Assembly: GCA_028712885.1 (NCBI GenBank)
Contig: JAQTPK010000012.1
Span: 5,001 to 57,350, forward strand
Direction of reading: 5' to 3'
DNA: 52,350 nucleotides
From: Syntrophales bacterium
GTDB taxonomy: Bacteria > Desulfobacterota > Syntrophia > Syntrophales > UBA4778
A program made the translations under genes and the position numbers. The notes under the pieces are model-generated. The model searched no databases, was not told the DNA's origin, and saw only the letters and a program-made list of their open reading frames with translations. This document shows positions 1 through 52,350 of this stretch, in pieces (the first letter of the stretch is position 1; each line of letters begins with the position of its first letter).

Positions 1-179
1 CGTTCCTTTGTCAAGAACATTTTCTCAAACGTAGTCCCGCTAAATTGCGAAAAAACCTCCCTATCCGGGTTGCCCTCAATCTGCACCCGATCCAGGATTC
101 GAATTTTTTGCGCAAATTTGGCAGGGAGCCTGCCTGAGAATGCCGACCAAAACCAAAGGATACCCGCATAGGGGTATCG

Positions 180-189
180 TGTTAAAGAA
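180..189 (-). promoter_or_regulatory. boxA-like antitermination element
   Basis: The minus strand reads TTCTTTAACA, close to the rRNA boxA core CTCTTTAACA. It lies about 13 nt after the predicted P2 start, where an rRNA leader boxA would be expected. Confidence 0.5.
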
Positions 190-208
190 CGATAAAACTT
201 CAAGTGTA

Positions 209-236
209 ATTATACCCGGAAAGTAATTTATGTCAA
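209..236 (-). promoter_or_regulatory. Sigma70-type promoter P2, leftward, consensus
   Basis: On the minus strand a perfect TTGACA (236-231) and a perfect TATAAT (214-209) are separated by 16 nt. This is the strongest promoter visible in the region, and transcription would start near 202. Confidence 0.8.
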
Positions 237-295
237 GCCGATTTTTCCTTCTCACCCGCCTGCGGATTCCGGGTATCCCTCACGGACGAGCGGCT

Positions 296-323
296 ATTAT
301 ACGGATAATGTCGGCAGAGTCAA
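296..323 (-). promoter_or_regulatory. Sigma70-type promoter P1, leftward
   Basis: On the minus strand TTGACT (323-318) is separated by 16 nt from a perfect TATAAT (301-296). It reads away from tyrS toward the window edge. Confidence 0.7.
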
Positions 324-381
324 GAGAGAAATTGAATTATTTTATCAAGCACAAAAAGCAATATTATTAGATAATTACTGA

Positions 382-1662
382 TTACTCCGCAATCTCCACG
401 ACGGCAAATTTCTTTTTTCCTTTCCGAATGAAAATCCTCCTGTTTTCCCGGAAATCCGCCATCCCGATCGGCTCGTCATAGGCCTGTATCTGCCGGTCGT
501 TGACGTACCCTCCGCCCTGCGCGATAAGCCTCCTCGACTCCCCCAGGGTGGCGCAGAGACTGGCTTCCGTGAAGAGCTTGTAAGCCGGGATAGTCTCTTC
601 CAGCTCGGCCCGGCTTTTCACTATCCTCTTTATGGCCGAATCGTCGGCCTGAATCTCTCTCGGTATCGAGCTGGACGGCAGAATATCCGGAGCAACGGGC
701 CTGATCCGGAAAGCAGCGACGGAAGCCTTCCAGGCGGCAACCGCCGCCTGCTCCCCATGCGTAATCTTCGTCGCTTCGAAGGCAAGCACGGCTTTGGCCA
801 TGTTCAATTCCGTGTCCGGCAGATGCTCGGTTTTCCGTATCTCTTCCATCGGCAGATAGGTGAAGAGAGACAGGAAACGCTCCACGTCCGCATCCGCCGT
901 ATTGACCCAGTACTGATAATATTCGTACGGTGAAGTCAGTGCGGCATCCAGCCAGATCGTCCCTCTTTCCGTTTTCCCCATTTTATGGCCGAGCGCCGTC
1001 GTGATCAGCGGAAAGGTTATCCCGAAAGCGGGTTTCCCCTCAATCCGTCGAATCAGGTCTATTCCGGCCACTATGTTTCCCCATTGGTCGCTGCCGCCCA
1101 TCTGCAGCTCGCAGCCGTACTCTTTGCAGAGGTAGAGGAAATCATACGCCTGCAACAGCATGTAGTTGAACTCGATAAAATTCAGCCCGGTCTCCAGACG
1201 CATGCGGTAACTCTCGGCGGCGAGCATCCTGTTGACGCTGAAGTGCCTGCCAATGTCCCTCAGGAATTCGATGTAATTGAGCGGCGTCAGCCAATCGGCG
1301 TTATTCAGGAGAACGGCTCCCTTATCGGAAAAGCTGATGTAATTCGAAAGCTGCTTTTTCAGTGACTCCGCATTTGCGTCGACCTGTTCCCGCTTGAGGA
1401 TCTGCCTCATTTCGGTCTTGCCGCTCGGGTCCCCGATAAGGGCGGTGCCGCCGCCCACGAGCGCTATCGGCCGGTGTCCCTGCCGCTGCATATGCGCGAG
1501 AGCCATTATGGGCACAAGGCTTCCGACGTGGAGACTGGTCGCGGTCGGGTCAAATCCGATATAACAGGTAACCGGCCCTTCTCCGAGCCTGTCCCGGATC
1601 CTGAGATCGGTAACCTGCTCTATGAATCCCCTTTCCGAAAACAGGTCAAATACGTTTTTCAA
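382..1662 (-). CDS. tyrS: Tyrosyl-tRNA synthetase
   Basis: Class I aminoacyl-tRNA synthetase that charges tRNA-Tyr in the cytoplasm. The 426 residues match the bacterial TyrRS length. A HIGH-type motif HVGS is at residues 45-48 within GFDPTATSLHVGS. The YMLLQAYDF and GGSDQWGNI segments of the active site are present, followed by a KMSKS-type loop KMGKT near residue 228. The C-terminal 65 or so residues form an S4-like RNA-binding domain ending in a basic KGKKK tail. The start is TTG at 1662-1660 and overlaps the stop of the upstream phosphoesterase gene as TTGA, so the two are probably translationally coupled. It is the last gene of the minus-strand operon. Confidence 0.97.
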   Translation of the reverse strand: MKNVFDLFSERGFIEQVTDLRIRDRLGEGPVTCYIGFDPTATSLHVGSLVPIMALAHMQRQGHRPIALVGGGTALIGDPSGKTEMRQILKREQVDANAESLKKQLSNYISFSDKGAVLLNNADWLTPLNYIEFLRDIGRHFSVNRMLAAESYRMRLETGLNFIEFNYMLLQAYDFLYLCKEYGCELQMGGSDQWGNIVAGIDLIRRIEGKPAFGITFPLITTALGHKMGKTERGTIWLDAALTSPYEYYQYWVNTADADVERFLSLFTYLPMEEIRKTEHLPDTELNMAKAVLAFEATKITHGEQAAVAAWKASVAAFRIRPVAPDILPSSSIPREIQADDSAIKRIVKSRAELEETIPAYKLFTEASLCATLGESRRLIAQGGGYVNDRQIQAYDEPIGMADFRENRRIFIRKGKKKFAVVEIAE

Positions 1663-2465
1663 ACCCTTCTTCCTCCAGACCTCTCTTCGAGTCTAAGACT
1701 GATTCTTTCAATCCCCCTGCTTCCGCCTGTCTGCTCGTCCACGTCCACGATCACGCCCTGGAGCCGGACGTCCTGTCTGGCAACATCGAATTTCTGGGGA
1801 ATCGCCGTAAGAAAACGGCCCAACGCCCTTTCAATGCTTATGCCGATTATCGAATCGAACGGTCCCGTCATTCCCGCATCAGTTATATATGCCGTTCCCC
1901 CGGGAAACACCTGTTCATCTGCGGTCTGCACGTGCGTGTGGGTCCCGAGCACGGCGCTTACCCTGCCGTCCAGAAAACGTCCCAAGGCCTCTTTTTCCGA
2001 AGTGGCTTCTGCATGAAAATCCACCAGGATTACGTCCGCCTTTCCTCTCATGGCGAGAATTTCCTGCTCCGCCCTGCGGAATGGATTATCGATCGGAAAC
2101 ATGAAGACCCGGCCCATAAGATTGATTATTCCGACATTTATCCCGGCGGGCGTCCTGGAAATCGTGCTCCCATGGCCCGGAACGCCTTCGGGGTAATTTG
2201 CGGGTCGGAGCAGCGCATCGTAATCGTTTATGAAAGATTCGGTTTCCTTCTTATCCCAGACATGATTTCCCGAGGTCAGGACATGAATGCCGTTCTGAAA
2301 AAGCTCTTCCACCACCTCGCGTGTCAGGCCGAAGCCTCCGGCCGCGTTTTCTCCATTGGCAACGACAATATCGATGAGCTTGTCACAAACAATACCGGGA
2401 AGGAGCTCGCGCACGGCTCTCCTTCCCGGTTTTCCCACAATGTCGCCGATAAATAATATTCGCAT
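1659..2465 (-). CDS. ymdB: YmdB/TIGR00282-type metallophosphoesterase
   Basis: Calcineurin-like phosphoesterase of the YmdB family, whose characterised members hydrolyse 2',3'-cyclic nucleotides. The 268 residues match the family. Metal-binding motifs are visible: GDIVGKPGRR at the N-terminus, NGENAAGG, SGNHVWDK, DFHAEATSEKE, and GTHTHVQTAD near residue 175. It lies between rny and tyrS. Linkage of ymdB to rny is widespread and suggests a shared link to RNA turnover. Its stop overlaps the tyrS start by four bases. The 135-base gap to rny is filled by a hairpin-word repeat. Confidence 0.93.
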   Translation of the reverse strand: MRILFIGDIVGKPGRRAVRELLPGIVCDKLIDIVVANGENAAGGFGLTREVVEELFQNGIHVLTSGNHVWDKKETESFINDYDALLRPANYPEGVPGHGSTISRTPAGINVGIINLMGRVFMFPIDNPFRRAEQEILAMRGKADVILVDFHAEATSEKEALGRFLDGRVSAVLGTHTHVQTADEQVFPGGTAYITDAGMTGPFDSIIGISIERALGRFLTAIPQKFDVARQDVRLQGVIVDVDEQTGGSRGIERISLRLEERSGGRRV

Positions 2466-2483
2466 TTCAGCTCTATCGTTCCG

Positions 2484-2606
2484 ATGGCAAAAGGCAAAAG
2501 GCTAAAGGCAAAAGGCCATCATAGTTCACCTCAACAATATCGAGGCTTCTCTATTGTTTACCCTGTGCCTTAAGCCCTTTGCCCTTTGCCTGTTTTGTTC
2601 CTATTT
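2484..2606. repeat. Imperfect hairpin repeat, AAAGGCA/TGCCTTT word family
   Basis: The left half repeats variants of ggcaaaaggc and gctaaaggc. After a spacer, the right half carries their reverse complements (gccttaagccc, tttgccctttgcc). The transcript would fold into a long imperfect hairpin. It lies between rny and ymdB. The same word family recurs at 12885-12970 and 15628-15776. Confidence 0.75.
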
Positions 2607-4157
2607 CGCTAATTCCGATACGCGCGTTTCGCGCACCACCGTTACTTTAATCTGGCCGGGATACGTCAACTCGGACTCGATTTTTTTCACAATATCCCTG
2701 CAGAGGACCACGGCGTCGTTGTCCGAAACCTTTCCGCTCTCGACCAGAATGCGGATCTCCCTTCCTGCCTGGATGGCGTAGCTCTTTTCCACGCCTTCGA
2801 ACGAGTCCGCGATTCTTTCCAGGTCGTCGAGCCTTTTTACGTAGGTCTCGAGCATTTCCCGCCGCGCGCCGGGCCTTGCCGCCGAAAGGGTATCGGCGGC
2901 CTGAACAAGGACCCCGAGGAGCGGATTGGTTCTTCCGTCGTCGTGGTGGGTGGCGATCGCCTGCACGATTCGTTCGCTCTCTCCGAACCGCTTGGCGTAA
3001 CTTGACCCGATTTCCGCATGAGTGCCTTCGACTTTATGGTCGATGGCCTTGCCGATATCGTGGAGAAGACCGGCTCTCTTCGCCTCCTTGACATTCATCC
3101 CGAGCTCAGCCGCCATCATTCCGGTCAGATGAGCGACCTCTATCGAATGCTGGAGCACATTCTGCGAAAAGCTCGTCCTGTATTTAAGTTTCCCGAGAAG
3201 ATCAACAATTTCAGGGTGTATATCATGTACACCGACATCAAAGGAAGCTCTTTCGCCGGCCTCCTGGATCAGGGTGTCCACTTCTGCTTTAACTTTCTTT
3301 ACGATTTCCTCTATCCGGCCGGGGTGGATCCTTCCATCGCTGATCAGACGCTCCAGGGAAAGGCGGGCGACTTCCCTGCGCACAGGATCGAAGCCTGACA
3401 GGACGACTGCCTCCGGAGTATCGTCAATAATCAGATCGATACCGGTTGCCGCCTCTATCGCACGTATATTTCTCCCTTCGCGACCGATAATCCTTCCCTT
3501 CATCTCGTCTGTCGGAAGGGCGACAACGGACACGGTATTTTCAGTCACAAAATCACTTGCATAGCGTTGGACCGCATAGGCTATAACCTCTCTGGCCTTT
3601 TTGTCGCAGGTCCTTCTGGCTTCCTCCTCTATTTTTCTAATCATTACAGCGGCATCGCGCCTGGCTTCCGTCTCCATCGAACTTACAAGAAGGTTTTTGG
3701 CCTCATCGGAAGTGATCCCCGCAATCTTTTCCAGGCGCATCCTCTGCTCCTCGATCACTTCGTCCAGCTTGTTATGTTTCTCCAGCAAATGATTTTCTTT
3801 CTGGATAAAAGATTTTTCCCTGGTTTCGGCATTAGCCTCTTTCTGAACCAGAACATCCATCCTTTTCTCCAGGTTCTCCTCTTTCGAGCGGACTCTTTTT
3901 TCCAGAGCCTCTATATCTGCCCTTTTTTCCTTAGCTTCCTTTTCGAAATCGGCTTTGGCCTTAAGCAGAAAATCCTTGGCCTGAAATACCGATTCTTTTT
4001 TTATATTTTCAGCCTCTTTCCTGGCTTCATCGATGATCCTCGCCGAAAGACTTTCGGAGGAAGCCATCTTTTTTCTCAGCAACAGCACCTGGAGAAAATA
4101 ACCGAATATGATCCCGATTGTCACTGCGATCAGTATGATCCCGATTTCCTGTAACAA
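2601..4157 (-). CDS. rny: Ribonuclease Y
   Basis: Membrane-anchored endoribonuclease that initiates mRNA decay. About 518 residues, the usual RNase Y length. In order there is an N-terminal membrane helix (about residues 3-27), a long charged coiled coil (to about 195), a KH domain with the [13 protein letters not shown] loop, and an HD domain with HSIEVAHL and [11 protein letters not shown] carrying the catalytic His-Asp pair. The frame stays open to GTG at 4166, but that codon overlaps the strong ribosome site AAGGAGG. TTG at 4157-4155 lies 8 nt after that site and is the better start. The gene follows 6S RNA and zapA on the same strand. Confidence 0.97.
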
Positions 4158-4384
4158 ACCACTCACCTCCTTGATGCAACGTCGTACCTGGTCAATCCTG
4201 AGAGGAAAAGGGATTTTCTACAGAATGGCTATAGAAGGGTGTTCCAGAGGGGCAAAATTGCTTCCGGGCCTTGCGATACCAGGATGCCGGGCCGTTATCG
4301 GGAGGCCGCTTAATCCTGGATTCATTCAGGGGCTTTCTTTCTCAAAAGGCCTGAATACAGTAACTTCTCTGCTTTGGGACAAAA

Positions 4385-4575
4385 TCGTAAAAACCCCCGC
4401 AATGCCGTGTTGTATTACCCTTTTGAACCGAGCCCAAAAGGTGGAGGCCGCCTATTTGCTTCAGGCTTCCCGCCGCCCGTAAGCGCGGGCATGCTCACCG
4501 CAAATGCAGTATGGCTTCCGTTTTCTATGTGTTGGCTCAAAAAAAATAAACAATCACGAGCACCGCAGGGGAAAC
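4385..4575 (-). ncRNA. ssrS: 6S RNA
   Basis: 6S RNA binds sigma70 RNA polymerase holoenzyme by mimicking an open promoter. Conserved features are readable on the minus strand. A 12-bp closing stem joins 4571-4560 to 4405-4394, all pairs being Watson-Crick or G-U. The hallmark segment GGTGAGCATGC lies near 4499-4489. Further on, segments corresponding to the CACCTT..GAACC..AAGGGTTA part of E. coli 6S RNA are present as ccacctttt and ggttcaaaagggta. The closing stem runs into five T residues, as in a terminator. Location directly after zapA is the classical proteobacterial arrangement. The ends are approximate. Confidence 0.88.
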
Positions 4576-4578
4576 TGT

Positions 4579-4857
4579 CTATGTTCTTTCTTCGATAAAA
4601 CGAATCAAACGAGAGGACTCGCTCTCTAATTCATCAATGATCGATTCTCTCTCTCCTTTAAACCTGAAAAATTCGTCCGCTATGTTAAGGGCAACCAGAA
4701 TGGCTACATTAAAGGTGGTCGCATTTTTCGACGCCCTGCCGATTTCTTCTGCCTTGCCGTTTACATATTGTACGATATTCGCCACATGCTCATCCCCCGT
4801 GTCACTCAGAACCGAGAATTCCTGTCCCAAAACCTTGATGTTGAATCGCTTTTTCAA
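4579..4857 (-). CDS. zapA: Cell division protein ZapA
   Basis: Small FtsZ-associated protein that bundles FtsZ filaments at the division ring. The pattern fits ZapA: N-terminal KKRFNIKVLGQEFSVLSDTG with the IxGxxYxI-like core, a central ATTFNVAILVALNIADEFF helix, and a C-terminal coiled coil. A GTG at 4863 is in frame, but it sits only 2 nt after GAGG (4869-4866). TTG at 4857-4855 has 8-nt spacing and gives the usual MKKR start, so it is preferred. The gene lies between a zapB-like gene and 6S RNA. Confidence 0.9.
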   Translation of the reverse strand: MKKRFNIKVLGQEFSVLSDTGDEHVANIVQYVNGKAEEIGRASKNATTFNVAILVALNIADEFFRFKGERESIIDELESESSRLIRFIEERT

Positions 4858-4873
4858 ATGCACGGCCTCACGG

Positions 4874-5146
4874 TCAACCCGGAACGCGAATATCCTGCAT
4901 CATGTCCAGAAGCGAATCCACCTTTGCTCTTACTGTATCCCTCTCTTCATACAGTTGTTTTAATAAACCGTTTACCTCTTCTAACTCTCCATCCTTTTTT
5001 TTCAACAATCCCTCTAATTCCTGATTCCTTTTTTTGACCTTAGAATATTCCTCAATTAAGACTCTGATTTTCCCTTCCAGTTCTTTGAACTTAACCAACT
5101 CCACCTGATCACCAGAACTTTCCTTTTTCTCAAACAATACGGACAC
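4874..5146 (-). CDS. Small coiled-coil protein, ZapB-like
   Basis: A polar protein of about 90 residues, almost entirely predicted coiled coil: VELVKFKELEGKIRVLIEEY followed by heptad-like KKRNQELEGLLKKKDGELEE. Similar short coiled-coil genes upstream of zapA are often annotated as ZapB, which cross-links ZapA rings. The function here is inferred from shape and position only. The frame is open to 5236, but that would overlap dusB. GTG at 5146-5144, after CGGAG, is a plausible start that removes the overlap. The stop is 16 bases before the zapA start, consistent with co-transcription. Confidence 0.7.
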   Translation of the reverse strand: MSVLFEKKESSGDQVELVKFKELEGKIRVLIEEYSKVKKRNQELEGLLKKKDGELEEVNGLLKQLYEERDTVRAKVDSLLDMMQDIRVPG

Positions 5147-5213
5147 TTTCTCCGAAAACCTCACACCTGGATTCAGAATCAAATTATGAAATCTGCATAG
5201 AAAAGTCAAGCAC

Positions 5214-6182
5214 TTATTTAGCTTCCGGGGCTGCAAGCTTCGCGAAATATTTGGCTATTAAGCTCCGTATCTCCTGCGCTCCCGCCGCGCCCGACACCTC
5301 GCGCCTGAAAGCGGAACTTCCCGGAAGCCCCCTGACGTACCAGGAAATATTCTGCTTTGTCAGCAGAACAGCTGTCTTCCGCTCGAATAACTCCATAATC
5401 ATATTTATATTATACATCAGCACCCGCCGTTTTTCTTCAATATCCGGCATCCGGGAGCCTTTATCACCGTAATTCAGCACTTGACGGAATATCCAGGGGT
5501 TGCCCATGCTGGCCCGACCGATCATGACTCCGTCGCATCCCGTAGTTTCCTGCATCCGGACCGCATCCGGCGCGCTCTTCACGTCGCCGTTTCCGATAAC
5601 CGGAATCCGCAGGCTTTTCTTCAGCTTTTCTATTAAACTCCAGTCCGGTTTCCCGGAAAACCCCTGCTCCGGCGTCCTCGGGTGGAGAATGACGGCGTCA
5701 ACCCCGCAATCTTCCGCTATAGCGGCTATTTCCCCGGCATTCGGACGGCCCCAGCCCGACCTCAACTTTATTGTCAGGGGGAGCGAGACGGCATTCCTGA
5801 TAGCCTTGATTATGGACCGGACTTTGGCCGGGTCCTTCATAAGCAAAGCCCCGCCGCCGGTGCGCAGGACCTTTTTTGCGGGACAACCCATATTCACATC
5901 GATGAGATCGGCGCCTCTCGCTTCGGCAATCCGCGCGGCTTCCGCAAAGGCCGCCGCATCTGAACCGAACAGCTGCACGCCCAGAGGATAATCCGGGGGG
6001 ATTCTTCTCAGGTATTCTTCAGTCCTGTAATTGCCGCGAACGAGGCCCTCCGCGCTGATCATCTCCGTAAAGGCGAGCGCACAGCCGAATTCCCTTGCTG
6101 TCGACCGGAAAACCGTATTGGTGATTCCGGCCATCGGAGCAAGAGAAAGATGGTTATTCAGCAGCAGTTTCCCGATCCGCAT
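5214..6182 (-). CDS. dusB: tRNA-dihydrouridine synthase DusB
   Basis: FMN-dependent enzyme that reduces uridine in the tRNA D-loop. The 322 residues match the family. Hallmarks are LAPMAGITNTVFR at the N-terminus, the catalytic Cys100 in NMGCPAKKV, GGGALLM, TIKLRSGW, and the FMN-binding segments VIGNGD and MIGRASMGNPWIF. The C-terminal helical domain is present. It appears to be first in the operon that continues with the zapB-like gene, zapA, 6S RNA, rny, ymdB and tyrS. Confidence 0.95.
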   Translation of the reverse strand: MRIGKLLLNNHLSLAPMAGITNTVFRSTAREFGCALAFTEMISAEGLVRGNYRTEEYLRRIPPDYPLGVQLFGSDAAAFAEAARIAEARGADLIDVNMGCPAKKVLRTGGGALLMKDPAKVRSIIKAIRNAVSLPLTIKLRSGWGRPNAGEIAAIAEDCGVDAVILHPRTPEQGFSGKPDWSLIEKLKKSLRIPVIGNGDVKSAPDAVRMQETTGCDGVMIGRASMGNPWIFRQVLNYGDKGSRMPDIEEKRRVLMYNINMIMELFERKTAVLLTKQNISWYVRGLPGSSAFRREVSGAAGAQEIRSLIAKYFAKLAAPEAK

Positions 6183-6775
6183 GGATTATCCCTTTCCCTG
6201 CATATTTATCATCATTCCGGTGACGGGTCCATTGGGTCAACGGGCGTTATGCACTGGGCATTGGGCATTAGGCATCAGGTGTTGGCGAAATAAGGGAGCC
6301 GGGCGGGAAAGGCGCGAAATGCGGGACAGGGGTCTTTTGCGTCCATTGCATCCGTTTCGTCCGTTGCGTCCATTGAGTCTATTGAGGTTCATGATACTGG
6401 CGCTCAACAGATAGTTTCTAATTTCGGGTTTCTGGTTTCGAGTTGCCTTGGAACAAGAAATAACTCGATACCCGCGACTCGAAACTATAAACTTTTTACC
6501 GATGGACGCGAAGGAACCAACGGACCCCTTCCACGCCCTTCCCGCCCTCCCCGCTTTTCTCTCCTTTCCCGCATTTCCCGCTATTCCCGCATTTCGCGCA
6601 TTTCCCGCTTTTAAAACGCAATGGATGCAGATGCAACAAGCGCAACGAACGTTACGAACGCGAAGACCCACAGGACTCAACAGATCAGATCAAAAAAAGT
6701 TTTTTTCGCCTTCTGATCTGTGATATAGGGGGGATTCAATTTATTTCTTGAGTAATACAATTTGGGGAGGATTGT
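6183..6775. repeat. Repeat-filled intergenic region between divergent genes
   Basis: No convincing gene. Several short-word arrays lie side by side. Words of the gcattgggcattagg type are near 6240-6285. TTGCGTCCATT-type words are at about 6335-6392, and near-complementary acgcaatgg/cgcaacgaacg words are at about 6620-6665. CCCGCATTT-type words are at about 6535-6612, with related gcgggaaaggcg words near 6300. The open frames across this region are by-products of the short periodicity. Promoters for dusB and for the response regulator must lie within or beside it. Confidence 0.75.
6680..6721. promoter_or_regulatory. Inverted repeat upstream of response regulator
   Basis: ACAGATCAG (6680-6688) and its exact reverse complement CTGATCTGT (6713-6721) flank an A/T-rich spacer with runs of A and T. 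It could be a regulator-binding palindrome or a stem-loop. A second small inverted repeat, ACAAT..ATTGT (6757-6775), encloses the ribosome-binding GGGGAGG of the gene. Confidence 0.4.
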
Positions 6776-7408
6776 ATGATCAAGATTCTAATCGCGGACG
6801 ATCATCCGATTGTCAGACAGGGTCTGAAACAGATCCTCGCGGAAGAATCGGACATGGGTGAATTCGGAGAGGCTCAGAATTCACAAGAGGTTATGGACCT
6901 CATTCGGAAGAAGGAGTGGGATATCGTCATTCTCGATATTACAATGCCGGGAAGGGGCGGGCTCGAAATCCTGAAAGAGATCAGAAGCGAGCGGCCTAAG
7001 CTTCCTGTCCTGATTCTGAGTATCCACCCGGAGGACCAATATGCAGTAAGGGCTTTGAAAGCCGGCGCCGCGGGCTATATGACGAAAGAGAGCGCCCCGG
7101 ACGACCTGATCAAGGCCATTCGCAAGGTTCTCAAGGGAGGGAAATATATCAGCCCGACTCTTGCCGAGAGTCTTGCCCTTTTCCTGGAAAGGGATGACCG
7201 CAAATCGCCGCATGAGAAGCTCTCGGATCGCGAATACCAGGTCATGTGCATGATTGCCGAAGGAAAGAAAGTCAAGGAAATAGCAGATACCCTGGCATTA
7301 AGCGTGAAAACGATCAGCACGTATCGCGCAAGGATCCTGGAAAAGATGAGAATGAGGAGCAACGCGGACCTTATCCATTACGCGATCCAGAACAAGCTGA
7401 TCAACTGA
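6776..7408 (+). CDS. NarL/FixJ-family response regulator
   Basis: Two-component response regulator of 210 residues. The receiver domain (about 1-120) has the acidic pocket DD at 8-9, the phosphoacceptor Asp54 in VILDITMPG, and the conserved Lys in MTKES. A LuxR-type helix-turn-helix follows (about 145-205) with LSDREYQVMCMIAEG and VKTISTYRARILEKM. The ribosome site GGGGAGG lies 5-6 nt before ATG. No sensor kinase gene is adjacent. It stands alone, 230 bases upstream of the RiPP-type cassette on the same strand, and could regulate it; that is inference from position. Confidence 0.93.
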   Translation: MIKILIADDHPIVRQGLKQILAEESDMGEFGEAQNSQEVMDLIRKKEWDIVILDITMPGRGGLEILKEIRSERPKLPVLILSIHPEDQYAVRALKAGAAGYMTKESAPDDLIKAIRKVLKGGKYISPTLAESLALFLERDDRKSPHEKLSDREYQVMCMIAEGKKVKEIADTLALSVKTISTYRARILEKMRMRSNADLIHYAIQNKLIN

Positions 7409-7638
7409 CCGGCTTCACCGGACAGGTTCAGGAGCTCAAGCAGGGTCCGGCGTCTTGGTCAGGCGGCCGTCTGTGCCGCGCCGGATAATGTCGTATACCT
7501 GTATCCGGGCATCCGTACGCTTGGGACGATCGTTGAACAGCCCGCATCACTCTTCAGCCGTTCCGGCCGCTTCCATCTGAGGAATCACCCGTCTCCCGGC
7601 CATGAATTCACATCAGATATATGGAAGGCAGCCGCCGC

Positions 7639-7929
7639 ATGCAAGATACCCGAAAACCCGTTGCGAATCCGACAGTAATACTGAGGAAAGAGTTCGATGA
7701 CTGGGCCGTTCTGTTCGACCCCGACTCGGGGAACGCTTTCGGTCTGAACCCTACGGGCGTGTTCATCTGGGAGAGACTGGACGGTTCTCATGGCGTGGAC
7801 GATATTGTAAGGGACTTATCTGAAAACGCAAATGATATCCCTGAAAACGCGAAAAGCGACGTCGAAGAATTCATCCGCACTCTGATCGAGCAGGGATTGG
7901 CGGGGTACGAATTAGAACGTAAGGCGTGA
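7639..7929 (+). CDS. scmD: PqqD-like peptide-recognition protein (ScmD-like)
   Basis: Small PqqD-family protein (96 residues from ATG 7639; an in-frame ATG at 7621 adds six). PqqD folds, also called RiPP recognition elements, bind leader peptides and present them to radical SAM enzymes. Visible hallmarks are ILRKEFDDWAVLFDPDSG, then AFGLNPTGVFIWERLDG, which matches the LNxTGxxIWxLLDG signature, and a helical C-terminal half. The start at 7639 has GGAAGG about 10 nt upstream. It opens the cassette. A hairpin repeat (7930-8017) separates it from the first radical SAM gene. The scm letter is assigned from memory of the SynChlorMet cassette definitions. Confidence 0.85.
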   Translation: MQDTRKPVANPTVILRKEFDDWAVLFDPDSGNAFGLNPTGVFIWERLDGSHGVDDIVRDLSENANDIPENAKSDVEEFIRTLIEQGLAGYELERKA

Positions 7930-8017
7930 AGCGTAAATTGTAAGGTGTCGTTACCGCCGCCTGCCGCTCATCTCAGATGGTCACCTTACGCTTTACTCCT
8001 TACGCTTCACGGTTTCT
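7921..8017. repeat. Imperfect hairpin repeat, GCGTAAG word family
   Basis: Left-arm words (aaggcgtgaagcgtaa, ttgtaaggtg) are mirrored on the right by caccttacgctttactcc and ttacgcttcacgg. It sits inside the cassette between the PqqD-like and first radical SAM genes. It may weaken or tune read-through there. Confidence 0.75.
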
Positions 8018-8020
8018 GAT

Positions 8021-9118
8021 ATGAAAGTGATGTCCACCCCCAGATCGCTCGAGCTGTCCATAACAGGCAAATGCAACCTGCACTGCCTTTATTGCAGTCA
8101 TTTCGACAGCCCATCGGATACTTTCGACATTCCCGCGGCGGATTGGAAAAAATTTTTTGCCGAACTCAATCGATGTTCCGTCATGGACGTTACACTGCAG
8201 GGAGGGGAGCCTTTCTGCCGTCCCGATCTGGAGGAGCTGATCGGGGAGATAGTCCGGAACAGGATGAGATATTCCATCCTCACGAACGGGACGTTGATTT
8301 CTGATGAAAACGCGCAGTTCCTCGCGGCGACGGGTAGATGCGATTTTGTCCAGGTCTCGATCGACGGCTCCGGACCGGAATTCCACGAGTCGTGCCGGGA
8401 TAAAGGAAGTTTTGCAAAGGCGCTGGAGGGGATCGGCCGTCTCCAGTCCCGGAATGTAAATACTACGGTCCGGGTAACGGTACATCAGGGAAACGTGCCG
8501 GACCTGGAGAGAATCGCCCGTTTGCTCCTTGAAGAGATAGGCCTTCCGGGTTTCTCGGTCAACGCGGCTTCGCACTTCGGCCTGTGCCGCGCCTTTTCCG
8601 ACCGGGTTCAACTGCCTCCCGAAAAGAGGTCCTCCGCAATGGAGTCGCTCGCAAGGCTTGCGGAGCTTTACCCGGACCGCATTCAGGCAACGGCCGGACC
8701 GCTTGCCGATGCCAGGATGTGGGCGGAGATGGAGCGCAGCCGCATGGCCGGGGAAGATCCCCTTCCCGGCGACGGTTTCCTGAGCGGATGCGGCGGCGTC
8801 TTCAGCCGGATGGCCGTCCGCCCGGACGGAGTAATGGTGCCCTGCAGTCAGCTGAGCCATATCGCCCTGGGAAGAATCAATACGGACAGTCTCGCCGAGG
8901 TTTGGCTGAACCATCCGGAGCTGAACAGGCTGAGAAGAAGGCGGGAAACAAAACTGGATTCGTTCGAATACTGCCGCGACTGTGCACACGTGAGATTCTG
9001 CACCGGGGGCTGCCCCGCCGTTTCGTTTTCTTTCACCGGCGACGAATACCGGCCGGACTGTGTAACTTGTTTCCGGAAATTCCTGGAAGACGGCGGCGTA
9101 CTGAAGAAGGATATTTGA
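8021..9118 (+). CDS. scmE: Radical SAM/SPASM peptide maturase (ScmE-like)
   Basis: Radical SAM enzyme of 365 residues with a C-terminal SPASM domain. The CxxxCxxC cluster motif is Cys18, Cys22 and Cys25 in GKCNLHCLYC. SAM-binding elements follow, including LQGGEPFCRPD and VSIDGSG. The SPASM part has many cysteines (SGCGGVF, MVPCSQL, YCRDCAHVRFCTGGCPA, DCVTCF), enough for auxiliary Fe-S clusters. Such enzymes make thioether, C-C or epimerised linkages in RiPPs or act as quinone-cofactor maturases. The chemistry here is unknown. ATG 8021 has a weak ribosome site, and ATG 8030 is an alternative. Its stop is 3 bases before the next gene. Confidence 0.93.
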   Translation: MKVMSTPRSLELSITGKCNLHCLYCSHFDSPSDTFDIPAADWKKFFAELNRCSVMDVTLQGGEPFCRPDLEELIGEIVRNRMRYSILTNGTLISDENAQFLAATGRCDFVQVSIDGSGPEFHESCRDKGSFAKALEGIGRLQSRNVNTTVRVTVHQGNVPDLERIARLLLEEIGLPGFSVNAASHFGLCRAFSDRVQLPPEKRSSAMESLARLAELYPDRIQATAGPLADARMWAEMERSRMAGEDPLPGDGFLSGCGGVFSRMAVRPDGVMVPCSQLSHIALGRINTDSLAEVWLNHPELNRLRRRRETKLDSFEYCRDCAHVRFCTGGCPAVSFSFTGDEYRPDCVTCFRKFLEDGGVLKKDI

Positions 9119-9121
9119 GCG

Positions 9122-10264
9122 ATGAGGGATTCAGGAACTGCAGAACCGGCCCGGGAATCGAATCACGCCGCTTCCAGGTATCCTCTTTCCCATCTATACG
9201 CCTATATTTCCGGCGGATGCAATCTCAGGTGCAGGCATTGCTGGATAGAGCCCGTCCATGCCGGAGGCGCGAAAGGGTTTCCCTGCCTCGATCCGGAGAT
9301 TTTTCGGGCCGTGCTGGATGAAGCGGGGCCTCTCGGACTCGATTCGGTCAAGCTCACCGGAGGCGAGCCTTTTCTCCATCCCCGGATGGGAGAAATCCTG
9401 GACATAATCGCAGGCAGGAACATATCCGTAAGCGTAGAGACAAATGGAACGCTGTGCACGCCGGAAATCGCGCGCCGGCTGGCCGGCCTCAAGGATATTT
9501 TTGTATCCGTGAGCCTGGACGGACCCGAACCGGGCGCACACGATTGGCTGCGGGGCGTCAGCGGGGCCTTTGCCGCGGCGGAAAAAGGAATACGGCTGCT
9601 GGTCAGGGAAGGCATCCGGCCGCAGATTATCATGACCCTTTACCGGGGGAACAGAAATAAGGCCCAGGCGCTGGTCCGGATGGCGGAAACCGCCGGCGCC
9701 GATTCCGTCAAGTTCAACCTGCTCCAACCCATCGCCCGCGGAATAGCGATGAGCCGCACCGAGGACGCGCTGACCGTCCCGGAGCTGCTGGAATTCGGAA
9801 AGTGGGTTGATAACGACCTCTCGAATATTTCATCCATACCCGTTTACAATCCGCTCCCCCCGGCCTTCCGTCCACTTGGAAAGATGTTCGGCAGCAAAGG
9901 GGACGGATGCTCCACCTGCGGCATCCTGGGTATAATCGGCGTCCTGTCGGATGGATCTTACGCCCTGTGCGGCATTGGCGCTACCATGCCGGATATGGTA
10001 TTCGGACGCGCTCCCCGGGACCGCCTTGCGGACGTATGGCGCAATTCGCCCGTTCTCAGGGAGTTGAGGGAGGGTCTGCCTTTCCGTCTTGAAGGCATAT
10101 GCGGAGAATGCATTCTCGCGGGCATCTGCCTGGGAAGCTGCATAGCGCAGAATTACGCCATCGGGGGCCGGGTTTGGGAGCCTTTCTGGTTCTGCAGCGA
10201 GGCCCGCCGCCTCGGCCGTTTTCCGGAAACGCGGCGCAGGCCCCGGCAAACCGGCGTGGCATGA
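9122..10264 (+). CDS. scmF: Second radical SAM/SPASM peptide maturase (ScmF-like)
   Basis: Radical SAM protein of 380 residues. The cluster motif is Cys33, Cys37 and Cys40 in GGCNLRCRHCW, followed by LTGGEPFLHP and VSLDGPEPG. The C-terminal part is SPASM-like: GCSTCGILG, YALCGIGATMPDMVFG, ICGECILAGICLGSCIA and FWFCSEARR. It is clearly distinct from its upstream neighbour, so this is not a recent tandem duplication. Two different SPASM enzymes acting with one PqqD-like protein suggest sequential modifications of one substrate. It begins 3 bases after the preceding stop and ends 38 bases before the precursor-like gene. Confidence 0.93.
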   Translation: MRDSGTAEPARESNHAASRYPLSHLYAYISGGCNLRCRHCWIEPVHAGGAKGFPCLDPEIFRAVLDEAGPLGLDSVKLTGGEPFLHPRMGEILDIIAGRNISVSVETNGTLCTPEIARRLAGLKDIFVSVSLDGPEPGAHDWLRGVSGAFAAAEKGIRLLVREGIRPQIIMTLYRGNRNKAQALVRMAETAGADSVKFNLLQPIARGIAMSRTEDALTVPELLEFGKWVDNDLSNISSIPVYNPLPPAFRPLGKMFGSKGDGCSTCGILGIIGVLSDGSYALCGIGATMPDMVFGRAPRDRLADVWRNSPVLRELREGLPFRLEGICGECILAGICLGSCIAQNYAIGGRVWEPFWFCSEARRLGRFPETRRRPRQTGVA

Positions 10265-10302
10265 TGATGATCTTTGTGGTATGAAGCAAATGGGGAGGTG
10301 AT

Positions 10303-10563
10303 ATGAAAAGAATCAAATACGAAAAACCCGTTCTGCACGATCTGACCGGAGGAATCGGACACGGAACGGACGATGCCTCGGTCAAATGCCCCCCGCCTTC
10401 GAACCATTGCGGGGCGGGACATTCGGCGAGCGGCCAGTGCAATCCCGGCCACACGGCCGTAGGAGGAAGATGCAATCCCGGCCACAGCGCCGGAGGCAAG
10501 TGCGTCCCCGGACACTCGGCAAGGCAGGTTTGCAGGCCGGGCAATAATGTCCGCCCCAGCTGA
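10303..10563 (+). CDS. Repeat-containing Cys/Gly/His RiPP precursor candidate
   Basis: A peptide of 86 residues. An N-terminal leader-like part (about 1-28) begins MKRIKYEKPVLHDLTGG, a style seen in radical SAM-modified precursors. The rest is a core of tandem units of 10-11 residues built on C-x-(P/A)-G-H-(S/T)-A, with six cysteines, five of them opening a unit. The last unit is degenerate (CRPGNN), and the peptide ends VRPS, a terminal serine. The DNA repeats the unit too (tgcaatcccggccac appears twice). GGGGAGG precedes the ATG with good spacing. The stop overlaps the next start by one base (TGATG). That it is the substrate of the cassette is inferred from position and composition. Confidence 0.85.
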   Translation: MKRIKYEKPVLHDLTGGIGHGTDDASVKCPPPSNHCGAGHSASGQCNPGHTAVGGRCNPGHSAGGKCVPGHSARQVCRPGNNVRPS

Positions 10564-11399
10564 TGAAAACCTACCTGCTGAAGCTGGCGAACGGACTGGG
10601 ATGGAATATCTCGTCCGAACCGGACGCCGAGGCCTGGGTGGAAATTCTCGCCAGGATCATGAGCCTGCCGGAAAAAAATGATCCGGCATACCCGACGATA
10701 AGATACCGGATGAAAAATCCTCAAAGACATCCTGACGCGGGGTGGAGCGAGCGCGACATGAGCGAGATATGCCTGCTCTATCGCGCGGATTCCCGGGATA
10801 TTATTTGCGAGCTTCAGCACGAATCGGGCTCGTGCGTCCATATCTGGTCCGCGCTGTTTCCGGTCTACCGGGATGTCTGCTTTTCCGGAGGACTTCCCCT
10901 TCACGGAGCCCTGGCGGAAAAGGACGGGTACGGAATAATTCTGGCCGGTCCGGCCGATGCGGGAAAATCGACCTGCTCAAGGCGTCTTCCGGCTCCCTGG
11001 AAAATCCTCTCCGACGAGGAAAGCGTGATCGTCCCGGCCGGGAAAGGAATGTATGCCGCGCATCCTTTTCCCACGTGGAGTCTTCTGGCAGATTCGCGGG
11101 AAACTCCGCAGAGGAGAGTGGATGCCGCTGTTCCCCTCCGGGCTATTTTTTTCATAGCCAAATCCGAGGCGGATTCGGCGAAAAAGGCCGGAACGGGTAA
11201 GAGTGCCGGGCTTATAGCCGGGCTGGCCGGCGAGAAGTTTCATATCGACTGGGAGACTGTAGGCAAGGCGGAGAGGATAGGCATTCTCGGCAGGCTGTTC
11301 GAAAACGCGGGATCGATAGCGCTGCGGATCCCTGCGTATCATCTGGGAGTGAGCCGGGAGGGAAAGTTCTGGGAGAAAATGGAGGAAGCGCTTGGGTAA
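10563..11399 (+). CDS. scmC: HPr-kinase-like ATP-binding protein (ScmC-like)
   Basis: A protein of 278 residues with a P-loop GPADAGKST at about 127-135, preceded by PLHGALAE and followed by LSDEESVIV and HPFPTWS. This is the layout of HprK-type serine kinases and of HprK-like proteins found in RiPP clusters. In some lasso-peptide clusters such kinases phosphorylate the precursor's C-terminal serine, and the precursor here ends in serine. The N-terminal 100 residues are not recognised. It is tightly packed, sharing one base with the precursor gene and overlapping the S26-type gene by 8 bases. Confidence 0.85.
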   Translation: MKTYLLKLANGLGWNISSEPDAEAWVEILARIMSLPEKNDPAYPTIRYRMKNPQRHPDAGWSERDMSEICLLYRADSRDIICELQHESGSCVHIWSALFPVYRDVCFSGGLPLHGALAEKDGYGIILAGPADAGKSTCSRRLPAPWKILSDEESVIVPAGKGMYAAHPFPTWSLLADSRETPQRRVDAAVPLRAIFFIAKSEADSAKKAGTGKSAGLIAGLAGEKFHIDWETVGKAERIGILGRLFENAGSIALRIPAYHLGVSREGKFWEKMEEALG

Positions 11400-12000
11400 G
11401 AATTCTCCTCCGGAGAGTCCCGGACCCCGCCCTCTGATTTATTACGGGCAAAGCATGCGCCCTTTTTTCCGGGACGGCGATGAGATCCTCCTTGAAACCT
11501 CCGCCGCTTTTTTCAGGGGCGACGTGGTGATCTTTACGCCTCCCGGCGAAAACCGGCATATAGTCCACCGGATCAGCGCAGCCGGTGCAGGCGGGATCCG
11601 GACGCGCGGCGACAATGCAGGGGGGGACGATCCCTGGCTGCTCAAGCAGGAGAATATTCTGGGCAAGGCCGTATTCCTCCGACGCGAGGGCAAGGTCATC
11701 CGGGTCAAAAACGGAAGGGCCGGCAGAATTCTCTCTCTGTTCGTCCGGGCCGTCAGGCCCATGCGCCTGGCGTTGGTGAAGGCATTTTCTGTTCTTCTGG
11801 GGAAAATCGCGAGGCCTGGGATTTTCTTGAAATTCCTGCCCGAATCTTACCGTCCGCAAATCCTGGAATACAGGAGGCCCGAGGGAATCGAGCTCATATT
11901 AACAGTTAACGGGCGCGTTCTGGGGAAAAAGCCGCCCGGGGCGTCGTGGACGATACGGAAACGCGCCCTCTTCTTTATCGATCCGGAAAAACTGCCCTGA
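11392..12000 (+). CDS. S26 (signal-peptidase-like) protein, Ser-His type
   Basis: A protein of 202 residues resembling S24/S26 signal-peptidase-like proteins. Box B is YYGQSMRPFFRDGDEI with candidate nucleophile Ser21. The general-base position is His59 in HIVHRI, as in SipW/ER-type enzymes, not the lysine of bacterial LepB. Box E is TRGDNAGGDD. No membrane helix precedes Ser21, though a hydrophobic, basic segment around residues 108-140 could touch membrane. It may cleave the leader of the precursor. The start is TTG at 11392 with GGAGG 6-7 nt upstream, inside the end of the preceding gene. It is the last gene of the cassette. Confidence 0.8.
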   Translation: MGKNSPPESPGPRPLIYYGQSMRPFFRDGDEILLETSAAFFRGDVVIFTPPGENRHIVHRISAAGAGGIRTRGDNAGGDDPWLLKQENILGKAVFLRREGKVIRVKNGRAGRILSLFVRAVRPMRLALVKAFSVLLGKIARPGIFLKFLPESYRPQILEYRRPEGIELILTVNGRVLGKKPPGASWTIRKRALFFIDPEKLP

Positions 12001-12003
12001 TTT

Positions 12004-12116
12004 CCGTAAGGCGTAAAGCGTAAGGGGTAAGGTGTTCAAATCCTTCCATCGGTCAATCGAGAACGACAAGAGTTTTCATTCGACACCTTACGCCTTACAT
12101 CTTACGCCTCACGAAT
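12004..12116. repeat. Imperfect hairpin repeat between convergent genes, GCGTAAG family
   Basis: Left words (gtaaggcgtaaagcgtaagg, ggtaaggtg) and right reverse complements (caccttacgccttac, atcttacgcctcacg) flank a spacer of roughly 50 bases. Lying between two converging genes, it could work as a bidirectional transcription barrier, although no strong T-run follows. Confidence 0.75.
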
Positions 12117-12122
12117 AATAAG

Positions 12123-12872
12123 CTATTCCCCTCTGTCCCTCAGTATCGCCTCTGCCGCGGACAGTTCCTCGACCGTATTGATCCCCAGGACCTCGCGGAA
12201 ATCTTCGGCCACCGACGCGCATGCGCGCAAACCGCTCCTGCCCGCGATTCCTACAATGTCCGTCAGGTAGTATTCACCCTGAGCGTTTTCATTCCTTATC
12301 TGCGCAACGGCTTCATACAGGAATCCGCTCCGGGCGCAATAAATCCCGGTATTGATTTCCCTGATTTTTTTCTCGTCCGCGGACGAGTCCTTATCCTCGA
12401 CAATTTTTCGGATAATGCCGCCCTCTCCTCGAACGATTCGCCCGTATCCGGAGGGGTTGTCGAGGACGACCGTAAGCACGGTGAGGTCTGCGCGTGAGGA
12501 ACTGTGCTCCTCCATCAGCTTGTCCAGCGTGTATTTTCTGAGCAGCGGCACATCTCCGCACAGAATCAGGATCGTGCCCCGAAAGTCGCGCAGCGACGGT
12601 TCCGTCATCAGCACGGCATGGCCGGTGCCAAGCTGTCTCTCCTGGACAACGTAAGTCAGAGACGGGTCCCGGACAGTATCGCGAATCAGGTCCGCCTGGT
12701 GTCCGATGACGACGACTATCCTCGAAGAGCCGATTTCCCTGGCGCGCTCGACGGTAAACATCAGCATCGGCTTTCCCAGGAGCGGATGGAGAACCTTGGC
12801 CAGCGGTGATTTCATCCGCGTACCCTTTCCCGCCGCGAGTATGATCGTCGCTATACTGTCTTCAGCTTTCAT
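12123..12872 (-). CDS. GlmU-type nucleotidyltransferase, N-terminal domain only
   Basis: A protein of 249 residues matching the uridylyltransferase half of GlmU. It has the signature ILAAGKGTRMKSPLAKVLHPLLGKPM, QLGTGHAV, LCGDVPLL and INTGIYC. It ends where the GlmU left-handed beta-helix acetyltransferase domain would begin, so it lacks the acetyltransferase. It is probably a sugar-1-phosphate nucleotidyltransferase, perhaps UDP-GlcNAc forming with a separate acetyltransferase elsewhere. The frame is intact and ends in a normal stop, so this is a single-domain protein and not a broken gene. Hairpin repeats flank it on both sides. Confidence 0.88.
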   Translation of the reverse strand: MKAEDSIATIILAAGKGTRMKSPLAKVLHPLLGKPMLMFTVERAREIGSSRIVVVIGHQADLIRDTVRDPSLTYVVQERQLGTGHAVLMTEPSLRDFRGTILILCGDVPLLRKYTLDKLMEEHSSSRADLTVLTVVLDNPSGYGRIVRGEGGIIRKIVEDKDSSADEKKIREINTGIYCARSGFLYEAVAQIRNENAQGEYYLTDIVGIAGRSGLRACASVAEDFREVLGINTVEELSAAEAILRDRGE

Positions 12873-12884
12873 GGATACCTCTGT

Positions 12885-12970
12885 TTAAGGGCTAAGGGCA
12901 AAAGGCGAAAGGCTAAGAAAAAGTCTTTTGAGACCCTCTACCTTTAGCCCTTGCCTTTAGCCCTTAGCCC
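12885..12970. repeat. Imperfect hairpin repeat, AAAGGCA word family
   Basis: Words such as gggctaagggcaaaaggc and gaaaggctaag on the left are mirrored by ctttagcccttgccttt and agcccttagccc on the right. The right arm runs into the 3' end of the CNNM-type gene that stops at 12964. Confidence 0.75.
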
Positions 12971-14235
12971 GATATATTTACATCATACGGCAGCACTATC
13001 AGCACTTCGCGGATCGATTTTGCATCCGCATCCTCGACAATGAACAGGGCTTCTCCGAAACGGTACCTTTCCCCTTTCCGGGGAATCCGGCCCATCCGGT
13101 CAAGAAGGAAGCCGGCAACCGTTTCATACGGACCGGACGGAATCTCCAGTTGGATCAGCTCACGGATATGCTCGATCCCCGTTTTCGCCTTGAACAGGAA
13201 TCTCCCGGGGGCGAGCTTTCTGAAGGCCCTCTCTCCTTTGTCATACTCGTCCTCGATTTCCCCGACGACTTCTTCCAGGAGATCCTCGACTGTGACAATG
13301 CCGACGGCGCCGCCGTACTCGTCAACCACCACGGCCATCTGCTCCCCCCTCTTCTGCATCTCTATAAGGAGCTCGCTCGCCCTTTTCGTTTCCGGCACGA
13401 AGAAGACATTCGCCCGGGCGAAGTCGGCCACAGGGCGCGCGCTCTCCTCCGGAAGGGCGCCGAGGAGGTCGAATCCATGCAGTATCCCCGTTATATTGAA
13501 GATTTTCTCATTATAGACAGGGACACGCGAATACCATTTCCCCCGGAAAAGAAGAGCGGCGTCTCTGATAATGGCGCCTTTCTCGAGAGCGGTTACATTG
13601 GCGATGGGAACCATGATTTTATTCACCGTCGTCTCGGAAAAATCGAAAATCCGCCTGACCATTTCTTTTTCGGTCACGCGTACTTCGCTTACAATTGCGC
13701 CCCTCTCCTTCAGGAGAAATTTGAGTCCCCCTTTGGTTATATAAGATGCACCCGCCTGTCCCTTCTTTCCCAGAAAGATGCGGACGGCCAGCCGGGAAAT
13801 GGCGGCGACCAGGAAAATAACCGGAAAGAATATCCAGGATACCGCCCAGATGAACCAGGAAATCCGTTCCGCTACTGTTTCCGGGTTCTTCTGGAACAGG
13901 CTTTTCGGTATTATTTCGCCGAATATAAGGATCACCGGGATCATGACCATGGTGGAGATCAACGGCCCGCGCACCGGCCCGAAAAGATCGACGGATATGA
14001 GGGTGGCCAGGGTCGATCCGGCCACGATGCACAGATCCGTCCCGGCCACGGTAGCCGCAAAAAACCATTCGGGCTTCTTGAGAAGGCGGAGGACGAGGGA
14101 GGCGGACTTCGACCCCGCTTCGGCCCTCTGCCTGACGCGGGCCGGATCGCACGCGACCAGGGCTATTTCCCCTCCCGAAAAAATACCCTCGAGGAGGAGA
14201 AAAAAGAGGATCAGGACAGGTGCGGCGCTATCCAC
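12964..14235 (-). CDS. CNNM/CorC-HlyC family membrane protein (downstream paralog)
   Basis: A protein of 423 residues with a DUF21/CNNM transmembrane domain (about 1-190; several helices, for example VLILFFLLLEGIFSGGEIAL and FGPVRGPLISTMVMIPVILI). A CBS pair follows (about 200-330, with VPVYNEKIFNITGI and VVDEYGGAVGIVTVEDLLEEVVGEI), then a CorC/HlyC-type C-terminal domain. Family members act in Mg2+/Co2+ export or homeostasis; older annotation calls them hemolysins. GTG at 14235 has AGGAG upstream and overlaps the end of the neighbouring paralog by 8 bases, so the two are translated as an operon. Confidence 0.92.
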   Translation of the reverse strand: MDSAAPVLILFFLLLEGIFSGGEIALVACDPARVRQRAEAGSKSASLVLRLLKKPEWFFAATVAGTDLCIVAGSTLATLISVDLFGPVRGPLISTMVMIPVILIFGEIIPKSLFQKNPETVAERISWFIWAVSWIFFPVIFLVAAISRLAVRIFLGKKGQAGASYITKGGLKFLLKERGAIVSEVRVTEKEMVRRIFDFSETTVNKIMVPIANVTALEKGAIIRDAALLFRGKWYSRVPVYNEKIFNITGILHGFDLLGALPEESARPVADFARANVFFVPETKRASELLIEMQKRGEQMAVVVDEYGGAVGIVTVEDLLEEVVGEIEDEYDKGERAFRKLAPGRFLFKAKTGIEHIRELIQLEIPSGPYETVAGFLLDRMGRIPRKGERYRFGEALFIVEDADAKSIREVLIVLPYDVNISG

Positions 14236-15505
14236 GCTTCTCCTCCTTCTCTTTCTCCCGGCGGGTGATGCGTATTCTCATGATCCTGGCCTTGACGATC
14301 TTCTCAATCCTGAAAATCCAGTCCCCGGCGGTTACTTCCTCTCCTTTGACCGGCAGCTTTCCGAACAGGTTAAGGACGTATCCACCCACCGTATCGAAAT
14401 CCTCGGAAGAGATATCCGTCCCCAGGAGATTGTTCAGATCCTCTATGGAAACCGTACCGGATACTATCATGATCCGGTCGCTCAGGCGGTGGACGGTCCT
14501 TTCCCTGACGTCCCTCTCGTCGTAAATATCTCCGAACAGGCTTTCGAGAATATCCTCCATGGTGACGAGGCCGGCGATCCCGCCGTACTCGTCAACCACT
14601 ATCGCCATGTGAATTTTCCGCACCTGGAAATCCTTGAACATACTGTCCGCCTTTCTCTCCAGGGGCACAAAGCAGGGCTTGTGCAGAAACGCGCCGATGC
14701 CGTCGATTTTCCCGTTAATTGCAAGCCCGGCGAGGAGGTCTTTTGAATAGAGTATTCCCCGGATATCGTCCGGGTGTTCGCCGTACACCGGCACCCGGGA
14801 ATAGCCGCGGCGGACGATCTCCTTTTTGGCCGCCTCGAACGGGATATCGATGGAAAGACTGAACATATCAACGCGGGGCGTCATGATCTCCGAGACCTCT
14901 GTATCACCCAATTCGAAAACGCGGTGAATCAGGTCCCTCTGGGACTTATCGAGGACTCCTTCCTCGAGGCCCATATCAATGAGCGTTTTAAACTCCGCCT
15001 CCTCAAGTCCCGTCCCGGACTGCTCTTCGGACCGCCCCAGCGGTCTTATGAAAAAACCGGAGATTTTGTCGAGAATCCAAACCAGGGGGTATTCGATCCG
15101 GACCAGGATGGAAAGTACGGGTGCGGCGGCGGCGGCAAAACGGATCGGAACCACCTTCGCCAGAGTTTTGGGGATAATCTCGCCGAATATCAGAAGGGCC
15201 GGTGTAGTCACGAGAATCGCGATCCATGCCCCTCGGTTCCCGAATTCGGAAATCATGATCGCGGCGATCAGGCTGGACAGGAGAATGTTCACGATTTCGT
15301 TACTGACGATAATTGTGATGAGCAGCCTGCGGGGATATTCAAGAAGACTCCGGACAAAACGATGAAAAGCTATTCGCTCTTCCCTCATTTTATGGAGATG
15401 CAGTGACGTGAGGGAAAAGAGGGCGGATTCGCTTGAAGCGAAGAAACCCGAAAGGGAGAAAAGAAATAAAATCAGAATAAACCGAAATGAGATGTCGGTT
15501 TCCAC
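14228..15505 (-). CDS. CNNM/CorC-HlyC family membrane protein (upstream paralog)
   Basis: A protein of 425 residues with the same three-part layout as its neighbour: four-helix DUF21 domain (SGFFASSESALFSL, then ALLIFGEIIPKTL), CBS pair (TPRVDMFSL, RVPVYGEHPDDIRGIL, VVDEYGGIAGLVTMEDILE) and CorC-type C-terminal domain. The GEIIPK motif of the CNNM family is present. GTG at 15505 has AGGAAGG upstream. Sequence divergence from the second copy suggests an old duplication and possibly a heteromeric transporter, which is inference. Confidence 0.92.
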   Translation of the reverse strand: METDISFRFILILFLFSLSGFFASSESALFSLTSLHLHKMREERIAFHRFVRSLLEYPRRLLITIIVSNEIVNILLSSLIAAIMISEFGNRGAWIAILVTTPALLIFGEIIPKTLAKVVPIRFAAAAAPVLSILVRIEYPLVWILDKISGFFIRPLGRSEEQSGTGLEEAEFKTLIDMGLEEGVLDKSQRDLIHRVFELGDTEVSEIMTPRVDMFSLSIDIPFEAAKKEIVRRGYSRVPVYGEHPDDIRGILYSKDLLAGLAINGKIDGIGAFLHKPCFVPLERKADSMFKDFQVRKIHMAIVVDEYGGIAGLVTMEDILESLFGDIYDERDVRERTVHRLSDRIMIVSGTVSIEDLNNLLGTDISSEDFDTVGGYVLNLFGKLPVKGEEVTAGDWIFRIEKIVKARIMRIRITRREKEKEEKRG

Positions 15506-15627
15506 AAGAATACCTTCCTGTACAAGGATTATCCGTTTTCGTCCTGAAAGTCAAGCAACAGATGGAAATGTTTGATGTTTTAGATTGTTTGACTCACGCG
15601 GGTTTCTTAGATATATGAGGGGCGGAA

Positions 15628-15776
15628 GACAAGGGGCTCAAGGCATGAGGCTAAAAAAGGGAAAGACCTTCCTTTCACCCCTTTTTGCCCCCTTCGCCTT
15701 TAGCCTTTTGCCCTTGGCCTTTTGCCCTTAGCCTTGCGCCTTATGCCTTTAGCCCTTTGCCTTTAGTCTATTAAAG
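15628..15776. repeat. Imperfect hairpin repeat, AAAGGCA/CCTTTAGCC word family
   Basis: A short left half (ggggctcaaggcatgagg, ctaaaaaaggg) is followed by an expanded right half of seven to eight cttttgcc/ctttagcc/cttggcc words reaching the purD ribosome site. The halves differ in copy number, showing that words expand within an arm. Confidence 0.75.
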
Positions 15777-15787
15777 GAGGATCTTTC

Positions 15788-17116
15788 ATGCCCAATGTGC
15801 TCCTGATCGGAAACGGCGCGCGCGAACATGCCATGGCGGAAGCGATCGCCCGTTCGAAGGGGAAGCGGTCTTTGTATTCCTATATGCGTGCGAATAATCC
15901 CGGAATAGCCGCCCTTTCCGAACAGGTCTTTCTGGGAGGGTACGGAGACCTCGACGCCATATCAGATTTTGCCCGGAAACACCGGATCGACTTCGCCGTG
16001 GTCGGACCGGAAGATCCTCTCAATCTGGGGGCCGTAGACGCACTTGCCCGGATCGGGATACCCGGAGTCGGTCCTACGAAGAGCCTGGCCCGGCTGGAGA
16101 CCTCGAAGGCGTTCACGCGCAACCTTCTCGAAAAATATGGTATTCCCGGCAATCCGCGTTTCCGCGTCTTCACGTCAACCGAAGGCATTGAAGATTACAT
16201 GCGGGAACTGGACGCCGTCGTCGTCAAACCGGACGGGCTTACGGGCGGCAAGGGCGTCATGGTCGAGGGGGACCATTTCCGGACGAAAAAGGAGGCGCTC
16301 GCGTATTGCGGCGAGGTCCTGCGTTCTCATCCCTCAGTCATGGTTGAGGAAAAGCTGGAAGGAGAGGAATTTTCCCTGCAATGCATCAGCGACGGCAAGA
16401 CGGTCATAGCGACCCCCCCGGTCCAGGACCACAAGCGAAGATTCGCGGGAGACACGGGCCCGAATACGGGAGGAATGGGATCTTATTCATGCGAAGACCA
16501 CTCCCTGCCTTTCCTGAGGCCGGGCGAGGCGGAAGAAGGGCTCGCCATCACGAGCCGGGTAGCCCGGGCTATTTACGAGGAAACGGGGGCGTACTACAAG
16601 GGAATCATGTATGCCGGTTTCATCGTGACCCGGACCGGATTGAGGCTGCTGGAGTATAATGCGCGGTTCGGGGACCCGGAAGCAATGAACATCCTGCCGC
16701 TCCTGACGGGGGATTTCGTCGAGCTCTGCACTCACGTAATTGAAGGCACCCTCGACCGCATGCCTGTGAGCTTCGAGCCGAAGGCAACCGTCTGCAAGTA
16801 CATCGTACCCAGGGGATACGGCCTTCCGAAAGATCACCCGGACGCCGGATCGACTTCCGGAAAAATCGAGATCGGGAAAGTCGGCGGCGCGAGGCTTTAT
16901 TACGCGTCCGTGGACCAGCGCGCCGACGGCCTGTACCTGAGCACGTCGCGTGCTATAGGAGTCGTGGGCATTGCCGGCAATCTCAGGGAGGCGGAGGAGA
17001 TCGCCGAAAAGGCGGTCGCGGCCGTGCGCGGACCCGTGGATCACCGCCGGGACATCGGGACAAAGGCATTGATTCAAAAGCGCATCGATCACATGAAAAA
17101 AATCCGGACTCAATGA
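15788..17116 (+). CDS. purD: Phosphoribosylamine-glycine ligase
   Basis: ATP-grasp enzyme of purine synthesis that makes GAR from phosphoribosylamine and glycine. 442 residues with the N-terminal LLIGNGAREHAMAEA signature, ATP-grasp segment VVKPDGLTGGKGVMV, GPNTGGMGSY, and the metal-binding end LEYNARFGDPEAM. ATG 15788 follows AAAGGAGG with good spacing. The 3' end overlaps that of the convergent purH by 7 bases. With purH, purO and purE it forms a local purine cluster on both strands. Confidence 0.96.
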   Translation: MPNVLLIGNGAREHAMAEAIARSKGKRSLYSYMRANNPGIAALSEQVFLGGYGDLDAISDFARKHRIDFAVVGPEDPLNLGAVDALARIGIPGVGPTKSLARLETSKAFTRNLLEKYGIPGNPRFRVFTSTEGIEDYMRELDAVVVKPDGLTGGKGVMVEGDHFRTKKEALAYCGEVLRSHPSVMVEEKLEGEEFSLQCISDGKTVIATPPVQDHKRRFAGDTGPNTGGMGSYSCEDHSLPFLRPGEAEEGLAITSRVARAIYEETGAYYKGIMYAGFIVTRTGLRLLEYNARFGDPEAMNILPLLTGDFVELCTHVIEGTLDRMPVSFEPKATVCKYIVPRGYGLPKDHPDAGSTSGKIEIGKVGGARLYYASVDQRADGLYLSTSRAIGVVGIAGNLREAEEIAEKAVAAVRGPVDHRRDIGTKALIQKRIDHMKKIRTQ

Positions 17117-18288
17117 TGGAATAGCCGGATTCCCGTAAAAGCCATCACAATACCGTACTTGTTGCATGTATCGATTACCTGTTGGTCGCGTATGGAGCCG
17201 CCCGGCTCTACAATCGCCGCTACACCGCTGCGGCGGGCGCGTTCGATATTATCCCCGAACGGAAAGAATGCATCGCTGCCCAGACAAACGCCTTTAACTC
17301 TGGAAAGCCAGGCTTGCTTTTCGGCCGTTGTCAGCGGCTCAGGCTTGCGAGTGAACGTTTCCGCCCAAACGTCGTCTCCGGCAACGTCCTCCGGAGTATC
17401 TCCGATGTAAACGTCGATGGCGTTGTCCCGGTTGGGTTTGGATAAGTCGCCGCGGAACGGCAAATCAAGTACTTCAGGCATATGCCGCAATTGCCAGTTG
17501 TCGGCCTTCCGGCCGGCGAGTCTTGTGCAATGAATTCGGCTCTGCTGGCCTGCACCGACCCCGATCACCTGGCCGTCCTGTACGTAGCAGACGCTGTTGG
17601 ACTGCGTGTATTTAAGAGTAATGAGGCTCAGCACAAGGTCGCGTTTTTGATTGTCGGTAAGTGTCTTGTTTTCGGTGACAATATTTTCCAGCATACGGCC
17701 ATCGATCTTCAGGTCATTGCGGCCTTGCTCGAAGGTGACTCCAAACACCTGCTTGTGTTCCAGGGAAACAGGCACATAGTCCGGATCAATGACTACTATG
17801 TTATAGTTGCCGCTTTTTTTGGATTTCAGAATCTCCAGGGCTTGCGGCTCATAGCCCGGAGCAATAATGCCGTCGCTGACCTCGGATTTGATGATCTGCG
17901 CTGCAGTCATGTCGCATATGTCCGAGAGGGCAATCCAATCGCCGAAGCTGCTCATGCGGTCTGCTCCGCGGGCGCGGGCATATGCGCAGGCAAGCGGTGA
18001 AAGCCGCAGGTTGGAAGGAATGTGATACATTTTCCGCAAGATGTCGTCCAGCGGATAACCCAGGGCGGCGCCGGCGGGAGAAACATGCTTAAAGGAGGCT
18101 GCGGCGGCGATGCCGGTATTTTCTTTGAGCTCTTTCACCAACTGCCAGCTGTTTAATGCATCCAAAAAATTGATATAGCCGGGCCTGCCGTTCAATACTT
18201 TAACCGGCAGATTGCCGCCGTCCGCCATAAATATGCGGGCCGGCTTCTGGTTGGGATTGCAGCCGTATTTCAGCGCTATTTCGTTCAT
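17110..18288 (-). CDS. purH: AICAR transformylase (stand-alone PurH domain)
   Basis: Phosphoribosylaminoimidazolecarboxamide formyltransferase that adds the formyl group to AICAR. The 392 residues correspond to the C-terminal domain of bifunctional PurH, without the MGS-like IMP cyclohydrolase domain. Motifs: KYGCNPNQKPA at the N-terminus, AAAASFKHVSPAGAA holding the Lys-His pair, YTQSNSVCYV, GAGQQSRIHC, and near the end DAFFPFGDNIERA. The missing cyclohydrolase is supplied by the adjacent purO-type gene, 3 bases upstream on this strand. This split arrangement is seen in archaea and some Firmicutes, so lateral transfer is possible. Confidence 0.93.
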   Translation of the reverse strand: MNEIALKYGCNPNQKPARIFMADGGNLPVKVLNGRPGYINFLDALNSWQLVKELKENTGIAAAASFKHVSPAGAALGYPLDDILRKMYHIPSNLRLSPLACAYARARGADRMSSFGDWIALSDICDMTAAQIIKSEVSDGIIAPGYEPQALEILKSKKSGNYNIVVIDPDYVPVSLEHKQVFGVTFEQGRNDLKIDGRMLENIVTENKTLTDNQKRDLVLSLITLKYTQSNSVCYVQDGQVIGVGAGQQSRIHCTRLAGRKADNWQLRHMPEVLDLPFRGDLSKPNRDNAIDVYIGDTPEDVAGDDVWAETFTRKPEPLTTAEKQAWLSRVKGVCLGSDAFFPFGDNIERARRSGVAAIVEPGGSIRDQQVIDTCNKYGIVMAFTGIRLFHH

Positions 18289-18291
18289 TGG

Positions 18292-19017
18292 TTATCTTTC
18301 CGTATATTTATTTATGATGACATCTTTGTAAGCCTGAGTCGCCAGGTCAACGGCGCGCACGAACAAACTTACTTTATTATCTTCGTTTAACGCCTTCCAG
18401 ATTTTCTCCCCGTACTTGTCCGGATCCTCCTCATCCACAACGACGCGCAGCGGCTCACCCTCAAAACTGGGAATCGGCGTGCCGTTACGCCTGTACGTGC
18501 TGATGAAGCGCCCCTCGCCTGCCGGCGGCTCCGGATAACTGAAGGTAAAACGTTGCACGCTCTTTTCGTCGCCCTCGCAGCTTTTTATAATGCTCAGTTT
18601 ATAGGCGCCGGTGAACATATTCACCACGCCGGAAATACGGGGCGTCCAATTGGGTTTATCGTCTTCAAAAGTACGGGTATCGAGCGCGGCCTCAAAATCA
18701 TAACCGGGAAAATCGTTGCGGACCAGAAAATCACGGATGGTATCGGTCTGATCTCCATTGGTCACAATGGTTGTGCTCTGAAAAGTCAGAACAGGATTGT
18801 AAATAATAAGGTGAGGATCGGTCATTCTGGAAGGATCGGCCGCCTTGGTGCGGATGCCGCCCTCGACAGCATCAAAGACGCGGTTGCGGCTGTTGACGCT
18901 GCGTCCCATGATAAAATAGGCAATCACGGCTTTTTTGCCGCCGGGGGGTCTTCCGATACAGATGCCGCGTCCCGGATATTCGTTGCCGGCCAGATATTCG
19001 CAGAAATCAATCCTCAT
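18292..19017 (-). CDS. purO: Archaeal-type IMP cyclohydrolase (PurO-like)
   Basis: A protein of 241 residues matching the IMP_cyclohyd family, which closes FAICAR to IMP, the last step of purine synthesis. Recognisable features are NEYPGRGICIGRPPGG near the N-terminus, IMGRSVNSRNRVF, IIYNPV and the later ATNGDQTDTI-like stretch (IVTNGDQTDTI). The fold is unrelated to the bacterial PurH N-terminal domain. Its placement directly before the stand-alone transformylase gene supports a two-gene replacement of bifunctional purH. A gap of 210 bases to the divergent purE probably holds the promoters. Confidence 0.88.
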   Translation of the reverse strand: MRIDFCEYLAGNEYPGRGICIGRPPGGKKAVIAYFIMGRSVNSRNRVFDAVEGGIRTKAADPSRMTDPHLIIYNPVLTFQSTTIVTNGDQTDTIRDFLVRNDFPGYDFEAALDTRTFEDDKPNWTPRISGVVNMFTGAYKLSIIKSCEGDEKSVQRFTFSYPEPPAGEGRFISTYRRNGTPIPSFEGEPLRVVVDEEDPDKYGEKIWKALNEDNKVSLFVRAVDLATQAYKDVIINKYTER

Positions 19018-19227
19018 TTATTTCTTATCTCCTCGAAATAAATCGCAGATATTTTTTGTTGCGGCAATATATATTTAGAGAAGGTTTGTCTGTCAACCAG
19101 ATTTGGGCAGATTCGGGCAGATTCAGGAAGACCCGGGCGAAATGTTAATTCCCTTGCAAATGCCTGGCCGATGAGGTACATACGCCGAATCAGGTAGTAA
19201 TATTACCTACATACAAAGGATTTTGCG

Positions 19228-19770
19228 ATGGCTAAAACTCTTCGGCAGAAAAATGTGCTTGTCAGCGTCATTATCGGCAGCGATTCTGATTTGCCGGTAA
19301 TAGAAGGAGGGACCGATGTTCTTGACCGTTTCGGGATTGCTTATGAAGTTGTCCTGAGTTCGGCTCACCGGTCGCCCGAACGTACATATTCCCTGGCGGC
19401 CAAAGCGGCGGAACGGGGGATTCAGGTGATAATAGCCTGCGCCGGGGCGGCGGCTCACCTCGCCGGCGTCATTGCGTCCCGGACAACTCTGCCCGTTATC
19501 GGCGTGCCGGTAAACTCTCCTCCCCTGAACGGCCTTGACTCCCTCCTGTCCACGGTGCAGATGCCCGGCGGGGTGCCGGTGGCGTCCATGGCTATCGGGA
19601 AAGCCGGGGCAAAAAATGCGGCGCTGATGGCGGTCAGGATACTGGCGCTGGGGAACAGCAGGCTTGTCAAGGAGTTGCAGGCATACGCCGTCGAGATGGG
19701 GAAAGATATAGAGGAAAAACAGGAAAAGATAGATCTTGTCCTGAAAAACAAATCACAGACGAAACATTAA
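19228..19770 (+). CDS. purE: N5-carboxyaminoimidazole ribonucleotide mutase
   Basis: Class I PurE of 180 residues, which moves the carboxylate of N5-CAIR to give CAIR. Family signatures are [62 protein letters not shown] and AKNAAL. The C-terminus carries a charged tail. ATG 19228 follows AAAGGA. It diverges from purO, with a near-palindrome (GTAATATTAC at 19197-19206) between them that could be an operator. Confidence 0.95.
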
Positions 19771-19852
19771 AACCCGTAAGGAGTAAGGGGTAAGGTGTTG
19801 TCGAACAGCACTGTTCTCCTTTCTCCTTACTGCTTACTCCTTACGCCTGGCG
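19771..19852. repeat. Imperfect hairpin repeat, GTAAGGAG word family
   Basis: The left arm (cgtaaggagtaaggggtaag) is mirrored by ctccttactgcttactcc and ttacgcc. It fills the purE-tsaC gap. Genes on both sides point the same way. Confidence 0.75.
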
Positions 19853-19855
19853 AGC

Positions 19856-20491
19856 ATGAAAATAATCAAAATAGACCCGGTTCAGCCCGAATGCGCCGCT
19901 GTTGAAGAGATTGTCGGCATCCTGAAACAGGGAGGCGTAATCGCGTACCCCACGGAAACCTTCTACGGCATCGGCGCGGACGCGGCGAATGCATCCGCAG
20001 TCAAGCGCGTCTTTGAGATCAAGGGAAGGGATTTCAACAATCCCATTCCCCTCATTATCGGAACCACGGGGGACGTCTCGCTGGTAGCCGCCGAGATTCC
20101 CGAAACGGCGCTTATCCTCATGGACTTTTTCTGGCCGGGGCCCCTGACGCTCGTGCTCAAGGCATCGGAAAAAGTCCTCCTGGAGCTGACTGCGGGAACG
20201 GGAAAGATCGGCGTGCGCGTGCCCGGAAGCGCTGTCGCCCGGGAGATGTCTTACATGCTGAAGAATCCGATTACGGCGACGAGCGCCAACATCTCGGGAA
20301 ATCCGGAATGCTCGTCCGCCGAAGAGGTGATGAGTGCGATCGGTGACAGGCTGGACGCGATCGTAGACGGGGGCAGGACTCCGGGCCGGGCAGGATCAAC
20401 CCTCCTGGACGTCACAGTCGATCCTCCCGCCGTGCTGCGGGAAGGAGCCGTTTCCGCCCACGTTATCCGATGCACACTTGGGAAAACTTAG
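19856..20491 (+). CDS. tsaC: L-threonylcarbamoyladenylate synthase
   Basis: YrdC/Sua5-family protein of 211 residues that makes threonylcarbamoyl-AMP for the t6A37 modification of ANN-decoding tRNAs. Motifs: GGVIAYPTETFYGIGADA, KGRDFNNPIPLII, WPGPLTLVL, GVRVPGSAVAR and PITATSANISGNPE. It lacks the extra C-terminal Sua5 domain. The ribosome site is weak (GGCGAG). It directly follows a hairpin repeat. Confidence 0.94.
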   Translation: MKIIKIDPVQPECAAVEEIVGILKQGGVIAYPTETFYGIGADAANASAVKRVFEIKGRDFNNPIPLIIGTTGDVSLVAAEIPETALILMDFFWPGPLTLVLKASEKVLLELTAGTGKIGVRVPGSAVAREMSYMLKNPITATSANISGNPECSSAEEVMSAIGDRLDAIVDGGRTPGRAGSTLLDVTVDPPAVLREGAVSAHVIRCTLGKT

Positions 20492-20579
20492 CTGCATTCT
20501 GATCCCCGGCGATGAGCCTGTCTGGTCGGCTCCGACCCCTCCCGGCAGAGGATGAATTCTTCACCTTACAATTTCCGAT

Positions 20580-21410
20580 TTACCGCTCCAGACTTCCGAG
20601 CTCCACGATGAATTCGACTGCTTTCCGGGGCGGATTGATGAAGACGGCCATGAAGGGAATGGTTGCCTCCGGACCTATCCCGCTGTTTGGAATGCTCCTC
20701 CCGTCAGGAGAGCCCAGTTCAGCCCGGACCTCCTTTTCGGTCAGGTTGGCAAGCTCATCGTCGCTCAGGAGGTTGCCGCAATAGGTATCCGCTTCCGCCA
20801 CGAATTCTCCCGCAGAATCGATGAGTTTGGCCCGGACCCGGATCCTGGAAACCGTTGTCTTGTTTTTATTCACGGCCATTCCCTGGATCACCATGATGTT
20901 CCCCATTATCCTGTTCTCGATAAACCGCTCGCGAACATCCAGCAGATCTATGCCTCCCCCGGGCGGTTCCGCAGTCGTCGCTTCCATCCCGAGCTGTTTT
21001 GAGAAAGGTATCCAGGGGGACGCGGCATTCAGGAGCTGCGATCTGATATCGGGGAAAAGCCACAGATACACCCCTGCCATGACAAACACCAGGATGCCCA
21101 CGTAAACGGTTATCTTCCCCGGAGTCCACAGGCCTTTCCCCGCTCTTTTCGGCGGCCTTTCCGCAATTATATCGTCTTCATAATTTTGTTCCGCCGCTTC
21201 CGCCGGATCCTCTGCCGGCGGCTGTCCGGCGTCCCACGCGGGGACCTCCGGGTCGTCCTTTTCACCGGGCGCAATCCCGGCATCCTGGCCGGGGTTTTCC
21301 TGGAAAAAAACGTTCCGGCACCGGCCGCACCGCACCCATGCCCCCTCACCCTCTATTTTCGTTTCATCGAACCTGAATTTAGTGGAGCATTTGCCGCACT
21401 GAATAATCAT
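20580..21410 (-). CDS. Zinc-ribbon single-pass membrane protein (DUF3426-like)
   Basis: A protein of 276 residues. It begins with an MJ0042-type zinc finger (CGKC at 5-8 and CGRC about 20 residues later). An acidic, proline-rich linker follows, then one membrane helix (ITVYVGILVFVMAGVYLWLF, about 100-120) and a C-terminal domain of about 150 residues like DUF3426 (IQGMAVNKNKTTVSRIRVRA, PFMAVFINPPRKAVEFIVEL). The function is not known. The layout suggests an N-terminal cytoplasmic finger and an outside C-terminal domain. It starts one base after the hpt stop, so the two are probably co-transcribed. Confidence 0.85.
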   Translation of the reverse strand: MIIQCGKCSTKFRFDETKIEGEGAWVRCGRCRNVFFQENPGQDAGIAPGEKDDPEVPAWDAGQPPAEDPAEAAEQNYEDDIIAERPPKRAGKGLWTPGKITVYVGILVFVMAGVYLWLFPDIRSQLLNAASPWIPFSKQLGMEATTAEPPGGGIDLLDVRERFIENRIMGNIMVIQGMAVNKNKTTVSRIRVRAKLIDSAGEFVAEADTYCGNLLSDDELANLTEKEVRAELGSPDGRSIPNSGIGPEATIPFMAVFINPPRKAVEFIVELGSLER

Positions 21411-21411
21411 T

Positions 21412-21936
21412 TCATTCCTCTATTACATATACTTCCGGATGAAAACGGGACATCTCATTAAAATCCAGGCCGTACCCTACGAGAAAGCCGTCATCCAGAG
21501 AGAAGCCTACATAGTCTGCTTCGAAGACAACCCGGCGCCTGAGTCGTTTATCAATCAAGGCGCATACTTTCAGGCTTCTCGGTTCCCTTTCCTTAAGCTT
21601 CCGGACAAGGCTCTTCAGAGTAATGCCGGTATCTATGATATCTTCGACAATCAGAACATCCCGGCCTCGAATATCCGTTTCGATATCTTTCAGTATTTTA
21701 ACTTCCCCGGACGTGACCGATGAAGAACCGTAACTGGCCGCCCGGATGAAATCGATAACGCAGGGCACTTTCAGCTTCCGGACGAGATCAGCCATGAAGA
21801 TGAACGCGCCTTTGAGGACGCCTATCAGAACAAGATCCCCCTCCGGATAATCCCGGGAGATCTTCTCGGCCATTTCACAGACCCGCTGCCTGATCTCCTC
21901 TTTCGAATAAAGAACCTTTTTCTTTTGAATTTCCAT
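21412..21936 (-). CDS. hpt: Hypoxanthine phosphoribosyltransferase
   Basis: Purine-salvage enzyme of 174 residues that converts hypoxanthine (and often guanine) with PRPP to IMP or GMP. Signatures are LIGVLKGAFIFMADL, the PRPP loop VLIVEDIIDTGITL, and VGFSLDDGFLVGYGLDFNE at the C-terminus. ATG start. It completes the purine theme of this part of the window with purD, purH, purO and purE. Confidence 0.95.
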   Translation of the reverse strand: MEIQKKKVLYSKEEIRQRVCEMAEKISRDYPEGDLVLIGVLKGAFIFMADLVRKLKVPCVIDFIRAASYGSSSVTSGEVKILKDIETDIRGRDVLIVEDIIDTGITLKSLVRKLKEREPRSLKVCALIDKRLRRRVVFEADYVGFSLDDGFLVGYGLDFNEMSRFHPEVYVIEE

Positions 21937-22044
21937 TTCGGCCCTTCCCTCTCAGGCGCACATCGTCTTAAACGGATATTTCAAGTAATTGCATGGACAT
22001 TCACCCGCCCGGCCCATAACACATATCCAAGACGCCGGTAATTG

Positions 22045-22875
22045 TCAATTCTGTTCCTCGGCCAGGCATGCCGAGACGAACGCGCCGATATTATCCCTGA
22101 CCATGGCTTCGGCGCACCGGACGTCCCGGCCATCTCTGAATTCGGAAGAAAGGCTGAGGAAAATTTTATCGAAGCGGGACTTGGCGCATCCGAGCGCCTC
22201 GTAATCGATATACGGGATCATGTAATGCCGCCCGTCGAAAGCGTATTTGCCGAAACGCTTCGGATCGTCGGTTCGATACGGCCATTCCAGCTTCCAGCGG
22301 AAATATCTGAGCGCGATATCCCGGAAAGGCGCCCGCCGGAACAGATCGGGCCTGGGTACACGGCAGATGCCGTCGCTGATGAAACGAAAGTATTCTTTCA
22401 CCAGATCTATATCCGTTATGCACAAGCCGTACAGGTGCCAGTCGTCGATTATGTCGATCAGCGCCTTCTTCTCCTCCCGGGAGAGATAGTGATAACTCGG
22501 GCAGAAGTGCCCCTCGCAGAGCTCCCGTCCGTAGAAGGACACTTCCCTCAGGTCGTTTCCCCCGTTGGCGGCGGGGTGCAGGAGGCAGCCCGCCTTGCGG
22601 CGCCCCGGATCTATGAACCCGAGGTATTCACAGCAGTAGATGACCTCATAAATACGGGACTGATCCTCGCGGCCTTTTACCATTTCAGAATACCTTGCCA
22701 GGCTTGCCGCATCCTTCACCGTCCGCCGGAAAAGCTCCGTTCTGTCCCTGAGCCTGCGGGCAAGGGACGCGCGGGAATTGTCCGCATAATTGTACAGACC
22801 GCAGCAGGCGCCGCACGATTTGCAGTCGTCGGGCTGGCACAGGTGAATGAATTCGTTCTCCATCTCCTTGATCAC
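22045..22875 (-). CDS. Cysteine-rich protein with YkgJ-like N-terminal motif, unknown function
   Basis: A protein of 276 residues. The N-terminus has CKSCGACCGLYNYAD, a CxxCxxCC-type motif like the YkgJ family thought to bind zinc or iron. More cysteines follow (IYCCEYLGF, GCLLHP, LCEGHFCPSY, GICRVPRP, GCAKSR). The rest is rich in charged and aromatic residues with no recognised catalytic motif. No signal peptide or membrane helix. ATG 22875, or ATG 22863 four codons later. It is a lone minus-strand gene, upstream of hpt but more than 100 bases away. Its function cannot be called. Confidence 0.75.
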   Translation of the reverse strand: MIKEMENEFIHLCQPDDCKSCGACCGLYNYADNSRASLARRLRDRTELFRRTVKDAASLARYSEMVKGREDQSRIYEVIYCCEYLGFIDPGRRKAGCLLHPAANGGNDLREVSFYGRELCEGHFCPSYHYLSREEKKALIDIIDDWHLYGLCITDIDLVKEYFRFISDGICRVPRPDLFRRAPFRDIALRYFRWKLEWPYRTDDPKRFGKYAFDGRHYMIPYIDYEALGCAKSRFDKIFLSLSSEFRDGRDVRCAEAMVRDNIGAFVSACLAEEQN

Positions 22876-23040
22876 CGGGACGGCATCTTATAACAGAGGG
22901 TTCGAGGGTTCAAGGGGTCACGGGAATACTCGACATTTGCTGATTAACCGTAAGGACTTCATCGCGGGCAGGACATGAATCTTCAAGAAAACCTGACAGG
23001 GCGGGAATTCAGAATGAATATAAGGGCAGGGGTGTTCGGG

Positions 23041-24477
23041 TCAGTCGCCGGCGCCTCGGATTTCATACAGACGTATCTTATTATATACTTTATCATATCC
23101 CCAGTTCCATTCCATGGACAGAGCGCCGCGCGCTTTCAGGGCGCCGCTTTCGATCATGGAACATCTGGACCCTATGGGGCGGCAGGCATACAGAAATTTT
23201 TCGCCGGCGGCTCCGGAGGGATCACGCCAGAGCCTGACCTCTCCCGATGTCCTGTAATACTTCAGGGGGGCCTGTATCCATGTCTCCTGGGCGACAACTT
23301 CCAGAGCGCCGTGCTTCTCTTCCATCTGCTTTACCATATCCCGCCACGGCGGCTTGAGATCGTGGGGCAATCCCATCGGCAGCGACGTCCCGATAAAAAG
23401 GAATAGAACGGCCGCATTCAATGCCGCCATCGCCCTCGGCATGGCTGACATGAATATCCCGATTGCAGCGACGAAGGCGATCGACGCACCCATGAGTTGG
23501 CGTGCGGCGAACACGGGCTTGGGACCCAGGACGGAAAGAGCGTAAACAAGAACGGGAACGCCGAAGCCGATCGAAAAGATCAGGGCGTGGCCGGCCGGCA
23601 ATCTTCTCGCTGCGGCAAACCGCTTCAGATAGACCAGTCCCGGAACAGCCATTGCAGCCATGAGCCAGCGCGCCTGGAGATCGGGGGACTCGCCGAAAAC
23701 GGAAACAAAGAACCACGCGAGTTCCATAAGCGAGGGAGGGCCCAGCCATGATATCTGGGGCAAGGGGTCCGTACCGGCGAAGAGTGCATGACCCACGGCG
23801 GCAAGCAGCCACGGCAGGATCGAGGAAATTCCCGCAATACCGAACCCGAGGATGCGCAATCTTCCGGACTGCAGGTAGAGGAATGCAATACAGAGTTGAA
23901 TAAAAATGATGACGACTCCCATGTATTGGGAATGCAGCAGGAGGGCGGCCGAAAATACCCACGGGATCACGGTTCCCCGGTGTTGCGGATTTTCCAATAC
24001 CCGCACGAATGCATAGATATTGGCGGCGGAGAGAAAAGAGATCAGGGCGTAGGGACGGGCCTGCTGCCCGTAATAGACGAAGAACGGGCTGAACGCCAGA
24101 ACAGCGAGCAGGCCGGGGGCAAGCCGGCCGAGATCAAGGCGCATGAAAAGCAGATACGCCGTCAGCAGAAACAGAAAGGAGAACAGGACGCTCATACTGC
24201 GGACGGAGATCTCCGACGAACCGAAGGCCTTTACCCAAAAATGAAGAAGAATGTTATGGAGAGGCGGATGGACTGCGTCCTGCAGCGAGCCGGAAACAAC
24301 CCCGGAGAAATCTCCCGCTGCAATATTGACGGAAAAAATTTCATCCCCGTCAAGATTGTAATCAATCTCATATAAGCGCGCGCACAGAGCGAGAATCAGG
24401 ATCAGGGCGAGGAGAACATGCCTTGCCGGGATTCCGTTTCCCCCTGCAATGTAACGGCGCCTCAGGGGTTCTGTCAT
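23041..24477 (-). CDS. GT39/ArnT-like polytopic glycosyltransferase
   Basis: Membrane glycosyltransferase of the GT-C fold, about 478 residues, that probably uses a polyprenyl-phosphate sugar donor. About ten hydrophobic helices begin with HVLLALILILALCARLYEID. A DGDE motif in the first periplasmic loop and HPPLHNILLHFW after it are typical of GT39/ArnT relatives. YYGQQARPYAL is also characteristic. The frame is open further upstream, but ATG 24477 overlaps the GT2 stop as ATGA, fits the family start and avoids a 90-base overlap. It is coupled to the GT2-GtrA gene, which probably makes its lipid-linked donor. Confidence 0.9.
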   Translation of the reverse strand: MTEPLRRRYIAGGNGIPARHVLLALILILALCARLYEIDYNLDGDEIFSVNIAAGDFSGVVSGSLQDAVHPPLHNILLHFWVKAFGSSEISVRSMSVLFSFLFLLTAYLLFMRLDLGRLAPGLLAVLAFSPFFVYYGQQARPYALISFLSAANIYAFVRVLENPQHRGTVIPWVFSAALLLHSQYMGVVIIFIQLCIAFLYLQSGRLRILGFGIAGISSILPWLLAAVGHALFAGTDPLPQISWLGPPSLMELAWFFVSVFGESPDLQARWLMAAMAVPGLVYLKRFAAARRLPAGHALIFSIGFGVPVLVYALSVLGPKPVFAARQLMGASIAFVAAIGIFMSAMPRAMAALNAAVLFLFIGTSLPMGLPHDLKPPWRDMVKQMEEKHGALEVVAQETWIQAPLKYYRTSGEVRLWRDPSGAAGEKFLYACRPIGSRCSMIESGALKARGALSMEWNWGYDKVYNKIRLYEIRGAGD

Positions 24478-25595
24478 CCGGATTTGCCCCAGGTATAGAG
24501 CTGGGTTATGACATAGTTCCAGACGGCGCCGACCAGAATTCCGGCCAGTCCGGCAAGCATCCACTGCGTGCGGCTGGAGAAGAGATAGGATGCAATCCCG
24601 ACATTGGCCAGCGCTCCGATGCTGCAGGCGAGCATGAAGGTGAACAGTCCCCTGATCCAGGCCGGTCCCTTCAGGCGTCTGTCCCGGTAGGTCAGGATAT
24701 TGTTGATGCCGAAATTGGAGACCATGGCGGTTGCGGCGGCGGCGGACTGCGATATCACGAAGCTCAGTTCCAGGCCCTTCAGAAGCGCGCCAAGTACGGC
24801 CATATGGACCAATACGCCAAGCCCGCCCACGATGGAAAACGCCAGAAAGCGCACCGGCAGGTAGCGTCCGAATTTCTTGTCCGCCAGCAGCATGCCGAAT
24901 TCCCAGATGACCATTGTATCGAGTTTGCTCTCTCCCGCATTGCGGCCCCGGAAACGAAACGGCACTTCCGCAACCTGGAGACGGGAAGGCGCCGTCGCCA
25001 GGATATCAAGCAGTATTTTGTAGCCAAGTCCGGAAAGCCGCCTGACCGTCGAATCCAGGATCGCCCGCTTCAGCATGAAAAACCCGCTCATGGGGTCGGA
25101 AACCGATTGCCGGAGAACAGCCCTGCCGGCCTTTGTCGCCAGCCTGCTCATCGCTTTCCGGGACTCGTCCCACTCGCCGACGCTCCCTCCTCCGGCATAG
25201 CGCGTCCCGACGACGAGATCGGCCCCTCCCTGCTCGATTTTTTTCAGCATCGCGGGCAATATGGTTTCGTCATGCTGCAGGTCTCCATCCATGACGGCAA
25301 TGTTTTCCGCAGAACTCGCCAGCATCCCTTCTATGCAGGCGGAGGAGAGTCCTCTTCTCCCTATCCGCTGAAGACAGCGCACTCGGCAGTCGGTGCGGGC
25401 TATTTCACGCACGACTCGCGCCGTTTGATCGGGAGAATCGTCATCGACAAAAATCACCTCCCATCCTTCGCAGCCGAGGACGTCGTTGAGCCGGCGCAGC
25501 AACTCCGGCACGTTGAACGCCTCGTTGAACGTGGGTACGACGATCGAGAGGCGAATCGGAGACGCGCTGATCAAAGCGGCTTTTTCACTTTGCAT
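24474..25595 (-). CDS. GT2 polyprenyl-phosphate sugar synthase fused to GtrA
   Basis: A protein of 373 residues. The N-terminal 230 or so are a DPM1-like family 2 glycosyltransferase (LSIVVPTFNEAFNVPELL, VIFVDDDSPDQT, MDGDLQHDE, VVGTRYAGGG, SDPMSGFFML). The C-terminal 130 are a GtrA-like four-helix membrane domain (FLAFSIVGGLGVLVHMAVLG to AGILVGAVWNYVIT). It would transfer a sugar from a nucleotide donor to polyprenyl phosphate and help flip it. It is translationally coupled to the downstream GT39-type enzyme. Together they make a two-step lipid-linked glycosylation unit; the acceptor is unknown. Confidence 0.93.
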   Translation of the reverse strand: MQSEKAALISASPIRLSIVVPTFNEAFNVPELLRRLNDVLGCEGWEVIFVDDDSPDQTARVVREIARTDCRVRCLQRIGRRGLSSACIEGMLASSAENIAVMDGDLQHDETILPAMLKKIEQGGADLVVGTRYAGGGSVGEWDESRKAMSRLATKAGRAVLRQSVSDPMSGFFMLKRAILDSTVRRLSGLGYKILLDILATAPSRLQVAEVPFRFRGRNAGESKLDTMVIWEFGMLLADKKFGRYLPVRFLAFSIVGGLGVLVHMAVLGALLKGLELSFVISQSAAAATAMVSNFGINNILTYRDRRLKGPAWIRGLFTFMLACSIGALANVGIASYLFSSRTQWMLAGLAGILVGAVWNYVITQLYTWGKSG

Positions 25596-26039
25596 GATCC
25601 TGGATAGTATTCCGGGGAGGCGTTTTCAAGACTGAAAAATTAAAATACTGCTTTCCCCTGATGCGAAGGGTCGGAGAAATACTCTGAAAGGATGAGAAGG
25701 CGCCAGAAGACCATTCGGCAAAAAACCAGGGACACTTCCCATATTTTTCGGCCTGGCGCACCCGAATGAAATAATTTGCTTATTATGCCGACTGGCGGAT
25801 TCATGTCGCATGTTTTAGGATGCCTCGAAAGTCCAACGAGGCCGGAGGTCTCGGTGAATCAATTGGAAAAACGGGGTTTTTGCGTTTTCTCGAAAAAATT
25901 AAAAAACCGGGAAGTGTCCCTGATTTTTAAATAACGGTAATTAAATGATTTCATTCTCGGCGGACACCCGGCACCTTGAATCCCCGTATCCTTGGACCCC
26001 TGTTCCGAAATGTGGTATCTGGAACAAGGACGTGTAGAT
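25596..26039. other. Gene-free stretch with a REP-like inverted repeat
   Basis: No credible gene. The main structure is the inverted repeat at 25727-25922. The remainder is low-complexity, A/T-richer sequence and upstream DNA for the CYTH gene. A second, shorter feature is TGTTCCGAAATGTGGTATC..GGAACA near 26003-26025. Confidence 0.6.
25727..25922. repeat. Long-spaced perfect inverted repeat (CAGGGACACTTCCC)
   Basis: CAGGGACACTTCCC (25727-25740) and its exact reverse complement GGGAAGTGTCCCTG (25909-25922) enclose about 168 bases. Both ends are flanked by A/T-rich tracts (atattttt outside-in, aaaaaatt). Motifs like this flank REP/RAYT-type Y1 transposase genes in other bacteria. No transposase frame lies between them here, so it may be a non-autonomous or decayed copy. 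Confidence 0.65.
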
Positions 26040-26516
26040 ATGCCCATCGAAATCGAACGGAAATTCCTTATCCGGAACAATGCCTGGAGAAAACAGGCCG
26101 GAACGGGAATAAATTATGTACAGGGTTACATAGCAGCATCCGCTCGGAGGGCGGTGCGGATCAGGATTGCCGGCCGGCGTGCCTTCGTATCCTTCAAAGG
26201 GAAGATTACTGCGATCAGGCGAAAGGAATACGAGTACGAGGTCCCTCCGGCGGAGGCCCGGGAGATGCTCTCGTTTTTCTGTGCGCGGCCTCCGGTCGAA
26301 AAAATCCGCTATCGCGTCAAGCACGGCGGGAAAACATGGGAAGTGGACGAGTTCCTGGGGGAAAATGAGGGTCTGACGGTCGCCGAGATCGAGCTGGAGC
26401 GGGAGGACGAATACTTTGAAATACCGGATTGGGTCGGCGAGGAGGTCACGCGCGACCCCCGGTACCTCAGCGTGAATCTTTATAAGAAGCCGTACAAAAC
26501 CTGGCCGCAGAAATAG
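26040..26516 (+). CDS. CYTH-domain protein (inorganic triphosphatase-like)
   Basis: A protein of 158 residues beginning MPIEIERKFL, the ExExK hallmark of CYTH tunnel enzymes. Downstream are QGYIAAS, AVRIRIAG, ATVSFKGK-like FVSFKGK, EYEYEVP, IRYRVKHGGKTWEVDEFLGEN and AEIELERED, the alternating basic and acidic strand motifs that bind triphosphate and metal. It is probably a tripolyphosphatase or related phosphohydrolase. The frame is open from 25992, but ATG 26040 places EIERK correctly and has AAGGA upstream. Confidence 0.93.
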   Translation: MPIEIERKFLIRNNAWRKQAGTGINYVQGYIAASARRAVRIRIAGRRAFVSFKGKITAIRRKEYEYEVPPAEAREMLSFFCARPPVEKIRYRVKHGGKTWEVDEFLGENEGLTVAEIELEREDEYFEIPDWVGEEVTRDPRYLSVNLYKKPYKTWPQK

Positions 26517-26631
26517 TCCGGAGTTCTGATTCCAGAGTCCAGAATTGCCGAAGAAGGAAACTGATATTTTCTGGACCAAGCTTTCAATGAGCAGATGTTT
26601 TTCGGTTTCGAAGAGCGGCCGAAAATGCGAA

Positions 26632-26660
26632 TTGACACCCTCGGGTGAAAAATATATTCT
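26632..26660 (+). promoter_or_regulatory. Sigma70-type promoter for the fluoride leader
   Basis: A perfect TTGACA (26632-26637) is followed after 17 nt by TATTCT (26655-26660); the overlapping TATATT at 26653 has a 15-nt spacer. The expected start, about 26665-26667, falls at the first base of the aptamer. Confidence 0.75.
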
Positions 26661-26664
26661 GATC

Positions 26665-26713
26665 CTGGTGATGGGGTTCACCATAACCGCCGCAAGGCTG
26701 ATAACTCCTGCAG
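26665..26713 (+). ncRNA. Fluoride riboswitch aptamer (crcB RNA)
   Basis: The sequence fits the fluoride aptamer. The first stem is GGTGA/TCACC (26667-26671 with 26678-26682) around the loop TGGGGT. Then come ATAACCGCC, a short stem GCC-GCAA-GGC, and the 3' segment TGATAACTCCTGCAG. The pseudoknot pairs GGGGTT in the first loop with AACTCC (one G-U), as in the known structure. Known members sense fluoride ion and usually control crcB, eriC-F or fluoride-sensitive enzymes. Here the next gene is a dynamin-like GTPase. Confidence 0.92.
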
Positions 26714-26773
26714 TCATTTCCTGGAGGAGTTATCAGGTTAAAGCTCCTCCAGAAAAACCGGAGGAGCTTTTTT
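26698..26773 (+). terminator. Riboswitch expression platform with intrinsic terminator
   Basis: Three mutually exclusive helices are visible. An anti-aptamer hairpin pairs CTGATAACTCCT (26698-26709) with AGGAGTTATCAG (26725-26736). An antiterminator pairs CTGGAGGAG (26721-26729) with CTCCTCCAG (26744-26752). The terminator pairs AAGCTCCTCC (26741-26750) with GGAGGAGCTT (26760-26769) and ends in T6 (26768-26773). Ligand binding would hold AACTCC in the pseudoknot, free CTGGAGGAG to form the antiterminator, and turn the gene on. The ribosome site GGAGGAG of the next gene lies in the terminator's 3' arm. Confidence 0.88.
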
Positions 26774-28465
26774 ATGAGTACCGAACCGGCGCCTCTTGCG
26801 TCCCCAATGCGGCACGCATCCTCTTTACTGCGAAATATAGAAAACATCTGCTCGCGTTATCAGCTCGCCTCTTTGCGCCGCCAGATCGATTCATGCAGGA
26901 AACTTCTTTCGACAGCCCCCCTCATAGATATTGCCGTTCTGGGCCAATTCAAGGCGGGGAAGAGTTCTTTTCTTAACAGCCTCATCGGCAAGTCCGTTCT
27001 TCCGGTCGGAGTGGTACCTGTGACTACGGTAATCACGTGCATTCAGTACGGAGAGCAGGAACGGGCGGTCGTCTCTTTTTTTGACGGCAGCCGGATCGAA
27101 GTCGATTTGAGCAGGCTGGAGGATTTCACATCCGAAGCAAAAAACCCGTCAAATAAAAAAAACGTGGAGACGGTGGATATCGAACTCCCGGTTCTGAAGA
27201 ACTATCCCGGACTTCGCCTTGTCGATACTCCGGGTATGGGGAGTATTTTAAAAACCCATATGGAAATATCCGAAGGCTGGCTTCCGGAAGTCGGGGCGGC
27301 TATTCTTGCGATCAGCGCCGACCGGCCGCTTTCCGGAAACGATCTCCAGCTGATCCGCGGACTCGCCCGGCATACCCCCAAGGTCGTGCTGCTTCTGACG
27401 AAGGTGGATCTGCTTTCGCCGGAACAGCAGTCGGAAGTAGTGAAATTTTTCAGCGATTCGCTGAAGCGCGAACTGAACCGGGAGCTGCCTTTATTTTTTT
27501 ATTCCAACCGGTCCGGCACGGATCAGTTCAGGGACAGGCTCAACGAGGAGCTCCTGTTCGAGTTGTCGCGGAACCGCGATTTCGAGTCAAGGAAAATTCT
27601 TCAGCACAAGGTGCTGTCCCTGGCCGGCAGCTGCCTGGGATATCTCGATATGGCGCTGAGCGCCTCCCGTCAGGCGGATATGGACCGGGATCAGTTACGG
27701 AACAAGATTCTGGACGAGAAGTTGAATTACGATCTCCTCCGGGAGGAGCTGTATATCATCTCCAGGGAAAACCAGAGGCAGACACGGCCCCTCATCGCCG
27801 GCTATCTTGAGAATATCCGGAAGCCGCTGAAAACAAAAATTATGAATCAGCTCACCCGTGAAATAGAAGAATGGGATGGGAACCTCTGGAGGCTGACCCG
27901 AAAATACGAGGATTGGGTGGCCGAAACGATGACGGAAGAAATGAGACAAGTCTCAAGGACCGAGCACCGGCATTTTTTCGGCACCCTGAAAAAGGCTCAC
28001 GCCGGCTTTGACCGCTCTCTGGAGGCGTTCAGAAATCACCTCGGCGGGAATGTGAAAAAGGTGCTTGGAAAAGAACTTTCGTATTCAGAGTTTAACCTGG
28101 AAGTAGCGGAACCGTCTCAGCCGGATATAAGGACGCCGGTCTGCTTCGATATCCATCTCGATCTGATCTGGTTTCTGATTCCCATGTTTATATTCCGGCC
28201 GCTTTTTGAAAGAAACTTCTTAAGCAAGCTCCCGCGCGAAATAGAGACAAATCTCTCCCGGCTGGCCGCCCAGTGGGAGGATACTATCAATCGTATGATC
28301 GAGCAGATGCGCAAGCAGGCCGTCCGCTACGTCGGCGACGAGCTTGCGACGATAGAGGGCCTGCTATCGAACGCCCAGGGCAGGACAGACGAAATCATGC
28401 GCGACATGGACGAACTGCGCGCGCAGGAAGAAATCCTTTCCTGTCGAACAAACCATATTCGATGA
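26774..28465 (+). CDS. Dynamin-family GTPase under fluoride riboswitch
   Basis: Large GTPase of 563 residues. The G domain has a P-loop GQFKAGKSSFLNSLIG (about residue 56 on), a VVPVTTVIT switch-like stretch, DTPGMGS (G3) and LLTKVDLLS (G4). A helical stalk follows. A hydrophobic patch near residues 455-475 (LDLIWFLIPMFIFRPLF) could be a membrane-inserting paddle, as in bacterial dynamin-like proteins that act on membranes. The C-terminus is again helical. ATG 26774 follows T6 of the riboswitch terminator, with GGAGGAG 7 nt upstream. It overlaps the next gene by ATGA. The link of the GTPase to fluoride is unexplained. Confidence 0.9.
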   Translation: MSTEPAPLASPMRHASSLLRNIENICSRYQLASLRRQIDSCRKLLSTAPLIDIAVLGQFKAGKSSFLNSLIGKSVLPVGVVPVTTVITCIQYGEQERAVVSFFDGSRIEVDLSRLEDFTSEAKNPSNKKNVETVDIELPVLKNYPGLRLVDTPGMGSILKTHMEISEGWLPEVGAAILAISADRPLSGNDLQLIRGLARHTPKVVLLLTKVDLLSPEQQSEVVKFFSDSLKRELNRELPLFFYSNRSGTDQFRDRLNEELLFELSRNRDFESRKILQHKVLSLAGSCLGYLDMALSASRQADMDRDQLRNKILDEKLNYDLLREELYIISRENQRQTRPLIAGYLENIRKPLKTKIMNQLTREIEEWDGNLWRLTRKYEDWVAETMTEEMRQVSRTEHRHFFGTLKKAHAGFDRSLEAFRNHLGGNVKKVLGKELSYSEFNLEVAEPSQPDIRTPVCFDIHLDLIWFLIPMFIFRPLFERNFLSKLPREIETNLSRLAAQWEDTINRMIEQMRKQAVRYVGDELATIEGLLSNAQGRTDEIMRDMDELRAQEEILSCRTNHIR

Positions 28466-29310
28466 AACCCTCCGATCGGGAAAGCATCATCAGGTACGTC
28501 CTTGGCCGGAAATGCGCTTCCGGGGGATTCTGTTTTTACCGGCTTGACGAACCAAACGGATCGGATACTTTTTACGCCCTGTCCGTACTGAAAATTATCG
28601 GTTTTGATTTCAGGGACGACAGGACCCTCCTTTATCTGAAGTCGATGCAGAACCCGGACGGCTCGTACGACAGCGTATTCAAGGCATTCTATTCGCTTCA
28701 GGGCCTCCGTCTCATGAATGGAACCCCGGCGTCGTATCCTGCCCCCTATATCCGGAGCCAGCTGAGACCGTACGACGTCGCTCTCCTCCCTCCCGAAGTT
28801 TCCTCCATTTTCAAACAGATGTTTACTGTCGTCGAACTCTGTTCCGCATGGGGCATCCGGTTGGAGCAGGAGGCCAGGCGCAACGCAGTTCGTTTCATCC
28901 TTCGATTCCGGAACGGCGACGGCGGGTTCGGATCGCCTTATTCGACCCTCATCGAAACCGCCCAGGCATTGGAGATGCTGAACATGCTGAACTGTCCGGA
29001 AGCATTGAATGCGGCTGAGGCTTTTGTCGTTGGGTGCGAAAGCCCCGTTCACGGTTTCGTTAACGTGCCCCGAACCTCGCTCTCGTATATCGAATACATG
29101 CATGCCGGCGCAGTCGCTCTCTCGCTTTTATCCAGTAAGCCTGAATACCCTGACAAGTGCACGGAAGTCATCTGGGCGTGTCGAAACAGGAACGGAGGAT
29201 TTTCCAGGGCGTCGCACGCGGGAATAGCGACTATTGAGGACACCTATTACGGCGTGCACGCCTTGAGTCTCTTCTCAGAATTCCCCGCCGGGCAATTAAA
29301 AATCAGCTGA
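28462..29310 (+). CDS. Prenyltransferase/squalene-oxidase-fold repeat protein
   Basis: A protein of 282 residues built of alpha-alpha barrel repeats. QNPDGSYD, RNGDGGFGSPYST and RNRNGGFSRAS are the GG(F/Y) repeat signatures of protein prenyltransferase beta-like and squalene cyclase-like proteins. The end EDTYYGVHALSLF is also typical. The DxDD motif of cyclases and the zinc ligands of prenyltransferases are not evident, so it may be a non-catalytic or unknown-substrate member. ATG 28462 overlaps the dynamin stop as ATGA, so it belongs to the fluoride-controlled transcript. Confidence 0.8.
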   Translation: MKPSDRESIIRYVLGRKCASGGFCFYRLDEPNGSDTFYALSVLKIIGFDFRDDRTLLYLKSMQNPDGSYDSVFKAFYSLQGLRLMNGTPASYPAPYIRSQLRPYDVALLPPEVSSIFKQMFTVVELCSAWGIRLEQEARRNAVRFILRFRNGDGGFGSPYSTLIETAQALEMLNMLNCPEALNAAEAFVVGCESPVHGFVNVPRTSLSYIEYMHAGAVALSLLSSKPEYPDKCTEVIWACRNRNGGFSRASHAGIATIEDTYYGVHALSLFSEFPAGQLKIS

Positions 29311-29425
29311 TCCTGAGTACCCGCTGGCGTTTGCGCCCTCACGCATCAACCGCATGCCGCCATTTATAAGTTCTGCGCGGGCTGTTCAAGAATGTTCAGA
29401 TTTCTTATTCCAATCTTTTGGAGGG

Positions 29426-29548
29426 GCGGCGGTTCAAAAATGGTCGGATGCAAGGCCCCGAAGTTCCGAGAAGCCGAGGCGTACTAAAGCGTACGTTGAG
29501 GCTTCGAGGAACGAGAAACACAGCAGACGGCCGTTTTTCAACCGCCGC
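29426..29548. repeat. Long imperfect palindrome, about 50-bp arms
   Basis: The left arm begins gcggcggttcaaaaatggtc and the right arm ends ggccgtttttcaaccgccgc. Arms pair with scattered mismatches around the centre, where gcgtac is repeated inversely (gcgtactaaagcgtacg). It abuts the purU stop between two convergent genes. This has the look of a dispersed REP/BIME-like family. It could also form a bidirectional terminator-like hairpin. Confidence 0.75.
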
Positions 29549-30433
29549 TCACTCGAACACTATCGTTTTCTGGCCATGCACCAATACCCGCCGCTCCAGG
29601 TGCAACCGGACCGCTCTGGCCAGGACAATGCGCTCCAGGTCCTTTCCTTTTATTCTCATGCCCTCTATTGCATCCCGGTGGCTGATCTTTATCACGTCCT
29701 GGGCGATGATCGGTCCGTCGTCAAGGCTCTCCGTCACGTAATGACTGGTGGCTCCGATGACCTTGACTCCGCGGTGATAGGCCTGAAGATAGGGATCGCC
29801 TCCCGCAAAGGCGGGGAGAAACGAATGATGGATGTTGATGATGCGGTGGGGGTAGCGGTCGACGAAATCGTTCGTCAGGACCTGCATGTAGCGAGCGAGC
29901 ACGATCAGGTCTACCCCGTGCTTTTCCAGCTCCTCTATTTCCCGCCGCTCCTGTTCCCGCTTGCTTTCGGGCGTAATCGGGAAGTGCAGGAAGCTTGCCC
30001 CGAACTGCTCCGCCACCGGCCGCAGGTCGGGATGGTTGCTTATGACCAGCGGGATCTCGGCGCTGAGCTCTCCCATCCGGCGCCGCAGCATCAGGTCGTG
30101 CAGGCAGTGCGGGTGCCTGGACGCGAATATGGCTATCCGGGTCGCCACATCGGTGAAATGCAGCTCCCATTTCATGCCGAATCTCTCCGCCAGAGGCCCG
30201 AATTCGCGGCCGATCTCATCCCGGCCCAGATCGAACCCTTCCATCTCCCACTCGATCCTCATGAAAAAAATCTTCTGGGTGGCCGTCGTGTGCTGGTCGG
30301 CCGTAACAATATTCCCGTTATGGCCGAATATGAAGTTGGAGACGGAAGCGACTATCCCCCGCTGATCCGGACAGGAGAGGAGAAGAACGGCATGGGCCGA
30401 ATTTTTTGAGTCTATTGCGTTCTTTGCGTCCAT
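29549..30433 (-). CDS. purU: Formyltetrahydrofolate deformylase
   Basis: Hydrolyses 10-formyl-THF to formate and THF, balancing one-carbon pools and supplying formate for PurT. It has an N-terminal ACT domain (VLLLSCPDQRGIVASVSNFI, HNGNIVTADQHT, FFMRIEWE) and a formyltransferase-like catalytic domain (IAIFASRHPHCLHDLM, HFPITPESK, VLARYMQVL, INIHHSFLPAFAGG, YVTESLDDGPIIAQDV). The frame stays open through a repeat tract to 30571, encoding a DATDAK-like low-complexity stretch. ATG 30433 gives 294 residues, the normal length. That ATG lies inside the repeat. Confidence 0.93.
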   Translation of the reverse strand: MDAKNAIDSKNSAHAVLLLSCPDQRGIVASVSNFIFGHNGNIVTADQHTTATQKIFFMRIEWEMEGFDLGRDEIGREFGPLAERFGMKWELHFTDVATRIAIFASRHPHCLHDLMLRRRMGELSAEIPLVISNHPDLRPVAEQFGASFLHFPITPESKREQERREIEELEKHGVDLIVLARYMQVLTNDFVDRYPHRIINIHHSFLPAFAGGDPYLQAYHRGVKVIGATSHYVTESLDDGPIIAQDVIKISHRDAIEGMRIKGKDLERIVLARAVRLHLERRVLVHGQKTIVFE

Positions 30434-30571
30434 TGCGTCTGTTGCGTCCTTTGGGTCCTTTGCGTCTGTTGCGTCCTTTGGGTCCATTGCGTCTGTTGCG
30501 TCTGTTGCGTCCTTTGCGTCTGTTGCGTCCTTTGCGTCTGTTGCATCAGTCGCAATGGACGCTATGGACAT
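30405..30571. repeat. GGACGCAA(C/T)A-type short-word array over the purU start
   Basis: Direct array of 9-nt words (on plus: ttgcgtcct, ttgcgtctg, ttgggtcct variants), about 15 copies, with a lone mirror part at its end (gcaatggacgctatggac). A multiple-of-three period keeps a reading frame open across it. It supplies the ATG of purU. Confidence 0.85.
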
Positions 30572-30666
30572 CGCGTCGGTTTGTTGATAAAAAGCCGTCG
30601 CGAGTATAGAATCAATTCAACTCGGGAGTCAATACGCACGATTTCCGCAACGGAGACGGGAAAAGA

Positions 30667-31044
30667 ATGGAACCGATCGAAAGACTAGCCCTCGCCAACG
30701 GGCTGACGATGGAAATTCACGACAAATCCCGCGCCGTGGCGGAGGACACTTTCCGGGTAACTCTGATTATCCGCATTCCGGTCGAAGTCCGGCCCGACTA
30801 TTTCGCCGACCGTGAAGGATATGAACTGACGCGGAGAGTGTTCGGACCGGTAGTCGTGTTCGAGTACCGCAAGGACAAAAACTTCGTGCCTGCCGGCTCA
30901 AGACATGCCGCTTTCCAGGAGCTGTTGAACGATTTCAAATCCGCCGCCCTCGAGTACGTCTCCAGGCCGCGCTTTCCCGCGGGGTTTGTTCTATCCAAAT
31001 ACGCGGAAATCCTGAAGAATCCTTATCGTTACGGTCCGGCCTGA
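30667..31044 (+). CDS. Conserved-looking small protein, unknown function
   Basis: A soluble-looking protein of 125 residues with an alternating strand and helix pattern: LALANGLTMEIHDKSRAVAEDTFRV, then VTLIIRIPVEVRP, VVVFEYRKDKNFV, and a C-terminal helix FQELLNDFKSAALEYVSRP. No known motif, signal peptide or cysteines. ATG 30667 has GGAGACGGGAAAAGA upstream, an adequate ribosome site. It lies between two repeat arrays. It looks like a real gene from its codon pattern and ribosome site, but no function is proposed. Confidence 0.7.
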   Translation: MEPIERLALANGLTMEIHDKSRAVAEDTFRVTLIIRIPVEVRPDYFADREGYELTRRVFGPVVVFEYRKDKNFVPAGSRHAAFQELLNDFKSAALEYVSRPRFPAGFVLSKYAEILKNPYRYGPA

Positions 31045-31119
31045 GCGGCTGTTCCCGTCCATTCCCCTTTTCTATCCTTAGTGGATATGCTATAAATTAC
31101 GACTTCGCTTTCCGGTTCG

Positions 31120-31190
31120 CAGGGTCTATCGCATCTATTGATTGGACGCAATAGGCTCAACAGACGCAATGGACGCGATAGACTAAGATC
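31120..31190. repeat. Short-word hairpin repeat, GGACGCAATAG family
   Basis: Left words tctatcgcatctattg are mirrored by acgcaatggacgcgataga, with caatagg/cagacgcaat words between. It lies just upstream of the mdh ribosome site AGGGAG, which is outside the repeat. Confidence 0.7.
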
Positions 31191-31202
31191 AGGGAGTGCG
31201 AG

Positions 31203-32132
31203 ATGCGGGAGAAGGTCGCAGTAATCGGAGCGGGTTTTGTCGGCACGATGACGGCGCAGAGAATTGCCGAAAAGAATCTTGCCGATGTCGTGCTTGTTGA
31301 CATTATCGAGGGGGTCCCCCAGGGGAAGGCCCTCGATATGAATCATGCGGCCTCCCTGGTGGAAATGGAAGCCGCGGTTCAGGGGACCAACGACTTTGCC
31401 GAAATTCGCGATTCCCGCGTTGTGGTCGTGACGGCAGGCTTTCCCCGCATGCCGGGGATGAGCAGAGAAGAGCTCGCGGCAAAGAACGGAAAAATAATTC
31501 AATCCGTCGTATCCCGGGTCAGGGAATTCGCCCCGGAGTGCGTTCTCCTGATCGTGACCAATCCGCTGGATATAATGGCGTACACGGCATGGAAGCTTTC
31601 CGGTTTCCCGGCCCGCCGCGTACTGGGCATGGGGGGGGTTCTCGACACGGCCCGTTACGAGTTTCTTCTTGCGCGTGAGCTTGGTGTTTCCGTGCGCGAT
31701 ATAGACGCGCTTGTTATCGGCAGCCATGGGGATACGATGATTCCGCTGGTGGAATACTCGCGGGCGAGAGGCGTCCCGATTAAAAGCCTGCTTCCGGAGG
31801 ATCGGATCGAAAAGATCCTGGAAAGGACAAAAAACAGCGGAGCGGAAATAGTCGGTCTCCTGAAAACGGGGAGCGCTTTCCATGCGCCTTCCGCGTCGGC
31901 CGCCGCCATGGTGGAAGCCGTACTTAAGGACAGCGGGCGCCTGCTTGCCGCATCCGTTCTCCTGGAGGGACAGTACGGCATCCGCGATGTCTTTATTGGA
32001 GCACCAATCCGGCTGGGGGCCGACGGCGTGGAATCCATCTACGAGATCGTCCTCTCCGCCGCCGAACTGCAGGCCTATCGGGATTCCGCGGCTGCGATCC
32101 GGCAGTTTCTGGACAAAATATCCGCGTCATAG
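31203..32132 (+). CDS. mdh: Malate dehydrogenase (LDH-like type)
   Basis: NAD-dependent malate/oxaloacetate interconversion. 309 residues, the tetrameric LDH-like MDH length. The NAD loop GAGFVGTMTAQ is at the N-terminus, then VTAGFPRMPGMSREEL with the substrate-gating arginines, VTNPLDIMAYTAWKLSGFP, and the catalytic His in IGSHGDTMIPLVEYS. Arg at the first position of the loop (RMPGM) supports malate over lactate. Alternative call: lactate dehydrogenase, less likely. ATG 31203 follows AGGGAG. Confidence 0.94.
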   Translation: MREKVAVIGAGFVGTMTAQRIAEKNLADVVLVDIIEGVPQGKALDMNHAASLVEMEAAVQGTNDFAEIRDSRVVVVTAGFPRMPGMSREELAAKNGKIIQSVVSRVREFAPECVLLIVTNPLDIMAYTAWKLSGFPARRVLGMGGVLDTARYEFLLARELGVSVRDIDALVIGSHGDTMIPLVEYSRARGVPIKSLLPEDRIEKILERTKNSGAEIVGLLKTGSAFHAPSASAAAMVEAVLKDSGRLLAASVLLEGQYGIRDVFIGAPIRLGADGVESIYEIVLSAAELQAYRDSAAAIRQFLDKISAS

Positions 32133-32340
32133 CGTTCATCGCGTGCATTGCGTCCTTTGTGTCCTTGCGTCCCGCGGTCCCGAGCTTCGACTTGATTGGG
32201 ACAAACCAGACGCAGTCGCCATTGCCGCGACGAACGCAATAGACGCAAAGAACGCATGGACGCAACGGACCCAATGGCCGCAACAGACCCAACGGACGCA
32301 ATGACGCAATAGACGCAAAGGACGCAATAGACGCAATGGA
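32133..32340. repeat. Short-word hairpin repeat, GGACGCAATAG family, before rSAM fusion
   Basis: The left part (gcattgcgtcctttgtgtcc) is partly mirrored by a long right array of acgcaatagacgcaaag, aacgcatggacgcaacgg and gacccaatggccgc words, at least 12 imperfect copies. Its last copy supplies the ATG of the next gene. An unrelated stretch (about 32175-32220) forms the spacer. Confidence 0.85.
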
Positions 32341-34795
32341 CTGCACATCCTGGGATGAGATACTGCCTCTGGTAGCCAAGCCGGGCCGTTATATCGGAGG
32401 CGAAGTAAACGCGCGCGTGAAGGACCGCAGCCGGTGCAGGCTTCATTTCGCCCTGGCTTTCCCCGAAGCCTATGAAGTGGCCATGTCTCATCTCGGCCTG
32501 CAGATTCTTTACGACATCCTCAACAGGCATCCCCTGGTTTCGGCGGAGCGGGTCTTCGCACCCTGGCCCGACATGGAAGAGCATCTGCGGGGGAGAAACG
32601 TGAAGCTTTCCAGTCTGGAAAGCCGGTCTCCCCTCAGCAGTTTCGATATCATAGGATTTTCCCTCCAATACGAACTCACCTATACAAACGTTCTCAATAT
32701 GCTGGAGCTGGGAGGCGTTCCGCTGCGGTCAGCCGACCGCAGGGAGGGCGACCCGCTGGTAATTGCGGGCGGACCGTGCGTTTTCAACCCCGCCCCGGTT
32801 TTACCCTTTTTTGACGCAGTAGCCGTCGGTGAGGGCGAGGAGTTGATCACGGAGATCGCCGAAAAAATAATCGGCGGAAAATCGCAGGGATTGTCACGCA
32901 GAGAAATGGTCGAAAGTCTTGCTTCCTTAAACGGAATGTATGTTCCCTCCGTTCACCCCGCCGGCGGCAGGATCCGCAAGCGGACCGTTTCCGATCTGAA
33001 TGCCTGGACGATTCCTTTGACGCCGGTCGTGCCTTCCATTCAGGCGATCCATAACCGCATCAACCTCGAGATTGCCAGGGGCTGCTCGCGGGGGTGCCGC
33101 TTCTGCCAGGCCGGCATGGTATGGCGGCCTGTCCGCGAAAGAAATCCCGGCCTGCTGGAAAGAATGGCTGAAGAAATGATCACCGCAACAGGCCAGGAGG
33201 AGATTTCGCTTCTGTCTCTCAGCACTGGAGATTACTCCCGGATCGGGACGTTCCTTCCCGGGCTCATGAACCGCTTCTGCGGACGGAAAATAGCGGTCTC
33301 ACTCCCCTCGCTGCGGCCGGAAACCCTCACCTCCGCGATGATTGAAGCCGTCCGCCGGGTCCGGAAAACAAGCTTCACCCTGGCGCCGGAGGCGGGAACG
33401 GAATCCTTGCGCGCCAGGATAAATAAAGGCAACACTGAATCGGACCTGCTCGCGACCGCCGGCCGCGTCTTTGAATCAGGCTGGAAGCTGATCAAGCTCT
33501 ACTTCATGCTCGGATTGCCGGGAGAAACGGAGCGCGACATGGACGGCATTGTCGATCTGACGCACAAAGTGCTGCGGGAGGGAAAAGGGAAAATACAGGT
33601 AAACGCGAGCCTGTCCACTTTTGTGCCTAAACCGCATACTCCATTTCAGTGGGAAAGGCAGATCAGCCCGGAGGAGATTGCGGCCGGCCAGCAATATATA
33701 AAAAAAAGACTCCGGAGCCGCAATATTTCCCTGAAATGGCATAACCGGGAAATGACGCTGCTCGAGGGAGTTTTCTCGCGCGGCGACGAAAGAACGGCGG
33801 ATCTTCTGGAATGCGCTTTCCGCCTCGGATGCCGTTTCGACGGCTGGAGCGACAGGTTCCGCTTCGATCTCTGGGAGGAGGCGTTCCGGAGAACCGGACT
33901 GCATGCCGAGGAATGGCTGGGCGGGATAGGCACGGACAGAGGCCTGCCCTGGGACCGGATTGATTGCGGAATCGCCCGCGACTTTCTCCTCGCAGAAAGA
34001 GAAAAAGCTCAGAAAGGCGAAGCCACGGCCGACTGCCGTTTTTCCAAATGCAACCTTTGCGGCGCCTGCGGCGAATCGGTCAGAATAGCGGCTTCGGAAC
34101 AGGCCGCGCCGCAACCGCCGCAGACGGCAACCTCCGCCGCCTTCGAGGCGGATCCAGCCGTTTACCGCCTGAAGTTCGCCAAAACGGGCGCATCGCGGTT
34201 CCTCTCCCACCTTGAAACCTCGGCCGCCCTGATCCGGGCGATCCGCCGGGCGGGCCTTTCTTTCCGGTATTCGGAAGGATTTCATCCCCATCCCAAAATA
34301 TCTTTCGCGGGCGCCCTGCCGGTCGGCGTGGAAGCGCTGGACGAGGCGGCGGATATACGGCTTGAAAACGCAGTCTCCGACCCCGGGAAAGTGCTGGACA
34401 GGATAAACGAAAGCCTCCCCGCGGGCATTCGCGTGCTGGAGATAATCCCGGCCGAAGGCCGGCCCTCCCTGCACCATCTCGCCCGGCGCTCGCGGTACGC
34501 GATATTTCTTCCCGGCGGGAACAGCGTAGCGGAATTGAAAAAGAAGATAGATGAATTCCTGGCTGCGGGTAATTTTCTCATATCCCGGAATGCAAAGGGC
34601 AAATACGTGCAAAAAGATATTCGCCCCCTGATCGAGGAAATTTCCCTTGACGGTGAGGAAGGGAGAATAGATTACACTGTTGCAGCCGGCCCCGCGGGCG
34701 GCGTCCGGCCTTCCGACGTCCTGACCGGCGTTTTCGGGCTGAGCGCGGATGCGGCGGCGCGGGCAAAAGTAATAAAAACAGGAAACGGGTCTTAG
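32336..34795 (+). CDS. B12-binding-like radical SAM protein fused to DUF2344 domain
   Basis: A protein of 819 residues. The N-terminal half fits the TIGR03960 radical SAM family: RYIGGEVNA start, B12-like domain with ALAFPEAYEVAMSHLGLQILY, then RGCSRGCRFCQAGMV with the CxxxCxxC motif (about residues 248-256) and LAPEAGTESLRARINK. The C-terminal 230 residues match TIGR03936/DUF2344 (YRLKFAKTGASRFLSHLE, GFHPHPKISFAGALPVGVE). An internal CNLCGAC lies between. The role is unknown; adjacency to rng is common and suggests RNA modification or processing. ATG 32336 is the only usable start and lies in the repeat. Confidence 0.9.
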   Translation: MDCTSWDEILPLVAKPGRYIGGEVNARVKDRSRCRLHFALAFPEAYEVAMSHLGLQILYDILNRHPLVSAERVFAPWPDMEEHLRGRNVKLSSLESRSPLSSFDIIGFSLQYELTYTNVLNMLELGGVPLRSADRREGDPLVIAGGPCVFNPAPVLPFFDAVAVGEGEELITEIAEKIIGGKSQGLSRREMVESLASLNGMYVPSVHPAGGRIRKRTVSDLNAWTIPLTPVVPSIQAIHNRINLEIARGCSRGCRFCQAGMVWRPVRERNPGLLERMAEEMITATGQEEISLLSLSTGDYSRIGTFLPGLMNRFCGRKIAVSLPSLRPETLTSAMIEAVRRVRKTSFTLAPEAGTESLRARINKGNTESDLLATAGRVFESGWKLIKLYFMLGLPGETERDMDGIVDLTHKVLREGKGKIQVNASLSTFVPKPHTPFQWERQISPEEIAAGQQYIKKRLRSRNISLKWHNREMTLLEGVFSRGDERTADLLECAFRLGCRFDGWSDRFRFDLWEEAFRRTGLHAEEWLGGIGTDRGLPWDRIDCGIARDFLLAEREKAQKGEATADCRFSKCNLCGACGESVRIAASEQAAPQPPQTATSAAFEADPAVYRLKFAKTGASRFLSHLETSAALIRAIRRAGLSFRYSEGFHPHPKISFAGALPVGVEALDEAADIRLENAVSDPGKVLDRINESLPAGIRVLEIIPAEGRPSLHHLARRSRYAIFLPGGNSVAELKKKIDEFLAAGNFLISRNAKGKYVQKDIRPLIEEISLDGEEGRIDYTVAAGPAGGVRPSDVLTGVFGLSADAAARAKVIKTGNGS

Positions 34796-34860
34796 GTCTT
34801 GGGTATTGGGTATTGTATTCAGGGGACCTAAGACCTAAGACCCAATACCCATCACCCCGA
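34795..34860. repeat. Hairpin repeat, TCTTGGGTATTG word family
   Basis: The left arm (gtcttaggtcttgggtattg) is mirrored by gacctaagacctaagaccca and atacccatcacccc around a 10-20 base spacer. It fills the gap between the radical SAM fusion and rng, which point the same way. Confidence 0.8.
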
Positions 34861-34874
34861 ACCCGGATATGGTT

Positions 34875-36401
34875 ATGACCAAAGAAATGATTTTTAATTG
34901 TACCGAACACGAAACCAGAGTCGCCATTCTGGAAAACGGCGCGCTGACAAACATCTACATCGAGAGAATGATTTCCGATGGGATAATCGGAAATATTTAC
35001 AAGGGCATGGTCGTGCGCGTTCTTCCGGGCATCCAGGCGGCTTTCGTGGACATCGGTCTGGAAAGGACCGCTTTTCTATACGTGACGGATATTCTGAACG
35101 CATTCTCTGAAATGGAATACCTCGTCCAAGAGGAGGATGAAACCGAGGACGATGATTTGTCGGAGCTTCGGGGAAGACTGTTCAAAAGAGAAAACTCCAA
35201 TAATATTGAAGATATTCTCAAAGAAGGCCAGGAAATCCTGGTGCAGGTGGCGAAAGAACCGATCGGCAGCAAGGGCGCGAGGCTCACAACCCATGTGTCC
35301 CTGCCGGGAAGAAATCTCGTCTACATGCCGACGCTGAATCATGTAGGTATTTCCCGGCGAATCCAGGATGAAGCGGAACGCCGGCGGCTGAAGGACGTGA
35401 TCGACTCCCTGCGGCCGGACCGGCACGGAATAATCGCAAGAACGGTGAGCGAAGGGAAAAGGGAAGACGAGCTGAAGGCCGATCTGGATTACCTCAAGCG
35501 CCTCTGGGAGAATATTCAGGTCAAGAAAGACCGGGTCGGAGCGCCGGGTCTCGTGCATCGCGAGCTGAACCTCGCCCTTCGGGCCATTCGCGATTATTAT
35601 ACCAAGGATTTCAGCAGGATAGTGGTCGATGCCAAGGAGGTTTACCAGGGAATACGCGATTTCATGACAACCTTTCTGCCCAACGTCCCCTATTATATAG
35701 AGCTGTACGATAGAAAGGAACCGATCTTCGCCACATTCGGCATCGAGATGGAGATAAGCCGGTCCTTGAATAAGAAGGTCTGGCTGAAATCAGGCGGTTA
35801 CATTGTCATCGAGACGACGGAAGCCCTGTGCGCGATCGATGTCAATACCGGAAAGTACGTAGGCAAGCGGAACCTCGATGAAACCATCCTCAACACGAAC
35901 CTGGAGGCGGCCAAGGAAATCGCTTATCAGTTGCGCCTTCGGAATATCGGTGGAATAATAATAATTGATTTCATAGACATGATGAATGAAACGCACCGGG
36001 AAAGAGTGTTCAGGACCCTTAAGGAAGAAATGGACAAAGACCGGAGCAGGACGAATATTCTCAAGATCTCGGAACTGGGACTCGTGGAAATGACGCGCCA
36101 GCGGCAGGGCAAGAACCTGGAAAGGACCCTGTGCGAACCGTGTCCCTACTGTGAGGGACAGGGCGCTATCCGTTCCAAATCTACGATTTGTAACGAGATT
36201 TTTCGCAAACTGGAGAGGGAGGAGATGGCCGGGGTCGGCGGGACGCTGTGCGTCTCCGCTCATCCGGACATTGCCGGCCTCATGCTCGAGGACGAGAAGA
36301 ACACGCTCGAACATCTGGAGAGCCGCTTGAAAAGAAAGATCATAATCCGGCCCGATCAGAGTTTTCACCAGGAACACTATGAGATAGTATCGTTACAATA
36401 A
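34875..36401 (+). CDS. rng: Ribonuclease G
   Basis: Rne/Rng-family endoribonuclease for rRNA maturation and mRNA decay. About 508 residues, as in RNase G. It has an N-terminal S1 domain (IYIERMISDGIIGNIYKGMV, VDIGLERTAFLYVTD), the 5' sensor, and the DNase I-like catalytic part with IDVNTGKYVG, the metal site IIIIDFIDM, and the zinc link CEPCPYCEGQG. It has no long C-terminal degradosome scaffold. ATG 34875 gives MTKEMIF; ATG 34869 is two codons earlier. With RNase Y this genome region encodes two different decay initiators. Confidence 0.95.
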   Translation: MTKEMIFNCTEHETRVAILENGALTNIYIERMISDGIIGNIYKGMVVRVLPGIQAAFVDIGLERTAFLYVTDILNAFSEMEYLVQEEDETEDDDLSELRGRLFKRENSNNIEDILKEGQEILVQVAKEPIGSKGARLTTHVSLPGRNLVYMPTLNHVGISRRIQDEAERRRLKDVIDSLRPDRHGIIARTVSEGKREDELKADLDYLKRLWENIQVKKDRVGAPGLVHRELNLALRAIRDYYTKDFSRIVVDAKEVYQGIRDFMTTFLPNVPYYIELYDRKEPIFATFGIEMEISRSLNKKVWLKSGGYIVIETTEALCAIDVNTGKYVGKRNLDETILNTNLEAAKEIAYQLRLRNIGGIIIIDFIDMMNETHRERVFRTLKEEMDKDRSRTNILKISELGLVEMTRQRQGKNLERTLCEPCPYCEGQGAIRSKSTICNEIFRKLEREEMAGVGGTLCVSAHPDIAGLMLEDEKNTLEHLESRLKRKIIIRPDQSFHQEHYEIVSLQ

Positions 36402-36408
36402 AAAATTA

Positions 36409-36436
36409 TTGACAAATAGTGCTTACTAATTATAAT
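36409..36436 (+). promoter_or_regulatory. Consensus sigma70 promoter for rplU-rpmA
   Basis: A perfect TTGACA (36409-36414) and a perfect TATAAT (36431-36436) are separated by 16 nt, starting 8 bases after the rng stop. It is expected to drive the ribosomal protein genes. Confidence 0.85.
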
Positions 36437-36469
36437 GCATAATTCATCTTTTTCCGGAAGGTTTGTTAA

Positions 36470-36784
36470 ATGTACGCAGTGATCAAGACAGGCGGAAAAC
36501 AGTACCGGGTATCCGAAGGCGACCGGATTGAAATCGAAAAGATAGACGGCGACAGCGGGTCGGACGTAGTCTTCAACGAAGTTCTTATGGTTTCCCGGGG
36601 CGAAGAAATCAGGGTCGGGACCCCACTGATAGCCGGCGCGAAAGTGATCGGGGAAATCGTCCTCCAGGGAAAAGGACCGAAGATCACGATTTTCAAGATG
36701 AAGCGCAGAAAAGGGTTTCGGAAGAAAACCGGACACAGGCAGGACCTGACCAGCCTGAAAATAAAAGAGATTACTTTAAGCTGA
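36470..36784 (+). CDS. rplU: 50S ribosomal protein L21
   Basis: 104 residues, normal for L21. It starts [20 protein letters not shown] and carries [23 protein letters not shown], the basic rRNA-binding end, as family landmarks. It is the first gene after a consensus promoter and forms the usual rplU-rpmA pair. AAGG and related purines precede the ATG. Confidence 0.97.
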
Positions 36785-36830
36785 AGAAAGGTTCCCGGTC
36801 AATCGGGGAAGCTTTCCAGGAGGACATAAA

Positions 36831-37085
36831 ATGGCTCATAAAAAAGGCCAGGGCAGCACCCGCAACGGGCGAGACAGCAACGCCCAGCGTCGCGGCGTGA
36901 AGGTTTACAGCGGGCAGGCCGTCCAGGCCGGTTCCATTATCATCCGCCAGCTCGGCACGAAGATCCATCCGGGAAACAACGTCGGGATGGGAAGGGACTA
37001 CACGATTTTCGCAAAAATAGACGGCTTGGTCCGATTTGAAAGGAAAGACAAGACGAGGAAACAGGTGAGCGTGTACGCCGGATAG
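36831..37085 (+). CDS. rpmA: 50S ribosomal protein L27
   Basis: 84 residues. The processed-like N-terminus [21 protein letters not shown] reaches the peptidyl-transferase centre. Then [20 protein letters not shown] and [20 protein letters not shown] follow, all typical. It begins with Ala-His after Met, so it lacks the Firmicutes-type N-terminal extension. CAGGAGG lies before the ATG. Confidence 0.97.
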
Positions 37086-37199
37086 AATTCCCGCATACCC
37101 TCCTGTAATCAGGATTGTTTTAGAAGAGCTCCAACTTTAGTTCACAGTTTCACCCGATCGATTCTTTTGAAGGCAACTGCTGTTCCCCCAGAATCTCAT

Positions 37200-37240
37200 A
37201 AAACCGCCCGGGCTTTCCGAAGCCTCGTGCGGTTTTTTTT
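37200..37240 (+). terminator. Intrinsic terminator after rpmA
   Basis: AAAACCGC (37200-37207) pairs with GCGGTTTT (37229-37236), with an inner stem GGCTT-TCCG-AAGCC, then a run of eight T. It ends the rplU-rpmA unit, or it could act as an attenuator in the leader of the cold-shock gene 40 bases on. Confidence 0.8.
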
Positions 37241-37281
37241 CTGTCCCTGAGATCAGACTCAAATGAAGCGGAGGTTGAACA

Positions 37282-37491
37282 ATGTCGGAGCGAGAGACGG
37301 GTGTCGTCAAGTGGTTTGACGAGAAGAAAGGGTACGGGTTTATCGCGCGGAAGTCGGGCGGGGATGTATTTGTCCATTATTCCGACATCGACGGAAAGGG
37401 ATTTCGCAGCCTGAAAGAGGGCGATAACGTCGAATTCAGCATCAAGCAGAATCCCAAGGGCCAGGCCGCCGCAGAGGTCCGCAAGCTGTAA
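37282..37491 (+). CDS. Cold-shock domain protein (CspA family)
   Basis: An OB-fold nucleic-acid chaperone of 69 residues. Both RNA-binding motifs are present: KGYGFIAR (RNP1-like, normally KGFGFI) and VFVHYSDI (RNP2-like). The VVKWFDEKKG start and GPQAANV-like end GQAAAEVRKL fit the family. A tyrosine replaces the usual Phe in KGYGF. GGAGG lies 8 nt before ATG. Confidence 0.95.
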   Translation: MSERETGVVKWFDEKKGYGFIARKSGGDVFVHYSDIDGKGFRSLKEGDNVEFSIKQNPKGQAAAEVRKL

Positions 37492-37717
37492 ATCCAACCG
37501 GCCCCCTTCTCCGGTATTATGTCTTGTTTTGAAACAAGGGCGTGATTAGTTTGTCCTCGGCGCGGCTTTCCTCATATTTGTAAGATGTTGCATGATATCA
37601 ACCTGTTTTTTATTCCTACCCTCTCTCTTCCCAGGGAAGAAAACTCTCTGCTGTTCTGATCGGTCCCGGCAAGAGGAATTCGGGCAGCCCGCAGTACTCG
37701 CTCCTTCAGGATAGAAT

Positions 37718-38836
37718 ATGAATATTTTCGGACCGAAGGAACTCATGGAAGATGTGATTCTCGCAGGCCGGTGCACCGGCTGCGGGGCATGCGTCGATAT
37801 CTGTCCCTATTTCGGCAGCCACATGGGAAAAACGGCAATGCTTTTCCCGTGCACCATTGCTCGCGGCAGGTGTTTCGCAAGCTGTCCGCGCGCAGAAGTG
37901 GATCTGGATCTTCTGTCGGAAAAAACGTTCGGGGCGCCGTATGCGGAGGTCCCCGTCGGCTCTCACCGCAAGATATTCGTATCCCGTTCCGGGGCCCGGA
38001 TCGGAAACGCGAATTACCAGGCGGGAGGAACGGTTTCGGCCCTGCTCAGCTTCGTCCTGGAAAAGGGTATCATCGACGCGGCCGTCCTGGTCGACCGTCA
38101 GGAAGGCCTGCCGCGGCCGAGAAGAATCACGGAACCGCAGGAAGTCCTGTCCTGCGCGTCGTCCAGCTTCGCGGCCGTTCCGGTCATCTCGGAATTAAAC
38201 AGGGCGGTTCGGGACGGATACCGCAGGATAGGGACGGTCGCCACCCCCTGCCAGGCCGTCGCGGCGGCCCTGATCCGCATCAATCCTCTGAACGAAGACG
38301 AATTTATCAATCCTCTGTCCTTCATCATAGGACTCTTTTGTACATGGGCCCTCGACCTCAGGAGCATGACCGCGCTTTTTTCCGGCCGGGGATTGGACCT
38401 CCGGTCCGTGATCCGCTGCGATGTTCCGCCTCCCCCCGCGGAAAAATTCGAGATTGTCACCGGCGGCGGGAAACACGATATCCCCCTCCAGGAAGTCAGG
38501 GACCTAACTTCGCCCGCCTGCGCCTGGTGTCCGGATATGACGTCGGAGTTCGCAGATGTTTCGGTTGGGATGCTGGAAGGATCCGCGGGGAAAAATATCC
38601 TGATCATCAGGACTCCTTTCGGCGAAGAAATTGCGGAAAAGGCCCGGGAAGAAAGGTATATTGTCCTCGATGAAATTCCTCCGGAGCAGCTCCGGAACCT
38701 GGAAAGGGCCGCCGCCGCCAAGAAAAGGAGGGCTCTTCTGAAATTGAAGAAAGAAGGGCTCCTGAACACGGCAGGGAAAGGGAAGAGGGCCTGCTTTCGC
38801 CTCCGTCCCGAAATCCTGGAGAAGCTGATCGGCTGA
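37718..38836 (+). CDS. FrhB/FdhB-like Fe-S flavoprotein
   Basis: A protein of 372 residues resembling the coenzyme F420 hydrogenase/dehydrogenase beta subunit family. An N-terminal ferredoxin-like cluster is CTGCGACVDICPYFG, followed by CTIARGRCFASCPRAE. Then come the FrhB-type NYQAGGTVSALLSFVLEKG and VATPCQAVAA, and a second Cys pair CAWCPDM. The family moves electrons between F420, NAD(P) or ferredoxin via FAD. It is 15 bases upstream of iorA, so it may be an electron partner of the ketoacid oxidoreductase. AGGA precedes ATG. Confidence 0.88.
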   Translation: MNIFGPKELMEDVILAGRCTGCGACVDICPYFGSHMGKTAMLFPCTIARGRCFASCPRAEVDLDLLSEKTFGAPYAEVPVGSHRKIFVSRSGARIGNANYQAGGTVSALLSFVLEKGIIDAAVLVDRQEGLPRPRRITEPQEVLSCASSSFAAVPVISELNRAVRDGYRRIGTVATPCQAVAAALIRINPLNEDEFINPLSFIIGLFCTWALDLRSMTALFSGRGLDLRSVIRCDVPPPPAEKFEIVTGGGKHDIPLQEVRDLTSPACAWCPDMTSEFADVSVGMLEGSAGKNILIIRTPFGEEIAEKAREERYIVLDEIPPEQLRNLERAAAAKKRRALLKLKKEGLLNTAGKGKRACFRLRPEILEKLIG

Positions 38837-38850
38837 ATGGGTTATAAGTA

Positions 38851-40803
38851 ATGTCGCTCCTGCTTAAAAACAAAGAAGGGGACAAGCGCCTCCTGATGGG
38901 AAACGAGGCAATCGCCAGAGGCGCAATCGAAGCGGGCCTGGCGGTGGCGACGGGATATCCGGGCACGCCATCTTCCGAAATAATAGAAAATCTCTCCCGG
39001 ATCTCCCGGCAAGCCGGCATTTACGTGGAATGGTCCGTCAATGAAAAAGTAGCGGCCGAGGCGGCCGCTGCGGCATCGTTTGCAGGGCTGCGTTCGTTGT
39101 GCGTAATGAAGCAGAATGGAGTCAACGTGGCATCGGACTTCCTGCTCCATCTGGCGGAATCGGGGACCCGCGGCGGCATGGTCCTGGTCCCCTGCGACGA
39201 TCCCGGAGCGCTGTCCAGCGTCAATGAGGGAGATGCCCGCTTCTTTGCAAGGATGCTGGAGGTGCCGCTCCTCGAACCGGGAGATTTCCAGGAAGCAAAG
39301 GACATGACCCGCTGGGCTTTCGCCCTGTCCGAGGAAATCCGGAATTTCGTCGTACTGAGGAGCGTTACCCGCCTGTCCCATGCCAGCGGCATGGTCTCAC
39401 TGGGGAAAATTCCGCGGGGCAGGACGCAGGCCCAATTCAGACACGCGGGCGCCCTCCTCGATCCGGAGAGCGGACCGATGATCAGCTGCCTTCCCGGCGC
39501 CCCTCAGTTCACGCACAGACGCCAGCAGGACAAAATCCGAACGGCCCGGGAAATCTTCGAAACTTCCCCGTTCAACTATTACGAGGGGCCGCGCCGTCCG
39601 GAAGTCCTGATCGTTGCGAGCAGCATCTGCAGCCTGTACAGCCGGGAGGCGATCGCCATGCTCGGGAAGGCCGGGAAAAAGTGCGGACTGCTCAAGATGG
39701 GAACTACCTGGCCCCTCCCGGAAAAATTCCTGCAGAAGCACCTGTCTTCAGCGGAAAAAATTGTCTTCGTTGAAGAAGTGCTGCCTTTCCTCGAAGAAAA
39801 CGTGCTGATGCTGGCCGGCAGGTGGACGCGGGGGAAAGGACCGAAGTCTTACTACGGGAAAAATTCCGGCACGCTCCCTTCGTATGGAGAAATGAATCCC
39901 GATCTGATTGCCGAAGCGTTGGGAAAAGTACTCGCGGTCCGGCGCAGGCCGGTGCGGCCGGAATCGTTCGCGGCAAAAGCGGGCGCCTTCGCGGACAACG
40001 CTGCGCCGCGCAGGGAGCTTACTTTCTGCCCCGGGTGCCCCCACCGAGCCTCGTTCTGGTCGATCCACAGCGCCTTGAAGCTTGACGGCCGGGAAGGTTT
40101 CGTGTGCGGGGATATCGGCTGCTATACGCTGGCCGCATTTCCGACCGGTTTCAACAGCCTCAGAACGGTGCATTCCATGGGGTCCGGCGCCGGACTGGCC
40201 GGCGGATTCGGAAGGCTCCGCGCATTCGGCCTCAGGCAGCCCATCCTGGCGGTCTGCGGAGATTCAACTTTCTTTCACGCCGCGGTTCCCGCCCTGATAA
40301 ATGCAGTTCACCACCAGGCAGACCTCACCATGGTCATTCTCGATAACAGGGGGACGGCGATGACCGGATTCCAGCCCCATCCCGGTCTGCCGGTGAATGC
40401 GATGCAGGAGTCCGCCCCCCCCGTGGAAATAGAAAACATATGCCGGGGAATCGGAGTGGAAACGGAGATCAGGGACCCCTTCGACCTGAAAGGCACTCGC
40501 GACGCGCTTCTATCCTTTCTCGAAAAAAAGGAAGGGGCGAGAGTCCTGATCCTGAGGCAGGCATGCAGTCTCAGTCCCGAAAAGAAAAAAAAGAACTCGT
40601 TCAAAGTGCGCGTGGATGAGAATGCCTGCAGGGGAGAGCGCTGCGGGTGCAATCGCCTCTGCACGCGCATATTCAGGTGCCCCGGCCTTTACTGGGACAA
40701 CCGTAAACAGGTCGCCAGGATAGATGACGTGGTGTGCGCCGGCTGCGGAGTATGCGCTTCTATCTGCCCCGCCGGGGCTATCCTGAAAGAGGATGCCGTA
40801 TGA
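38851..40803 (+). CDS. iorA: Indolepyruvate:ferredoxin oxidoreductase, alpha subunit
   Basis: Oxidises aryl pyruvates to aryl-acetyl-CoA with reduction of ferredoxin in anaerobes. The 650 residues match IorA. The pyrimidine-binding domain opens with LLMGNEAIARGAIEAG and TGYPGTPSSEI. The TPP domain has GDIGCYTLAAFP and GDSTFFHAAVPALINAVHH with DNRGTAMTG. A C-terminal ferredoxin domain carries CRGERCGCNRLC and CAGCGVCASICPAGA. It is coupled to iorB by ATGA. Confidence 0.96.
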   Translation: MSLLLKNKEGDKRLLMGNEAIARGAIEAGLAVATGYPGTPSSEIIENLSRISRQAGIYVEWSVNEKVAAEAAAAASFAGLRSLCVMKQNGVNVASDFLLHLAESGTRGGMVLVPCDDPGALSSVNEGDARFFARMLEVPLLEPGDFQEAKDMTRWAFALSEEIRNFVVLRSVTRLSHASGMVSLGKIPRGRTQAQFRHAGALLDPESGPMISCLPGAPQFTHRRQQDKIRTAREIFETSPFNYYEGPRRPEVLIVASSICSLYSREAIAMLGKAGKKCGLLKMGTTWPLPEKFLQKHLSSAEKIVFVEEVLPFLEENVLMLAGRWTRGKGPKSYYGKNSGTLPSYGEMNPDLIAEALGKVLAVRRRPVRPESFAAKAGAFADNAAPRRELTFCPGCPHRASFWSIHSALKLDGREGFVCGDIGCYTLAAFPTGFNSLRTVHSMGSGAGLAGGFGRLRAFGLRQPILAVCGDSTFFHAAVPALINAVHHQADLTMVILDNRGTAMTGFQPHPGLPVNAMQESAPPVEIENICRGIGVETEIRDPFDLKGTRDALLSFLEKKEGARVLILRQACSLSPEKKKKNSFKVRVDENACRGERCGCNRLCTRIFRCPGLYWDNRKQVARIDDVVCAGCGVCASICPAGAILKEDAV

Positions 40804-41462
40804 AACCGGGACTGAAGAACCCCTTCAACCTGATTGTAACCGGTGTGGGAGGGCAGGGAAACGTCCTCGCGTCGCGGATTCTGGGGAACATGCTTGCCCT
40901 CGGCGGTTTTCAGATCACGATCGGAGAGACTTTCGGGGCGTCGCAACGGGGGGGCTCCGTCATGAGCCATATCAGGATCTCTCCTGGTTCGACCTGGAGC
41001 CCTCAGATCCCGAAAGGATGCGCGGACGCGATCGTCGCTCTCGAGCCCGCGGAAGGCGTCCGTGTTCTCAGCGATTACGGCCATGACAAGGTCTGCTTCA
41101 TCAGCAATACCCGGCCCGTATATCCCGCAGGCGTAATAGCAGGAGGTGCGGTTTATCCGCCGATAGAGGAAATACGCTCCGGCGTCCTTTCGCTTGTCCC
41201 TGACGCCCTTTTCATCGATGCCACGGAAGAGGCCATAAAGCTCGGCCGTCCTATCCTGGGGAATATCGTTATGATCGGAGCCCTTGCCGCCACGCGCCTT
41301 CTGCCTCTGGATCGGAAAAAGTTCCGGGTTGCCGCGGATAAGTTTGCCGGCAGCGACAGTCTGGATTACAATCTGAAGGCATTCGATGCAGGCCGCCGCC
41401 TTTTTCAAACCGCCATGTCGAGGCGCAGCCGCCCTGCATACCCCGTGACTCGCCGAAGCTGA
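40800..41462 (+). CDS. iorB: Indolepyruvate:ferredoxin oxidoreductase, beta subunit
   Basis: A protein of about 220 residues of the 2-oxoacid:ferredoxin oxidoreductase gamma/beta type. LIVTGVGGQGNVLASRIL is the signature. Then come TIGETFGASQRGGSVMSHIRI and IMIGAL-like NIVMIGALAATRLLP. ATG 40800 overlaps the iorA stop by ATGA, which is preferred over the longer open frame upstream. It completes the IorAB heterodimer. Confidence 0.95.
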   Translation: MKPGLKNPFNLIVTGVGGQGNVLASRILGNMLALGGFQITIGETFGASQRGGSVMSHIRISPGSTWSPQIPKGCADAIVALEPAEGVRVLSDYGHDKVCFISNTRPVYPAGVIAGGAVYPPIEEIRSGVLSLVPDALFIDATEEAIKLGRPILGNIVMIGALAATRLLPLDRKKFRVAADKFAGSDSLDYNLKAFDAGRRLFQTAMSRRSRPAYPVTRRS

Positions 41463-41469
41463 GGGAGTT

Positions 41470-41856
41470 ATGACGGAAATTTATGAAATTTCGGTTCAGG
41501 CGGAATTCGCCGCGGCGCATTGCCTGAGGGGGTATCCCGGAGACTGCGCCGGCGTGCACGGGCACAATTGGCTGGTGGAGGCGGTTGTCCGCTGCGAGCG
41601 GCTCAACGGCATCGGCATCGGCATCGATTTCCGGGAACTCCGGAGATTCTTGAAAGAGATTACAGAAGAGCTCGACCATACAGACCTCAATGCCCACCCG
41701 GCTTTCAGGAACGGGAACCCCACATCCGAAAATCTGGCGCGCTTCATTTTCCGGGAACTGGGGAGAAAGCTGGCCGGCCGGGGAGTAATGGTCGCCGGCG
41801 TCCGCGTTTCCGAGTCGCCGGGGGCCTCCGTCTTTTACAAGGAAAGAAGTTTCTAG
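41470..41856 (+). CDS. queD: 6-carboxy-tetrahydropterin synthase QueD
   Basis: First dedicated step after GTP cyclohydrolase I in queuosine synthesis; converts dihydroneopterin triphosphate to 6-carboxy-tetrahydropterin. 128 residues with the zinc-binding histidines in AAHCLRGYPGDCAGVHGHNW, the LDHTDLN motif and PTSENLARF. GGGAGT lies before the ATG. It starts 7 bases after iorB, and queE follows 14 bases on. Confidence 0.94.
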   Translation: MTEIYEISVQAEFAAAHCLRGYPGDCAGVHGHNWLVEAVVRCERLNGIGIGIDFRELRRFLKEITEELDHTDLNAHPAFRNGNPTSENLARFIFRELGRKLAGRGVMVAGVRVSESPGASVFYKERSF

Positions 41857-41870
41857 TTTCCGGTTTTCCC

Positions 41871-42503
41871 ATGATCAAGGTCAACGAAATTTTTTTCAGC
41901 ATCCAGGGCGAGTCCTCTTTTGCCGGATACCCTTGCGTCTTCGCCCGCCTGACCGGCTGCAATCTCCGGTGCTCTTATTGCGACACGGCCTATGCTTACG
42001 AGGAGGGCGCTGATTTCGAGCTGTCCCGGCTTGTTTCCCGGATCGAAAAGTTCCGGTGGCCGCTGGTGGAAATAACCGGGGGAGAGCCTCTCGTTCAGGA
42101 AGAGACCCCCGAGCTGGTGCGCATTCTGCTTGAAAAGAAATTCCAGGTTCTGGTCGAAACGAACGGCAGCCTCGATATCAGCGGGATAGCGGGGTGCGTC
42201 AGGATTCTGGATATAAAGTGCCCATCGAGCGGGGAATCGGAGAGGAACGACCTGCAAAACCTGAAACGCCTGACCGACAAAGACGAGCTTAAATTCGTGA
42301 TCGGCGACCGGGCGGATTTCGATTTCGCCCGCTCCATCGCGACCGGCGCCGGTCTGCCCCCCGGGATTCCCATCCATTTCTCGCCGGTTTTCGGCAAGCT
42401 CCCTCCCGAGACTCTCGCCGGCTGGATTCTCGAGCACAAGCTCCCGGTCAGGCTGCAGCTGCAACTGCACAAGATCGTCTGGGGGAATGAAAGAGGGCGT
42501 TAG
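41871..42503 (+). CDS. queE: 7-carboxy-7-deazaguanine synthase QueE
   Basis: Radical SAM enzyme of 210 residues that makes 7-carboxy-7-deazaguanine. It begins MIKVNEIFFSIQGES, the QueE opening, and the cluster motif is CNLRCSYCDT, followed by ITGGEPLVQEE and VETNGSLDI. ATG 41871 is chosen because the family starts there; the upstream open frame is a shadow of queD. It lies 14 bases from queD, with queC further downstream. Confidence 0.95.
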   Translation: MIKVNEIFFSIQGESSFAGYPCVFARLTGCNLRCSYCDTAYAYEEGADFELSRLVSRIEKFRWPLVEITGGEPLVQEETPELVRILLEKKFQVLVETNGSLDISGIAGCVRILDIKCPSSGESERNDLQNLKRLTDKDELKFVIGDRADFDFARSIATGAGLPPGIPIHFSPVFGKLPPETLAGWILEHKLPVRLQLQLHKIVWGNERGR

Positions 42504-42830
42504 GCATTGGGCATTGGGCGTAAAATGCGGGACGGGCGGGAAAGGTCCATTGAGTCCATTGCGTCCGTTGCGTCAAAAAGACGGCATTGGGGCAGGCACA
42601 GGCCCTATTATAAACTGCTTCCTTTGTGATCTCCCCCGCGCTTGACGGGAGAGGGCCGGGGTGAGGGTGAAACCCCTTACGGTTTACGCTTTACGGTTTT
42701 GGATTCTGGATTCAGGATTTGTTTGGGATTTAGAGTTTGGGATTTGGGATTTATCGCGCAGCTGGATAGTGCTTGGTATTGGGCTTCAACACCTTACTCC
42801 TTACTCTTTACGCCTTACGGTGGCAGTTAA
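42504..42830. repeat. Mixed short-word repeats between queE and queC
   Basis: No gene. In order: gcattgggcattgggcg words (42505-42525), gcgggacgggcgggaaagg words, ttgagtccattgcgtccg words (42548-42580), a stem ctcccccgcgcttgacgggagag with ggccggggtgagggtg (42630-42670), ccttacggtttacgctttacgg words (42676-42697), ggattttggg/tttgggattt words (42700-42760), and a final accttactccttactc block up to queC. Five word families in 330 bases make this the most mixed site in the window. Confidence 0.8.
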
Positions 42831-43514
42831 ATGAAACCTAAAGCGGTGGTTTTGACCAGCGGCGGCATCGATTCCACCACGACCCTGGCAATCGCCCGGG
42901 AACAGGGATTTGAAACATACTGCCTGACGTTCCGGTACGGACAGCGCCATTCCCGCGAAATCGAAGCAGCCCGGCGCATTGCCGTCGCAATGGGGGCAAA
43001 GGACCATCTCATCATCGATATAGATCTGGGGCGGATCGGAGGATCGGCCCTGACGACCCCGTTGGAGGTTCCCAAATCCAGGGGGGAAGAGGAAATCCGC
43101 AAAGGAATACCCGTCACTTATGTTCCGGCGCGCAACACCGTCTTCCTGTCTTACGCCCTCGCCTGGGCGGAAGTGCTCGGTGCGGAAGATATTTTCATCG
43201 GAGCCAACTCCGTGGATTACTCCGGATATCCGGACTGCCGGCCCGAGTACCTCCGCGCTTTTGAAGCTATGGCGAATCTCGCGCTGCGGGAAACGGTTGA
43301 GGGCCGGATGCGGATCTCCATCCGCGCGCCTTTGCTGCGGATGACGAAGGCCGAGATCATCCTGAAGGGAGTAGAGCTCGGAGTCGATTACGCCCATACG
43401 CACAGCTGCTACGATCCCCATGCGGACGGACGCGCCTGCGGCCTCTGCGACAGCTGCTCCCTCAGAAAAAAGGGCTTTCGTGAGGCCGGAGTCCCGGACC
43501 CCACCCGTTATTGA
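42831..43514 (+). CDS. queC: 7-cyano-7-deazaguanine synthase QueC
   Basis: ATP-dependent conversion of 7-carboxy-7-deazaguanine to preQ0. 227 residues with the PP-loop [65 protein letters not shown], and the zinc cysteines in [25 protein letters not shown]. With queD and queE it makes three of the preQ0 genes; queF is not in the window. ATG 42831 follows a repeat and has a weak ribosome site. Confidence 0.95.
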
Positions 43515-43678
43515 GTTTCACGCCTGGAAAGAAACAGTCAGCTTTCGCCATCATCCATAATCTGATTTTTCTCCTCTACAGACCCGGGGGACGGCTCCGA
43601 AAATTAAAACGCTGTTTAATACTTGTCCCGATGGATTTATGACGGGCCGCGGTTAAAATTGATATAAGGAGGTGAAAA

Positions 43679-43846
43679 ATGGAACAGGACCTTGTTTGCA
43701 GAGTGCCGGTTGACGAAAAAACGACCGCCTTCAAGAGCACGTACCAGGGGAAGGAATATTATTTCTGCTGCGAAGAATGCAAAGCGGACTTTGACGACAG
43801 GCCGCAGGTTTATACGGCGAGCGGAGAGGGAATAAAGGATTCCTGA
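43679..43846 (+). CDS. YHS-domain mini-protein
   Basis: A protein of 55 residues, too short for usual ORF cutoffs. ATG 43679 is preceded by a perfect AAGGAGGT at good spacing. The sequence [20 protein letters not shown] with [13 protein letters not shown] and DRPQVY fits the YHS domain, which binds metal through cysteines (Cys7 in the N-terminal motif, then CCEEC). Such domains occur alone or in copper-related proteins. The usual VCGM signature is VCRV here. The stop is 8 bases from the decayed ald fragment on the other strand. Confidence 0.85.
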
Positions 43847-43853
43847 ACCCATC

Positions 43854-44168
43854 TACGCTGTATACCGGGTCGGAATGGGTCGTCGGCCGCGTTGTCTCCA
43901 TGCATCCTCCCTGGTCGACGGAGACGTCCACGGCAACGCTCCCCGCCTGCATGGCGGAGATCATCGTGCGCGTGATGACGCGCGGGGCGCGCGCGCCTTT
44001 GACCAGCACCGCCCCGATGAGCAGGTCGGCTTCCGTTGCGGCTTCGGCAAGCATGCCTGCCTGAACGAGAACACGGTGGCCCGCCGCAACCAGGGCCTGC
44101 ACGCCTCCCGGCGTCATCGCGACGCGGTATTCCTGGTCTTTGATCTCTCTGGGAATGCCGATGATCAT
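43854..44168 (-). pseudogene. ald: Alanine dehydrogenase remnant
   Basis: The N-terminus matches alanine dehydrogenase ([20 protein letters not shown] to HRVLVQAG, 38 residues). It then jumps in frame to the later segment [24 protein letters not shown] and [23 protein letters not shown]. About 200 residues, including most of the substrate and NAD-binding region, are missing. After VYSVDG the alignment ends, and the C-terminus is gone. This is therefore an internally deleted, truncated gene. Its frame runs on to 43731 over the YHS gene, without similarity. Confidence 0.85.
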
Positions 44169-44190
44169 GTCTGCAGTTTCCGGTTTCGGG

Positions 44191-44361
44191 TCAGGGCAGA
44201 AAGTGCCCGGTTCGTTTCTCGAATATTTCTACTTCATCATAGTCAGGATTACTTTTATTAAAGAGTTCTTCTCTCCTGTTTTCTGCACTGATGTAATCCA
44301 AAAATAATTCAGGCTCTTGAATAAATCCTCTTTTCGCTTCAACCACAATCCATATCTTCAT
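44191..44361 (-). CDS. Small protein coupled to the nuclease-like gene
   Basis: A protein of 56 residues from ATG 44361, overlapping the stop of the upstream gene by ATGA. It opens with [20 protein letters not shown], followed by many charged residues and no cysteines. It is A/T-richer than neighbours, like its partner gene. It could be a toxin-antitoxin or accessory partner, but no family is recognised. A longer frame to 44391 is possible but overlaps the partner. Confidence 0.6.
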
Positions 44362-45269
44362 GCGCCTGCTCCTCTTGTTCTGTTGAACCAACTATATACA
44401 TCTTTGTACTCTAAAAAATTGCATACTTCGCCCAAACCGCTCATCTTGAACGTCGGCCTGCTGATTTGGCGATGAAAAAGCGAGCGCCTGATTTCATCAG
44501 ATACAATGCTGAATTTCGGTTTCAGCTTTGGTTCCATCAGATAAAGATCATTGAATCTGAGTAACCCGGAGTAGATCGTAGTCGAATGCTCCACCTCGAA
44601 CATAGCGGAAATTTCGCTGGATCCCTTTCGCAACCATAAAACATCGACTTCCCGGACAACATCGTCGATGGGCTTATACCTTGATGGAAGTTCCTCCCGG
44701 CAATGGAACTTCTCAGCTAAACTCCAGTCCAGTTTATTTCTGTCGTGATCCGGTACCCAAATATCATACCCCTTGCTTGTGCCTATAGAACCAATAAAGG
44801 TTTGAATCTGAGAATGATTGAATTCGGGGAAAATATGTATCTTGTTTTTCTCAACAAGTCCTTCAATCTTTTCCCATCCATAACATCCTTCAATAGAGAA
44901 ACGACCGGCATTCGCGATATAAAGCTCCAAGCCATCATCATGATATATCTGACACTTGAACTGACCATCCGAGGCGGGAGTTAACGCACTGAAAATATCT
45001 TCAAAATCGGAAAAAGGGACGAAAACAGGTTCTGTCTGACTGTCCCAAAGAAAACAAATAAGTGAGTTGAATCCTTCGAGTTGTTTTAAATCTTCCTGCC
45101 TTAATCCATAAAAGGATCGATGTCCGGAATGGATTTTAGAATACCTGATATAAATACGGAGTTGACCTGAACTTATTTCAAATAAAGACAAGCTGCTCGG
45201 CAGCTGTTTTAATCTGCCGAATTGCTTAGAAAGACGGCTCAGAAATGCTGCTTTAACCGGATTCGCCAT
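44358..45269 (-). CDS. Unknown protein with PD-(D/E)XK-like nuclease motif
   Basis: A protein of 303 residues. Near the C-terminus FEVEHSTTIYSGLLRFNDL resembles the strand-E-x-(E/K/H) core of restriction-endonuclease-like folds. An upstream candidate acidic site is YDIWVPDHDRNKLDW, with DVLWLRKGSSEISAMFEVEH as the central strand pair. The N-terminal 150 residues are not recognised. Its base composition is clearly A/T-richer than surrounding genes, suggesting horizontal acquisition. It may belong to a restriction or defence function. No signal peptide. ATG 45269. Confidence 0.65.
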   Translation of the reverse strand: MANPVKAAFLSRLSKQFGRLKQLPSSLSLFEISSGQLRIYIRYSKIHSGHRSFYGLRQEDLKQLEGFNSLICFLWDSQTEPVFVPFSDFEDIFSALTPASDGQFKCQIYHDDGLELYIANAGRFSIEGCYGWEKIEGLVEKNKIHIFPEFNHSQIQTFIGSIGTSKGYDIWVPDHDRNKLDWSLAEKFHCREELPSRYKPIDDVVREVDVLWLRKGSSEISAMFEVEHSTTIYSGLLRFNDLYLMEPKLKPKFSIVSDEIRRSLFHRQISRPTFKMSGLGEVCNFLEYKDVYSWFNRTRGAGA

Positions 45270-45390
45270 TGGCAGAGATCATCCGATGATTTACATTCCT
45301 GAGTACCAGAAAAGTATCCCGCATGCAAACAAATCCGGCGATGTTTGTTCGGATTCGGAAAAAACGGTCCCGTTACAAATTGAAAATCTC

Positions 45391-46398
45391 TCACCTTGTC
45401 ACGCTCTCACCTTCTGCTTTGTCAGATGCAAGCTCCACCGCCGCCTCGACCAGCCCCCGGCAGATTCGGCTCATCATCCGGAAATCGAGGGTGTCGATCG
45501 TATCGTTCGGCGAATGGTAATTCGGGTTCCGGTAAAAAGCGGTGTCCGTGACCATGAGTGCTTTGAATCCCAGATCCCAGAAACCATCGTGGTCGGAGAG
45601 ATTGATGCCCGGAATCAGCCGGGATGCCGCCAGCGTCTGTACCGGAATACCTGTGCGGCGAAGCGCCGCAGCCACCAGTCGGACTTCGCTTTTCGATTCG
45701 GAATCCCCCACCACGCCGATGAAATTCGGAGTCGAAGGGAAAAACCTGCCCATGAGAGGAAGGGGGAAAGCCTGGCCGCCTTCTCTGTCGCTGAAGTATC
45801 CCAGCATCTCGAGCGAGATCATTATCCTGAGATTCTCTCCCCTATCCCTGGCCGATTTCGCATGGACCCGGCTCCCCATGTACGGAGTATTGAACATCGG
45901 ATGCTCCTCCAAATTGAAAAAGACGAGCCTTATGGTCCGCTCACGGTTCCTCTCTTTCAATGCGCGGCACATTTCCAGGAGCACTGATACTGCAGATGCA
46001 TTGTCGTCCGCACCGGGCGAACCCAGCACGCTGTCGTAATGCGCCCCGAACAGGACGATTTCTTCGGGACGGGTCTCGCCGGGCAGATTGACGACAATAT
46101 TACTGTATGCCTTGTCGTCGAAGACGTAAGATTGCAGTTCATGCCGGATATCCGCCTGCCGTAGAACGCCGATAATGTAATCCCTCGCCGCATCGATTTT
46201 TTCGGTTTCAAACACGCTCCTTGATCCGATTTGTACGCTGAGGGCTTCGACATGCCGGTACAGCAGCTCACCCGTCGCGTCTCCGGCAAGATCGGCGGGA
46301 GGTTTTACGGATGGCGAATACCTCGTCTTGACAATAGGATATCCGATAAGGATAACCATCAGAACAAGAATGAAAACAAGTGACACAATAAATTTCAT
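45391..46398 (-). CDS. Membrane-anchored M28-family peptidase
   Basis: Zinc aminopeptidase-like protein of 335 residues. The N-terminal hydrophobic helix FIVSLVFILVLMVILIGYP anchors or secretes it. Dizinc ligands are visible: GAHYDSVLGSPGADDNASA (His, Asp), FFNLEEHPM (Glu-Glu), MISLEMLGY, and SDHDGFWDLG near the end (His). It would cleave peptides outside the cytoplasmic membrane. It is a lone minus-strand gene after the A/T-rich pair, with repeats upstream. Confidence 0.9.
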   Translation of the reverse strand: MKFIVSLVFILVLMVILIGYPIVKTRYSPSVKPPADLAGDATGELLYRHVEALSVQIGSRSVFETEKIDAARDYIIGVLRQADIRHELQSYVFDDKAYSNIVVNLPGETRPEEIVLFGAHYDSVLGSPGADDNASAVSVLLEMCRALKERNRERTIRLVFFNLEEHPMFNTPYMGSRVHAKSARDRGENLRIMISLEMLGYFSDREGGQAFPLPLMGRFFPSTPNFIGVVGDSESKSEVRLVAAALRRTGIPVQTLAASRLIPGINLSDHDGFWDLGFKALMVTDTAFYRNPNYHSPNDTIDTLDFRMMSRICRGLVEAAVELASDKAEGESVTR

Positions 46399-46736
46399 TG
46401 CCTCAATACCTGAAAAATTCTGTACAGGTCATGATTTTTAGCTGAAAGACAAGGATGTGTAAAGACCCTATGAGCCGGCCGGGGCTTTCTTATGGAAGGT
46501 GCCGTACTCTTTTGGAAAACGGCGTTGTCATAATCGGGGATATTGTGATAAAAAGGGCGTGAAGCGTGAAGCGTGAAGCGTGAGGCGTAAGGCGTTAAAC
46601 GTCAGGTCAGGCCCAAGGTGATCTTTGAACACACCTTACCCCTTACGGTTTACTCCTTACAGTAGAGGGATTTGGTATTTAACACTTTACGCTTTACGCA
46701 TAAAAAGCTTTAGACGAATAAGGAGGTCATTACAGA
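46399..46736. other. Gene-free stretch with hairpin repeat at its right end
   Basis: 46399-46555 holds nothing recognised beyond the presumed promoter of the M28 gene. From 46556 the region is a hairpin-word repeat (listed separately). The ribosome site AAGGAGG for the aldolase lies near 46721. Confidence 0.7.
46556..46705. repeat. Hairpin repeat, GCGTGAA/GCGTAAG word family
   Basis: Left words ggcgtgaagcgtgaagcgtg and aggcgtaaggcg are mirrored by ccttaccccttacgg, tttactccttac and actttacgctttacgc. The left arm has three near-identical gcgtgaa copies in a row, evidence of recent word copying. Confidence 0.8.
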
Positions 46737-47528
46737 ATGGACTGGGGGATGGCAAACCGCCTCTCAAAACTGTTTCAACCCGACGGGAACTGTTTTTACC
46801 TGCCTATAGACCACGGCTATTTTCAGGGGCCGACCCGATGCCTGGAAAGGCCGGGAGAGACGATCCGTCCTCTCCTGCCCTATTGCGACGCCCTTTTCGT
46901 AACCAGGGGCGTCCTGCGCTCGTCCATCATCCCCGCGGGAAGCAAGCCGATCATTCTTCGGGTCTCGGGAGGGCCGAGCGTGATCGGCCGGGACCTTGCC
47001 GACGAACAGATCACAACGTCCATGGAAGAAATTATCCGCCTTAACGCGACCGCCGTGGGCGTATCGATATTTGTGGGCAGCGATTACGAGCGGCAGTCGC
47101 TCATGAATCTTTCCAGCCTGGTTAACGAGTGCGAGAGATACGGCATTCCGGTAATGGCCGTAACAGCGGTAGGGAAGGAGCTTGAAAAGCAGGAGTCCCG
47201 CTACCTGGCGCTCAGCTCCAGGATCGCGGCCGAACTGGGGGCCAGGGTTGTCAAGACTTACTGGTGCAAGGATTTCGACAGGGTCACCACAGGCTGTCCC
47301 GTCCCGGTGGTAATGGCCGGCGGACCGAAATGCGAGACAGAGCTTGAAGTACTCGAATTTGTACACGACGGAATGCAGAACGGGGCCGTAGGCGTAAATC
47401 TCGGCAGAAATGTCTGGCAGAACCCGCACCCCGCGGCCATGATGCGCGCCCTGTACTCGATTATTCACGAAAAGGCCAAACCAAAAGAAGCGTTCGATAT
47501 TTTCAAGGAACTGAAAAATAAGGGGTAA
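46737..47528 (+). CDS. Class I aldolase, LsrF/FbaB-like
   Basis: DeoC/LsrF-type aldolase of 263 residues. The signature LPIDHGYFQGPTRCLE matches the LsrF subfamily, and the Schiff-base lysine lies in ARVVKTYWCKDF. VMAGGPKC and GAVGVNLGRNVWQN follow at the phosphate-binding end. Known relatives include 3-hydroxy-5-phosphonooxypentane-2,4-dione thiolase, aminodideoxyheptulosonate synthase and class I fructose-bisphosphate aldolase. The substrate is not decidable here. AAGGAGG precedes ATG. It heads a row with a zinc dehydrogenase and a class II aldolase. Confidence 0.88.
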   Translation: MDWGMANRLSKLFQPDGNCFYLPIDHGYFQGPTRCLERPGETIRPLLPYCDALFVTRGVLRSSIIPAGSKPIILRVSGGPSVIGRDLADEQITTSMEEIIRLNATAVGVSIFVGSDYERQSLMNLSSLVNECERYGIPVMAVTAVGKELEKQESRYLALSSRIAAELGARVVKTYWCKDFDRVTTGCPVPVVMAGGPKCETELEVLEFVHDGMQNGAVGVNLGRNVWQNPHPAAMMRALYSIIHEKAKPKEAFDIFKELKNKG

Positions 47529-47551
47529 AATCCCAAGCACAATATAAAACA

Positions 47552-47705
47552 GCGTAAGTCGTAAAGCGTGAGGCGCAAGGAGTTCCGGGTTATGGGGTAT
47601 GGGCGGAAAGCATCCGGATCCGGCTTCGCATTTTATTTCTTTCGTGTGCTGGGCATGAGGTGATTTTTAAGCACACCTTACTCTTTACGGTTTACGCCTT
47701 ACGGT
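47552..47705. repeat. Hairpin repeat, CGTAAAGCG word family
   Basis: Left words cgtaagtcgtaaagcgtgagg and gcgcaagg pair with caccttactctttacgg and tttacgccttacgg on the right, separated by about 80 unrelated bases. It fills the gap between the aldolase and the zinc dehydrogenase. Confidence 0.78.
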
Positions 47706-47719
47706 TGCTGGATGTTATG

Positions 47720-48745
47720 ATGCGTGTTGCAATGTATTACAGCAACCGCGATGTGCGGTTGCAGGAAATGCCCAAGCCCAAAGCGGGGCCCGGCGAAATC
47801 CTGGTGAAAGTCCTGGCGAGCGGGATCTGCGGCAGCGACGTCCTCGAATGGTACAGGATCAAAAAGGCCCCGCTGGTGCTCGGCCATGAGATATCGGGGG
47901 AAATTGCCGAGACGGGTGAAGGCGTGCAGGGCCTGGAGCCGGGACAAAGGATTTTTGTTTCGCACCATATACCCTGCAATACATGCCATTACTGTCTCCG
48001 GGGGCACCATACCGCATGTGAGACGCTGCATACCACCAATTACGACCCCGGCGGATTTGCGGAATTCATCCGCGTGCCGAAACTGAATGTCGACCGCGGC
48101 GTTTTCCCCCTGCCGGCAGGGGTTTCGCACGATCAGGGCGTCTTCATCGAGCCGCTCGCCTGTGTTATACGCGGCCAGAGGATTGCCGGTCTTCAGCCGG
48201 GGCAAAGCGTCCTGATCCTCGGCAGCGGAATTTCAGGACTGCTGCACCTGCTCGCAGCGCGCGCTCTGGGCGCCGGCAGGATCATTATGAGCGACGTGAG
48301 CATGTTCCGCCTGGAGGTCGCCCGCAAGTACGGGGCCGATGAAGCGCTGCACGCCGGCGAGGACATTCCGGCGCGGGTCCGGGAAATCAACGACGGCAGG
48401 CTCGCCGAAGCGGTTATCGTCTGCACGGGAGCGCTTTCCGCTTTCCTGCAGGCGCTCCAGTCCGTAGACCGCGGCGGCAGGATTCTCTGCTTCGCAACCC
48501 CGGAGCCGGGGATAAATCTGCCCGTCCCGGTGAACGATTTCTGGCGTAATGAGATCACGATTCTTCCCTCTTACGGCAACAGCCCGCTGGACGCGACGAT
48601 CGCCATCGATATGCTGCGCAGCGGCAGGATTTCGGTGGAAAAAATGATAACCCACCGGCTCGGCCTGGCGGAAACCGGCCTCGGGTTCCGCCTTATGGCT
48701 GAGGCCGGAGAATCCCTGAAAATAGTAATTGAGCCGCAGAGATGA
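47720..48745 (+). CDS. Zinc-dependent medium-chain alcohol dehydrogenase
   Basis: A protein of 341 residues of the sorbitol/threonine dehydrogenase type. Catalytic zinc site elements are SGICGSDVLEWY and GHEISGE. The structural zinc cysteines are in CNTCHYCLRGHHTAC. The Rossmann loop is LILGSGISGLLHLLAA. It lies downstream of the LsrF-like aldolase and upstream of the class II aldolase; the three may share a sugar or polyol pathway, which is inference. ATG 47720 is preferred, with ATG 47717 or 47732 as alternatives. Confidence 0.9.
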   Translation: MRVAMYYSNRDVRLQEMPKPKAGPGEILVKVLASGICGSDVLEWYRIKKAPLVLGHEISGEIAETGEGVQGLEPGQRIFVSHHIPCNTCHYCLRGHHTACETLHTTNYDPGGFAEFIRVPKLNVDRGVFPLPAGVSHDQGVFIEPLACVIRGQRIAGLQPGQSVLILGSGISGLLHLLAARALGAGRIIMSDVSMFRLEVARKYGADEALHAGEDIPARVREINDGRLAEAVIVCTGALSAFLQALQSVDRGGRILCFATPEPGINLPVPVNDFWRNEITILPSYGNSPLDATIAIDMLRSGRISVEKMITHRLGLAETGLGFRLMAEAGESLKIVIEPQR

Positions 48746-48914
48746 TCAAGTACAGGCATATTCTGCTCCATCCCCCTGAAGAGCGAATTTACGCCTTCAA
48801 CCCCGGGTCCGGCCCGGATGCAGAGCCGCGCCCCTGCCCTCCAGGCGCCTGAGCGCGCCGAACCGGCTTATTTCCTGCTACAATTTACTTGTTTCAAAAG
48901 GATGAACTCAGCAG

Positions 48915-50072
48915 ATGATGAACAGCTATTCCAGGGACAAAATAACAGAAATAATCCGGCTTTGCGCGGAAAGGCTCTTCCGCGGGGGCCTGACGGAGGA
49001 AAATGCTCCCTTGATCGCCTTATCCGCCGATTCCGGGATTGTTCTGGACGGAGAGGGCGCAGGGAAAACCATTCTGGAAGACGTCATGCGGGAGTTGCAG
49101 CTTCGCTCCATAATCCTGTCCCAGCCTGCCGAGCCCTATCGTTCCATCATTGATTTCCTGTCTGCGGAGGCCGGTGCTCAGGGAGCTATCTGGGGCGACA
49201 GACGTGGCGTTCTCTTTCGCAGCCTTCCCGTGATCGAAAAGACCGCGGAAGCTGCGCTTTCCGTATTGCGGCGGCGCCGGGGGGCCGTAGTTTCGGGACT
49301 CGGGATCATGGCGGCGGGAAGATCGGGGTCCGAAGAGGCTTTTGACGTTTATTATTCCATCTGCTTCGGCTGTTTCGTCAGGTTTTTCAGCGAATGCCTG
49401 CGCCTTGGCCGAAACGGAAGCCTCGGCCGGGAAAGGATGACGGCCTTCTCCCGGGCGGTGTCATTTCTCGATCCGCAGCATATGCGTTTTCCGGACCTCG
49501 CCCGCGGGCCCTTTCAGACGGAAGAGGAAGCGAAGATAGCAATCGAAGAGGCGGGCCGGAACACGGTGCGTTACCGGCTGGTGGATTCAAGCTACGGCAA
49601 CATCTCTTACAGGCTGGGCGGGAAACTGCTGATCAGCCGCACCGGCATTCCGCTTGACGAACTCCGCGGGGCAATCGAGACCTGTCCGCTGGGAGAGGAA
49701 ACTTGCCTTACCCCGGCTTCGCGCGAGCTGCCGGCCCACCGCCGCATCGTTCTGGAGACGGAGAACAGGGCCGTTCTGCACGGGCACCCGAAATTTTCGG
49801 TAGTCCTGTCCCTCGATCACGACAGCGTGCTCGCCGGAAAAGGCGGGGTGGCGGCGAGGATCGACGACGTGCCGGTCGTAGCGGGGAAACCGGGCGAAGG
49901 ACCGGACGGCCTACATTTAACCGTTCCTCCGGCCCTCAACGAAAACCGGGGCGTCATTGTGTACGGCCATGGCGTCTTTACCGCCGGAAGGGAAGATTTC
50001 AACGAGGCCTTCCGGAACATGCTGGAAATTGAGCGCATGTGTAGGGATAAATACTTCCATGAAATTCATTGA
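48915..50072 (+). CDS. Class II aldolase/adducin-family protein with N-terminal extension
   Basis: A protein of 385 residues. The C-terminal half (about 215-380) is a class II aldolase domain: YGNISYRLGGKLLISRTG, then the zinc site RAVLHGHPKFS and later VIVYGHGVF. The N-terminal 200 residues have no recognised active-site motif; they may be a diverged second aldolase-like domain (DKITEIIRLCAERLFRGG at the start). The substrate is unknown. AAAGG is about 12 nt upstream. It overlaps obgE by 14 bases, a tight coupling with a housekeeping gene. Confidence 0.85.
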   Translation: MMNSYSRDKITEIIRLCAERLFRGGLTEENAPLIALSADSGIVLDGEGAGKTILEDVMRELQLRSIILSQPAEPYRSIIDFLSAEAGAQGAIWGDRRGVLFRSLPVIEKTAEAALSVLRRRRGAVVSGLGIMAAGRSGSEEAFDVYYSICFGCFVRFFSECLRLGRNGSLGRERMTAFSRAVSFLDPQHMRFPDLARGPFQTEEEAKIAIEEAGRNTVRYRLVDSSYGNISYRLGGKLLISRTGIPLDELRGAIETCPLGEETCLTPASRELPAHRRIVLETENRAVLHGHPKFSVVLSLDHDSVLAGKGGVAARIDDVPVVAGKPGEGPDGLHLTVPPALNENRGVIVYGHGVFTAGREDFNEAFRNMLEIERMCRDKYFHEIH

Positions 50073-51072
50073 TGAAGCCAGGATTTACGTTAAAGGCGGG
50101 GACGGCGGAAGGGGCTGCGTCAGCTTCCGCCGGGAAAAGTTTGTGCCCCGGGGAGGGCCGGACGGAGGCGAAGGCGGCAAGGGAGGCGACGTCATTGTAA
50201 GGGCGTCAAAGGACCACCATACTCTGCTCGATCTCAAATTCAACCAGCATCACGTCGCCGGGCGGGGCGCTCACGGGAGCGGCAACAACCGGACGGGCAG
50301 GAGCGCCCCCGATCTGGAGATCGTCGTCCCGGCAGGCACCGTCATAATGGATGCAGAAAGCGGTGAACTGATCTGCGACCTGGCGGAAAACGGGCAATCC
50401 TGCATCGTGGCGAAAGGAGGGATAGGAGGCAAAGGCAACGCGAGCTTCGCCACCGCTACGCACCGCGCCCCCCGGTTCGCCCAGGATGGGATGAAAGGGG
50501 AAGAGCGCTGGATCCGCCTCGAACTGAAGCTGCTTGCCGATGTGGGCATAGTCGGGATGCCGAATGCGGGCAAGTCGACGCTGATCGGCAAAGTATCCGC
50601 AGCCAGGCCGAAGGTTGCCGAATACCCTTTTACTACGCTCACGCCGAACCTGGGAGTAGTGGTCCTCGCGGGCAGCGACCCCTTTGTAGTCGCCGATATC
50701 CCCGGACTGATCGGAGGGGCTCACGCGGGCGCAGGCCTGGGTATTAAATTTCTGCGGCACATAGAACGGACCCATATTCTGATCCACCTTATCGACGTGT
50801 CCGGGGGCGCACAGTCGGCGTGGGCTGATTTTGAAACGATAAACAGAGAGCTGGCCCTCTTCAGCGCCGCCCTGGAAGGAAAACCGCAGATCGTCGCCTT
50901 CAATAAAATTGACCTTGCAGAAGACAGAAAAGAGATCAGGAAGGGAATCGGCTTCTTCAGGAAAAAGGGGATGGTGGTATTTGCAATTTCGGCCCGAACG
51001 GGCGAGGGCGTGGACGCCCTGATGGCGGAAGTCGCCCGGAGGCTGGCTTCAGAAAAGGAAGGACGAAAATGA
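50059..51072 (+). CDS. obgE: Obg GTPase
   Basis: Essential ribosome-associated GTPase of 337 residues. The glycine-rich Obg fold opens with MKFIDEARIYVKGGDGGRG and RGGPDGGEGGKGGDV. The G domain has the P-loop GMPNAGKSTLIG, DIPGLIGGAHAG, FNKIDL (NKxD) and a C-terminal SARTGEGVDAL. ATG 50059 fits the family start and is inside the 3' end of the class II aldolase gene. It overlaps proB by ATGA. Confidence 0.97.
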   Translation: MKFIDEARIYVKGGDGGRGCVSFRREKFVPRGGPDGGEGGKGGDVIVRASKDHHTLLDLKFNQHHVAGRGAHGSGNNRTGRSAPDLEIVVPAGTVIMDAESGELICDLAENGQSCIVAKGGIGGKGNASFATATHRAPRFAQDGMKGEERWIRLELKLLADVGIVGMPNAGKSTLIGKVSAARPKVAEYPFTTLTPNLGVVVLAGSDPFVVADIPGLIGGAHAGAGLGIKFLRHIERTHILIHLIDVSGGAQSAWADFETINRELALFSAALEGKPQIVAFNKIDLAEDRKEIRKGIGFFRKKGMVVFAISARTGEGVDALMAEVARRLASEKEGRK

Positions 51073-52223
51073 TATCCGAAGAACGGAAAGCGGTTGTAAG
51101 CAATGTCAGGAAGGTGCTTATAAAAATCGGGACGGGCGTCCTGACGGGCAAGGAAGGCCTCGACCTCGGCATAATCGATCAACTCGTGGAAGAAGTCGCG
51201 GGACTGAAAAAGAGGGGCATGCACGCGGTTATCGTGACGTCCGGGGCAATCGCCTCGGGGAGGCACCGCATGGGCATCACCCGGAAACTCAGGAGCATGC
51301 CTGAAAAACAGGCCGCAGCGGCAATCGGACAGGGGCGCCTGATGAGAATATATTCCAACTCATTCGGGAAGCACGGAATTTTTGTCGCCCAGATGCTGCT
51401 GACCATGAGCGATCTGACCGACCGCCAGAGATTCATAAACATACGCAACACCCTCACAAAGCTTATCGAATGGGGAGTCGTCCCGATAATAAACGAGAAC
51501 GATACGGTCTCCGTGGACGAGATAAAGTTCGGCGACAACGATCATCTTGCCGCCATGATGGCCAATATCATCGAGGCGGATCTCCTGATCAACCTGACGA
51601 ACACGGACGGATTGTATGACAGGAACCCCAAGGAATCCCGGAAGGCCCGCCAGATAAAGCTTGTCCGGGAAATCACCGATGAAATCGAGGCGGCGGCGAC
51701 GGCCGAAGCGGACCCGGTGGGAATGGGCGGCATGAAAAGCAAGGTCATGGCGGCCAAAAAGGTGACCGCCTGCGGCATACCCTATATAATCGCGGGCGGA
51801 AAGAAAAAAGGCGTCCTCAACGACATATTATCGGGTAAGGAAATCGGGACCCTGTTTCTCCCCATGACGGACTGCCTCAACAGCCGGGAATACTGGATTG
51901 CCTTCACCTTGCGGTCGCGGGGGAAACTCATCCTCGATGACGGTGCGAAGAGCGCGATAATCGACCGGGGGAAGAGTCTTCTGCCCTCGGGAATCACGGA
52001 GGTGGAAGGCGAATTCTCGGTGGGCGATCCGGTGATATGCCTGGATCGGGAGGGTATTCCGGTCGCCAAGGGCCTGGTGAACTACAGCTCCGAGGAGATA
52101 AAGAAGATCCAGGGGCTGAAGACATCAAAGATCGAACAGGTGCTCGGCTACAAGCATTACGATGAGGTAATTCACCGCGACAATATGGCGGTGAGCAGGG
52201 ACAAGCGGCTGCGAAAGGCGTAG
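51069..52223 (+). CDS. proB: Glutamate 5-kinase with PUA domain
   Basis: First step of proline synthesis: ATP + L-glutamate to glutamyl 5-phosphate. 384 residues, with the amino acid kinase domain (LIKIGTGVLTG, VTSGAIASGRHRMGI, NENDTVSVDEIKFGDNDHLAA, LTNTDGLYDRNP, GGMKSKVMAAKKV) and a C-terminal PUA domain (about 275-384). ATG 51069 overlaps the obgE stop by ATGA, giving the common obgE-proB order. proA is expected downstream outside the window. Confidence 0.97.
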   Translation: MISEERKAVVSNVRKVLIKIGTGVLTGKEGLDLGIIDQLVEEVAGLKKRGMHAVIVTSGAIASGRHRMGITRKLRSMPEKQAAAAIGQGRLMRIYSNSFGKHGIFVAQMLLTMSDLTDRQRFINIRNTLTKLIEWGVVPIINENDTVSVDEIKFGDNDHLAAMMANIIEADLLINLTNTDGLYDRNPKESRKARQIKLVREITDEIEAAATAEADPVGMGGMKSKVMAAKKVTACGIPYIIAGGKKKGVLNDILSGKEIGTLFLPMTDCLNSREYWIAFTLRSRGKLILDDGAKSAIIDRGKSLLPSGITEVEGEFSVGDPVICLDREGIPVAKGLVNYSSEEIKKIQGLKTSKIEQVLGYKHYDEVIHRDNMAVSRDKRLRKA

Positions 52224-52240
52224 GAATCCGCGCCTGCGTC

Positions 52241-52306
52241 ATTCCGGTGCAAACCGGAATCCAGAAATATCAGTTGTAAAGCACTGGACCCCGGCTTCCG
52301 CCGGGG
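52241..52306. repeat. Paired small palindromes after proB
   Basis: ATTCCGGT-GCAA-ACCGGAAT (52241-52260) and CCCCGGC-TTCC-GCCGGGG (52289-52306), joined by ccagaaatatcag and ctgga. Such linked hairpins are a common dispersed intergenic type. Confidence 0.75.
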
Positions 52307-52350
52307 TGACGCGGGAGCACCCGGGTGACGCGGGAGCACCCGGGTGACGC
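52306..52350. repeat. Tandem 19-bp repeat at the window edge
   Basis: GTGACGCGGGAGCACCCGG starts at 52306, 52325 and 52344, so there are two full copies plus a part cut by the window end. Each carries a small stem CGGG..CCCG. The true copy number is unknown. Confidence 0.85.

Follow-up and report, generated by a model that had tools for sequence, protein, structure and literature searches.

Here we describe a fluoride riboswitch aptamer that stands directly in front of a dynamin-like GTPase gene, a pairing found again in dozens of bacterial genera, which belong to at least four phyla. It was found in a stretch of 52,350 nucleotides from a Syntrophales bacterium, referred to below as the window. 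Neither the RNA nor the protein superfamily is new; the dynamin is apparently an unlisted, standing member of the bacterial fluoride regulon. The aptamer, its conserved coupling to the dynamin, the intact GTPase motifs and the dynamin fold are shown here, as are the competing leader hairpins by folding calculations. That these proteins form a conserved fluoride-switched dynamin family seems to us very nearly certain if nothing is claimed about the membrane. The complete reading, a fluoride-induced unit whose dynamin protects the membrane, infers fluoride binding, induction, GTPase activity and membrane action alike, and we give this whole chain a probability of about 0.5.

An earlier note on this DNA had recognized a fluoride aptamer with both stems and the pseudoknot, and had named a poor covariance score as a result that would refute it. 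The score is high: RF01734 matches over its full length (model positions 1-64, E 1e-12) at 55.4 bits, compared with a gathering score, the curated Rfam cut-off, of 34 bits. The element therefore stands, and only its start has to be corrected, from 26665 to 26658. P1, P3 and the pseudoknot GGNGUU:AACUCC are all present, so that sequence, two stems and pseudoknot are those of the known crcB motif; the third pseudoknot pair is G-U, likewise in several relatives. Across 25 related aptamers 100 % of cells keep P1 and the pseudoknot and 92 % keep the whole structure, versus 42-55 % when the partners are slid. The 2.93-Mb host genome contains no other fluoride riboswitch. A promoter-like site lies just upstream (Table 1) but is weak evidence alone, as about 1.8 such sites are expected by chance in the scanned region.

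Table 1. Features of the aptamer-dynamin locus, in window positions; hairpins and energies are from folding.
Feature	Position	Strand	Details
Promoter-like site	26632..26660	+	TTGACA-17-TATTCT, 10/12 matches; predicted start in the aptamer's first stem
Fluoride riboswitch aptamer (RF01734)	26658..26717	+	P1, P3, pseudoknot; 55.4 bits
OFF-state hairpin	26698..26736	+	aptamer 3' strand CTGATAACTCC : GGAGTTATCAG; breaks the aptamer; -24.0 kcal/mol
Antiterminator hairpin	26721..26753	+	CTGGAGGAG...CTCCTCCAG; -18.4 kcal/mol; predicted when the aptamer keeps its own 3' strand
Terminator	26740..26773	+	AAAGCTCCTCC...GGAGGAGCTTTTTT; -17.6 kcal/mol
Dynamin-like GTPase gene, 563 aa	26774..28465	+	PF00350 Dynamin_N, 86.6 bits; intact ORF
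Prenyltransferase alpha-alpha toroid protein gene (PF00432)	28462..29310	+	start overlaps the GTPase stop (ATGA)

Between the aptamer and the GTPase gene the leader folds as an expression platform that shares the 3' strand of the aptamer and extends up to the start codon at 26774. The complement of this strand recurs shortly downstream, the three leader hairpins are mutually exclusive in folding, and the fold of the full leader has a z-score of -5.65 relative to shuffled sequence. The terminator stem (CTCCTCC : GGAGGAG, then six T) stands immediately before the GTPase ATG, and its GGAGGAG arm doubles as the Shine-Dalgarno of the gene, seven bases upstream of the ATG, so that ribosome binding would be masked by the terminator as well. 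If the aptamer is constrained to keep its bases, the growing RNA forms the antiterminator before any other strong hairpin; without this constraint the aptamer is disrupted and the terminator folds. At full length the terminator is once more the lower-energy state even with the aptamer held, and the ON outcome thus depends on co-transcriptional folding. By its design this leader is an ON switch, a statement about architecture made without experiment, with fluoride binding and switching both inferred. It resembles in this respect the RF01734 riboswitches already described, in which the terminator overlaps the aptamer and the ligand turns genes on (PMC2864571). We propose that in the absence of fluoride the 3' strand of the aptamer would pair with its downstream partner, so that the nascent RNA would break its own aptamer and leave over a strong terminator covering the ribosome site. 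With fluoride bound, the aptamer would retain this strand, the antiterminator would form first, and the dynamin and toroid genes would be expressed.

The earlier note held that recurrent dynamin-like genes behind such aptamers would support the pairing, and the survey bears this out very strongly. A scan of 84,980 species genomes yielded 80 close homologues from named genomes, mostly Syntrophales and Syntrophorhabdales, then Spirochaetota, Bacillota (including the isolate Syntrophomonas palmitatica), Bacteroidota and Chlorobiota. Searching near these genes with a covariance model built in this analysis placed a same-strand aptamer no more than 250 nt upstream of 65 homologues. In nine further homologues, one of them with a weak match, the aptamer lies 0.9-2.9 kb upstream within the same gene string; the remainder are two loci cut by a contig end and four with no aptamer or only a very weak one. 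In nine distant loci the aptamers were confirmed by Rfam's own model. Rfam scores exceed the cut-off in Spirochaetota, Bacteroidota/Chlorobiota and Bacillota as well, so the linkage extends to these phyla. A phylum sample of 395 genomes contains 70 with the dynamin, 158 with the riboswitch and 69 with both (Fisher p = 2e-31). This p-value is uncorrected for kinship and therefore inflated. The physical adjacency is independent of it: of the 75 dynamin loci in the sample, at least 43 have a same-strand aptamer within 350 nt, counting aptamers among the matches listed. Fluoride aptamers are carried by 31 of 60 genomes, mostly of the same order, and are found in all 25 genomes of the order with a riboswitch-type dynamin versus 6 of the 35 others. 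With the pairing conserved in dozens of genera, the possibility that this copy is a local rearrangement from which crcB was lost is ruled out.

Counted by hand, the first gene behind 47 aptamers of the order is a dynamin in about 23 cases, a PF00999 Na+/H+ exchanger in about 12 and CrcB in one; in this order the fluoride switch thus has a dynamin, and not an exporter, as its most frequent direct target. The leaders are also related in design. A duplex of at least 7 pairs with the 3' strand of the aptamer is found at 52 of the 65 closely linked loci (mean length 8.5 versus 6.6 in shuffled sequence), and 26 of the 65 leaders show an archetype, AACTCC...GGAGTT followed by a T-run, mostly right before the dynamin ATG; expression platforms can be made out at only some of the loci. 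Two dynamin clades are riboswitch-linked, clade A, to which the protein of the window belongs, and clade B, about 22 % identical; the tree has long branches and the branching order of the clades is unsure. Sixteen other dynamin paralogues of the same genomes fall outside both clades, and no aptamer was found in the 3.4-6.2 kb around them, even at E = 1. Separately, fluoride aptamers were seen in tandem and divergent pairs (L168:1169-1420, L122, L213, L218-L220 and L232), and some genomes carry many of them (11 in G330, 7 in G386, 5 in G234).

The toroid gene probably shares a transcript with the GTPase gene, given the overlap of its start with the GTPase stop; it recurs in the dynamin operon at other loci and has no obvious membrane role. 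Elsewhere the genes downstream of the dynamins encode enolase (PF00113), a PF00999 exchanger, an AAA_16 ATPase, a DUF6062 protein, HIT, NUDIX and histidine phosphatase proteins and an MFS protein, while pairs of MutS domain V proteins and UspA-like proteins (the latter assigned by eye) sit behind neighbouring aptamers. Enolase is the commonest next gene, at 17 of the 46 loci with a same-strand neighbour. Fluoride-regulon genes among the dynamin neighbours are enolase, the Na+/H+ exchanger, UspA (by eye) and MutS. Since fluoride riboswitches are already known to control enolase, antiporters and MutS (PMC11139923, PMC2864571), our survey recovers the known set and adds the dynamin. Riboswitch-controlled enolase and exchanger genes occur in the same operons as the dynamin, or behind an aptamer of their own in the same genomes; the fluoride link is understood for both, one a soluble enzyme and the other a transporter (PMC11139923), and in this the dynamin differs. 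The presence of enolase in many units might suggest that the switch serves enolase or the exchanger and that the dynamin is merely carried along. But most units begin with the dynamin, at whose start codon the platform ends, and the link is kept in 69 of 70 genomes. Moreover, the next gene is convergent at 15 of 65 loci, where the dynamin is probably the sole target. These single-gene units lead us to reject a passenger of enolase, and the idea of a carried-along dynamin as a whole is nearly excluded.

Two further gene groups were noticed in these surveys. Pairs of MutS-domain-V proteins of about 515 aa lie directly behind fluoride aptamers at L118:2323-5387, with similar-sized pairs in L117, L120 and L174-L176; the domain was tested in L118 only. 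An AAA_16 ATPase and a DUF6062 protein recur together in fluoride-switched operons (L083:2635-4004 on the minus strand, L090, L100 and L108).

The protein itself fits the description first given of it, a dynamin-family GTPase with a possible membrane paddle, the latter insofar as a conserved hydrophobic stretch separates its trunk helices. Motifs G1-G4 are intact, and GQFKAGKSS, T84, DTPG (151-154) and TKxD (209-212) are conserved in 53 homologues. The hydrophobic stretch, at about residues 460-474 (IHLDLIWFLIPMFIF), is flanked by two long trunk helices in an AlphaFold model (pLDDT 85.4, pTM 0.74) in which the tip region itself is of low confidence; W466, F467, P470 and M471 at this tip are invariant in the same 53 homologues, and conservation of the trunk and tip equals that of the GTPase domain. 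The best PDB folds by Foldseek are IniA (6j72, 1.3e-18) and BDLP (2j68, 7e-18), both matched over the full length. TM-scores to full-length dynamins are low (0.31-0.38), probably the effect of a differing angle between head and trunk. Domain movement would lead one to expect such scores, but the same action is not thereby proven. By AlphaFold and Foldseek the protein has the head, helical neck and trunk, and hydrophobic tip that define bacterial dynamin-like proteins. It is a dynamin fold with intact motifs, from which GTPase activity, membrane binding and oligomerisation are only inferred. IniA, BDLP and DynA share the GTPase head, helical trunk and hydrophobic tip, although IniA and BDLP are only 15-18 % identical to the protein of the window, and DynA is two-headed where the latter has a single head. 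We know of no fluoride riboswitch controlling IniA, BDLP or DynA, and to our knowledge the roles of bacterial dynamins are mostly unknown.

GTPases are frozen by fluoride, which together with Mg or Al imitates the gamma-phosphate of GTP; enolase is the classical fluoride target, and an extra enolase offsets the inhibited one. By the same logic the dynamin could be a fluoride-insensitive replacement that takes over the job of a frozen relative, or a decoy that soaks up fluoride-nucleotide complexes. The invariant GTPase motifs and the frequency of enolase as the next gene agree with such a role, which we nonetheless consider unlikely and rank below membrane protection: a decoy would have no need of a trunk and tip as conserved as the GTPase domain, and no close paralogue that the protein could replace was found in its own genome. 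The P-loop lysine K60 was considered as a fluoride-specific feature and ruled out, being present also in the dynamin paralogues without an aptamer.

As the earlier note had stated, the target is not a fluoride exporter. No crcB separates aptamer and GTPase in the window or in any relative whose neighbourhood was read, and neither CrcB nor a CLC protein was found in the 99 % complete genome, so that the locus does not qualify as a CrcB or CLC exporter locus. A fluoride riboswitch without either protein is thus a feature of the host genome, shared by several relatives. Of the 60 genomes of the order, 2 have CrcB and 22 have CLC, and 14 of the 25 dynamin genomes have neither. Where known exporters are missing, the dynamin could conceivably assemble or cluster an ion transporter; one example is the riboswitch-linked Na+/H+ exchanger, which ranks second among the riboswitch targets of the order. 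We regard this as improbable, because the presence of the dynamin is not associated with the absence of exporters in these 60 genomes (Fisher p = 0.59) and because the host genome, with its single aptamer, has no exchanger under riboswitch control. For want of this association the dynamin as compensation for missing exporters is rejected too.

Protection of the inner membrane remains the most likely job of the dynamin, an inference by analogy with DynA and with the fold relatives IniA and BDLP. The protein would work on the inner membrane in a GTP-driven manner, by coating, tethering or resealing, and its action would limit leak of protons or HF, or membrane damage, under fluoride stress. DynA, a membrane-surveillance protein, is believed to be recruited where the membrane is damaged, and its GTPase is required for protection against phage lysis (PMC8844932). 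Fluoride entry as HF weakens the proton gradient (PMC11139923), and a function in sealing or ordering the membrane would fit this. The membrane reading is limited in that there is no experimental fluoride response or membrane binding, and the known stresses for DynA are nisin and phage, not fluoride (PMC8844932). That a dynamin-based membrane defence is the main fluoride response in lineages without known exporters, and a third kind of tolerance beside export and extra target enzyme, is a tentative extension that we would sooner doubt than accept.

Published accounts of fluoride-riboswitch genes give exporters, Na+/H+ antiporters, enolase, pyrophosphatase, MutS and formate hydrogen lyase, and no dynamin (PMC2864571, PMC11139923); in its target the window's switch therefore differs from RF01734 riboswitches described elsewhere. 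A literature search joining fluoride riboswitch and dynamin found no paper, but did not cover the original 2012 gene list, so that the pairing may already appear in one of its tables. The bacterial response to fluoride seems to include dynamins as a standard component that has been overlooked. The RNA sensor identifies the signal that would induce two whole dynamin clades, making their role directly testable. The coupling also brings a protein that probably acts on the membrane into a fluoride response previously described in terms of export, control of pH and the replacement of enzymes that fluoride inhibits. It also bears on organofluorine-degrading and syntrophic anaerobes.

Two other features of the window were recorded. 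A 6S RNA (RF00013, 114.3 bits) lies at 4390-4574 on the minus strand. Tandem arrays of a 9-bp unit, TTGCGTCCT or on the other strand like ACGCAATGG, occupy 30405-30544 and 32224-32341, with a similar unit at 6337-6379; the arrays give the formyltetrahydrofolate-deformylase-like ORF at 29549-30571 (minus strand) an N-terminal Asp-Ala-Thr repeat.
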